DNA from: Actinomycetota bacterium | GTDB taxonomy: Bacteria > Actinomycetota > Aquicultoria > Subteraquimicrobiales > Subteraquimicrobiaceae | Assembly (NCBI GenBank): GCA_040755895.1 | Contig: JBFMAG010000046.1 | Location: 1 to 37,353 of the forward strand | DNA: 37,353 nucleotides | Direction: 5' to 3' | Part shown: piece after piece, positions 1-37,353 of the stretch | Position numbering within the stretch: position 1 is the first letter of the stretch | Layout: each line of letters opens with the position of its first letter | Position numbers and translations under genes: made by a program | Notes under the pieces: generated by a model | Database searches by the model: none | Told to the model about the DNA's origin: nothing | Seen by the model: only the letters and a program-made list of their open reading frames with translations

Positions 1-1
1 T

Positions 2-940
2 GTGGAGAGAGATCAAGATCTCCTTTTCGATGCCATTCAGTCCGGTGGGGAGATGACTCTTGGTCGTTCTAACTTCAAGATCCCTCCTAAGGAGATTTTC
101 TTCCCGAGATCGGAGAAAATACTGGAATATGTTCAAGATGAGGAAGTCAGGGTGAGAGAGGTTCTCCCTCCTGAAGAGAAGAAGATTCTCTTTGGGGTCC
201 GGCCTTGTGATGCCAAAGCCATTCTTCTCTTGGATAAGGTGTTTGATTCTCCTTACCGTGATCCATATTACTTGCGGAAGAGAGAAAATACCATCTTTAT
301 GGGGATAGGTTGTAATCTTCCGCAAAGTACCTGTTTCTGTACTTCCTTGGGAGGAAGTCCCTTCTCGGAGGATGGTCTTGACCTCCTATTCACGGACATA
401 GGAGATCGTTTTGTGGTCAAAGGGATAACCGGAGAAGGCCAGAGATTGCTCGAAAAATACGAGCAATTCTTCGAGCGGGCAAAGAAATCGGACCTGGATA
501 AGAAGCTCAATGTCGAGAAAGAGGCCATAAATAAGATTAAACCCAAAATCGCTTTAAAAGGAATAGAAAAGAGATTAGATGGAATGTTTGAGGATGCCTT
601 CTGGGATAGGATATATCAAAAATGTCTTGGCTGTGCTGTATGTACTTATCTTTGCCCCACCTGCCACTGCTTTGATATCACCGATGAAACTATGGATGAG
701 GGGGCCCAGCGCTTTTGCACTTGGGATTCCTGTCAATTCGCCTTGTTTACTTTACAAGCATCAGGCCATAATCCCAGAATGTCCGAGAAAGAAAGGGTGA
801 GACAGAGGATAATGCACAAGTTCAATTATTTCGTGAAGAATTATGGGGAAATTGCCTGTGTTGGTTGTGGGAGATGCATCAAGAATTGCCCGGTCAACTT
901 CGATATCCGACAAATACTCTTAGAACTGGTGAGAAAGTGA
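2..940 (+). CDS. Fe-S electron-transfer subunit, AsrA / sulfhydrogenase beta-like (5' partial)
   Basis: An electron-transfer protein with two [4Fe-4S] clusters, of the family that includes anaerobic sulfite reductase subunit A and the beta subunit of soluble sulfhydrogenases. The first cluster motif, CLGCAVCTYLCP (about residue 210), is followed by TCHCFDI. The second, CVGCGRCIKNCP, lies near the C terminus. The family hallmark GVRPCDAKAI is near residue 66. The 312 visible residues lack the first few dozen usual for the family, and the frame is open to the window edge, so the gene most likely starts upstream and the GTG at position 2 is not the true start. The next gene encodes the matching FAD/2Fe-2S subunit. 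Family membership is well supported. The partner enzyme is unknown, because no sulfite reductase or hydrogenase catalytic subunit is visible. Confidence 0.85.
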   Translation: MERDQDLLFDAIQSGGEMTLGRSNFKIPPKEIFFPRSEKILEYVQDEEVRVREVLPPEEKKILFGVRPCDAKAILLLDKVFDSPYRDPYYLRKRENTIFMGIGCNLPQSTCFCTSLGGSPFSEDGLDLLFTDIGDRFVVKGITGEGQRLLEKYEQFFERAKKSDLDKKLNVEKEAINKIKPKIALKGIEKRLDGMFEDAFWDRIYQKCLGCAVCTYLCPTCHCFDITDETMDEGAQRFCTWDSCQFALFTLQASGHNPRMSEKERVRQRIMHKFNYFVKNYGEIACVGCGRCIKNCPVNFDIRQILLELVRK

Positions 941-944
941 TGGA

Positions 945-1000
945 GTGAGGGAGTGAGAAAATAAAACTCGAATCACTTCCTCACTTGAATCACTTGAATC
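945..1000 (+). repeat. Hairpin and TGAATCACT repeat in a gene gap
   Basis: The 84-base gap between the two Asr-like genes holds an 11-base stem (945-955 with 974-984, one G-T pair) around an 18-base loop, then tandem copies of TTGAATCAC. A related string recurs at 16296-16333, after rnfB. No T-run follows the stem, so it reads better as a dispersed repeat than as a terminator. Confidence 0.5.
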
Positions 1001-1024
1001 ACGCAATTTGAGGAAGGGATCAAT

Positions 1025-1861
1025 GTGAACCCGTACCTTCCACATCTGGCAAAAATAAGTAAGATCATCGGGGAAACGGATGCCAACGATGTTAAGACTT
1101 TCGGGGTGGTCTTCGTGGATGAAGCCCTTCGACGAGACTTTACTTATAAACCCGGGCAGTTTGCGTTGCTCTCGGTTTTTGGAGTTGGAGAAGCTCCCAT
1201 CTCCATAACATCGTCACCCACGCAGAAGGATTACTTGGAATTTAGCATCAAGCGAATGGGCACGGTAACCACCGCCCTGCATAATGCCACCGAGGGAATG
1301 ATAATTGGGGTGAGGGGTCCTTATGGAAACTCCTTTCCCATCGAAGATATGGGGGGCAAAAACATCATTTTTATCGGTGGCGGAATCGGTCTCGCTCCCT
1401 TAAGATCCCTCATCAACTTCGTACTTTACGAAGAAAACAGGCGAAAATTCGAGGATATTATCATCATTTATGGAGCTCGAAGCCCCGGTGACCTGGTATT
1501 CAAATGGGAACTTGAAAAGTGGGGGAAAAGAAAGGATGTTGATTATTTCGTCACCGTCGATAAAGGCGATGGAAAGTGGCGTGGAAGGGTCGGTTTCGTC
1601 CCCGCCGTGTTAATGGAGGTTGCCCCACGTCCAAAAAACGCCGTGGCGGTGACATGTGGACCACCGATCATGATAAAATTCGTCGTCCAGAATCTTCAAG
1701 AGTTGGGATTTAAACCCGAGCAGATCGTGACCACCCTGGAGATGAGGATGAAGTGCGGGATTGGTAAATGTGGCAGGTGCAACATTGGAAGCAAATATGT
1801 TTGCAGAGATGGTCCCGTGTTTACCTACAAGGAACTTCAAGAGATGCCCAAGGAGTATTAG
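1025..1861 (+). CDS. FAD/NAD(P)-binding 2Fe-2S oxidoreductase subunit, AsrB / sulfhydrogenase gamma-like
   Basis: A flavoprotein of the ferredoxin-NADP reductase fold that exchanges electrons between NAD(P)H and an Fe-S partner. The N-terminal FAD barrel carries YKPGQFALLSVFGVGEAPIS, followed by GVRGPYGNSFP. The NAD domain shows IFIGGGIGLAPLRSL (about residue 115). The C-terminal Cys set (KCGIGKCGRC then YVCRDGP) is the [2Fe-2S] site typical of AsrB and hydrogenase gamma subunits. The length, 278 residues, is normal. The GTG start is preceded by GAGGAAGGG at good spacing. It follows the matching Fe-S subunit, so the two probably form the NAD(P)H module of a larger complex with the lipoyl and CCG proteins downstream. 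Confidence 0.88.
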   Translation: MNPYLPHLAKISKIIGETDANDVKTFGVVFVDEALRRDFTYKPGQFALLSVFGVGEAPISITSSPTQKDYLEFSIKRMGTVTTALHNATEGMIIGVRGPYGNSFPIEDMGGKNIIFIGGGIGLAPLRSLINFVLYEENRRKFEDIIIIYGARSPGDLVFKWELEKWGKRKDVDYFVTVDKGDGKWRGRVGFVPAVLMEVAPRPKNAVAVTCGPPIMIKFVVQNLQELGFKPEQIVTTLEMRMKCGIGKCGRCNIGSKYVCRDGPVFTYKELQEMPKEY

Positions 1862-1915
1862 AAACTTTGGAGGTCCAAAATTCAAAGAATCAAAACGAAT
1901 GAAATACGAGTAAAG

Positions 1916-2052
1916 ATAAATCCTAAATCCCAATATCTAAATCCTAAATAAGCACGAATGACCAAAATCCAAATGGCCAAAACAGTTTTGAAAATTTGGA
2001 CATTTGAGAATTTGGATTTGTTTAGAATTTGGGACTTAGGGCTTTGGATTTG
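1916..2052 (+). repeat. MITE-like long imperfect palindrome
   Basis: The gap before the lipoyl carrier gene holds an AT-rich imperfect inverted repeat of about 135 bases centred on CAAAACAGTTTTG near 1980. The left arm has repeated AAATCCTAAAT and CCAAAATCCAAATGG. The right arm carries the complements (GGACATTTG, GAATTTGGATTTG, TTTGGATTTG). RNA from it would fold into one long stem. It resembles non-autonomous hairpin elements common in intergenic DNA of uncultivated bacteria. It contains no gene. Confidence 0.6.
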
Positions 2053-2109
2053 AAAACTTACTTTCTTGAATCATGTCCAGGTTATATTAAAGCGCAAGGA
2101 GGTACGGAA

Positions 2110-2565
2110 ATGGTGGAGATTGAAGGTTATCAGGTGGAGGAAGGGCTTTACTACACGAAGGATCATGTCTGGGCCAAGGTTGAAGGCGAAAACGTAAGGG
2201 TAGGAGCCGACGATTATGCGGGTAAGACAGCGGGGGAATTTACCTACGTGGACTTGCCCTTTGAGGGGGACGAGGTGGAGCAGGGAGAAACCCTTGCAAA
2301 GGTGCAATCCAGCAAGTGGGTGGGGAAGTTAGCGGCTCCCGTGAGCGGTGAGATTGTCGAGGTGAATGAGGACCTCGACCGCGATGCCTCCCTTTTAAAT
2401 AAAGATCCCTATGGTAAGGGATGGATAGCTCTAATTAAGGCCACAAATCTGGAATCGGAATTAAGGAATTTGATCTCCGGAGATGCTGTGAAGGACTGGA
2501 TGATGGCTGAAGCAGAGAAGGCAGAGAAAGAGGGCTACCGGGAAAAGGCGGAACAAGCCGAGTAA
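2110..2565 (+). CDS. GcvH-like lipoyl carrier protein
   Basis: A lipoyl-domain protein of the glycine-cleavage H family, 151 residues. The hammerhead fold is complete: YTKDHVWAKVEGENVRVG, then GEFTYVDLPFEGDEVEQGE, VQSSKWVGKLAAPVSGEIVEVN and LLNKDPYGKGWIALIK. The lipoylated lysine is K69 in VQSSKW; canonical GcvH usually has VESVKA here, so the local motif is altered. A charged Glu/Lys/Ala tail of about 20 residues follows the domain. ATG 2110 is chosen because AAGGAGG stands just upstream; a longer reading from 2029 runs through the repeat. No glycine-cleavage P or T genes are near. Neighbours are FAD and HdrD-like subunits and lipoate assembly genes, so the protein likely works as a redox arm, comparable in principle to LbpA of sHdr systems. 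Confidence 0.88.
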   Translation: MVEIEGYQVEEGLYYTKDHVWAKVEGENVRVGADDYAGKTAGEFTYVDLPFEGDEVEQGETLAKVQSSKWVGKLAAPVSGEIVEVNEDLDRDASLLNKDPYGKGWIALIKATNLESELRNLISGDAVKDWMMAEAEKAEKEGYREKAEQAE

Positions 2566-2580
2566 ATTGAGGAGGTATCA

Positions 2581-4053
2581 GTGTCACTTTATGAGGCTCT
2601 CTGTCAAATTGTAGGGGAAGATAGCATCTCCAGGGACGAGCTCGATCTCCTTTGTTATTCTCATGATTTGGCACCTCTACCCCAGGAGCTTCTCAAAAGC
2701 TTTGGCATGCTGAATCCGGAAGTCGTAGTCAGACCCCGAAGCACCGAGGAAGTCTCCAGGGTCGTTGAGTACGCAAATAGGGAAAATCTTCCCATTACCC
2801 CCTGGGGGGCAGCGACTTGGTCGCTCGGTGGAGTCCTGCCCATCGAAGGGGGAATAGTCCTCGATCTCTCGGGTCTCAATGAAATTTACGAGTTTAGCCC
2901 CGGGAATGAATATGTACGAGTGGGCGCGGGACTCGTCTGGAAGAGATTGATGGATTTCTTGGGGACCAGAGGGTTTGAGGTGGGCGTGCATCCCACGAGT
3001 GCCCCCTCGGCTACGGTAGGCGGCTTCATCGCCACCGGGGGAGGTTCCGGGGTTGGTGTAACCCAATATGGCTCATTGGGGGACCAGTTGCTCTCCCTCA
3101 AAGTCGTTCTGGCTGACGGCCGGATCATCGATACCGATCCCTGGGATTCGTGGTTCTTCGTGGGAAGCGAAGGCACTCTCGGTATAATCTGCGAAGTCGT
3201 ACTGAAGATATATCCAAAGGGTGAAATGAAGCACTTGATGTATGGATTCGATGCCCTGGATCATGGTGTGGGCTTCCTGCAGTTTTTAAACGGGATAAGA
3301 CCCCATTTCTATTCCTTTTTGGATGAAGAATTCATAAGGTTTTTGAATCAAAAGGAGAAAGATCTGCCGGGAAAAGAGTTAACGGTGGCGGTAACCCTCT
3401 CCGGAACTCCGGAGGAAATAGCGGTATATGAAAAAAAGATCGATGAAGCCTGCCAGGGTGAAAAATATCTTGAGCCTCTTGCGGTCGAAGAATGGGAGGA
3501 GAGGTTCAAAATCGTCTTGAGCCTCAAAAGCTTGGGACCAACCTTCTTCTCCCAGGAGATACGAATCCCCATAAGATTCCTGGGAAAGGTTCTGGTTGAA
3601 TTGAAGGAGCTCCTGAAGAACGAGAGGTATCTCATTGAGGGAGTTGGAGGCGATTTTGGCTCCATACACATCCTTCCCTTAATAATGACGGATGAGAGGA
3701 AGAAGAGTGAGTTTTTCAGGACATTCTCCCTCGCCTCTAGCATCGCCGAAATCGGATACAAATATCATGGTTCTATTTACGGGATTGGACTCTACAATAC
3801 TTCTCATTTGCCCAGGATACATGGGCATTCTCTGAATGTTATGCGAGACATAAAGCACGCCTTTGATCCCAAGCGAATCCTCAACCCCTCCAAGACCACC
3901 CAAATGAGGATCCCGGCCTTTCTCTTTAACGCCGTTCCCAGGATGATGGGCTCAGCTCCAGGGCTCGTCTCAACCTTTCTTAAGGCGGTCAATCTCCTTC
4001 CCGGGAGATTGATCCGTGCGGGCTTAAGACTCATGGGAGGGAAATTGAGATGA
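2581..4053 (+). CDS. GlcD-like FAD-linked oxidoreductase
   Basis: A 490-residue flavoprotein with an N-terminal FAD_binding_4 domain (about residues 40-215) and a C-terminal FAD-oxidase_C domain (about 220-440), as in glycolate oxidase GlcD, D-lactate dehydrogenases and similar 2-hydroxyacid oxidoreductases. Visible FAD motifs are TPWGAATWSLGG, HPTSAPSATVGGFIATGGGS and FFVGSEGTLGI. The C terminus holds HAFDPKRILNPSKTTQ, typical of the family. GTG 2581 follows AGGAGGT, 15 bases after the lipoyl carrier stop, and the gene overlaps the next by four bases (ATGA), so translation is coupled. In known GlcDF or HdrD pairs such a subunit feeds electrons to the CCG protein. The substrate cannot be read from sequence. 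Confidence 0.85.
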   Translation: MSLYEALCQIVGEDSISRDELDLLCYSHDLAPLPQELLKSFGMLNPEVVVRPRSTEEVSRVVEYANRENLPITPWGAATWSLGGVLPIEGGIVLDLSGLNEIYEFSPGNEYVRVGAGLVWKRLMDFLGTRGFEVGVHPTSAPSATVGGFIATGGGSGVGVTQYGSLGDQLLSLKVVLADGRIIDTDPWDSWFFVGSEGTLGIICEVVLKIYPKGEMKHLMYGFDALDHGVGFLQFLNGIRPHFYSFLDEEFIRFLNQKEKDLPGKELTVAVTLSGTPEEIAVYEKKIDEACQGEKYLEPLAVEEWEERFKIVLSLKSLGPTFFSQEIRIPIRFLGKVLVELKELLKNERYLIEGVGGDFGSIHILPLIMTDERKKSEFFRTFSLASSIAEIGYKYHGSIYGIGLYNTSHLPRIHGHSLNVMRDIKHAFDPKRILNPSKTTQMRIPAFLFNAVPRMMGSAPGLVSTFLKAVNLLPGRLIRAGLRLMGGKLR

Positions 4054-5156
4054 GAGAGCATTTGGTCGAGGATGCCTACACCTGTGCCAGTTGTGGGTTC
4101 TGCCGCTTTGGCTGCCCCGTGTACAGGGAGATCGGCTTCGAAGGCGCCTCCGCTCGTGGCAGAATGTATCTCTTGAAGAGGGTTTTTGAGGGAAAATTGG
4201 GCTATACCGAAAGAGTAGTGGATTCATTTTATATGTGTGCTCAGTGCCAGAATTGTAAGCAACTTTGCCCAACGGGAATAGACTTTGGAGAAGACGTTGC
4301 CATTCTTAAGGAGATGTTCGTCCGGGAGGGCAAGCTACCTTCCTACCTCTTTCCATTGAGGGATAACGTAATTGAAAAGGGTAACCCCTTTGGGAAGGAT
4401 GCAGAGGAAAGGGGGGAGTGGTTGCCGGGTAAATATCAGACCCCTGAACCCAGCGAATATCTTTATTTCGCGGGTTGCTCCGCTTCTTATGCATCCACGA
4501 GGATCGCCAAGTCCATCGTTAAAATTTTGGACCAAATCGAATTCGATTTCACCGTTCTGGGCAAGGAGGAGTCCTGTTGTGGCAGCCCGCTGGAGCGGAT
4601 GGGGGAGATCACAAAGGCTGGGGAGCTGATGGAGAAGAATATGGAGAAGTTCAAGGAATTGGGGGTCGAAACGGTTATCGTCTCCTGTGCCGGGTGTTTA
4701 AAGACCTTCACACACTCCTATCCCAAGGACTTCAAAGTACTCCACGTCACCCAATTATTCGATCAGTTGATGAGGGAAGGACGACTTGAGTTCCAAAAGG
4801 AGCTCGATAAAAAGGTCGTTTACTTCGATGGATGCGATATCGGTAGACATTGTGGCATCTACGAAGAGCCAAGGAATATCCTCCGCTCCATCCCCGGCGT
4901 TAAGCTCATTGAATACGAATATTCCCGCGAGGATGCGCTTTGCTGTGGTGGACCTTTAGCCTCGAGCCAACCGGACCTGGCGCATAAGATCGCCTCCAGT
5001 CGGGTAAGAGAAGCTAAGGAACTTGGAGCGGAGATCATCGCCACCGCTTGCCCGACGTGCATGGTTAATCTCAAGGAGGGAGCAAAACTGATCCAGATTG
5101 AGATGGAGATCCAGGATATCCCCATGCTTCTTCCCAAATTTTTAAAGAAGGGATAG
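4050..5156 (+). CDS. HdrD/GlcF-like Fe-S protein with two CCG domains
   Basis: A 368-residue Fe-S protein. Two [4Fe-4S] motifs stand at the N terminus: CASCGFCRFGCP (about residue 12) and CAQCQNCKQLCP (about 62). Two full cysteine-rich CCG domains follow: FAGC, ESCCGSPL and SCAGCLKTF, then FDGC, ALCCGGPL and ACPTCMVNL. In HdrB and HdrD, CCG domains bind non-cubane clusters that cleave or form disulfides. GlcF and LutA share this layout. It overlaps the GlcD-like gene by four bases and lies two genes from the lipoyl carrier, so a role in oxidising or reducing the lipoyl dithiol is the simplest reading. That role is inference. No membrane anchor is seen, so it is probably cytoplasmic. Confidence 0.87.
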   Translation: MREHLVEDAYTCASCGFCRFGCPVYREIGFEGASARGRMYLLKRVFEGKLGYTERVVDSFYMCAQCQNCKQLCPTGIDFGEDVAILKEMFVREGKLPSYLFPLRDNVIEKGNPFGKDAEERGEWLPGKYQTPEPSEYLYFAGCSASYASTRIAKSIVKILDQIEFDFTVLGKEESCCGSPLERMGEITKAGELMEKNMEKFKELGVETVIVSCAGCLKTFTHSYPKDFKVLHVTQLFDQLMREGRLEFQKELDKKVVYFDGCDIGRHCGIYEEPRNILRSIPGVKLIEYEYSREDALCCGGPLASSQPDLAHKIASSRVREAKELGAEIIATACPTCMVNLKEGAKLIQIEMEIQDIPMLLPKFLKKG

Positions 5157-5158
5157 AT

Positions 5159-5950
5159 ATGAGCCAAAAGATGGTGGAGTTCGTGGAGACCGACATCATC
5201 AAAATAAATGGGGAAGCGAGTCTCAAGGACATCTATCGGGAAATCGATGGCTATGAACTCTTCGTGGAACCATTGAGCGCCGAGCAGCCGATAGGTGATT
5301 TCATCTTGGAGGGCGGGTTGGGCTTCAATTCCTTTAAGGAGGGGAGCTTTGGCTCGAAACTCTTCGGTATCAAGGTTTCATCCCCGGCCAAAAGTTTTGA
5401 ATATGGGACGGATTATATGACCCTTTATAATGTGGGCTTTCCCCTTCACAGGATCATGGAGGGGTCTCCTCATCCCGTCTACGACCGGGAATTCGGCAAA
5501 ATCATTCAAGTTACCGTGCCCATTCGCTTGAGAGAAGAGATTGAAGCCCGTTACATCGCCAAGGATGTTGAAGAAATCTTCCCTCCAAAGACGGCGACAA
5601 ATCTCCTTTTTCTCAATGATTTTGGTGCGAGGTTGATCGGGCTCGACAGCCCCGGTTGGGTAGCCACTTATCCCAAAGATTTTCCGGGTGAGGGGAAGTT
5701 GAAGAACGAAATTTGGGAGAAGAGATTTCTCTTGGATCGATTACCGAAGAACCATGGGCTTTTGAATGCATTCAGCCTTCGCAGCGGTTTGGGGGCGATC
5801 TTCAGATCCTTTAAGGGCGTGGAGGGTCTCTTTCTCGCTTTGGTTACCAAGAAGGGTGTGTTGATAAAGATGTCGGGAGAGGAGGCAAGGCTCAAAGATA
5901 TTGAGGGCAAGATCTCCAAAGTTTCGATGCGAACGCTCATCTGGCTATAA
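5159..5950 (+). CDS. Shortened FAD-binding protein (GlcE-like)
   Basis: A 263-residue protein, two bases after the CCG gene. Residues 44-75 (QPIGDFILEGGLGFNSFKEG and onward) resemble the core FAD-binding segment of the FAD_binding_4 family, where GD..AGGGLGxNSxxxG is common. The GlcD-type C-terminal domain is absent, as in GlcE. The rest is not clearly recognised. Position and spacing make it a likely third soluble subunit beside the GlcD-like and CCG proteins. Whether it still binds FAD cannot be told: the usual Pro-Gly-Ala phosphate-binding loop is not evident, and it may be a structural pseudo-FAD subunit. Confidence 0.6.
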   Translation: MSQKMVEFVETDIIKINGEASLKDIYREIDGYELFVEPLSAEQPIGDFILEGGLGFNSFKEGSFGSKLFGIKVSSPAKSFEYGTDYMTLYNVGFPLHRIMEGSPHPVYDREFGKIIQVTVPIRLREEIEARYIAKDVEEIFPPKTATNLLFLNDFGARLIGLDSPGWVATYPKDFPGEGKLKNEIWEKRFLLDRLPKNHGLLNAFSLRSGLGAIFRSFKGVEGLFLALVTKKGVLIKMSGEEARLKDIEGKISKVSMRTLIWL

Positions 5951-6024
5951 TTCTTTGTTTTACGAATGTGTACGAGCAGCCCCTTTCAAGTGTTACCTGT
6001 AAAAAATTAACGGGAGGGTTTAAC

Positions 6025-7662
6025 CTGAACAAATGGCGAGTGCTGGACACAGGAATACGTACAGCGGCTGAAAATATGGCACTGGATGCGGCGATACTGG
6101 AGGCTAAAGCCAAGGACCTCATCCCCAACACCTTGCGCTTTTTGCGGTTTTCCCCTCCTGCCGTTTTGGTTGGCTATCATCAGAGCATAGAGCAGGAGGT
6201 TAGAGTCGATTTCTGTCGCCAAAATGGCATCGACATAAATAGACGAATAACTGGTGGGGGAGCGATATTCTTCGATCCTTCTCAGCTGGGGTGGGAGCTC
6301 ATCGGATCCAAAGAGAGTCTAAATTTCTCGGTTGCCTCGGAGACATTTTTTAGGAAGGTATGTTCAGCCGTTACTTGTGCCTTAAGAAAATTGGGTCTTG
6401 AAGCCTCTTTCCGCCCCAAAAATGACATAGAAATCGAGGGAAGGAAGATTTCCGGTACCGGAGGAACGGAAGAAAGCGGCGCCTTTCTCTTTCAGGGGAC
6501 TTTACTCATGGATTTCGATGTGGAGATGATGTTAAAAGCCCTCAAAATACCGATGGAAAAGCTCAAGGACAAGGAGATAGAATCCGTGAAAGACAGGGTC
6601 ACCTGGTTAAAGCGTGAGTTGGGTTACCTGCCCAGCTTGGGAGAGGTCAAAGGGGCCATAAGGGAGGGTTTTGAGGAGGTATTCCAAGTTGAATTCTTCG
6701 AGGGAAATTTAACCGCGGAAGAAAGGGATTTATTCGAGTGGAAGGTGGATGAATTCCATTCGGACGAGTGGATTCACAAGGTGAGGTATCCCACTCACGA
6801 GAGGCAAATCCTCAAATCAACCTATAGGGCGAAGGGTGGATTGATTAGGGTCACATTGGTGGTAAACACGAGATTCAAAAGGATACAAAGCACCTTGATC
6901 ACCGGGGATTTCTTTGCCTTTCCCAGGAGAACTATCTTTGACCTCGAGGCGGTCTTGAAGGACATCGAGGCCAGTGAGGAGTGTGTGAGAGAAAAGGTTC
7001 TTCATTTCTTCAAGAGTTGGGGTTATAAGGTCCTCGACGTTTCACCGGAGGATTTGATTGAGGTGATTATCGAAGCGTTGAAAAAGATCGATTATCCGCA
7101 ATATGGCATATCCCTCTCAGAGGGGAATGAAATCTTCACGGTGAACGGTACCCTTGAGGAGATACTGAAAAAGGACATTCCCATCCTACTACTTCCCTAT
7201 TGTGCCAAACTTAAGGGGTGCAAGTTTAGATACGAAAAGGATTGCATCGAGTGTGGAAAATGTAGTGTTGGCGAGGCTTACAGGATCGCTAGAGGGAGAG
7301 AGATTGTGCCCATTACCATTGTAAACTTTGAAGATTTGATGGGTACCCTTGAGATGTGTAAAACTCAAGGCATTGAGGCCTTCGTGGGCAGCTGTTGTGA
7401 GGCATTTTATGCCAAACATCGAGAGGACTTTGAGAGGGTGGGACTGCCCGGAATATTGATCGACATCGATAATAATACCTGTTATGACCTGGGTAAAGAG
7501 CAGCAAGCTTATGCCGGGACATTTGAGAATCAAACGCAGTTGAAGTTGGACTTACTCAGAAAGATCCTTTCAAATCTCCAAAGCAAGGATGTGATGGCAT
7601 GTCCACCATGCCTACCGGCAGGCCCGCCTGCCGGACGGATAGGCAAGTCAATGGAGAGTTGA
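6025..7662 (+). CDS. Lipoate-protein ligase LplA-LplB fused to a DUF116 domain
   Basis: Three fused parts. Residues 1-240 are a lipoate-protein ligase catalytic domain: WRVLDTGIRTAAENMALDAA, NRRITGGGAIFFD, then NDIEIEGRKISGTG with the adenylate-binding lysine in GRKISG. Residues about 240-375 resemble the LplB accessory domain. The C-terminal part is DUF116-like, with Cys motifs YCAKLKGC, DCIECGKCSVGEA and SCCEAF and a final TCYDLG. It would activate octanoate or lipoate and load it on the carrier at 2110. No ATG fits. CTG 6025 is chosen because GGGAGGG lies seven bases upstream and the protein then starts just before the family's WRxxDTG; an in-frame GTG at 5968 has no ribosome site. The last 18 or so residues are encoded by a palindromic repeat. 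Confidence 0.82.
   Translation: MNKWRVLDTGIRTAAENMALDAAILEAKAKDLIPNTLRFLRFSPPAVLVGYHQSIEQEVRVDFCRQNGIDINRRITGGGAIFFDPSQLGWELIGSKESLNFSVASETFFRKVCSAVTCALRKLGLEASFRPKNDIEIEGRKISGTGGTEESGAFLFQGTLLMDFDVEMMLKALKIPMEKLKDKEIESVKDRVTWLKRELGYLPSLGEVKGAIREGFEEVFQVEFFEGNLTAEERDLFEWKVDEFHSDEWIHKVRYPTHERQILKSTYRAKGGLIRVTLVVNTRFKRIQSTLITGDFFAFPRRTIFDLEAVLKDIEASEECVREKVLHFFKSWGYKVLDVSPEDLIEVIIEALKKIDYPQYGISLSEGNEIFTVNGTLEEILKKDIPILLLPYCAKLKGCKFRYEKDCIECGKCSVGEAYRIARGREIVPITIVNFEDLMGTLEMCKTQGIEAFVGSCCEAFYAKHREDFERVGLPGILIDIDNNTCYDLGKEQQAYAGTFENQTQLKLDLLRKILSNLQSKDVMACPPCLPAGPPAGRIGKSMES
7609..7645 (+). repeat. Palindromic GC-rich repeat at a gene junction
   Basis: A 37-base element bounded by TGCCTA and TAGGCA with an internal 9-base perfect inverted repeat, CCGGCAGGC (7615-7623) and GCCTGCCGG (7626-7634). 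It forms the end of the ligase gene and lies just before, or within, the start of the next gene. Related copies lie at 8033, 16269 and 27875. Confidence 0.7.
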
Positions 7663-8795
7663 AATACGATTTAGTCGTCGTTGGGGCTGGACCAGCTGGA
7701 AGTACAGCGGCAAAAGTTGCCTGCGAGGAAGGTATAAGCGTCCTCGTGTTGGAGAAAAAGGCGAGTATAGGGAGACCCGTTCAGTGTGGCGAGTTCGTTC
7801 CCAAAGCCCTCTGTAGGGAGGTGGACATTGATAAGCGGTGCATTGCACAAGAAGTCGACATAATGAGGACATATATGCCTGACGGGGGAATCATTGAGAC
7901 GAATTCTCCGGGGTTTATATTGAATAGAGCCCTCTTTGATGAGCTACTGACCATAGAAGCTGCAAAAGCCGGGGCTCACATTCTGCTTCGAACAAAGGTT
8001 ATTTCCATCCGTGGGAGAGGAGTCATCGCCAGACCTGTCTGCCCTGCCCGTCCGGCAGGATGGGATGGTGAGGAGATAAATATAGAAACCAAGGTGGTAA
8101 TCGGTGCCGATGGTCCCATCTCCACCGCCGGTGGCTGGATCGGTCAAGTCAATCGAGAGTTCGTTCGTTGCCTGCAATATGAGATTCCCCTAAACCGGGA
8201 TATTAAAACAACGGAGGTCTACTTCGATCCAAGGTATAGAGCAGGCTACGGTTGGCTTTTTCCCAAAGGTGAGACGGCAAATGTGGGGGTAGGTATTAGA
8301 GTTGGGAGTCGAGCGTCGAGAGTCGAGAGACGAGCATTGAGAGAGGCACTGGAGCACCTTGTTTCGAGGTTGGAGAGGGATGGAAAAATTAAGAGGAGCA
8401 TTTTAAGGGTCAGCAGTGGACTCGTTCCCGTGGGAGGATACTTGAGGAGAACCTGGTGTGGAAATATCCTCCTGGTGGGGGATGCGGCGGGGCAAACGGA
8501 TCCCATCTCTGGGGCGGGAATCCTCTCCGCCATCCTTTGCGGAAAGATCGCCGGAAGAATCGCCGCCATGTCCATAAAGCGGAATGATTTGGGGATTTTA
8601 GAGGAATATGAGGTGGAATGGAAGGACATTCTGCAGAAACCACTGGATAGGGCCCTTAGAAGACGTAAATTCCTGGATGCACATTGGCCCTGCCCTCCAT
8701 CGCTCAACTCATCGACGGATAATGGTGAGAAAGAACTATCGCAACTTTTGAGGGAGAACTGGATCGCGTTCAGAGGATATTATCGTGAAACTTAA
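7659..8795 (+). CDS. Geranylgeranyl-reductase-family FAD protein, LipT-like
   Basis: A 378-residue flavoprotein of the geranylgeranyl reductase family. The N terminus has the FAD dinucleotide motif VVVGAGPAGSTAA. It continues with EKKASIGRPVQCGEFVP, VVIGADGPIS and GNILLVGDAAGQTDPISGAG. Such a gene accompanies lipS1/lipS2 in alternative lipoate clusters, where it was named LipT and suggested to supply electrons; this is my recollection of published work and is not demonstrated here. TTG 7659 (overlap TTGA with the ligase stop) gives MKYDLVVVGAG; in-frame ATGs at 7599 and 7614 would add a repeat-encoded tail. A second palindrome (8033-8066) adds about 11 residues in frame, and 8304-8341 encodes an Arg-rich stretch from a GAGTCGAG repeat. 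Confidence 0.78.
   Translation: MKYDLVVVGAGPAGSTAAKVACEEGISVLVLEKKASIGRPVQCGEFVPKALCREVDIDKRCIAQEVDIMRTYMPDGGIIETNSPGFILNRALFDELLTIEAAKAGAHILLRTKVISIRGRGVIARPVCPARPAGWDGEEINIETKVVIGADGPISTAGGWIGQVNREFVRCLQYEIPLNRDIKTTEVYFDPRYRAGYGWLFPKGETANVGVGIRVGSRASRVERRALREALEHLVSRLERDGKIKRSILRVSSGLVPVGGYLRRTWCGNILLVGDAAGQTDPISGAGILSAILCGKIAGRIAAMSIKRNDLGILEEYEVEWKDILQKPLDRALRRRKFLDAHWPCPPSLNSSTDNGEKELSQLLRENWIAFRGYYRET
8033..8066 (+). repeat. In-frame palindromic repeat inside the LipT-like gene
   Basis: CCTGCC (8043-8048) and GGCAGG (8054-8059) form the core of a GC-rich palindrome that translates as roughly RPVCPARPAGWDG between two predicted beta strands. The reading frame is kept. It belongs to the same family as the copies at 7609, 16269 and 27875. 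Confidence 0.6.
8304..8341 (+). repeat. GAGTCGAG-type repeat inside the LipT-like gene
   Basis: A run of imperfect GAGTCGAG and GTCGAGAG units in frame encodes an Arg/Ser-rich stretch. A similar run lies at 9905-9938, in front of the second radical SAM gene. Confidence 0.5.
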
Positions 8796-9714
8796 GATAA
8801 CGGAACTACTGGAAAATTCGAGGGAGTTATCCTGGCGAAACTTCGGCAGGGAAATTATCTTCTATCTGCCGGGGATGTTTACATTAAATGGAGATCGAGG
8901 CAGGTACCCGGCAATCTCCATCACCGGGGATAGATGCGAACTCAATTGTGATCACTGTCGTGCCCGGATATTAGAGTCCATGATCCATGCCACAACACCC
9001 GAGGCATTGGTGAAGAGGTGCCTAAAGCTAGAAGAACAGGGCAATATCGGCTGTCTGATAAGTGGAGGCAGCTTAAGAGATGGAACCCTACCCTGGCTTA
9101 GATTTGCCGATGCCTTGGCCAGGATAAAGGAGGAGACGAATTTAAAAATCTCCATACATACCGGGTTGATAGATTTTGACACCGCTCAGAGGCTCAAGGA
9201 GGCTGGTGTGGATCAGGCACTCATAGATGTCATAGGAGACGATGAAACCCTCAAGCGCGTATACCATCTGGATGTGGGAATTGAAGCCATAAAGAGTTCA
9301 TTGGATGCCCTGACTACAGTGGGGATTCCAATCGTCCCCCACATCGTCGTTGGATTGTACTATGGCAGAATAAAAGGCGAGCTCGAAGCCTTGGATATGA
9401 TTTCAGGTTACAACCCATCCGTTCTGGTGGTGGTATCTTTGATGCCCTTGTTGGGGACGCCGATGCGGGATGTTGTCTCCCCTCCCCATTCTCAAAAGAT
9501 TGCCGAAATTTTAGCCACCGCTCGCTTGAAAATGCCCAATATTCCAATTTCTCTGGGTTGTGCACGTTCGAGGGGGAGAGATGGCAGCTGGATCGAGACC
9601 ATGGCCGTCGATGCCGGGGTAAACAGAATGGCTTTATGGTCGGAAGAGGCGATCGAGAGGGCAAAGCGGTATGATCTAAAAATCGAATTTCGCAAGACCT
9701 GCTGCTCAATTTAA
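8785..9714 (+). CDS. Radical SAM protein, LipS2-like lipoyl synthase component
   Basis: A 309-residue radical SAM protein. The [4Fe-4S]/SAM motif is CELNCDHC (CxxxCxxC, about residue 52), preceded by YPAISITGDR. A GG-type motif, LISGGSLRDG, lies near residue 91, and a Cys pair (KTCC) stands at the very C terminus and may bind a second cluster. It overlaps the LipT-like gene by 11 bases with a GTG start and GAGG upstream. Paired with the radical SAM gene at 9960 and beside a lipoate ligase, it fits the two-protein lipoyl synthase LipS1/LipS2, which inserts sulfur at C6 and C8 of protein-bound octanoate. Which of the two is S1 or S2 is my tentative assignment. Another lipoyl-related radical SAM role is possible. 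Confidence 0.75.
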   Translation: MKLKITELLENSRELSWRNFGREIIFYLPGMFTLNGDRGRYPAISITGDRCELNCDHCRARILESMIHATTPEALVKRCLKLEEQGNIGCLISGGSLRDGTLPWLRFADALARIKEETNLKISIHTGLIDFDTAQRLKEAGVDQALIDVIGDDETLKRVYHLDVGIEAIKSSLDALTTVGIPIVPHIVVGLYYGRIKGELEALDMISGYNPSVLVVVSLMPLLGTPMRDVVSPPHSQKIAEILATARLKMPNIPISLGCARSRGRDGSWIETMAVDAGVNRMALWSEEAIERAKRYDLKIEFRKTCCSI

Positions 9715-9904
9715 AATCAACTGTCCTTTGGCAAAAATTAGCTCATTAAGCTAAAACATAAACTTGATTTTTAAGACCATGATTTTAATGAAAAATTTAA
9801 AGCATTTTTATCTTTACATTTTGCATTTGAGATAGCAGCATAATAGCATACGAAACCTTAAAGAAGTTCGTATAAAATTTGGCTAAACTAAGTAAAATCA
9901 AAAG

Positions 9905-9938
9905 GAGCCGAGCAGCGAGCGACGAGAGTCGAGAAACG
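9905..9938 (+). repeat. GAGTCGAG-type repeat upstream of the second radical SAM gene
   Basis: The string GCCGAGCAGCGAGCGACGAG followed by AGTCGAGAAACG resembles the repeat at 8304-8341. It lies just upstream of the preferred start of the next gene and creates an artificial N-terminal extension if a TTG at 9879 is used as start. Confidence 0.5.
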
Positions 9939-9959
9939 TATGGAGTGTCGTACATTTCC

Positions 9960-11042
9960 ATGAGTAGGGATAAATCTATGGAGATTGCAAGGACTGATTT
10001 GCGGGGAAAAGAGTTCATAAGGGAGAGTCCAGAATACTTGAGAACGAGCATGGCGGCGGCCATAACTCTCGGTTTCCGTCCCGGACGCTTCTACAGGGAT
10101 GCCAAGTTATCCTGCATCAATCTGCTGATGACTTACTCGGAGGGATGCATGGCCAATTGCGCATATTGTGGCCTTTCCAGGGGACGCTCAGGGGAATTTG
10201 ACCAAAAGAGTTTCATCAGAGTGGATTGGCCGGTTTATGAGCTGGATGAGATAATAACTCGAATCGAGGAACGGAGAGATAGGATCAAGAGGATCTGTGT
10301 CTCCATGATCACAAATCCCAGGGCCACAAGGGATTTGATCACAATCGTCGAGAGAATCAAGGCCCATTTGGATATCCCAATCTCTTTGCTCATTACCCCC
10401 ACAATTCTCGAGGGAAAGGACCTTGTGGAATTTAAGGAAGCGGGGGCGAATATGATAGGTGTGGCTGTGGATGCCGCTACACCGGAGCTCTTTAAGAAAC
10501 ATAGGGGAAGAGGTGTCCGCGGTTTGCACAAATGGGAGACTTATTGGGAGGTGTTCAGGAAGGCTGTGGAAATATTCGGTCTCCGCAGGGTGGGAGTCCA
10601 TCTTATCGTTGGACTGGGTGAAACCGAGAAGGAGATGACTGCCACCATTCAAAGGGTACATGATCTGGGTGGAAGCACCCACTTATTCTCCTTTTATCCC
10701 GAGGTAGGTTCCAGGCTTGAGAATCAATCTCCTCCACCCATGGGTCAGTACAGGAGAATCCAACTTGCGAGATATCTCATAGATGAGGACATAGTCACCT
10801 TTGAGGATTTTATCTTCCATCCAAGGGAGCGGATTGAGGATTTTGGGATATCGGAGGATAGTTTGATGGACATCATCGATACGGGTTTTCCCTTTATGAC
10901 CAGCGGATGCCCAAGTGAGGATGGGGAGGTAGCTTGCAATCGACCATATGGAAATGAACCACCGGGTCCAGGGATAAGGAATTATCCATTTAGGTTGGAA
11001 GGGGAAGACATCGAGCGAGTAAAAAGGGAGTTGTGGAAATGA
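9960..11042 (+). CDS. Radical SAM protein, LipS1-like lipoyl synthase component
   Basis: A 360-residue radical SAM protein in the BioB/LipA-like class. The SAM cluster motif is CMANCAYCGLSRGR (about residue 58). The C-terminal region carries TSGCPSEDGEVACNRPYGNE, whose two cysteines plausibly bind an auxiliary cluster that donates sulfur, as in LipS1-type proteins. ATG 9960 is preferred; the longer reading from TTG 9879 begins with residues encoded by a dispersed repeat. The gene is set off from its partner by an AT-rich spacer of about 240 bases, so it may have its own promoter. With the ligase and the GcvH-like target in the same cluster, de novo lipoylation of that carrier is the most economical role. 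Confidence 0.78.
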   Translation: MSRDKSMEIARTDLRGKEFIRESPEYLRTSMAAAITLGFRPGRFYRDAKLSCINLLMTYSEGCMANCAYCGLSRGRSGEFDQKSFIRVDWPVYELDEIITRIEERRDRIKRICVSMITNPRATRDLITIVERIKAHLDIPISLLITPTILEGKDLVEFKEAGANMIGVAVDAATPELFKKHRGRGVRGLHKWETYWEVFRKAVEIFGLRRVGVHLIVGLGETEKEMTATIQRVHDLGGSTHLFSFYPEVGSRLENQSPPPMGQYRRIQLARYLIDEDIVTFEDFIFHPRERIEDFGISEDSLMDIIDTGFPFMTSGCPSEDGEVACNRPYGNEPPGPGIRNYPFRLEGEDIERVKRELWK

Positions 11043-11058
11043 TTGACCAATTTAATAA

Positions 11059-11088
11059 TTGCCAAAATCTGTATTTCCATTATATAAT
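11059..11088 (+). promoter_or_regulatory. Predicted sigma-70 promoter of the rnf operon
   Basis: TTGCCA (11059-11064) and TATAAT (11083-11088) are separated by 18 bases. The site lies just after the LipS1-like stop, with nothing but the rnfC leader downstream, so it likely starts the rnf transcript near 11095. Confidence 0.55.
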
Positions 11089-11127
11089 TGACATCCGCAC
11101 GGCTCAAGTCAGTTTGCCGTAGCTGCT

Positions 11128-11189
11128 CCCCGACGAGTCGGGGCGACGCCGTTTGCTCATACTTGCTCTCAAGCCCCTGAGCAGCAAGT
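11128..11189 (+). promoter_or_regulatory. Two stable hairpins in the rnfC leader
   Basis: The leader of about 145 bases holds a perfect stem, CCCCGAC (11128-11134) with GTCGGGG (11137-11143), drawn with a 2-base apex and so probably opening slightly. A second stem pairs ACTTGCT-CTCA (11161-11171) with TGAG-C-AGCAAGT (11178-11189). No clear T-run follows. It could be a regulatory leader or another dispersed repeat. Confidence 0.4.
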
Positions 11190-11197
11190 TTATGGTT

Positions 11198-11207
11198 TTA
11201 TGACCCA
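11198..11207 (+). repeat. TTATGACCCA motif, single copy
   Basis: TTATGACCCAAGTATA lies in the rnfC leader and closely matches TTATGACCCATGTACA before the L21 gene (23074). At that locus the motif is an end of an inverted-repeat element. Confidence 0.4.
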
Positions 11208-11240
11208 AGTATATCTTTGCTGATTTGAAGTGAGGGGAAG

Positions 11241-12554
11241 ATGAGACTGAGGACTTTTGAGGGAGGCATCTATCTTCTAGGGAGAAAAGAGGCTACACAA
11301 AACAAGCCCATTGAGGATATCCCCTTGCCACCGGAAGTGGTCATCCCCTTGCACCAGCACGTAGGTCCCCCCTGTGATCCCTTAGTCCAGAAGGGGGATC
11401 GAGTTCTAGTCGGGCAGAAGATAGGGGATACCGATACCTTTATTTCCGCACCAATCCATGCCAGTGTCTCTGGAGAGGTCAAGGCCGTCGAACCCCATCC
11501 CCATTTCACGGGCACAGAGGTTTTGAGTGTGGTTGTAGTCCCCGATGGTGAGCAGGAAGAAGTAAGACTTGAAGTACCAGATCAAGATAAACTCACCCCA
11601 GATCGGGTACGATCCATAGTTAGAGAAGCGGGCATCGTGGGCTTGAGCGGAACGGTCTTTCCCACTCACGTCAAGCTCTCACCTCCGAAGGAGAGCCCCA
11701 TAGAGAGCGTGATCATAAACGGCTGTGAATGTGAACCCTACCTCACCGGCGACTACAGAAGTATGCTCGAATCAACGGAATCCTTGATCGTTGGATTGAA
11801 AATAATCCTGATGACCGTGGGGGCAAAGAAGGGATACTTTGGGATCGGGGTCGATAAAGCCGAGGCCATAAAGAGGATCGAGGATTTAACGGCTCGCGAA
11901 CAAAACATCGAAGTGGTGCCGCTGGACACCAAATATCCCCAGGGTTCGGAGAGGCATTTAATCAAAGCAATTTTGGGAAGGGAGGTTCCGAGGGACGGAG
12001 TGCCCATGGATCTCGGAGTCCTGGTCCAAAATGTCGCCACCACCATTGCCATCACACAAGCTGTGAGGGAAGGAAAACCTCTCGTGGAACGGGTGCTCAC
12101 CGTAACCGGGCCGGGAATAAAAAATCCAAAAAATTTGAGGGTGAAAATCGGCACCTTGGTCAAATATCTCATTGAACAATGCGGGGGATTTGAAGGTGAG
12201 CCTGGGAAGATAATCTTCGGAGGGGTGATGCGAGGGGAGGCCCAATTCAGTTTGGATGTGCCCGTGGTCAAGGGGTCACAGGGCATAGTAGTGCTGCCCA
12301 AAGAGATGGCTGAAGTTTCATCCCCGCGCCCCTGCGTTAGATGTGGTAGGTGCGTGAAGGTGTGTCCGATGTCTTTGATACCTATCTTCATCGTTACTTA
12401 TGTGATGGAGGACAAGATCGATGAGGCAAATGCCGCGGGTGTGCTGGAATGTGTGGAGTGTGGAGCCTGTGGTCTCATCTGTCCAACGGAGATACCCTTC
12501 ATTCAATATATAAGATTTGCCAAGAACATCTTGCTTAAGGAGAGGAAAACCTAA
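11241..12554 (+). CDS. rnfC: Rnf complex subunit C
   Basis: The peripheral NADH/ferredoxin-side subunit of the ion-pumping Rnf complex, 437 residues. The N-terminal barrel-sandwich segment is followed by the NADH/FMN-binding domain with EAGIVGLSGTVFPTHVKL and VIINGCECEPYLTGDYR. Two [4Fe-4S] motifs stand at the C terminus: CVRCGRCVKVCP and CVECGACGLICP. It lacks the long Ala/Lys-rich tail of proteobacterial RnfC. ATG 11241 follows GTGAGGGGAAG. First gene of rnfCDGEAB. Confidence 0.95.
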   Translation: MRLRTFEGGIYLLGRKEATQNKPIEDIPLPPEVVIPLHQHVGPPCDPLVQKGDRVLVGQKIGDTDTFISAPIHASVSGEVKAVEPHPHFTGTEVLSVVVVPDGEQEEVRLEVPDQDKLTPDRVRSIVREAGIVGLSGTVFPTHVKLSPPKESPIESVIINGCECEPYLTGDYRSMLESTESLIVGLKIILMTVGAKKGYFGIGVDKAEAIKRIEDLTAREQNIEVVPLDTKYPQGSERHLIKAILGREVPRDGVPMDLGVLVQNVATTIAITQAVREGKPLVERVLTVTGPGIKNPKNLRVKIGTLVKYLIEQCGGFEGEPGKIIFGGVMRGEAQFSLDVPVVKGSQGIVVLPKEMAEVSSPRPCVRCGRCVKVCPMSLIPIFIVTYVMEDKIDEANAAGVLECVECGACGLICPTEIPFIQYIRFAKNILLKERKT

Positions 12555-12570
12555 GGAGAGAAAGTCCAAC

Positions 12571-13530
12571 ATGGCTCAGGAAGAGCTCGAACTCGTTGTA
12601 TCCGTTCCACCTCATATCCGTGAAAGGGAAGAAGTTTCCCAGATCATGTTCTGGGTTGTCTTAGGCTTGTTGCCTGCAACCCTTGGAGGCATTTACTTCT
12701 TCCACTTTTATGCAATAAAGGTCATCGTACTCTCCATTTTAGCTGCGATTGCAACGGAGGCTTTATTCCAGAAAACCCGAAGGCTACCTACAACCATAAA
12801 CGATGGCAGCGCCATTGTCACCGGTCTTCTTCTGGCTTTATGTCTGCCTCCAAAGGTTCCATGGTGGATTCCCGTGGTCGGTGGATTCATCGCCATCTTT
12901 CTGGGCAAGCAGATATTCGGAGGTCTGGGCTATAATATTTTCAATCCCGCCCTCGTCGCTAGAGCCGTGCTACTCTTATCATGGGCTGAACATATGACCA
13001 AGGATTGGTATACCGCCTTGAAGGTCGACGCCATCGCCAGGGCAAGCCCCTTATTCCTTGCCAAGCAGGTGAAATTGGGTTTATTTCAGGTGGATCTGAC
13101 TCGTTTCTACAAAATTTGCTTATTTGGTAATCCCAGTGGTTGCATCGGCGAAGTTTCAGTGTTGCTCCTTTTAATTGGGGGCGGCATTCTCTTATGGCGA
13201 GAAATCATCGATTGGCGCATTCCCGCGGGTTTTATTGGAAGTGTCGCCGTCCTTTGTCCGCTCTTGGGAATGGATCCGATCTTCCATGTTCTCGCCGGGG
13301 GCTTGATCCTGGGAGCCTTCTTCATGGCCACCGATTACGTGACTTCGCCCATCACCCCCAATGGAAGATTGCTTTTCGGAATAGGTTGTGGTGCCATTAC
13401 CATATTGTTGCGGTCTTACTCTATATTACTCGAGGGTGTGACCTATGCCATTTTATTCATGAATGCATGCACACCCCTGATCGATAAATATATCCAACCC
13501 CGAAGATTCGGAGTTTCGAAAGGGAAATGA
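12571..13530 (+). CDS. rnfD: Rnf complex subunit D
   Basis: An integral membrane subunit of Rnf that carries covalent FMN in known complexes, 319 residues with about eight to nine hydrophobic segments. The motif FMATDYVTSPITPNGRLLFG near the C terminus is the conserved D..TSP region where FMN is attached to Thr. ATG 12571 follows AAGGAGAG; upstream in-frame starts overlap rnfC and are not needed. The next gene overlaps its stop by four bases (ATGA). No ApbE flavin transferase is visible in the window, so it must be encoded elsewhere. Confidence 0.94.
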   Translation: MAQEELELVVSVPPHIREREEVSQIMFWVVLGLLPATLGGIYFFHFYAIKVIVLSILAAIATEALFQKTRRLPTTINDGSAIVTGLLLALCLPPKVPWWIPVVGGFIAIFLGKQIFGGLGYNIFNPALVARAVLLLSWAEHMTKDWYTALKVDAIARASPLFLAKQVKLGLFQVDLTRFYKICLFGNPSGCIGEVSVLLLLIGGGILLWREIIDWRIPAGFIGSVAVLCPLLGMDPIFHVLAGGLILGAFFMATDYVTSPITPNGRLLFGIGCGAITILLRSYSILLEGVTYAILFMNACTPLIDKYIQPRRFGVSKGK

Positions 13531-14084
13531 GGAATATTATAAGACTCGGGGCAACATTAATGATGGTTTGCCTTATAGCGGCCGGTGGTTTGGCTGCTAC
13601 GTATAGCCTTACGGAAGAGAGAATCAAGCTGCAGGAGAGGGAGAAGCAATTCAAGGCGTACATGGAGCTCCTCCCCGGGATAACGAGCACCAAGGATTTC
13701 AAGGAGAGAAAGGATTTGTGCTCCAAGCTCAAGAACGAGTATAAGGATTTGGACAAGGTCTTCGAGGGCTATGTGGAGGGGGAAAGGGTTGGTTTCATCG
13801 TTCAAAAGATACCAAAAGGCTATAAGGGACCAATAAAACTGGCCGTGGGAATAACCGTAAACGGAAAAACGAGTGGAATCGCCGTCATAGAACACAGCGA
13901 GACTCCGGGTTTGGGTGCTAAAATAGAGGAAGCCTCCTTCCAAAAGCAATTCAAGGGGAAATCCCTAAGCGATCCACTCGAGGTGGGAGAGGATATAGAC
14001 GCCATCAGCGGAGCCACTACGTCGTCAAAAGCAGTTACAAATGCGGTCAAAGAAGCGCTTGAGTTATGCGAGAAGATAAAATAA
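13527..14084 (+). CDS. rnfG: Rnf complex subunit G
   Basis: A 185-residue subunit with one N-terminal membrane segment (IIRLGATLMMVCLIAAGGLA) and an extracytoplasmic FMN-binding domain. The flavinylation motif SGATT lies near residues 161-165, with the last Thr as the expected FMN attachment site. The preceding HSETPGLGAKI is the usual companion motif. Translation is coupled to rnfD by ATGA overlap. Confidence 0.94.
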   Translation: MRNIIRLGATLMMVCLIAAGGLAATYSLTEERIKLQEREKQFKAYMELLPGITSTKDFKERKDLCSKLKNEYKDLDKVFEGYVEGERVGFIVQKIPKGYKGPIKLAVGITVNGKTSGIAVIEHSETPGLGAKIEEASFQKQFKGKSLSDPLEVGEDIDAISGATTSSKAVTNAVKEALELCEKIK

Positions 14085-14169
14085 CCCAAAATTTGGTAAA
14101 ATAGGTCACTTGACAATATACAGTGAAGAAATTCTTAAGGTAAGCTTAGATAGTTAAGGGGGCGTGGAT

Positions 14170-14781
14170 ATGAATCAATTGTGGCACGATTTTAAGAGTG
14201 GTATCGTCGCCGAGAATCCCCTCTTGCGATTGATGATCGGGTTGTGCTCAGCCCTAGCCGTGTCCACGCGGGTGGAATACGGCATCTTCATGGGCATCGC
14301 CGCAACCTTCGTCCTATTTTCCTCGAATATCATCATCTCCGCCATTCGGAGATGGACGCCCGATCAGATAAGGATTCCCATATTCATAACCGTGATTGCC
14401 TCCTTCGTGACCATTGTCGATCTGGTGATGAGGGCTTATTTTGTCGCTGTATATGATGTACTCGGAGTCTGGATCCCCTTGATCGTCGTGAACTGCATCA
14501 TTTTGGGGCGAGCTGAAGCCTTTGCCTACAAACATAGCATCGTGCGTTCCGCCGCCGATGGATTGGGGATGGGCGCGGGCTACACGTTCGTGCTCCTGGC
14601 AATGGGCTTCATCAGGGAGTTATCGGGCACGGGCAAGATAATGCTTTTCGGGCAGACCTTGGTGAGTTTGAGCGCTGGCTTTGAGCCTCCATCCATCATG
14701 ATTCTGTTCCCGGGAGCCTTTTTGACCTTCGGTTTTCTCATGGCATTGCTCAATATGTTGCAAGGTAGGAGGAGGAGCTAA
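14170..14781 (+). CDS. rnfE: Rnf complex subunit E
   Basis: A six-helix membrane subunit of Rnf, 203 residues. Visible signatures are NPLLRLMIGLCSALAVST near the start and PLIVVNCIILGRAEAFA in the middle, the latter with the Cys that helps bind the membrane-embedded cluster shared with RnfA. ATG 14170 is chosen over GTG 14164 because AGGGGG at 14157-14162 is better spaced to it. The stop overlaps the rnfA start by one base. Confidence 0.94.
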   Translation: MNQLWHDFKSGIVAENPLLRLMIGLCSALAVSTRVEYGIFMGIAATFVLFSSNIIISAIRRWTPDQIRIPIFITVIASFVTIVDLVMRAYFVAVYDVLGVWIPLIVVNCIILGRAEAFAYKHSIVRSAADGLGMGAGYTFVLLAMGFIRELSGTGKIMLFGQTLVSLSAGFEPPSIMILFPGAFLTFGFLMALLNMLQGRRRS

Positions 14782-15401
14782 TGAGCGAAGCGCAACGTCT
14801 ATTCTTTCTATTCTTAGGAGCCTTACTCATTTATAACATCTTACTCATCCGCTTCATCGCTCTCTGCTCCTTCTTCGGGGTCTCAACCCGGATGACCACA
14901 TCCATCGGGATGGGGTTGGCAGTTATCTTCGTGATGACCATGGCAAGTGCGGTGAGCTGGGTTGTCTGGAATTATGTTTTGGTCCCCCTTCACGTGGGCG
15001 AGTTCCTGTATATTCCAGCCTTCATTTTGGTCATCGCCAGTTTGGTCCAGTTTGAGGAGATGGTCATAAGGAAGATAAGCCCCACGCTCTTTCGAGCCAT
15101 GGGGATTTATCTTCCCCTGATCACCACCAATTGTGCTGTTTTAGCTGCGGCGACGGAGAGCGTAAAACCCGGTTTTCTGAAATTACATATCCCCTACCGG
15201 TTTTCCTTTATCGAATCAATCATTTATACTTTGGGTGTCGCCCTTGGTTACACCATTGTCATCATAATGTTCACGGCGATTAGGGAGAGAATCGAGGGAG
15301 CGCCGATTCCATCCTCCTTTAGAGGCTTTCCCATTGCCTTCATTGTAGCTGCCCTGATGTCCCTGGCTTTCATGGGATTTGCGGGATTGTTTGGATTGTA
15401 A
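14781..15401 (+). CDS. rnfA: Rnf complex subunit A
   Basis: A six-helix membrane subunit homologous to RnfE with inverted topology, 206 residues. NNILL-type start residues (IYNILLIRFIALCSFFGVST) and YLPLITTNCAVLAAA are the two conserved half motifs with cluster-binding cysteines. Starts at ATG 14781 overlapping the rnfE stop (TAATG). A short gap with GGAGGAAAG leads to rnfB. Confidence 0.95.
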   Translation: MSEAQRLFFLFLGALLIYNILLIRFIALCSFFGVSTRMTTSIGMGLAVIFVMTMASAVSWVVWNYVLVPLHVGEFLYIPAFILVIASLVQFEEMVIRKISPTLFRAMGIYLPLITTNCAVLAAATESVKPGFLKLHIPYRFSFIESIIYTLGVALGYTIVIIMFTAIRERIEGAPIPSSFRGFPIAFIVAALMSLAFMGFAGLFGL

Positions 15402-15422
15402 ATAAGATTTGGAGGAAAGACA

Positions 15423-16262
15423 ATGTGGATTATCTTAAAGGCGGCTCTTTCCATGGCGGGATTGGGATTGGGGCTCGGAATTATACTGGGTATAGCCCAT
15501 AAGAAATTCGCCGTGGAAGTTGACCCAAATGTTGAAAAAATACTGGATGTTTTACCTGGAGCGAACTGCGGAGCCTGTGGTTACGCGGGATGCGAGGGAG
15601 CAGCGGAAGCCATAGCCAAAGGAGAGGCTCCCGTTGAAGCCTGTGTCGCTGGTGGACACGAGATTGCAGAGCAGGTAGCTCACATACTGGGAAAGGATGT
15701 ACAAAAGAAGCGCAAGCCCACAGTATCGCTCGTTCATTGCAAAGGCGGTAAATCGAAGGTCTCCCACCGTTATAGATATGATGGTATCCCCAGCTGTAGC
15801 ATGGCCCAGCAAGTGGCTTCAGGATCCCTAATGTGTACCTATGGCTGTCTGGGATTTGGCGATTGCGTGAGGGCTTGCCCCTTTGGCGCCCTATCTTTGG
15901 ATGGGAATTCCATGCCCCAAGTGAATGTGGACAAATGCACGGGATGTGGGCTCTGTGCCAACACATGCCCCAGGAATATCATTTCCTTGGTGCCCAAGGA
16001 TGCTCCTGTAATTGTATTTTGCAATTCGAAGGATAAACCGAGAATCAAGCGGAATATCTGCACCGTGAGTTGCATCGGTTGTAAGGCTTGTGAGAAGGTT
16101 TGTGAGGTTGATGCCGTCGTAGTCCAGAATAATTTGGCCGTCGTGGATTACGAAAAATGCAACGGTTGTGGAAAATGTGTCGAAAAATGCCCCAGAGGCT
16201 GCCTCAATTTTCTTGAGCTCAGCCCCAAGCTTAAGCAGCTGAGTGCCTCTCAAAGCTCATAA
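15423..16262 (+). CDS. rnfB: Rnf complex subunit B (polyferredoxin)
   Basis: The ferredoxin-accepting subunit, 279 residues. An N-terminal membrane helix is followed by the Fe-S domain LPGANCGACGYAGCEGAAEA. Further ferredoxin-type motifs are CTYGCLGFGDCVRACP, CTGCGLCANTCP, CIGCKACEKVC and CNGCGKCVEKCP, so about five clusters in all. The long clostridial-type form of RnfB is indicated. Strong GGAGG site upstream. Last core gene of the operon; a palindromic repeat follows the stop. Confidence 0.95.
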   Translation: MWIILKAALSMAGLGLGLGIILGIAHKKFAVEVDPNVEKILDVLPGANCGACGYAGCEGAAEAIAKGEAPVEACVAGGHEIAEQVAHILGKDVQKKRKPTVSLVHCKGGKSKVSHRYRYDGIPSCSMAQQVASGSLMCTYGCLGFGDCVRACPFGALSLDGNSMPQVNVDKCTGCGLCANTCPRNIISLVPKDAPVIVFCNSKDKPRIKRNICTVSCIGCKACEKVCEVDAVVVQNNLAVVDYEKCNGCGKCVEKCPRGCLNFLELSPKLKQLSASQSS

Positions 16263-16268
16263 CTTTAA

Positions 16269-16291
16269 CCCTGCCTGCCGGCAGGCACAGG
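16269..16291 (+). repeat. Palindromic GC-rich repeat after rnfB
   Basis: GCCTGCCGGCAGGC (16273-16286) is a perfect 14-base palindrome inside CCTGCCTGCCGGCAGGCACA, of the same family as the copies at 7609, 8033 and 27875. No T-run follows, so it is not a classic terminator. Confidence 0.65.
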
Positions 16292-16295
16292 CAAG

Positions 16296-16333
16296 AACTT
16301 CCTCACTCCCTCACCCGAATCACTTGAATCACA
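16296..16333 (+). repeat. TGAATCACT repeat, second copy
   Basis: CTTCCTCACTCCCTCACCCG followed by AATCACTTGAATCAC repeats the string found at 974-1000 between the Asr-like genes. Confidence 0.5.
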
Positions 16334-16386
16334 CATATCATGGGTGTTAAACTTATGCTAATTTCGAAGCAATTGAGAGGGAATCG

Positions 16387-16761
16387 ATGCTCACCCGCTA
16401 CGATAAAGCATTGATTTATTTTTTGCTCCTTTTGGCGTCCTTGACATTCGCGATGAGCGTGAATTTTGCCAATATTGGAAGAGCTGGGGGACTCGCCATC
16501 TCGGTTTATGGTCGTGAGGTGGGACACTATTCTCTATATCAAAGCCGAAAGGTCAAGGTCCAGGGACGCCTGGGGATAAGCGTGGTCGAGATTTCGGGGA
16601 GCAAAGTTCGGATACTCTCTTCCCCATGCCCAAGGAAGGAATGCATGGCACGGGGATGGATAAGCAAACCAGGTGAGGTCATCGTCTGTGCACCCAACGA
16701 GGTTGTCGTGAAAATCGTGGGAAGCGATGAGGGGAAACCGATCGATGCCGTATCAAAATAG
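16387..16761 (+). CDS. NusG domain II-containing membrane-anchored protein
   Basis: A 124-residue protein with one N-terminal membrane segment (ALIYFLLLLASLTFAMSV) and an exported beta-domain of the NusG_II type. Conserved features are GREVGHYSL, a C-P-R-K-x-C motif (SSPCPRKECMARGWI) and PGEVIVCAPNEVVVKI. The Cys-x4-Cys pair is typical of this domain. The function is unknown. In many anaerobes the gene sits next to a Gx-transporter gene and near rnf or FMN-transfer genes, as it does here, so a link to membrane redox proteins is plausible. It overlaps the next gene by 17 bases. Confidence 0.82.
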   Translation: MLTRYDKALIYFLLLLASLTFAMSVNFANIGRAGGLAISVYGREVGHYSLYQSRKVKVQGRLGISVVEISGSKVRILSSPCPRKECMARGWISKPGEVIVCAPNEVVVKIVGSDEGKPIDAVSK

Positions 16762-17332
16762 GGGAAAAGGGGTTTCAATCGCGGATTTGGTGGAGATACG
16801 CACCCGAAGGTTGGTGCTACTATCCCTCTTTTTGGCTTTAGGCATCCTTCTTTATGCTGTCGAAACGCTTTTTCTTCCCCCCTTTCCCCTACCGGGTGCC
16901 AAGCTTGGCCTAACGAATGTGGTCACACTGATGCTCCTCATTTTTTATTCTTGGCGAGAGTGTCTATACAATGTTTTGGCTCGCACCATTTTGGGCTCTT
17001 TAATCGTGGGGACATTCCTTACCCCAGCATTTTATCTCAGTTTTGGCGGTGCATTGATGAGCACATTCATTATGATCTTTATTTTCAACAGGTTTTATGG
17101 GAAATTTAGCTTGGTTGGGGTGAGTCTTACCGGATCGACCGCCCACAACATGGTACAATTAACCCTCGCCGGTGCTTTAATCGCTCATCATTGGGGTGTT
17201 TTATTTCAGGCTCCATTTTTGATACTGATCGCCATACCGACGGGAGCTTTCAACGGAATCGTCGCTACATACCTGGTGAAAAGATTGTCCGCTGGGAACA
17301 TCGATTTTGTGAGGGAGAGTTGGGTAAGTTGA
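16745..17332 (+). CDS. Gx transporter / heptaprenyl diphosphate synthase component I-like membrane protein
   Basis: A five- to six-helix membrane protein of about 195 residues in the family annotated as Gx transporter or heptaprenyl diphosphate synthase component I. The signature PLPGAKLGLTNVVTLMLL matches the conserved P.PG.K.GLAN segment, and GSTAHNMVQL is the second conserved part. ATG 16745 is preferred, with GAGGGGA nine bases upstream; ATG 16727 is an alternative. It overlaps the NusG_II gene and the radC start (TTGA), so all three are co-translated. Transport substrate not readable from sequence. Confidence 0.8.
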   Translation: MPYQNRGKGVSIADLVEIRTRRLVLLSLFLALGILLYAVETLFLPPFPLPGAKLGLTNVVTLMLLIFYSWRECLYNVLARTILGSLIVGTFLTPAFYLSFGGALMSTFIMIFIFNRFYGKFSLVGVSLTGSTAHNMVQLTLAGALIAHHWGVLFQAPFLILIAIPTGAFNGIVATYLVKRLSAGNIDFVRESWVS

Positions 17333-18015
17333 GATATCACCTTACAATCAAAGAATTACCACCCGAGGTGAGACCAAGGGAGAGGCTCTTTCGCTCCAGC
17401 GCGGGCAGTCTCTCAAATATAGAGCTTTTGGCGATCATCATCGGGACTGGCAGCAAGGGACAGACAGCCCTTCAACTCAGCCAAAGGATTTTAAGCGAGT
17501 TCGAAAGCTTGGGAAATTTAAGTGGTGCCAGTTTGGAGGAACTCTCGAAGATAGATGGGGTAGGCCTTGCCAAGGCGGCAAAGGTTTTAGCCTCCCTCGA
17601 ATTGGGAAGGAGATTGGTGCTGGCTTTACCGTTCAAAAGGACGGTGATCTCCGCCCCCGAGGATGTGGTGGATTTGCTCATGCCCGAGATGCGTTACTTG
17701 GATAAGGAACACTTCAAGGCGTTGATACTGAACACCAAAAATGAGATCCTAAGGATCGTCGAGATTTCCGTGGGGAGCCTCAATTCTTCCATTGTCCATC
17801 CTCGGGAGCTATTTAAGACTGCCATTAAGCACAGTGGTTCAGCTCTGATCGTGGTCCACAATCATCCAAGCGGAGACGCGTCTCCAAGTTCCGAAGATAT
17901 TGCCCTCACGAAGCGGTTGGTCAAGGCGGGTGAGATTTTGGGAATCGATGTGCTGGATCACATAATTCTCGGAGATGGAAGATTTACCAGCTTAAAAGAG
18001 CGAGGATTGCTATAA
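17329..18015 (+). CDS. radC: DNA repair protein RadC family (JAB metalloprotease fold)
   Basis: A 228-residue RadC-type protein with an N-terminal helix-hairpin-helix region (IKELPPEVRPRERL, then LSKIDGVGLAKAAKVLA) and a C-terminal JAB/MPN domain with the metal motif VHNHPSGDASPSSED. TTG 17329 is chosen because it overlaps the previous stop and has GAGGGAGAG upstream; a longer in-frame reading from 17191 lies inside the previous gene. The molecular role of RadC is unsettled. Placement directly before mreB is the common arrangement. Confidence 0.92.
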   Translation: MRYHLTIKELPPEVRPRERLFRSSAGSLSNIELLAIIIGTGSKGQTALQLSQRILSEFESLGNLSGASLEELSKIDGVGLAKAAKVLASLELGRRLVLALPFKRTVISAPEDVVDLLMPEMRYLDKEHFKALILNTKNEILRIVEISVGSLNSSIVHPRELFKTAIKHSGSALIVVHNHPSGDASPSSEDIALTKRLVKAGEILGIDVLDHIILGDGRFTSLKERGLL

Positions 18016-18050
18016 TTAATAAAGGATAGTTGGGAAGGGGAATAAGGGAG

Positions 18051-19082
18051 ATGTTTGATTTTCTCATAGGTCCTTTCGGGAGGGATATGGCGGTTGATCT
18101 GGGGACGGCGAATACCAAGGTTCATGTGAAGGGACGAGGACTCGTTCTTATGGAGCCCTCCGTGGTGGCCATAGAAAAGGACGCTGGCAGGATTCTCGCT
18201 GTGGGCTCGGAAGCAAAAAGGATGTTGGGAAGGACACCCGGCAACATCGTTGCCATAAGACCGCTCAAGGACGGAGTCATTGCCGACTTCGATGTGACCG
18301 AAAGCATGCTCCGCTATTTCATCCAGAGAGTGCATAAGCGCAGGTTTGCGGTGCGACCTAGGGTGGTGGTCTGCGTCCCCTCCGGGGTCACGGAGGTGGA
18401 AAAGCGCGCCGTTTTTGAAGCGACCATTCAGGCGGGTGCCAGAGCCGCATATCTAATCGAAGAGCCCATGGCCGCGGCCATAGGTGCGGGTCTTCCCATA
18501 CAGGACCCAACGGGGAATATGGTCGTGGATATCGGCGGCGGAACCACCGAAGTGGCCGTGATCTCTCTGGGAGGGATCGTATGTAGCGAGTCCATCCGCG
18601 TAGGTGGCGACGAGTGCGACGAGGCGATCATCGCCCATGTCAAGAGGGAATACAATGTGATGATAGGAGAAAGAACCGCCGAGGAGATCAAGATAGAAAT
18701 CGGCTCGGCCTATCCGCTCCCTGAAGAGGAGGATGTGGAGGTCCGTGGTCGAGATCTGTTGACCGGCCTCCCCAAGAATATCATCCTCTCCTCCGAGGAA
18801 ATTCGAGCGGCGATGGAGGAACCCATTGGTGCCGTAGTTTTAGCCATCAAAAGCACTTTGGAAAAAACTCCTCCCGAGCTTTCCAGCGATGTCATGGACA
18901 GAGGAATAGTCCTCACCGGTGGAGGCGCCCTCCTTAGGGGATTGGATGAAAGATTGAGACAGGAGACGGGTATGCCCGTGCACATCACTGAGAATCCTCT
19001 TACCTGCGTGGTAATCGGATCGGGAAAGGCTTTGGAAGAGATAAACGTATTAAGGAGGATACTCATCGGCTCGCAACGCTGA
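18051..19082 (+). CDS. mreB: Rod shape-determining protein MreB
   Basis: An actin-fold ATPase that organises cell-wall synthesis, 343 residues. Phosphate motif 1 is [18 protein letters not shown], phosphate 2 is [19 protein letters not shown], and the adenosine motif is [18 protein letters not shown] 18051 follows GAAGGGG; a TTG at 18030 would add seven residues with no support. It is followed by mreC and mreD. The organism is therefore expected to make a wall and is probably rod-shaped. Confidence 0.95.
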
Positions 19083-19192
19083 AGCGGAGATAAAGATCGT
19101 AAGTCGCAGGACAAGTCGCATGTCTTAAGAATCCTTTGACATGCATTCCAAAGTCGTGCGACTTAAATTTTTTGAGGGGGAGGGAGGTCATT

Positions 19193-20041
19193 TTGTACCT
19201 CCACTGGAGACGTAATCGGATAATTCTCGCGGCTTTAATAATAGTGAGCATAGCCATCCTGACCATTCACTTTAAGGAGGGCGAAGAGGGCTTGGTACAT
19301 AGGGTTCAGAGGATAACGGTGGGTCTCGTGGCCCCCCTTCAAGCTGGGGTCTCTAGTATAGTGGATCCCTTCCGACACGGCATCCATTTCCTCGTGGAGA
19401 TTCGCGATCTTAAACAGGAAAATGAGAGATTGAAAAGGGAAGTGGCGGAACTCAAGAGGGATTTGATTTCGCTCAAAGTGGTAGCCAAGGAAAACGAACG
19501 CCTCCGAAGGCTCATCGGGTTTAAGGAGAAAACCATCTATAAGGTTCTTCCGGCACGGATCATCGGAAAATCTCCCACTGGTTGGCAGGCGATCATCATT
19601 TTGGATAAGGGATCCGCGGATGGAGTGAGGAAATACATGCCCGTGGTGGTCGATAAGGGTTTAGTGGGTCAGGTGGTCGGTGTCTCCTCCCATGCTGCAC
19701 AAGTCCAACTAATAACCGATCCAAAAAGCGGGGTTTCTTGCCAAATCTTAAGCACAGGTGAGCGTGGAATCTTACAGGGCGAGACCGGTGGTGAACTGAA
19801 ACTGAACTTCATTCCCAAGGATTCCAGGGTGAGGAAGATGGATGCAGTTATAACATCGGGATTGGGAGGCGTTTTCCCTCCCGGAATTTTTGTGGGCACC
19901 GTAAGTGAGATTAAAGTCAATCCCTATGGGCTATATAAAGAGGTTAAGGTGAAATCTTCCGTGGATTTCTCGAAGTTGGAGGAGGTTTTAATCATCACCA
20001 ATCCTCTGCCAAAAACACCCTTTCCCACGGAGGGAGGTTAA
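19193..20041 (+). CDS. mreC: Rod shape-determining protein MreC
   Basis: A membrane-anchored scaffold of the elongasome, 282 residues. One N-terminal helix (IILAALIIVSIAILTI), a coiled coil at about residues 65-100 (IRDLKQENERLKREVAELKR), then the MreC beta domain with ILDKGSADGV, VVDKGLVGQVVGVSSHAAQV and VITSGLGGVFPPGI. TTG 19193 is chosen, with GAGGGGGAGGGAGG upstream; a TTG at 19136 has no ribosome site. The MreD stop-start spacing is one base. Confidence 0.92.
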   Translation: MYLHWRRNRIILAALIIVSIAILTIHFKEGEEGLVHRVQRITVGLVAPLQAGVSSIVDPFRHGIHFLVEIRDLKQENERLKREVAELKRDLISLKVVAKENERLRRLIGFKEKTIYKVLPARIIGKSPTGWQAIIILDKGSADGVRKYMPVVVDKGLVGQVVGVSSHAAQVQLITDPKSGVSCQILSTGERGILQGETGGELKLNFIPKDSRVRKMDAVITSGLGGVFPPGIFVGTVSEIKVNPYGLYKEVKVKSSVDFSKLEEVLIITNPLPKTPFPTEGG

Positions 20042-20042
20042 T

Positions 20043-20522
20043 ATGCCCTTCTATCTTTTGGGTTTTTTGGTCTTGTTGGCCTCATTCATCCTACAAACGA
20101 CGATCGCTCCTCATATAGACATTAGGGGTGTTCAACCGGATTTTATCCTCATCGTGGTGGTCACCTATGCTTTCATAGAGGGTCCCGCGATAGGTTCGGT
20201 GGCGGGTTTTTTTGGAGGCTTATTACACGATCTGGTTTTAACTCAGATCGTGGGGATTCATGCCCTGTGTAAGACTATTGTGGGCTACATCGCCGGCTTG
20301 GTGGAGAGGACCATCTTCGCCGAAAGCATCTTCTTACCCATGGCCGCGATCTTCCTGGCTTCGCTATTGAATCAACTGATTTATACCGCAGTCATCTTTT
20401 TGTTGGGCTATGAGGTTCCATTTCTAATGGTATTGATGACCATAATTATTCCCTCTGCCTTTTATAATAGCTTGCTCACGCCCCTTATTTATCCAGTGGT
20501 TTGCAAATTGGCGACTCCTTAA
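20043..20522 (+). CDS. mreD: Rod shape-determining protein MreD
   Basis: A five-helix membrane protein of 159 residues. GVQPDFILIVVVTYAFIEGP and GSVAGFFGGLLHDLV match the conserved MreD core. ATG is one base after the mreC stop, with GGGAGG in the end of mreC as ribosome site. In most relatives the genes for PBP2 and RodA come next. Here a 127-base gap leads straight to the DUF2344 gene. Confidence 0.9.
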   Translation: MPFYLLGFLVLLASFILQTTIAPHIDIRGVQPDFILIVVVTYAFIEGPAIGSVAGFFGGLLHDLVLTQIVGIHALCKTIVGYIAGLVERTIFAESIFLPMAAIFLASLLNQLIYTAVIFLLGYEVPFLMVLMTIIIPSAFYNSLLTPLIYPVVCKLATP

Positions 20523-20615
20523 AAGAAAGTTCGTGTATTATTAACAAGATGGGTTAACACCATGGTCGGGTGAAGTGCTCCTGAGCCCGCACTTACCCTC
20601 CCTTGAATGTTTATA

Positions 20616-20632
20616 CTGTGAACCGTGAACCA
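20616..20632 (+). repeat. ACTGTGARCCGTGAACC repeat, first copy
   Basis: ACTGTGAACCGTGAACC stands in the gap where PBP2, RodA and a radical SAM gene would normally be. The second copy is at 27860. Confidence 0.5.
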
Positions 20633-20649
20633 CTATAACTTTTGAAACA

Positions 20650-21360
20650 ATGTACAAATTAAGGGTAAAATATGGAAAATTTGGCATTTTAAGATTCCTT
20701 TCGCATCTTGAAACCGTACGTGCATTTGAAAGGGCGGTGAGGCGAGCAAACCTCCCCTTTGCTTTAACCAAGGGCTTCAGCCCCAAGCTCAAGATTTCCT
20801 GGGGTCCACCTCTTCCCCTTGGTTTTAGTAGCTGCGCAGAGTATGCTGATTTCTTCCTTGCTGGCTACCTGAATCCTGAGAGGATCATCGATTCCTTAAA
20901 TAAAGCCTTGCCCCGGGATATCCGTATCTTGGAAGCAAAATATGTTCCCTTGCATTCTGCCTCTTTGATGAGCATAATCGATGTAGCCAGCTACAAAACG
21001 TTGATCAAAGTTGATCCCAGTCTATCCCGCGAGGAGCTCAAGGATGGCATGGATGGACTTTTGAATCGGGGAAGAATTTCAGTTTTCAAGAAAGATCGCG
21101 AAAGGGCAGTGGATTTACGGCGATTACTCCTGGATTTTGAGGTTGAAGAAGTTAAAAATGGCGAGGTTACTCTGAAGTTCTCTCTTCAGGTCGGGGGCAA
21201 GGAGAGTATCAGACCGGAGAATCTCATAAAAGCGCTGTTTGAGCGGTTTCCAAAATCCTTGTCCTTTGAAATAATTGAAATTACGAGAATGAGTCTATAT
21301 GAAAAGGTGGGCGATGAACTCATCGACCCCCTACGAATTCGAAAAGCGACCAGCGAGTAG
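20650..21360 (+). CDS. DUF2344 / TIGR03936 radical-SAM-linked protein
   Basis: A 236-residue protein of the family called radical SAM-linked or DUF2344. Hallmarks: FLSHLETVRAFERAVRRANL, PFALTKGFSPKLKISWGPPL and PLGFSSCAEYADF. In most genomes this domain is fused to or follows a large radical SAM protein (TIGR03960). No such gene is present here. No ribosome site is clear before ATG 20650; the gap before it carries a GTGAACCGTGAACC repeat, so the region may have been rearranged. Role unknown, generally linked to tRNA or RNA processing by its RNase G neighbour. Confidence 0.88.
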   Translation: MYKLRVKYGKFGILRFLSHLETVRAFERAVRRANLPFALTKGFSPKLKISWGPPLPLGFSSCAEYADFFLAGYLNPERIIDSLNKALPRDIRILEAKYVPLHSASLMSIIDVASYKTLIKVDPSLSREELKDGMDGLLNRGRISVFKKDRERAVDLRRLLLDFEVEEVKNGEVTLKFSLQVGGKESIRPENLIKALFERFPKSLSFEIIEITRMSLYEKVGDELIDPLRIRKATSE

Positions 21361-21385
21361 CGATGAGCGGTCTAAAAGATTTTAA

Positions 21386-21460
21386 CCGGAAGTCGCCTAT
21401 CGAATATCGCTGACCGATTTGACCGAAAGTCGCTCGTTGAACATCGCTCACCGGGTTTAG
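21386..21460 (+). repeat. Two tandem copies of a 37-base unit
   Basis: CCGGAAGTCGCCTATCGAAT... (21386-21421) is repeated with changes as CCGAAAGTCGCTCGTTGAAC... (21423-21460). Both copies end in ATCGCT(G/C)ACCG and a short tail. It fills the gap before the RNase G gene. Confidence 0.5.
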
Positions 21461-21485
21461 TATCGACTTATTAGGGAGGGATAAT

Positions 21486-22994
21486 ATGGCTGAACTAAAA
21501 GAGATAATAATCTCAGTGGATGATTTTGAAACCCGATTAGCCATTTTGGAAAAGGGGAGATTGGCCGAGATTTACGTGGAGCGAAACGATGCTCCATCCA
21601 TCGTGGGCAACATCTACCTGGGGCGCGTTAGCAGTGTATTGCCCGGTATGGATGCAGCCTTTGTGGATATCGGCCAGGAGAAAAGTGCCTTTTTGTGCGT
21701 AGGGGAAGTTGTCTTTCCCGAGGAGGTGGACTCCTTACCCCACAAGATACATTACTTTTTAAAACTGGGTCAGGATATATTGGTTCAGGTTGCCAAGGGA
21801 CCCATAGGCATAAAGGGTGCCAGGGTAACCGCTCAGATCGCTTTACCCGGCAGACATCTGGTCCTCCTCCCCTTCGGGGATTCCGTTGGAGTATCCCGCC
21901 GTCTTTCCGAAGATGAGAGGGAAAGATTGCGAAGTCTTTGCGAGAGCATCAAGCCCAATGATATGGGTCTCATCGCTAGAACGGCCGCTCAAGGTGTGGG
22001 ACTTGAGCGCTTGAAAGCAGATCTCAGGCATCTCATCAGGACTTGGAGAAAACTTCAGCGCCAGGCCGAAAAGAGTAAAGCACCGAAGGCCTTCTACAGG
22101 GAGGAAGGACTCGCACTGCGTGCCGCAAGAGACATATTCACTTCCAATTTTATACAATTGGTCATCGATTCCCCCAAGGAATGCAAAAAGATCCAAGATT
22201 TCTTAAGTAAAACTTCTCCCGAGCTCAAAGACCGTGTGAAGCTTTATTCGGGAAGCACCCCCCTATTCGAAAAGTACGACGTCGATTCCCAACTGAGAAA
22301 GGCTCTCAAGAGGAGAATTTGGTTGAGGTCCGGAGGATATATCACCATTGACACCACGGAAGCCCTCACCGCGATCGACGTCAACACGGGCAAGTATGTC
22401 GGGAAAACCAGCTTGCAACGGACCATCCTCAAGACGAATCTTGAGGCGGCTCGAGAGATCGCCGATCAAATTCGTTTGAGGGATATCGGTGGAATCATAG
22501 TGATAGACTTCATCGACATGGATGATCCAAAGGACAGGGAGAAGGTTTTTTCAACCCTAAATGAAGCCCTGGCCATGGATAGGGCAAAGACCAATGTGGG
22601 GGAATTCTCGGAATTTGGTCTAGTGGAGATGACCAGGAAAAAATTCTGGCAGGGACTATTGGAAAGCTTATATGCTCCCTGTTTAAGATGTGAAGGATCG
22701 GGTGTGGTGTTTTCCGATACCGCGGCGGGAATTGAAGCCTGGCGAGGGATAAAAAGGATTTGTTGGGCCAAATCCTCGGAGGCTTTGCTGTTTAAAGTTC
22801 ATCCTAGGGTGATCAACTTTCTTGCGGCGAGGAGGGGCAAGTTGCGCAAGAGAATGGGAAAAGATGTTTACCTTTATGGGGATCCCACGTACACACCGGA
22901 GGGCTATGAACTCGTGAGCGAGGGTTCCCGCAGAGAGATAAAGCGTGCCTATAAAGAGCTGTGCAGGGAATTCGCTGCCATTCACCTCACCTAA
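21486..22994 (+). CDS. rng: Ribonuclease E/G family endoribonuclease
   Basis: A single-strand-specific endoribonuclease of the RNase G size class, 502 residues. The N-terminal S1 domain carries VGNIYLGRVSSVLPGMDAAF. The catalytic Mg-binding acidic residues lie in TALTAIDVNTGKYVG-type sequence (EALTAIDVNTGKYVG) and IVIDFIDMDDPKDREKV. The Zn-link region is CLRCEGSG near residue 399. The long disordered scaffold tail of enterobacterial RNase E is absent. ATG 21486 follows AGGGAGGGA. The gene stands just before the L21/L27 genes, a usual arrangement. Confidence 0.93.
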   Translation: MAELKEIIISVDDFETRLAILEKGRLAEIYVERNDAPSIVGNIYLGRVSSVLPGMDAAFVDIGQEKSAFLCVGEVVFPEEVDSLPHKIHYFLKLGQDILVQVAKGPIGIKGARVTAQIALPGRHLVLLPFGDSVGVSRRLSEDERERLRSLCESIKPNDMGLIARTAAQGVGLERLKADLRHLIRTWRKLQRQAEKSKAPKAFYREEGLALRAARDIFTSNFIQLVIDSPKECKKIQDFLSKTSPELKDRVKLYSGSTPLFEKYDVDSQLRKALKRRIWLRSGGYITIDTTEALTAIDVNTGKYVGKTSLQRTILKTNLEAAREIADQIRLRDIGGIIVIDFIDMDDPKDREKVFSTLNEALAMDRAKTNVGEFSEFGLVEMTRKKFWQGLLESLYAPCLRCEGSGVVFSDTAAGIEAWRGIKRICWAKSSEALLFKVHPRVINFLAARRGKLRKRMGKDVYLYGDPTYTPEGYELVSEGSRREIKRAYKELCREFAAIHLT

Positions 22995-23016
22995 AGAACC
23001 ATATACTTTTTATAGC

Positions 23017-23083
23017 TGGGTCATAATTTTAGAATTTACCATTATGCGTGATTTATCTAAGAATATTCGGGATTTATGACCCA
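23017..23083 (+). repeat. Inverted-repeat element with TGACCCA ends before the L21 gene
   Basis: TGGGTCATAA (23017-23026) and its exact complement TTATGACCCA (23074-23083) bound 67 AT-rich bases. A similar element lies at 23831-23891 and a single end at 11198. It may be a short mobile element or a paired operator. Confidence 0.55.
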
Positions 23084-23099
23084 TGTACAATTTTGTAAA

Positions 23100-23129
23100 T
23101 TGACAACTAAAGTTTTTCTTTGTTAGGAT
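23100..23129 (+). promoter_or_regulatory. Predicted promoter of the L21-L27 genes
   Basis: TTGACA (23100-23105) and TAGGAT (23124-23129) are separated by 18 bases, about 30 bases before the L21 start. Confidence 0.5.
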
Positions 23130-23158
23130 AGGGTGCTGATTAAGGGAGGAATTATTTC

Positions 23159-23503
23159 ATGCCGTATGCTATTATTGAATCTGGGGGTAAACAATATAAG
23201 GTTCAGAAGGGAGAAGAAGTTCTCATCGAGAAAATAGAGGGCAAGCCCGGGGATAAGGTAAAGTTCGATGAGGTAATTTTCTTAAGTCATGGCGATCAAA
23301 AGATTCATCAAAAAGAGGTGCTTTCCAAGGTAAAGGTGAAGGGCACCATCGTCGAGCAGCTAAAGGGCGAAAAGATAATCGTATTCAAATATAAACCGAA
23401 GAAGGGATATAAGCGAATGAGGGGGCACAGACAATTCCTGACCAAAGTGAGGATAGATGATATAAATGTCCCCCAAAAAGCCAAAGAACAATCCAAAAAC
23501 TAA
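23159..23503 (+). CDS. rplU: 50S ribosomal protein L21
   Basis: A 114-residue large-subunit ribosomal protein. YAIIESGGKQYKVQKGE at the N terminus and FKYKPKKGYKRMRGHRQFLT near the C terminus are diagnostic. ATG 23159 follows AGGGAGGAATT. It is followed by L27, the universal bacterial order, though no L21-L27 spacer gene is present. Confidence 0.97.
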   Translation: MPYAIIESGGKQYKVQKGEEVLIEKIEGKPGDKVKFDEVIFLSHGDQKIHQKEVLSKVKVKGTIVEQLKGEKIIVFKYKPKKGYKRMRGHRQFLTKVRIDDINVPQKAKEQSKN

Positions 23504-23556
23504 AAACACTCCCAACTACCAACTAACAAACTCCCAGCTATCCGGAGGTTGATAAA

Positions 23557-23811
23557 ATGGCGCATAAAAAGGGAATGGGAAGTTCCAGAAACGGGAGAGA
23601 TAGTCGATCCAAGCGCTTGGGAGTCAAGTGCTATGGCGGTCAGTTCGTGACGGCGGGTAGCATCCTCGTTCGTCAGCGGGGTACGAAGATAAAACCCGGT
23701 CTCAATGTAGGACTCGGGCGTGATTATACGCTTTTTGCTTTGATCGATGGGCATGTGATGTACGAATCTCGCAATAACTCGCGTAAGGTAAGCGTGCTCG
23801 CGGAGGCTTAA
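23557..23811 (+). CDS. rpmA: 50S ribosomal protein L27
   Basis: An 84-residue ribosomal protein that reaches toward the peptidyl transferase centre. [20 protein letters not shown] and the [19 protein letters not shown] segment identify it. It begins directly with the mature N terminus and lacks the cleavable extension that Firmicutes remove with Prp protease, which speaks against a Firmicutes origin. CCGGAGGTTG upstream is a good ribosome site. Confidence 0.97.
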
Positions 23812-23830
23812 GCCTGAAAACGAATCGAAT

Positions 23831-23891
23831 TGACCCAGGGTATGACATCGGTTTTTATGAGGTCACATTCTGATTTCTTATAACCTGGGTC
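23831..23891 (+). repeat. Inverted-repeat element with TGACCCAGG ends before obgE
   Basis: GACCCAGGGTAT (23832-23843) and ATAACCTGGGTC (23880-23891) pair in 11 of 12 positions. The right arm is followed by GTTATTTTTTAT, so it might also act as a terminator of the L21-L27 transcript. Same family as 23017-23083. Confidence 0.5.
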
Positions 23892-23915
23892 GTTATTTTT
23901 TATGCTGAGAAATAG

Positions 23916-25217
<1,302 letters not shown>

Positions 25218-25239
25218 CATATAAATTAGTGGAAAGCAA

Positions 25240-25320
25240 CTTATCAAGCTGGGAAGCTCAGGAGCTCCAGAGCTCTGAAAAACTGAGCTACTCAGCATCT
25301 GAGCTCCAGAGCTAATAAAT
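25240..25320 (+). repeat. GAGCTC-rich repeat before proB
   Basis: Repeated AGCTCNGGAGCTCCAGAGCT-like units fill the gap between obgE and proB. A similar, shorter string lies at 27816-27846 after proA. Confidence 0.45.
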
Positions 25321-25338
25321 CTAAATGAGGTGGATACC

Positions 25339-25365
25339 ATGCAAAGGAATGATTACCTTCCGTAA
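25339..25365 (+). other. Short upstream reading frame overlapping the proB start
   Basis: GAGGTGG is well placed for an ATG at 25339 that reads only eight codons (MQRNDYLP) before a stop inside proB. The proB start (25349) lies within it in another frame. It could couple or tune proB translation, or simply be chance. Confidence 0.25.
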
Positions 25366-26464
25366 GGTTCACAGGATTGTGGTCAAGGTTGGAACTAGTG
25401 TAATAACCACGCCATCGGGAAGACTCGATTTCATTCAGCTATCGAATCTCGTCGACCAGATGGCGGAACTTAAAAGGAGGGGATATGAGCTTCTCCTGGT
25501 TTCCTCCGGTGCCATCGCCGCCGGCGTTGAGGGTTTGGGTCTGGACGCACGACCAACAACCATCCCCGAGCTCCAGGCGGCAGCTTCGGTTGGGCAGGGT
25601 CTCCTGCTTCAGCAATATACCAATCTATTCGATAAACATGGGATAAAGGTGGGGCAGGTCCTCTTAACCCAGTACGATACCACCCAGCGTCGGCATTATC
25701 TTAATGCCCGAAATACTCTGCAAAAACTCCTGGAGTTGGAGATCATACCTATCATCAACGAGAACGACACTACCGCCGTGGATGAGATTAAATTCGGAGA
25801 TAACGATACCTTGGCGGCTCTCGTCTCCAATTTGGTCGAGGCCGATCTGCTGATAGCCCTCACCGATACCGAAGGTCTGTATACGAGGGACCCCCGTAAG
25901 ACAACGGAGGCCAAGCTCTTGCAGGAGGTCGAGGAAATCACCCCTGAAATAGAAGCCCTCGCTGGTGGAGTGGGAACGAGGTTTGGCTCCGGGGGGATGG
26001 TTACCAAAATCCAGGCAGCCAAGATAGTGACCTTTGCTCAAAGCGGAATGATAATCGCCCATGGCAAAAGACCCCGCGTGCTTTTGGGTATCATGGATGG
26101 CAAACCCGTGGGAACCTTCTTCGTCCCGGGAAAGAAAAAAGTCGAGAGCCGCAAGCTCTGGATAGCCTTCGGCAGGATGGCCAGGGGCACGGTAATGGTG
26201 GACGATGGGGCAAAGGATGCTCTACTCAAAAGGGGCAAGAGTCTCCTTCCCGCCGGAGTCATAAAATGCGAAGGGGATTTCAGCGTGGGAGATGCCGTAA
26301 ACATCGTGGATAAAGAGGGAACCATCTTCGCCAAGGGTCTGACCAATTTTAGCCTACAGGAGCTCAATCGAATAAAGGGACTAAGGAGCAGAGATATCTC
26401 GGCGATACTGCCCGATGCCAGCGAGGAGGTAGTCCACCGAGACTGCCTCGTCATCCTCAAATAG
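25349..26464 (+). CDS. proB: Glutamate 5-kinase
   Basis: Catalyses ATP-dependent phosphorylation of glutamate, the first step of proline synthesis. About 371 residues: an amino acid kinase domain (residues 1-255) with VVKVGTSVITTPSGRLD, LLVSSGAIAAG, INENDTTAVDEIKFGDND and GTRFGSGGMVTKIQAA, then a C-terminal PUA domain (about 270-360) with KSLLPAGVIKCEGDFSVGDA and EVVHRDCLVIL. ATG 25349 gives MITFRKVHRIVVKVG; ATG 25325 would add eight residues without a ribosome site. proA follows after 22 bases. Confidence 0.94.
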   Translation: MITFRKVHRIVVKVGTSVITTPSGRLDFIQLSNLVDQMAELKRRGYELLLVSSGAIAAGVEGLGLDARPTTIPELQAAASVGQGLLLQQYTNLFDKHGIKVGQVLLTQYDTTQRRHYLNARNTLQKLLELEIIPIINENDTTAVDEIKFGDNDTLAALVSNLVEADLLIALTDTEGLYTRDPRKTTEAKLLQEVEEITPEIEALAGGVGTRFGSGGMVTKIQAAKIVTFAQSGMIIAHGKRPRVLLGIMDGKPVGTFFVPGKKKVESRKLWIAFGRMARGTVMVDDGAKDALLKRGKSLLPAGVIKCEGDFSVGDAVNIVDKEGTIFAKGLTNFSLQELNRIKGLRSRDISAILPDASEEVVHRDCLVILK

Positions 26465-26486
26465 TTCGGAGTAAGGAGGTCAATAA

Positions 26487-27734
26487 ATGGGTGAGGTTCA
26501 GGAACTGGGGAGGAAGGCAAAGGAAGCCGCCTTCAAGCTCGCCTCCATTTCCACAGAGGTAAAAAATGGGGCGCTACAGGCCATGGCCGATGCTTTACTT
26601 AGAGAGAGCCCAAAAATTCTGGAAGCCAACCAGAGGGACATGGCAATCGGGAGGGAGAAGAAGATCAGCTCTGCTTTGATGGACCGTCTTCTTTTGAATA
26701 CATCCCGGATAGAGGAGATGGCTCAGGCGCTCCGAGACGTCATCGCGCTAAAGGATCCCGTGGGGGAGGTGGTTAGGGGCTGGCGCGTCCCCAACGGTCT
26801 TTTGATAACGCAGGTGAGGGTGCCCCTGGGTGTCGTTGCCATGATCTATGAAGCCCGTCCAAATGTCACCGTGGATGCCGCAGGTCTGTGCATTAAAACC
26901 AGCAACGCGGTCATCTTAAGGGGTGGTTCTTTGGCCATAAATTCCAATCTGGCTTTGACGGAGGTCATATCCGATGCCGCCACCTCTGCGGGATTGCCCG
27001 AAAATTCCATCCAATCGGTATCCACAATCGATCGGGAGGCAGCAACCGAGCTCATGAAGCTCAACGAATATGTGGATGTGTTGATTCCCCGAGGCGGAGC
27101 CTCCCTCATCCGAACGGTAATCGAGACGGCAACCGTTCCCGTGATCGAAACCGGCGTGGGAAATTGCCACGTCTACGTGGATGCCGATGCCGATTTATCC
27201 ATGGCTATGAAGATAGTAATAAATGCCAAGTGTCAGCGCCCCGGTGTTTGCAATGCTGCGGAAACCCTCTTGGTACACAAGGATGTAGCCGAAGAATTTC
27301 TGCCTAAAATCGTGAGCGACCTGCGAGGTCGAGAGGTCATCCTCTATGGCTGTCCTAAAACGCAGTCCCTCTGCCGAGACGTGGAAGCGGCAAGCGAGGA
27401 GGATTGGCACACTGAGTACCTCGATCTCAAACTCGCGGTGAAGGTAGTGGATTCCTTGGATGAAGCCATCGCCCACATCCAGAAATATGGCACCAAGCAT
27501 TCTGAGGCCATCATCACTAGAAATTACGATGTCGCCAGGAGATTTACTGAGGAGATAGATGCCGCCGCCGTTTACGTCAACGCCTCCACGCGATTCACCG
27601 ACGGCGGACAATTCGGCATGGGTGCTGAGATCGGAATAAGCACTCAAAAGCTACACGCCAGGGGTCCCATGGCTTTAGAGGCTCTCACATCAACAAAATT
27701 CGTGGTCTACGGTACCGGTCAAGTACGGGAGTAA
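26487..27734 (+). CDS. proA: Gamma-glutamyl phosphate reductase
   Basis: The NADPH-dependent second enzyme of proline synthesis, 415 residues. VPLGVVAMIYEARPNVTVDA is the diagnostic segment. The catalytic Cys is in CQRPGVCNAAETLLVH, and VYVNASTRFTDGGQFGMGAE lies near the C terminus. Strong AAGGAGG upstream, and spacing of 22 bases from proB, so the pair is one transcript. Confidence 0.96.
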   Translation: MGEVQELGRKAKEAAFKLASISTEVKNGALQAMADALLRESPKILEANQRDMAIGREKKISSALMDRLLLNTSRIEEMAQALRDVIALKDPVGEVVRGWRVPNGLLITQVRVPLGVVAMIYEARPNVTVDAAGLCIKTSNAVILRGGSLAINSNLALTEVISDAATSAGLPENSIQSVSTIDREAATELMKLNEYVDVLIPRGGASLIRTVIETATVPVIETGVGNCHVYVDADADLSMAMKIVINAKCQRPGVCNAAETLLVHKDVAEEFLPKIVSDLRGREVILYGCPKTQSLCRDVEAASEEDWHTEYLDLKLAVKVVDSLDEAIAHIQKYGTKHSEAIITRNYDVARRFTEEIDAAAVYVNASTRFTDGGQFGMGAEIGISTQKLHARGPMALEALTSTKFVVYGTGQVRE

Positions 27735-27859
27735 TTGGTGCTGCCGCTGCTGTTCGAGCCTTGCTCGTTTAACGGTTCTCGCAGATGCACTCTCCAGGAT
27801 ACCCATCTCCCATAAAGCTCATAGCTCAGGGAGCTCGGAAGCTCAGTTGATTTATTTTT

Positions 27860-27876
27860 ACTGTGAGCCGTGAACC
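27860..27876 (+). repeat. ACTGTGARCCGTGAACC repeat
   Basis: ACTGTGAGCCGTGAACC here matches ACTGTGAACCGTGAACC at 20616-20632, between mreD and the DUF2344 gene. Both are intergenic. Confidence 0.5.
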
Positions 27877-27897
27877 CTGCCCGTTGGCAGACAGGGG
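27875..27897 (+). repeat. Palindromic GC-rich repeat in the proA gap
   Basis: CCCTGCCCGTTGGCAGACAG is a diverged member of the palindrome family seen at 7609, 8033 and 16269: CTGCC and GGCAG arms around CGTT. Confidence 0.5.
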
Positions 27898-28240
27898 TGA
27901 ACCATGTAAGGATGTAACCAGTTTACCTTTGTCCAGATTTAGCAGGAATTCCAAGAGCGTTTTCCCCGCGGTAATCGCTGGTTTTACTTTCTCAGTGAGC
28001 TTGGGCTTGGGTCCGCAAGAGGTTATCAAACACAGGATTAAGACAGTACGAAGCCCATTTTCGTGATTTTTTATTCGAGTTTAACTCATTTAGCATGGAT
28101 ATCCTCTTTCATTTTGTCCAATTTAGTATATTTTCTTTGAGGCATTTTAGTAAAGCGGGCATTTAAATTTCATTGAGCTTTTTCTTTTGACGGGAAAAGA
28201 TTAAAATGACATTTAGGCGAAGCAACCGTAGGGGATACGA

Positions 28241-28816
28241 ATGTATAAAAAGTGGCTAGGGGCGGCCATAGGTGCTTTGTTTCTGCTTTCGATGCCATTT
28301 TATGCCCGATTTGAGGTAAAATGGCTACGAGTCGGAGGCAATCATTTAAAAATGGCACGTAACTATCTGAAGATCGGGGACAACTACATCCGTATGAGCA
28401 GAAAATACATGCACATGAAGGACATAAATCGCAGTGAGATTCTAAGATGTGTGGGCAGTGCTTGCTACAATCTGGATAACAGCTATAGCCACTTGAAAAT
28501 GGCACATCTCTATTTTGAGGGCAGCAACCTTTATCCCAGCAATTTTTTGAGCGACAGTGAGATTTATCTCGAACGGAGCCGGGACTATCAGAAAGAGGCC
28601 ATGGATTGTTTTTTCGCGAGAGATCAAAGCGAAATCTTCGATAACCTCATAGCCAGCAGAGCATTTCTATATGAGAGTTACAATTCCCTTAAAAGGGGTC
28701 ACGATATCCTCACCTTAATTGGATTCATCGCCCTTGGTATTTCGATTCTGATCGCCGGTTGCTTAGTTATTTTTGGTCGAAGTAGAGTCTCGTCTCTTAC
28801 AGGATTTTTCAGATAA
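28241..28816 (+). CDS. Unknown membrane-anchored helical protein
   Basis: Not recognised. 191 residues with an N-terminal membrane segment (about 5-20, WLGAAIGALFLLSMPF), a long Tyr-, Met- and Asn-rich helical middle with repeating units of the form N-x-LKMA-x-NYLKIGDNYIRM, and a C-terminal membrane segment (about 158-180, LIGFIALGISILIAGCLVIF). The middle would be outside the membrane and looks like a helical-hairpin or TPR-like array. ATG 28241 follows AGGGGAT. It stands alone between proA and nadD, with codon use like its neighbours, so it is probably a true gene. Confidence 0.65.
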   Translation: MYKKWLGAAIGALFLLSMPFYARFEVKWLRVGGNHLKMARNYLKIGDNYIRMSRKYMHMKDINRSEILRCVGSACYNLDNSYSHLKMAHLYFEGSNLYPSNFLSDSEIYLERSRDYQKEAMDCFFARDQSEIFDNLIASRAFLYESYNSLKRGHDILTLIGFIALGISILIAGCLVIFGRSRVSSLTGFFR

Positions 28817-28885
28817 TCGTTTTATTGGAAGGGTTTCAGTATATTTGAAGGGAAAATTTGAAAGAATCGTGAAAGGTGTAGGGGG

Positions 28886-29539
28886 ATGAATAGGGGGAAA
28901 AAGAAGAAGCTCTCCATCGGAGTCATGGGTGGCACCTTCAACCCTATCCATCACGGGCATCTGGTCACGGCTCAGGAAGCTCTCGAGCAGTTTAAATTGG
29001 ATAAGGTCATCTTCATGCCCTCCGGTCAGCCTCCTCACAAGATGGACGAGGAGATAATCCCCGCGGAGGAAAGATATTTAATGGCGGTCATTGCCACCGC
29101 CTCGAATCCGCGCTTCATTGTATCCAGGTTGGAAATCGAGAGGAAGGGTCCTTCCTATACCATCGATACCATCAAGGAGTTAAGGAAGATTTATGGGGAG
29201 GATACCGAGATCTTCTTCATAACCGGAGCCGATGCCATCCTGGAGATATTGACTTGGAGAGATGCGGAGAAACTTTACGATCTGTGTAGCTTCATCGCCG
29301 CCACCCGTCCTGGTTATTGTCTCGAAAAATTCAAGGAGATACACGTAATTCCTGAGGGAAAGAAGGAGAAGAGAAAGCCCAAAGTCTATTTCATGGAAAT
29401 TCCCGCCCTGGCTATCTCCTCTACGGATATCCGCAGAAGGGTCAGAGAAGGGATGCCGATAAAATACCTCGTCCCTGAGGGAGTAGCCAGCTACATCCAA
29501 AAGCACGGATTTTATAAGATTCCTCGAAAGGAGCCGTAA
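28886..29539 (+). CDS. nadD: Nicotinate-nucleotide adenylyltransferase
   Basis: Makes deamido-NAD from nicotinate mononucleotide and ATP. 217 residues with the nucleotidyltransferase motif GVMGGTFNPIHHGHLV and the C-terminal AISSTDIRRRVREG. FMPSGQPPHK and FITGADAILEILTW are further NadD signatures. ATG 28886 has GAAAGGTG at good spacing. Followed by the LCP-like gene and rsfS, the classic nadD-rsfS neighbourhood. Confidence 0.95.
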   Translation: MNRGKKKKLSIGVMGGTFNPIHHGHLVTAQEALEQFKLDKVIFMPSGQPPHKMDEEIIPAEERYLMAVIATASNPRFIVSRLEIERKGPSYTIDTIKELRKIYGEDTEIFFITGADAILEILTWRDAEKLYDLCSFIAATRPGYCLEKFKEIHVIPEGKKEKRKPKVYFMEIPALAISSTDIRRRVREGMPIKYLVPEGVASYIQKHGFYKIPRKEP

Positions 29540-29567
29540 TCTTAGTAATCTTAGCAAAGAGGCCATT

Positions 29568-30593
29568 ATGTCCATAGGTTACAGAAGCAGAAGGAAATCC
29601 GAGGAATCCATGGGCTACAGGACGCGCCAGAGGCTTTTGAGACGCCGGTGGAGAAGACGGCAGATCAAGATAGCCCTTGGAATTTTCCTCTCCCTCGCTA
29701 TGATTTCCTTTGGAGTTCTTTTCTGGCTAAAGGGTCCCGCCATTTTATCCTTTTTATTCCGAGGGAAAGAAAAAGTTCGGATATCTCCCTTGCCCAAACC
29801 CGTGAGGGTCACCTTTCTCATCATTGGGGCGCAAAAGACCGATTCTGGGGAGCAGGCTCTCGGTTTGATATTGATGTCCTACGATTCAAAGAAAAAGAGA
29901 ATAAGCGGTTTTTCCATCCCATCTGAGACCTTCGTTGATATCCCCGGTCATGGTTTTGAGAAGATATCTGAGGCTTTGACCTCTGGAATCCCCATCCTTT
30001 CGGCCACTGTCGGGAATTTCCTGGGCATAAGTGCCGATCACTATCTGAAATTGGACCATCTGGATTTTGAGAGGATTGTAAAGTCGGGGAGACTTAACAA
30101 GGCCTTCGACAAGGTAAAGGAGAGCGATTTAAATCAAATGGATTGTTCGAGGTGGTCCAAGATTTTGGCTAAGGTCCCGCGCTCCGAGATAAACATAGTT
30201 CCCCTTCCCGTGAAACCGATCTCCGTGGGTCAGGAAACCTACTATGAGCCCCAGAAGGATGAAATAGAGCATCTGGTGAAGGTACTCTTTGGAAGGGAGA
30301 AGAAAAAGAGAGCGGTAAGGGTCATAGTCCTCAATGGATGCGGAGAACAGGGGGTCGCCGGTGAGGTGGCTCAGAGGTTGATTGAGAACGGGTATAAGGT
30401 CGTTCAGACCAAGAACGCCGAGAGCTTTGACTTCAAGAAAACCCAGATAATAATCTATCGAGGGGATAAAAGTTCCGCGGAGAGGGTAAAAGATTTGCTC
30501 GGTGTCGGGGTCATTGTATCCAAAAAGCTCCCGCAGGATCTCGCGGATATGGCCATAATCGTGGGCAAAGATTACAACCAGCACCCCGAATAA
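29568..30593 (+). CDS. Membrane-anchored LCP-like protein with LytR_C domain
   Basis: A 341-residue protein with a basic cytoplasmic start, one membrane helix (about 30-55), a region resembling the LytR-CpsA-Psr (LCP) domain (about 75-170) and a C-terminal LytR_C domain (about 245-340: VRVIVLNGCGEQGVAGEVAQ, ENGYKVVQTKNAESFDFKKT). Active LCP enzymes use arginines in R-x-D-T and P-R-D-T motifs to transfer wall polymers. The matching places here read EQALGLILMS and IPSETFVDIPG, so both are missing and catalysis is doubtful. It may be a structural or binding relative. Placed between nadD and rsfS as in many Actinomycetota and Firmicutes. Confidence 0.78.
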   Translation: MSIGYRSRRKSEESMGYRTRQRLLRRRWRRRQIKIALGIFLSLAMISFGVLFWLKGPAILSFLFRGKEKVRISPLPKPVRVTFLIIGAQKTDSGEQALGLILMSYDSKKKRISGFSIPSETFVDIPGHGFEKISEALTSGIPILSATVGNFLGISADHYLKLDHLDFERIVKSGRLNKAFDKVKESDLNQMDCSRWSKILAKVPRSEINIVPLPVKPISVGQETYYEPQKDEIEHLVKVLFGREKKKRAVRVIVLNGCGEQGVAGEVAQRLIENGYKVVQTKNAESFDFKKTQIIIYRGDKSSAERVKDLLGVGVIVSKKLPQDLADMAIIVGKDYNQHPE

Positions 30594-30673
30594 CCATGGG
30601 AGTTTGTTAATATTATGACTACCGACCCCAGCCCTATATGGGTGACTTCCGACTCCCGACCAATACAGGGGGT

Positions 30674-31057
30674 ATGCCTTTGAAAGCCAGGGAGTTAGCG
30701 AGACTTATCGCAAGAGCGGCTGCAGAGAAAAAGGCCGAGGATATCATCGTTTTAGACATCGGCAAGCTCCTGATAATCACGGACTATTTCGTCATATGTA
30801 GTGGGAAAACCACGCGCCACGTGAAGACCATCTTCGAAAATATCCAGAGGAAATTGGGTGAGGAAGCGGTAAGACCCCTGGGAGTGGAGGGACAGAGCGA
30901 AGCCTACTGGATACTTTTGGACTGCGGCGATGTCGTCGCCCATATCTTCACCGAGAGGGAGAGGGACTATTATCAACTGGAGAGATTGTGGAAGGATGCC
31001 CCCCAACTCAATTGGGACGAATCCCTGAAGAAAAAACGTCCAAAGTCCACCACTTAA
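30674..31057 (+). CDS. rsfS: Ribosomal silencing factor RsfS
   Basis: A 127-residue RsfS/Iojap protein that binds L14 and blocks subunit joining under starvation. IVLDIGKLLIITDYFVICSG, then EGQSEAYWILLDCGDVVAHIF and RDYYQLERLW are diagnostic. ATG 30674 is preferred (AGGGGG upstream); a frame from 30638 adds repeat-derived residues. It meets a minus-strand gene tail to tail 13 bases on. Confidence 0.93.
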   Translation: MPLKARELARLIARAAAEKKAEDIIVLDIGKLLIITDYFVICSGKTTRHVKTIFENIQRKLGEEAVRPLGVEGQSEAYWILLDCGDVVAHIFTERERDYYQLERLWKDAPQLNWDESLKKKRPKSTT

Positions 31058-31070
31058 AGGATGCGAATTA

Positions 31071-31619
31071 TCACTTCTTAGCTATTTCTTCCAAAATTTT
31101 CCTCGATTTTTCGGGCTTTATCCCCTTATGGGACTCATGCGAATTATTCACCTGCACGTCAACACTGCACAAAGTAAGCAGGCCTTCCCTTGAGAGGAAT
31201 TGTAGGGAACGCCTCAAGGACCTTAAGTCTTGGGCTAAAATCCATTTAGAGTATTTAAAGGAATTCTCATTGTTGTACAATGTAGCTGAATTTTTCATAA
31301 TGATGGTCCGCATTGATTGGCGGAGAGAGTTTTCTTCCTTGGCTCCACTCTCAGCGAGATTCTGTACAAATTCTTTAACTGAGGGTGCCTTATCTACCGC
31401 ATTGTCAAGGAATAAGACAAACCGCTCTATTCTACCCAATGCTATCATTACGAGAAATACCGATATTTCGGCCAAAGCCATCTTGAGTAATGCGATGATA
31501 ACCGATAAAAGCGTGTTTGAGGATACATTATTCTTTTTTCGCCAAAAAAAGATGATTAGCAGGTGCAAAACTACGCCCAAACCCAAGAAAATGAGCAAAG
31601 CAATGAAAAAATTAGACAC
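31071..31619 (-). CDS. Unknown small membrane protein
   Basis: Not recognised. About 182 residues on the minus strand. Two hydrophobic helices stand at the N terminus (FFIALLIFLGLGVVLHLLIIFF and LLSVIIALLKMALAEISVFLVMIAL), followed by a soluble basic region with SGAKEENSLRQSMRTIIM and a Lys/Glu-rich end. GTG 31619 is chosen because AAGGAAG lies ten bases upstream; ATG 31679 would add 20 hydrophilic residues. The opposite strand has a long open frame without membrane or domain features, which I reject. It is the only sizeable minus-strand gene in the window and starts the accessory region. Confidence 0.6.
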   Translation of the reverse strand: MSNFFIALLIFLGLGVVLHLLIIFFWRKKNNVSSNTLLSVIIALLKMALAEISVFLVMIALGRIERFVLFLDNAVDKAPSVKEFVQNLAESGAKEENSLRQSMRTIIMKNSATLYNNENSFKYSKWILAQDLRSLRRSLQFLSREGLLTLCSVDVQVNNSHESHKGIKPEKSRKILEEIAKK

Positions 31620-31853
31620 ACAAGCCACTTCCTTAATTAAACAAAAATCACTATATCTATATCGAGAAGAAACCATCATTACAGTTATCGGAACCCAAGT
31701 CCAAAAGTTTAGACCGAACCCCGAATCCCAGAGCTCGAACCCTTTCTTCCCTCTTGCCCGATCAACAACAAAGGTTGGTAATAAGAGTAATTCCTGTGGC
31801 TAAATACTGTGTGTCGAGCGCCACTGCTTGTTCATCCACAAAAGGGGGCAAAA

Positions 31854-32557
31854 GTGAAGCCATGGAAGAAGTTAATCCTATCTCTATTCGTTATTTCCCT
31901 ATGCGCAACTCTAATAGGTTGTATTCCCTTCGGAAAACTCAAGCGATGTGCAAAACCCGCCGAGCCTAAGGTATCCAAGCCCAAAGTCTCCAAACCCAAG
32001 GCACAAAAGCCACCTGCCGCACCAAAGCATCTTTCCCATTCCCAAAAAACCAAAGCTTTTGGTCATCTTGTCCATGGATTTCGATGCGGATGAGGACGAT
32101 GAGATTTTCGTCATTTATCAACGAGCTGGGGCGGATCCGATATTCCAATCGACCATCGTTTACTTCGATTGGATCGACGGAGAATACAAAGAGAAGGGTA
32201 CCGCCGAAAACCCCGGAAGTGCACCAATCTTCATGAAGGCGAGTGCAAAAACCTTTTATAATCCTCCCTCAAAGCAGGTCATGACGAAGTGGACTGCCGG
32301 TGGAACCGGAGTTTTTCCACTTGCCCTAATTTTCGCCTTCGATAAGGATGGCATGTATCAAGCCACCCGCCTCGAAGGAGGCGACCAGGGGAGATACCTT
32401 CGGCTTGGATGTGGATGGGAATAAGGACATAGTGTTCTTGGAATTGCCACCAAACCGTTCTGGTGGTTTAAACATTAGTTATCCCCCACATCTCTTTCTT
32501 ATATCCTCAAATACGAAGGAGGCATTGGTAATTCGGTATTTGAAAGAATCAACATAA
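31854..32557 (+). pseudogene. Lipoprotein gene broken by two frame changes
   Basis: GTG 31854, with AAAGGGGG five bases upstream, starts a clear lipoprotein signal: MKPWKKLILSLFVISLCATL then the lipobox LIGC. A Lys/Pro repeat linker follows (KPKVSKPKVSKPKAQKPP). The frame then stops, but the next frame continues the product from about 32040 (KPKLLVILSMDFDADEDDEI, TIVYFDWIDGEYKEKGTAEN, FAFDKDGMYQATRLEGGDQG), and a third frame from about 32395 carries FGLDVDGNKDIVFLELPPN to the stop at 32557. Both breaks are near homopolymers (AAAAAA, GGGG). Assembly errors or real decay are both possible. Function unknown. Confidence 0.6.
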
Positions 32558-32582
32558 CTCATCAACGAAATTGTCTCCAAAG
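32527..32582 (+). repeat. Left direct repeat flanking hisF
   Basis: GGTAATTCGGTATTTGAAAG and the following 35 bases recur with small changes at 33499-33551, on the other side of hisF. This copy holds the end of the broken lipoprotein gene. Confidence 0.6.
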
Positions 32583-32705
32583 CCACCCATATTATTTTCC
32601 TCTTTAGGAAGTTTCTTTTAAAATAGCTTAAGAGACTTGGAGAAAATGTGACCAAAATCCTAAAAAGCTTGAAATTAAATGGGACACGAATTTGAGGAGG
32701 TAGAG

Positions 32706-33473
32706 ATGGCAGTTGTCAAGATCATTCCTTGTTTGGATATGAAGGATGGACGGGTAGTAAAAGGAGTCCACTTTGTCGACTTAAGAGACGCGGGAGATCC
32801 AGTAGAAAACGCCTCTTTCTACCAGGAAGAGGGGGCAGATGAGCTTGCTATGCTTGATATTGCAGCAACCGTGGAGGGGAGAAAAACTCGGCTGTCCTGG
32901 GTGAAGCAGGTTTTTATGGTTATTGATATCCCGCTAATCGTTGGAGGAGGAATATCTACGCTTGAGGATATGGAAGCGCTCTTTGAGGTAGGAGCAGCCA
33001 AAATTTCAGTCAACACGGCTGCTGTTTATCGTCCGCAGCTTGTCAAAGAGGCTTCAGAGCGTTTTGGTAAAGAGAGGATTGTCGTTGCTATCGACGGAAG
33101 AAGAAATGAAAAGATGCCATCCGGCTTTGAGGTTATTGTAAGTGGCGGGCAGAAGCCAGTTGGCAAAGATGCAGTTCAGTGGGCAAAGGAATGCGAAGCT
33201 CTCGGGGCGGGGGAGATTCTTCTGACCAGCATGGACGGGGACGGAACCCTTGCTGGCTACGATATTCCGTTTACGAGGGCAATTGCTGAGGCTGTATCGG
33301 TTCCCATCATCGCTTCGGGCGGAGCCGGCAAGCTCGAACACTTCTATGAAGGCGTTGTCGAAGGGAAAGCTCAGGCCCTTCTTGCTGCCTCAGTTTTTCA
33401 TTTCCGCACATTTACCGTCCGTCAGGTAAAAGAATATTTGAGGCAGAAGGGAATCGAAGTTAGTCTTCCCTAG
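32706..33473 (+). CDS. hisF: Imidazole glycerol phosphate synthase subunit HisF
   Basis: The cyclase subunit of the histidine-pathway enzyme that makes IGP and AICAR, a TIM barrel of about 255 residues. Key residues: the catalytic Asp of IIPCLDMKDGRVVKGVHF, DELAMLDIAAT, IPLIVGGGIST, the second catalytic Asp of VVAIDGRRN, EILLTSMDGDGTLAGYD and IIASGGAGKLEHF. ATG 32706 follows GAGGAGGTAGAG. It stands alone: no hisH, hisA or other his gene is near, and base and codon use look different from the genes before it. Direct repeats flank it. HisH must be encoded elsewhere, or this copy has another role such as in sugar modification (WbuZ-like). Confidence 0.9.
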   Translation: MAVVKIIPCLDMKDGRVVKGVHFVDLRDAGDPVENASFYQEEGADELAMLDIAATVEGRKTRLSWVKQVFMVIDIPLIVGGGISTLEDMEALFEVGAAKISVNTAAVYRPQLVKEASERFGKERIVVAIDGRRNEKMPSGFEVIVSGGQKPVGKDAVQWAKECEALGAGEILLTSMDGDGTLAGYDIPFTRAIAEAVSVPIIASGGAGKLEHFYEGVVEGKAQALLAASVFHFRTFTVRQVKEYLRQKGIEVSLP

Positions 33474-33498
33474 TTAGAAGAAATCAGGGTCACGAATC

Positions 33499-33551
33499 GG
33501 TAATTCGGTATTTGAAAAGAATCAAACTAGCTCACCAAATCGTCTGCGAAG
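33499..33551 (+). repeat. Right direct repeat flanking hisF
   Basis: GGTAATTCGGTATTTGAAAA and downstream bases match 32527-32582 over about 50 bases, with one A inserted and several changes toward the end. Confidence 0.6.
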
Positions 33552-33599
33552 GTGAATAACCAAGGTTGCTATTGGCAAAAGTGTCAATGCAGAAATAGA

Positions 33600-33616
33600 C
33601 GCCTTCCCGAAGGCGG
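33600..33616 (+). terminator. Weak terminator-like hairpin after hisF
   Basis: CGCCTTC and GAAGGCG form a stem around CC, followed by GTTTGG with only three T. It may end the hisF transcript. Confidence 0.3.
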
Positions 33617-33712
33617 TTTGGCGCAAAAATCAACTAAATAAAATAAAAGCGGAGCAGACCAGCAAGGATTCTTTTCTTCTATGCTCGAGGTAAGTACATG
33701 CGGTGTTGAGAA

Positions 33713-34765
33713 ATGATCGAACTGAAGAATGATCGATTGAAACGAAAATTACATGACTTAAAACGAGCCTTACAGGATGCCTTAACTCCCGATGAGGAAA
33801 AGATGGCACTTGAGAGAGCGGAAGTTCTTTTGATGAAAAGACCTCCAATAAAGCGCATTGAGGGGTTAATTAAACGCATCATTAGGCAGAGAGGGGACAA
33901 ACCAACCAAGGAGAGCATCGAACAAATACAAAATTATGTAACGGAGTTAAATCTCGCTTTTCACCTTTCCGAGGTGAAGGGCTTTGGCATCGAGATAGAG
34001 AGAAAGGTGGGAGAGGGCGAAAAGCGGGTGGACATCACCATTTTCAATGGAAAAAATTACTACATTGAAGTCAAGAACATCAATGAACCCAAATATAGTG
34101 AACGCGAAAAGAATTTCCTCGATAGTATTCAAGGAAAATTAAGCGAGATTAAGAAGCCTTATTACATCGATTTCTACTTTTACGATTATAGATCATTAGA
34201 ATATGAGGGTTCATTGATGAGATGCATAAAGGACAGGGCGGAAACAGCCGATGAAGATTCCATTGAGGATGTATATTTCCATTATCCTAACGAATATGAA
34301 CCGGTGTTGGCTTTTAGCTTCAGGAAAAGTGGGGATTTGAATCATTTGGAATTGTGCTTGTATGGGTCTTCTGAGGAGAAATATTTCTCATGGGTACATA
34401 AAAGAAGTGTCATCCGCGGTATTTGGGATGCCGAACAGAAGTTTCCTCAACCGGGAGGGGATAAACTCAACATTTTAGCGGTAAGTCTCGGAGGTTGGGT
34501 TGATGTTGATCTGATTAAAGATATGCAAAGTTGGTACTACTATGATAAGCCCGCTTCGAACCATGATGAGCGAGGAAAGCCCGTAGGCTTCGATGATTTG
34601 TTCGACCTTTATGACCCTTATGCCAGAAGCATAGGTTTTACCAAAAACCTCAAAATCGATGCATTCGTGACCTTGAAGGGGAAAGGCTTTAGGAGCGGAT
34701 ATGAAACCACTTTTTACACGAAACCGGGCATCGATGAACGGGAGTTACGAGGTATATTCGGATGA
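33713..34765 (+). CDS. Predicted PD-(D/E)XK-fold nuclease-like protein
   Basis: A 350-residue protein of no recognised family. Residues about 1-60 are helical and basic. The segment EIERKVGEGEKRVDITIF then GKNYYIEVKNI (about residues 96-120) fits the PD-(D/E)XK core: Asp in VDI and Glu-x-Lys in IEVK on adjacent strands. Further on are YYIDFYFYDY and a C-terminal domain with VSLGGWVDVDLIKDM. No methyltransferase or other restriction gene is near. It could be a lone restriction or repair nuclease or a mobile-element remnant. The ribosome site before ATG 33713 is weak. Confidence 0.55.
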   Translation: MIELKNDRLKRKLHDLKRALQDALTPDEEKMALERAEVLLMKRPPIKRIEGLIKRIIRQRGDKPTKESIEQIQNYVTELNLAFHLSEVKGFGIEIERKVGEGEKRVDITIFNGKNYYIEVKNINEPKYSEREKNFLDSIQGKLSEIKKPYYIDFYFYDYRSLEYEGSLMRCIKDRAETADEDSIEDVYFHYPNEYEPVLAFSFRKSGDLNHLELCLYGSSEEKYFSWVHKRSVIRGIWDAEQKFPQPGGDKLNILAVSLGGWVDVDLIKDMQSWYYYDKPASNHDERGKPVGFDDLFDLYDPYARSIGFTKNLKIDAFVTLKGKGFRSGYETTFYTKPGIDERELRGIFG

Positions 34766-34778
34766 TCTCGTTTCCTTT

Positions 34779-34925
34779 TTAGCAGATGGCGCTATCTTCC
34801 CAATCGAGTGGCAGTGGGTCGAGGAAACGATTTTTGGATTGCCCCTTGGTCGCCCTCCAGGTGACAAGAACCACGAGTAATCCCATGACGGCGACGAGCA
34901 TCTTTCCCATACCTAGACTTCGCAT
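34779..34925 (-). CDS. 48-residue single-pass membrane peptide
   Basis: A short minus-strand gene starting at ATG 34925, with GGGAGGT four bases upstream. It encodes a membrane helix (MLVAVMGLLVVLVTW) near the N terminus and a soluble tail RATKGQSKNRFLDPLPLDWE ending in DSAIC. The ribosome site, signal-anchor character and stop inside the gap suggest a real gene, convergent with the nuclease-like gene 13 bases away. Function unknown. Confidence 0.5.
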   Translation of the reverse strand: MRSLGMGKMLVAVMGLLVVLVTWRATKGQSKNRFLDPLPLDWEDSAIC

Positions 34926-35065
34926 GATGACCTCCCGGCGAGAATGGCATTCTAGAGGTTATATCGTCCGAGAAGCATCCGCACTTGAGTGTCTTTTTTA
35001 TTCTGGACAAAAAGCAAGAAAGGAGGTGAAGGAGATATGCATAAAGAGAGCTTTGCTCTAGCCAG

Positions 35066-35470
35066 ATGTATCCAGGATCCATGATCACTTCAGTCGAGCC
35101 CAATCGTGTAGAATGTGGGAAAACGGTAAAGATAAAAATCTTGGGTGCACCCTTGGGTCAACTGAATGTGGCGGTTACCAACCCGGATGGGCAGAGCGAT
35201 ACACTTAAAGGTGGATTCACAGTGATTGAAGCCGAGACTCCAATTCACGAACCCGAAGTGACGACTACCATGAGTAAGATACAGAAGAAGCTGGGGGAGT
35301 TGGAAGAGGATCTGGAAAAGAAAAAGAAGGAAAACGCGAAGATAGTTATCTGGATTGAGCAGTGGATATTTTGGGGCTGGCTGTTGGGTTTTTTGTGGTG
35401 GATACCCTGGATAGTGCAAATTAATTTCTTCTCAACCGCAATTCCTCGCAAGGCTCTATTATATAAATAA
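35066..35470 (+). pseudogene. IPT/TIG-domain protein fragment with coiled coil and membrane segment
   Basis: The 134 residues start in the middle of an IPT/TIG-like beta domain (MITSVEPNRVECGKTVKIKI, then LNVAVTNPDGQSDTLKGGFT), followed by a coiled coil (about 70-92, IQKKLGELEEDLEKKKKENA) and a membrane helix (WIFWGWLLGFLWWIPWIV). No ribosome site precedes ATG 35066. A strong one (AAAGGAGGTGAAGGAG) serves ATG 35037 in another frame that ends after 15 codons. Probably a gene whose start was lost by frameshift, or an odd short gene. Confidence 0.45.
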
Positions 35471-35552
35471 GGGGAAGTTGACTTTTTACCGATATATTTT
35501 TCGAAAATTCCTTTTGGATAAGTTATTAGAATTAGATTACAGGCGGGGAAAG

Positions 35553-35996
35553 ATGAACGAACTAGAGATCAAGCGCCTCATTCTGAGAAAGATGGATGAT
35601 TTCCGTTCGGTGTTACCTCGAGTCTCACTGCGCTTCTTCAGTCGGAGGAGCTATCTTCTCTGGGCGAAGACCATACCCCAGGTTCAGGAGGAAATCCAAC
35701 TGGGATGGTACGAGGATTTCGAGAATGAATTCAAGGAGCCCGTATTGGTCATGCAAGAGGAGAAAATTGTCGGTGCCTGTCCCTCTCTCTTCGTCGAGCT
35801 TTTGAAAGGTGAGCCGCCACAAATTCACCGCTTATTTGTGGAAGGTGCTTTTTTAAGTCGACTTCTTCTATTCCTCGTTCCCGGCATCGGCTGGGAAGCT
35901 GAGGAGCAAGTGCGTAAGGTGATGCAAAGGCATTTCCCACTCCTGCTCGCTGCGACCGAAGCCGTCCGCGGAACTGGTCCACTAAAAAAGAAATAA
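35553..35996 (+). CDS. Unknown protein
   Basis: Not recognised. About 147 residues from ATG 35553, which follows GGCGGGGAAAG; a TTG at 35478 would add 25 residues. It has no clear membrane signal apart from one moderately hydrophobic stretch near residue 105 (FLSRLLLFLVPGIGW). It is rich in charged residues in the first half (MNELEIKRLILRKMDDFRSV). The frame is open throughout with normal codon use. Nothing nearby suggests a role. Confidence 0.5.
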   Translation: MNELEIKRLILRKMDDFRSVLPRVSLRFFSRRSYLLWAKTIPQVQEEIQLGWYEDFENEFKEPVLVMQEEKIVGACPSLFVELLKGEPPQIHRLFVEGAFLSRLLLFLVPGIGWEAEEQVRKVMQRHFPLLLAATEAVRGTGPLKKK

Positions 35997-36117
35997 GACG
36001 ACAACGTGACAAACAACCTCATTAAAAAATACCTCCCATTTAACCTCTCAGATCTTCACTAAACCTTAAAGGTGATGGGGAAGAAAAATATAATATTATA
36101 AATCGGGAGGGGGTAAA

Positions 36118-36207
36118 ATGATGAAAACCTTAAGCGGTGATCGGGCTAAAGATTTTGTTGACGGTTTAATTTATGAGAAAAAGCAGGTTCATGAGGGTAG
36201 CCTATGA
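36118..36207 (+). CDS. Candidate 29-residue peptide gene
   Basis: CGGGAGGGGGTAAAATG gives a strong ribosome site for a short frame, MMKTLSGDRAKDFVDGLIYE then KKQVHEGSL. The composition is that of a soluble protein N terminus, so it may be the start of a decayed larger gene. Evidence is only the ribosome site and reading frame. Confidence 0.3.
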   Translation: MMKTLSGDRAKDFVDGLIYEKKQVHEGSL

Positions 36208-36247
36208 AAATCCTTTAAGCTTGTGAAAATGCGAGGAGGGAAGCGGT

Positions 36248-36547
36248 ATGGCTTTGATGCAGATAAGCGTGATTCCCATCGGGACGCCGACTCCAAGTAT
36301 CGGTAATTACATCGCGGAAGTGGTCAAGGTACTCGATCGAGAAGGGGCAAGGTATGAACTCACCGATATGGGGACGATAATCGAGGCGGGAACGGATGAG
36401 CTCTTCACACTGGCCAGCAGGCTCCATGAGGTACCATTCACGAAGGGAATCCAAAGGGTAATAACAATCATCGAGATCGACGATCGCAGGGACAAGAAGG
36501 TTGGAATGGGCGATAAGGTAAGATCGGTCATGGCGAGGATAAAATAG
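36248..36547 (+). CDS. MTH1187 / YqgV-type thiamine-binding protein
   Basis: A 99-residue ferredoxin-fold protein of the MTH1187/DUF77 family that binds thiamine or similar ligands, usually as a tetramer. ISVIPIGTPTPSIGNYIAEV, YELTDMGTIIEAGTDELFTL and DRRDKKVGMGDKVRSV match the family closely. Strong GGAGG before ATG 36248. It is isolated from transport or thiamine genes here. Confidence 0.88.
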   Translation: MALMQISVIPIGTPTPSIGNYIAEVVKVLDREGARYELTDMGTIIEAGTDELFTLASRLHEVPFTKGIQRVITIIEIDDRRDKKVGMGDKVRSVMARIK

Positions 36548-36605
36548 GGATACAGGACAAGATACAAGATACAGAATATAGGGATAGGTAGCGTCTGTCT
36601 AGGTG

Positions 36606-36660
36606 ATACTTACTTAAGTAGAGATTTAAGTATTGACTCTGGTGTTGGATTAAATATAGA
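36606..36660 (+). promoter_or_regulatory. Predicted promoter and operator of the toxin-antitoxin pair
   Basis: TTGACT (36633-36638) and TATAGA (36655-36660) are 16 bases apart. Just upstream is a nested inverted repeat, ACTTAAG...TTTAAGT within ATACTTA...TAAGTAT, a plausible binding site for the ribbon-helix-helix antitoxin. The antitoxin start is 20 bases downstream. Confidence 0.4.
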
Positions 36661-36679
36661 ATGTGTGTGGAGGTGAAAA

Positions 36680-36934
36680 ATGAAGATAAATATTACCATA
36701 CCCGCTGGTTTCTTAAAGAAAATAGACAGGACAGCCAAGGAGGAGCATCTAAGCCGAAGCGAGTTTTTAAGAAAAGCTGTTGAAGCATACTGGGAATCCC
36801 AAAGGACAAAGCAGGCCGAAAAGAAGCGAACTCAGAATATAAGGGGAGCCATGGAGATTCAAAGCCGTTTGCGCAAGAAAGCGGGTAAGTGGGATGGCGT
36901 AGCCGAGATTCGAAGGTGGAGAGAGGCACACTAA
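36680..36934 (+). CDS. Ribbon-helix-helix antitoxin (CopG/VapB type)
   Basis: An 84-residue protein with an N-terminal RHH DNA-binding domain: MKINITIPAGFLKKIDRTAK gives the beta strand and first helix, and HLSRSEFLRKAVEAYW the second helix with the usual SRSE turn. The charged C-terminal part would wrap the toxin. Strong GGAGGTG before ATG 36680. Its stop overlaps the toxin start by one base (TAATG). Confidence 0.85.
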   Translation: MKINITIPAGFLKKIDRTAKEEHLSRSEFLRKAVEAYWESQRTKQAEKKRTQNIRGAMEIQSRLRKKAGKWDGVAEIRRWREAH

Positions 36935-37353
36935 TGTATACCTCCTCAACTCTTTTTGTAATCGATGCCTCGGTTGCGATCAAGTGGTTTTCCCATGTAA
37001 ATGAAGTGGACATAGAACAGGCACTTAAACTGCAGGAACTTCATCTCCGGAAAGAATGCTTGCTCATCGCCCCGGATATTCTGGTTTACGAGATAATAAA
37101 TGCTTTAAGGTATAATCCCAATTTTGAACAGGATGATACGAAACTTGCTCTTTTGAGTCTGCTAAAGATGGAACTTGAGCTAATAAAGCCAGATGAAGAT
37201 TTACTCAAGAGGGCGATTGGATTAGCTTACAACAAAGACATCACTATTTACGATGCTTCTTATATTGCTTTAGCTCAAAAGAAAGGTTGCTTACTCATTA
37301 CAGCCGATGGCAAATTTTTTACAAAGATTAGGGATTTGCCTCAGGTTATTTTG
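36934..37353 (+). CDS. PIN-domain toxin, VapC-like (3' partial)
   Basis: The first 140 residues of a PIN-domain ribonuclease, running off the window end. Acidic active-site residues are visible: Asp in FVIDASVAIKW (residue 11), Glu in VYEIINALRYN, Asp in IYDASYIALAQ and Asp in LITADGKFFT. Only a few residues are likely missing. It is coupled to the RHH antitoxin by TAATG overlap, the standard vapBC layout. It would cleave RNA when the antitoxin is lost. Confidence 0.85.
   Translation, partial: MYTSSTLFVIDASVAIKWFSHVNEVDIEQALKLQELHLRKECLLIAPDILVYEIINALRYNPNFEQDDTKLALLSLLKMELELIKPDEDLLKRAIGLAYNKDITIYDASYIALAQKKGCLLITADGKFFTKIRDLPQVIL

Follow-up and report, generated by a model that had tools for sequence, protein, structure and literature searches.

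A lipoyl carrier gene clustered with two heterodisulfide-type iron-sulfur enzymes in a subsurface bacterium: a candidate lipoamide electron shuttle

A single operon in a small uncultured subsurface bacterium resembling Ca. Subteraquimicrobium (genome 1.4 Mb) brings together the sole lipoyl protein of the organism, the genes for assembling its cofactor and the only two heterodisulfide-type iron-sulfur enzymes. This arrangement suggests, by analogy with coenzymes M and B of the methane-making archaea, that lipoic acid may act here as a two-electron dithiol carrier. We give even chances to the more specific reading that electrons travel on protein-bound lipoamide from an Flx-Hdr complex to a GlcD-CCG protein pair or back.

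The window analysed is one whole contig (C46, 37,353 nucleotides), the 5' end of which falls within an operon; Rfam and tRNA searches of the window gave no matches. A second contig (C112) abuts it, the junction being placed by synteny with genome G001 and the end of C112 lying about 20 bp away. This end encodes HdrC, HdrB, HdrA, MvhD-like and FrhB-like proteins, in that order, and since the two contigs join by synteny, an HdrCBA/FlxABCD-like set forms the head of the lipoyl operon. The order across both contigs is HdrCBA, FlxABCD-like, lipoyl carrier, GlcD, CCG, GlcE-like, LplAB-DUF116, LipT, LipS1, LipS2 and Rnf, with all window genes described here on the forward strand.

The window opens with a HydB/AsrA/FlxB-like 4Fe-4S protein (2-940; NCBIfam sulfhydrogenase beta, 183 bits; Fer4_22), the N-terminus of which is cut by the contig end, with about 30 residues on C112. 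It is followed by a HydG/AsrB/FlxA-like FAD/NAD(P)-binding electron-transfer subunit (1025-1861; PF00175, PF10418, PRK08345 at 264 bits). HdrA, on C112, has 1465 aa and carries an NfnB/GltD-like insert. HdrA, HdrB, HdrC, the MvhD-like, the FrhB-like/4Fe-4S and the FAD/NAD(P) subunits thus belong to one operon, the subunits being assigned by family match. In a congener (G002) the locus lacks HdrA and HydB/HydG or has them only in truncated form, which may be an assembly error or real.

The carrier gene (2110-2565; Pfam GCV_H, 117 bits) encodes a protein with both the GcvH fold and the lipoyl lysine of a glycine cleavage H-protein. This lysine, K69 (codon 2314-2316, numbered from the start at 2110), aligns with the lipoyl lysine of relatives and is presumably lipoylated in vivo. 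There is one GcvH copy per genome across the genus, and the carrier is the sole GcvH of this one. In a tree, the carriers of this group stand apart from true GcvH, a distinct clade (support 100/100), and from the LbpA proteins of sHdr systems (moderate support, 88/69). In three archaeal trios (L068, L072 and L086) a GcvH-like protein that adjoins GlcD-CCG lacks the lysine, and therefore the fold can serve without lipoate.

The CCG protein (4050-5156) has a Fer4-CCG-CCG architecture, with matches to Fer4_8 and, in two stretches, to PF02754 (E-value 2e-34). The first-pass annotation described both CCG domains as intact, and this was borne out: the motifs C-x32-CC-x35-CxxC and C-x35-CC-x34-CxxC are complete, as are the two 4Fe-4S motifs, and all 18 cluster cysteines are invariant among 15 relatives. 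It also placed the carrier close to the CCG protein, and one gene, encoding the GlcD-like protein, separates them. In this genome CCG domains are confined to HdrB and the CCG protein, which aligns with both domains of HdrB. Its best NCBIfam match is TfrB, at 193 bits, under the equivalog cut-off of 385. With an AF2 model (pLDDT 91.6), Foldseek returned EtfD of M. smegmatis as the best match, followed by LutA, and HdrB was also matched. The step from intact domains to disulfide chemistry has to be given up, as equally intact motifs occur in the CCG protein of L088, which adjoins an ordinary catalytic GlcD. On sequence comparison, and with EtfD as the closest solved fold, the presence of CCG motifs does not single out disulfides.

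The GlcD-like protein (2581-4053; PF01565, PF02913) keeps the FAD-binding PCMH domain. Alignments to D-LDH and LctD and a motif comparison showed that the catalytic and metal motifs HxGDGNxH and GEHG are missing, and the remaining His is replaced by Asn in congeners. The 2-hydroxyacid motifs are likewise lost from archaeal GlcD relatives that adjoin lipoate genes; they are retained by the L088 GlcD and by one GlcD at L106 (as HxGEGNxH). A clear 2-hydroxyacid substrate would have spoken against a lipoamide enzyme, and as this GlcD-like partner lacks the corresponding motifs, none is apparent. Its substrate would be organic, and an ordinary 2-hydroxyacid is an improbable candidate. The gene after that of the CCG protein encodes a 263-aa protein (X263; 5159-5950) that had no family match in Pfam or NCBIfam. 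It aligned with the GlcD profile in hhalign (probability 85.7), and Foldseek gave D-LDH and GlcE matches, which are supporting only because the AF2 model, built from three sequences, is of low confidence. From these comparisons, X263 is probably a GlcE-like partial PCMH (FAD) relative. Among the Actinomycetota it occurs in 3 of 297 genomes, all within this genus.

The genes that follow encode a lipoate assembly line. A lipoate-protein ligase, LplAB, is fused to DUF116 (5968-7662; PF21948 at 165 bits, PF01976; alignment A1), with relatives suggesting a start near 6025. Next come a LipT-like FAD oxidoreductase of the geranylgeranyl-reductase family (7599-8795; TIGR02032, 208 bits) and the lipoyl synthases LipS1 (8785-9714; NF053742, 221 bits against a cut-off of 230) and LipS2 (9879-11042; NF053743, 248 bits against 270), which score 9 and 22 bits below the NCBIfam equivalog cut-offs. 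LipT is called from its family and its gene position, which matches that in lipS/lipT clusters (PMC10332631). The known LipS1/LipS2-LplAB-LipT assembly set is therefore present together, with the DUF116 fusion as an addition. Rnf genes (RnfC, D, G, E, A and B; 11241-16262, read from translations) come directly after, and LipS2 is followed by RnfC in G002 as well. Rnf is the probable ferredoxin:NAD partner of the system.

The conventional partners of lipoyl proteins are missing, as judged by targeted family searches in three congeners. The first-pass annotation saw no dihydrolipoamide dehydrogenase (E3) locally, and this holds genome-wide: the TIGR01350 model scored 46 bits in the host's own genome and at most 107 in the three congeners, against a cut-off of 409, and 477-508 bits in two relatives used as controls (G003 and G013). 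Candidates elsewhere in the genome were GltD/Nfn-like, an HdrA fusion, sarcosine-oxidase-like or Thi4-like, and none is an E3. Nor was GcvP (GDC-P), GcvT (GCV_T), a 2-oxoacid dehydrogenase E2 or DsrC recognisable in the three congeners. The CCG protein had been proposed to act on lipoamide in place of E3; with no E2, GcvP or GcvT in the genus there is no E3-dependent complex, and so no classical E3 role for it to take over.

The link between carrier and CCG protein recurs in distant genomes. The order GcvH-GlcD-CCG-X263-Lpl-LipT-LipS1 is also found in Desulfobacterium TRIP AH-1, which belongs to another phylum. Across 80 LplAB-DUF116 loci, a CCG protein was present in 19 of the 24 with a GcvH-like gene and in 4 of the 56 without one (Fisher p 2e-10, the loci being counted without correction for relatedness). 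A Bathyarchaeota contig (L054) carries Hdr, GlcD, CCG, GcvH and lip genes together, and two further archaeal loci (L046 and L074) combine HdrA/Flx-like, GcvH and lip genes. This recurrent link, the lack of E3 and the loss of 2-hydroxyacid motifs from the GlcD-like protein all lend partial support to the earlier proposal that the CCG protein handles lipoamide. As an account of the operon it was incomplete, since an HdrABC/FlxABCD-like set heads it. HdrB is at least as good a candidate for the lipoamide partner, and is likelier than the CCG protein to provide the link to NAD(P) and ferredoxin.

In the proposed circuit, LplAB-DUF116, LipT, LipS1 and LipS2 would build the lipoyl group on K69, as is the established function of their families. 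The lipoyl disulfide/dithiol would then visit two iron-sulfur enzymes, HdrB of the HdrABC/FlxABCD-like complex and the CCG protein. At the HdrB complex, lipoyl electrons could pass to or from NAD(P)H and ferredoxin, by bifurcation or confurcation at HdrA, and the adjacent Rnf would turn ferredoxin over. The CCG protein would relay electrons through its 4Fe-4S clusters to or from the GlcD-like FAD, joined by the GlcE-like protein, with an organic substrate as the other partner. Carrier-enzyme contacts, electron direction and substrate are all inferred. The potential of lipoamide is about -290 mV, against about -140 mV for CoM-S-S-CoB, and with so low-potential an acceptor it would be uphill, at standard potentials, for NADH to drive bifurcation to ferredoxin; confurcation would be easier. 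CoM-SH/CoB-SH between HdrABC and thiol:fumarate reductase, and DsrC with Flx-Hdr, may be analogues. Counting against a shuttle, HdrBCA-MetVF of Sporomusa ovata is unaffected by free lipoate or dihydrolipoate (PMC9430772). The incomplete G002 locus, the lysine-less archaeal trios and the lack of disulfide specificity of CCG motifs weigh on this side as well.

Other explanations of the locus were weighed. The carrier could be a sulfur carrier like the proposed LbpA, with lipoamide holding sulfane sulfur that Hdr-like proteins oxidise or reduce. Lipoate-assembly genes are common to sHdr systems (PMC10332631, PMC6067878), and a relative from the same class (G005) has a cluster of lipoate-assembly genes, TusA, three DsrE-family genes, HdrC/HdrB-like genes, a CCG protein and three GcvH-like genes. 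In the present organism, however, DsrE and DsrC are absent from genome and operon, TusA is on another contig, so that neither DsrE nor TusA accompanies the Hdr and carrier genes, the Hdr set bears MvhD/Flx modules instead of sHdr partners, and the carrier branches apart from LbpA; we regard this explanation as unlikely. Equally unlikely is that the CCG, GlcD-like and GlcE-like proteins form an EtfD/LutAB-like module passing electrons from flavin donors to Hdr or another acceptor, while lipoamide reacts with HdrB only. The structural matches to EtfD and LutA agree with this, as do the CCG domains of HdrB itself, but GcvH-CCG pairs in sulfate reducers keep the CCG protein with carrier and lipoate genes where no HdrB was seen nearby.

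An ordinary FAD-dependent dehydrogenase of the lactate/glycolate type, merely located near a lipoyl gene, would fit the GlcD and GlcF fold families and the GlcE-like third subunit. The lost motifs, which the L088 and one L106 GlcD have kept, and a gene order with carrier and lipoate genes conserved across phyla make this rather improbable. A role for the carrier as the H-protein of glycine cleavage, or as an intermediate that hands lipoyl groups on to other lipoyl enzymes, would draw on its GCV_H fold and score. This is very hard to credit in a genus without GcvP, GcvT and E2, where the GcvP-GcvT-L-protein set is missing, and for a carrier outside the true GcvH clade; the glycine cleavage role was rejected on the absence of GcvP and GcvT.

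The preferred reading, a lipoamide shuttle, has precedents in sHdr-LbpA, in DsrC with Flx-Hdr and in a GcvH-HdrB proposal of 2022. The sHdr-LbpA systems share a GcvH-like lipoyl protein outside glycine cleavage, dedicated lipoate genes (sLpl(AB)-LipS1/LipS2-LipT) and CCG-bearing Hdr-like proteins (PMC6067878, PMC10332631); MvhD/Flx-like modules, GlcD-like and GlcE-like proteins and Rnf set the present operon apart. Desulfovibrio FlxABCD-HdrABC likewise has HdrA, HdrB, HdrC, MvhD/FlpD, FrhB-like, HydB-like and HydG-like proteins in one operon (PMC5296606), and a small protein, DsrC, is the candidate disulfide carrier (PMC5296606; Ferreira 2023, via PMC10553843). Here the carrier would use lipoamide and not a cysteine pair, HdrA has its insert, and GlcD-CCG is attached. 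For the Ehe-HdrA2B2C2-GcvH cluster of Culexarchaeia, the GcvH lipoyl disulfide was proposed as HdrB partner; membrane hydrogenase, SdhA and CdhA occur there, and the sections consulted do not describe lipoate genes or GlcD-CCG (PMC9723716). In Archaeoglobi, Methanomethyliaceae and Bathyarchaeota, GlcD-HdrD pairs similarly join an FAD-linked GlcD-like to a CCG/HdrD-like protein for thiol oxidation and were proposed to oxidise CoM-SH/CoB-SH (PMC6474303), whereas here the host is bacterial and the proposed substrate a lipoyl protein. The NfnB/GltD-like insertion in HdrA is known from HdrA-NfnB fusions of ANME-1 (PMC9012536), here in a bacterial host and a lipoyl operon.

The GlcD-like subfamily is defined here, and annotation as lactate or glycolate dehydrogenase is inappropriate for it. 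More broadly, though tentatively, the operon may encode a bacterial lipoamide counterpart of the CoM/CoB heterodisulfide cycle, in which a dedicated lipoyl protein, served by a lipoate assembly line of its own within the operon, would be the sole disulfide carrier between Flx-HdrABC, as a flavin-bifurcating complex, and a GlcD-like/CCG oxidoreductase with a new substrate specificity, with Rnf downstream and related versions in Desulfobacterota and archaea. The disulfide substrate of HdrABC-type bifurcating complexes is unknown in many non-methanogens, as stated for Culexarchaeia and Asgard archaea (PMC9723716, PMC11291895). As a single operon holds the entire candidate cycle and the 1.4-Mb genome has no other recognisable lipoyl enzyme, the hypothesis that this substrate may be a lipoyl protein becomes directly testable.

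Three genes that run in the same direction encode a GcvH-like lipoyl carrier (2110-2565), a GlcD-like flavoprotein (2581-4053) and a Fer4-CCG-CCG protein (4050-5156). In alignment, lysine K69 of the carrier matches the lipoyl lysine of its relatives. The CCG protein contains a pair of 4Fe-4S motifs and a pair of complete CCG motifs, with all 18 cysteines unchanged across 15 relatives. The first-pass annotation, which placed intact CCG domains near a lipoyl protein, was thus correct on both points. The AlphaFold2 model of the CCG protein is confident (pLDDT 91.6); its structural matches include M. smegmatis EtfD (TM 0.85 by query length), LutA and HdrB.

The motifs of the GlcD-like flavoprotein mark it as something other than an ordinary 2-hydroxyacid dehydrogenase. 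Aligned to D-lactate dehydrogenase and to LctD, it reads GVGGDFGSIH at the HxGDGNxH position and SIYGIG at the GEHGIG position, and in the congeners Asn replaces the last remaining His. Both motifs are also lost in GlcD-like proteins beside lipoate genes at eight other loci, mostly archaeal, and most of these proteins share a (P)YGxGxWN-like motif. The standard motifs are kept by the GlcD of L088, which adjoins another CCG protein, and by one GlcD of locus L106 (with a D-to-E change). The next protein, X263 (5159-5950), probably belongs to the same fold as a partial relative, given its match to a GlcD profile (hhalign probability 85.7) and Foldseek matches of a weak model to D-LDH and GlcE.

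The genome (1.39 Mb, 97.8% complete; nearest named relative Ca. Subteraquimicrobium carltonvillense, Actinomycetota) has the window as an entire contig, C46, with a truncated first gene. In the congener G001, the gene upstream of that gene's counterpart is 91% identical to the last gene of contig C112 of the own genome, and C112 and C46 end ~20 bp from each other when mapped onto G001. On this mapping the operon extends beyond the window onto C112, which encodes HdrC, HdrB (303 bits, TIGR03288), an HdrA that carries an NfnB/GltD-like insertion, MvhD/FlpD and an Fe-S protein resembling FrhB. Adding the window's HydB-like and HydG-like genes gives, judged by families, the FlxABCD-HdrABC set. Downstream lie GlcE-like X263, LplAB-DUF116, LipT, LipS1 and LipS2, followed by Rnf genes identified from translations. 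In the assembly of the congener G002, HdrA and HydB/HydG are truncated or missing at this locus, and elsewhere there is just a HydG paralogue (44%). The C112 HdrA (L037:5869-10263) is a single protein of 1465 aa with the insertion inside, whereas G001 has two HdrA genes (656 and 1010 aa); HdrA-NfnB fusions are also known in ANME-1 (PMC9012536). At 5968-7662 the LplAB ligase and a cysteine-rich DUF116 domain form one fused protein, a fusion common across Desulfobacterota, Chloroflexi and archaea.

Each of the three congeners has one GcvH, the carrier. GDC-P, GCV_T, 2-oxoacid dehydrogenase E2 and DsrC were not found in any of them, nor was a lipoamide dehydrogenase over or near the cut-off, which extends its earlier noted absence to genome scale. 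DsrE was not found in the own genome, which has one TusA, on a contig other than the operon's, and no CCG domains beyond two in HdrB and two in the CCG protein. One operon therefore unites the only lipoyl protein that could be recognised, the genes for lipoate assembly and the only CCG enzymes, with the usual lipoate users missing.

A genome scan for LplAB-DUF116 gave 80 loci. A CCG gene is present in 19 of the 24 with a GcvH-like gene versus 4 of the 56 without, counts that ignore kinship and come from contigs of unequal size. Desulfobacterium TRIP AH-1 retains CCG-GcvH-GlcD-CCG-X263-Lpl-LipT-LipS1 plus HdrC-HdrB and LipS2; at the archaeal loci L046 and L074, GcvH and lip genes occur with HdrA/Flx-like genes, and one Bathyarchaeota contig (L054) has all of Hdr, GlcD, CCG, GcvH and lip genes. 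Sulfate reducers have GcvH-CCG-Lpl-LipT-LipS1-LipS2. In sulfate-reducer and related loci (L079, L083, L094, L097, L105, L113, L117), GcvH and an HdrD-like CCG protein lie upstream of the lipoate genes, some with probable multihaem cytochrome genes upstream; these pairs apparently form a separate lipoyl-CCG system.

In a phylogeny of 42 carriers, that of the window falls with those of L048, L114, L046 and L074 (support 88/69). True GcvH (100/100), the GcvH-CCG carriers of sulfate reducers (100/99) and sHdr LbpA lie outside this group. Nitrososphaeria-type loci encode, immediately before GlcD-CCG, a GcvH-like protein with Met or Arg for the lipoyl lysine (L068:18590-18988, L072:18576-18992, L086:4681-5073), possibly a structural docking subunit, with a normal GcvH also nearby. 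Lipoyl proteins serve Ohr-type peroxidases as reductant, and a small protein resembling OsmC/Ohr, from sequence only, adjoins the archaeal carrier at L046:8941-9378, L068:14965-15417 and L086:1863-2303. G005, of the same class, has an sHdr-like cluster (L034) in which three DsrE-family and three GcvH-like genes sit with lipoate genes and with genes for a CCG protein and a flavoprotein resembling CoA-disulfide reductase.

The lipoate assembly genes were already known (PMC10332631), and the established non-classical lipoyl carrier is LbpA, in sHdr (PMC6067878). The disulfide of Flx-Hdr has been postulated to be DsrC (PMC5296606), and CoM-SH/CoB-SH oxidation has been proposed for GlcD-HdrD pairs (PMC6474303). 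For Culexarchaeia, a 2022 paper proposed that GcvH supplies the disulfide with which HdrB reacts (PMC9723716). The HdrBCA-MetVF enzyme of S. ovata is unaffected by free lipoate or dihydrolipoate (PMC9430772). No description of the lipoyl/GlcD/CCG/Flx-Hdr combination was found in the literature searched, though such absence is not proof.

The first-pass annotation suggested that the CCG protein oxidises or reduces lipoamide. Genes, residues, absences and conservation are best read as a protein-bound lipoamide dithiol/disulfide cycle linking Flx-HdrABC and GlcD-CCG. K69 would bear the lipoyl group in vivo, and the lipoamide would contact and exchange electrons with Flx-HdrABC, using NAD(P)H and ferredoxin, and with GlcD-CCG, using FAD and a putative further substrate. 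Standard potentials are about -290 mV for lipoamide, -320 mV for NADH and below -400 mV for ferredoxin, so that, as to direction, ferredoxin-consuming confurcation would be easier than NADH-driven bifurcation.
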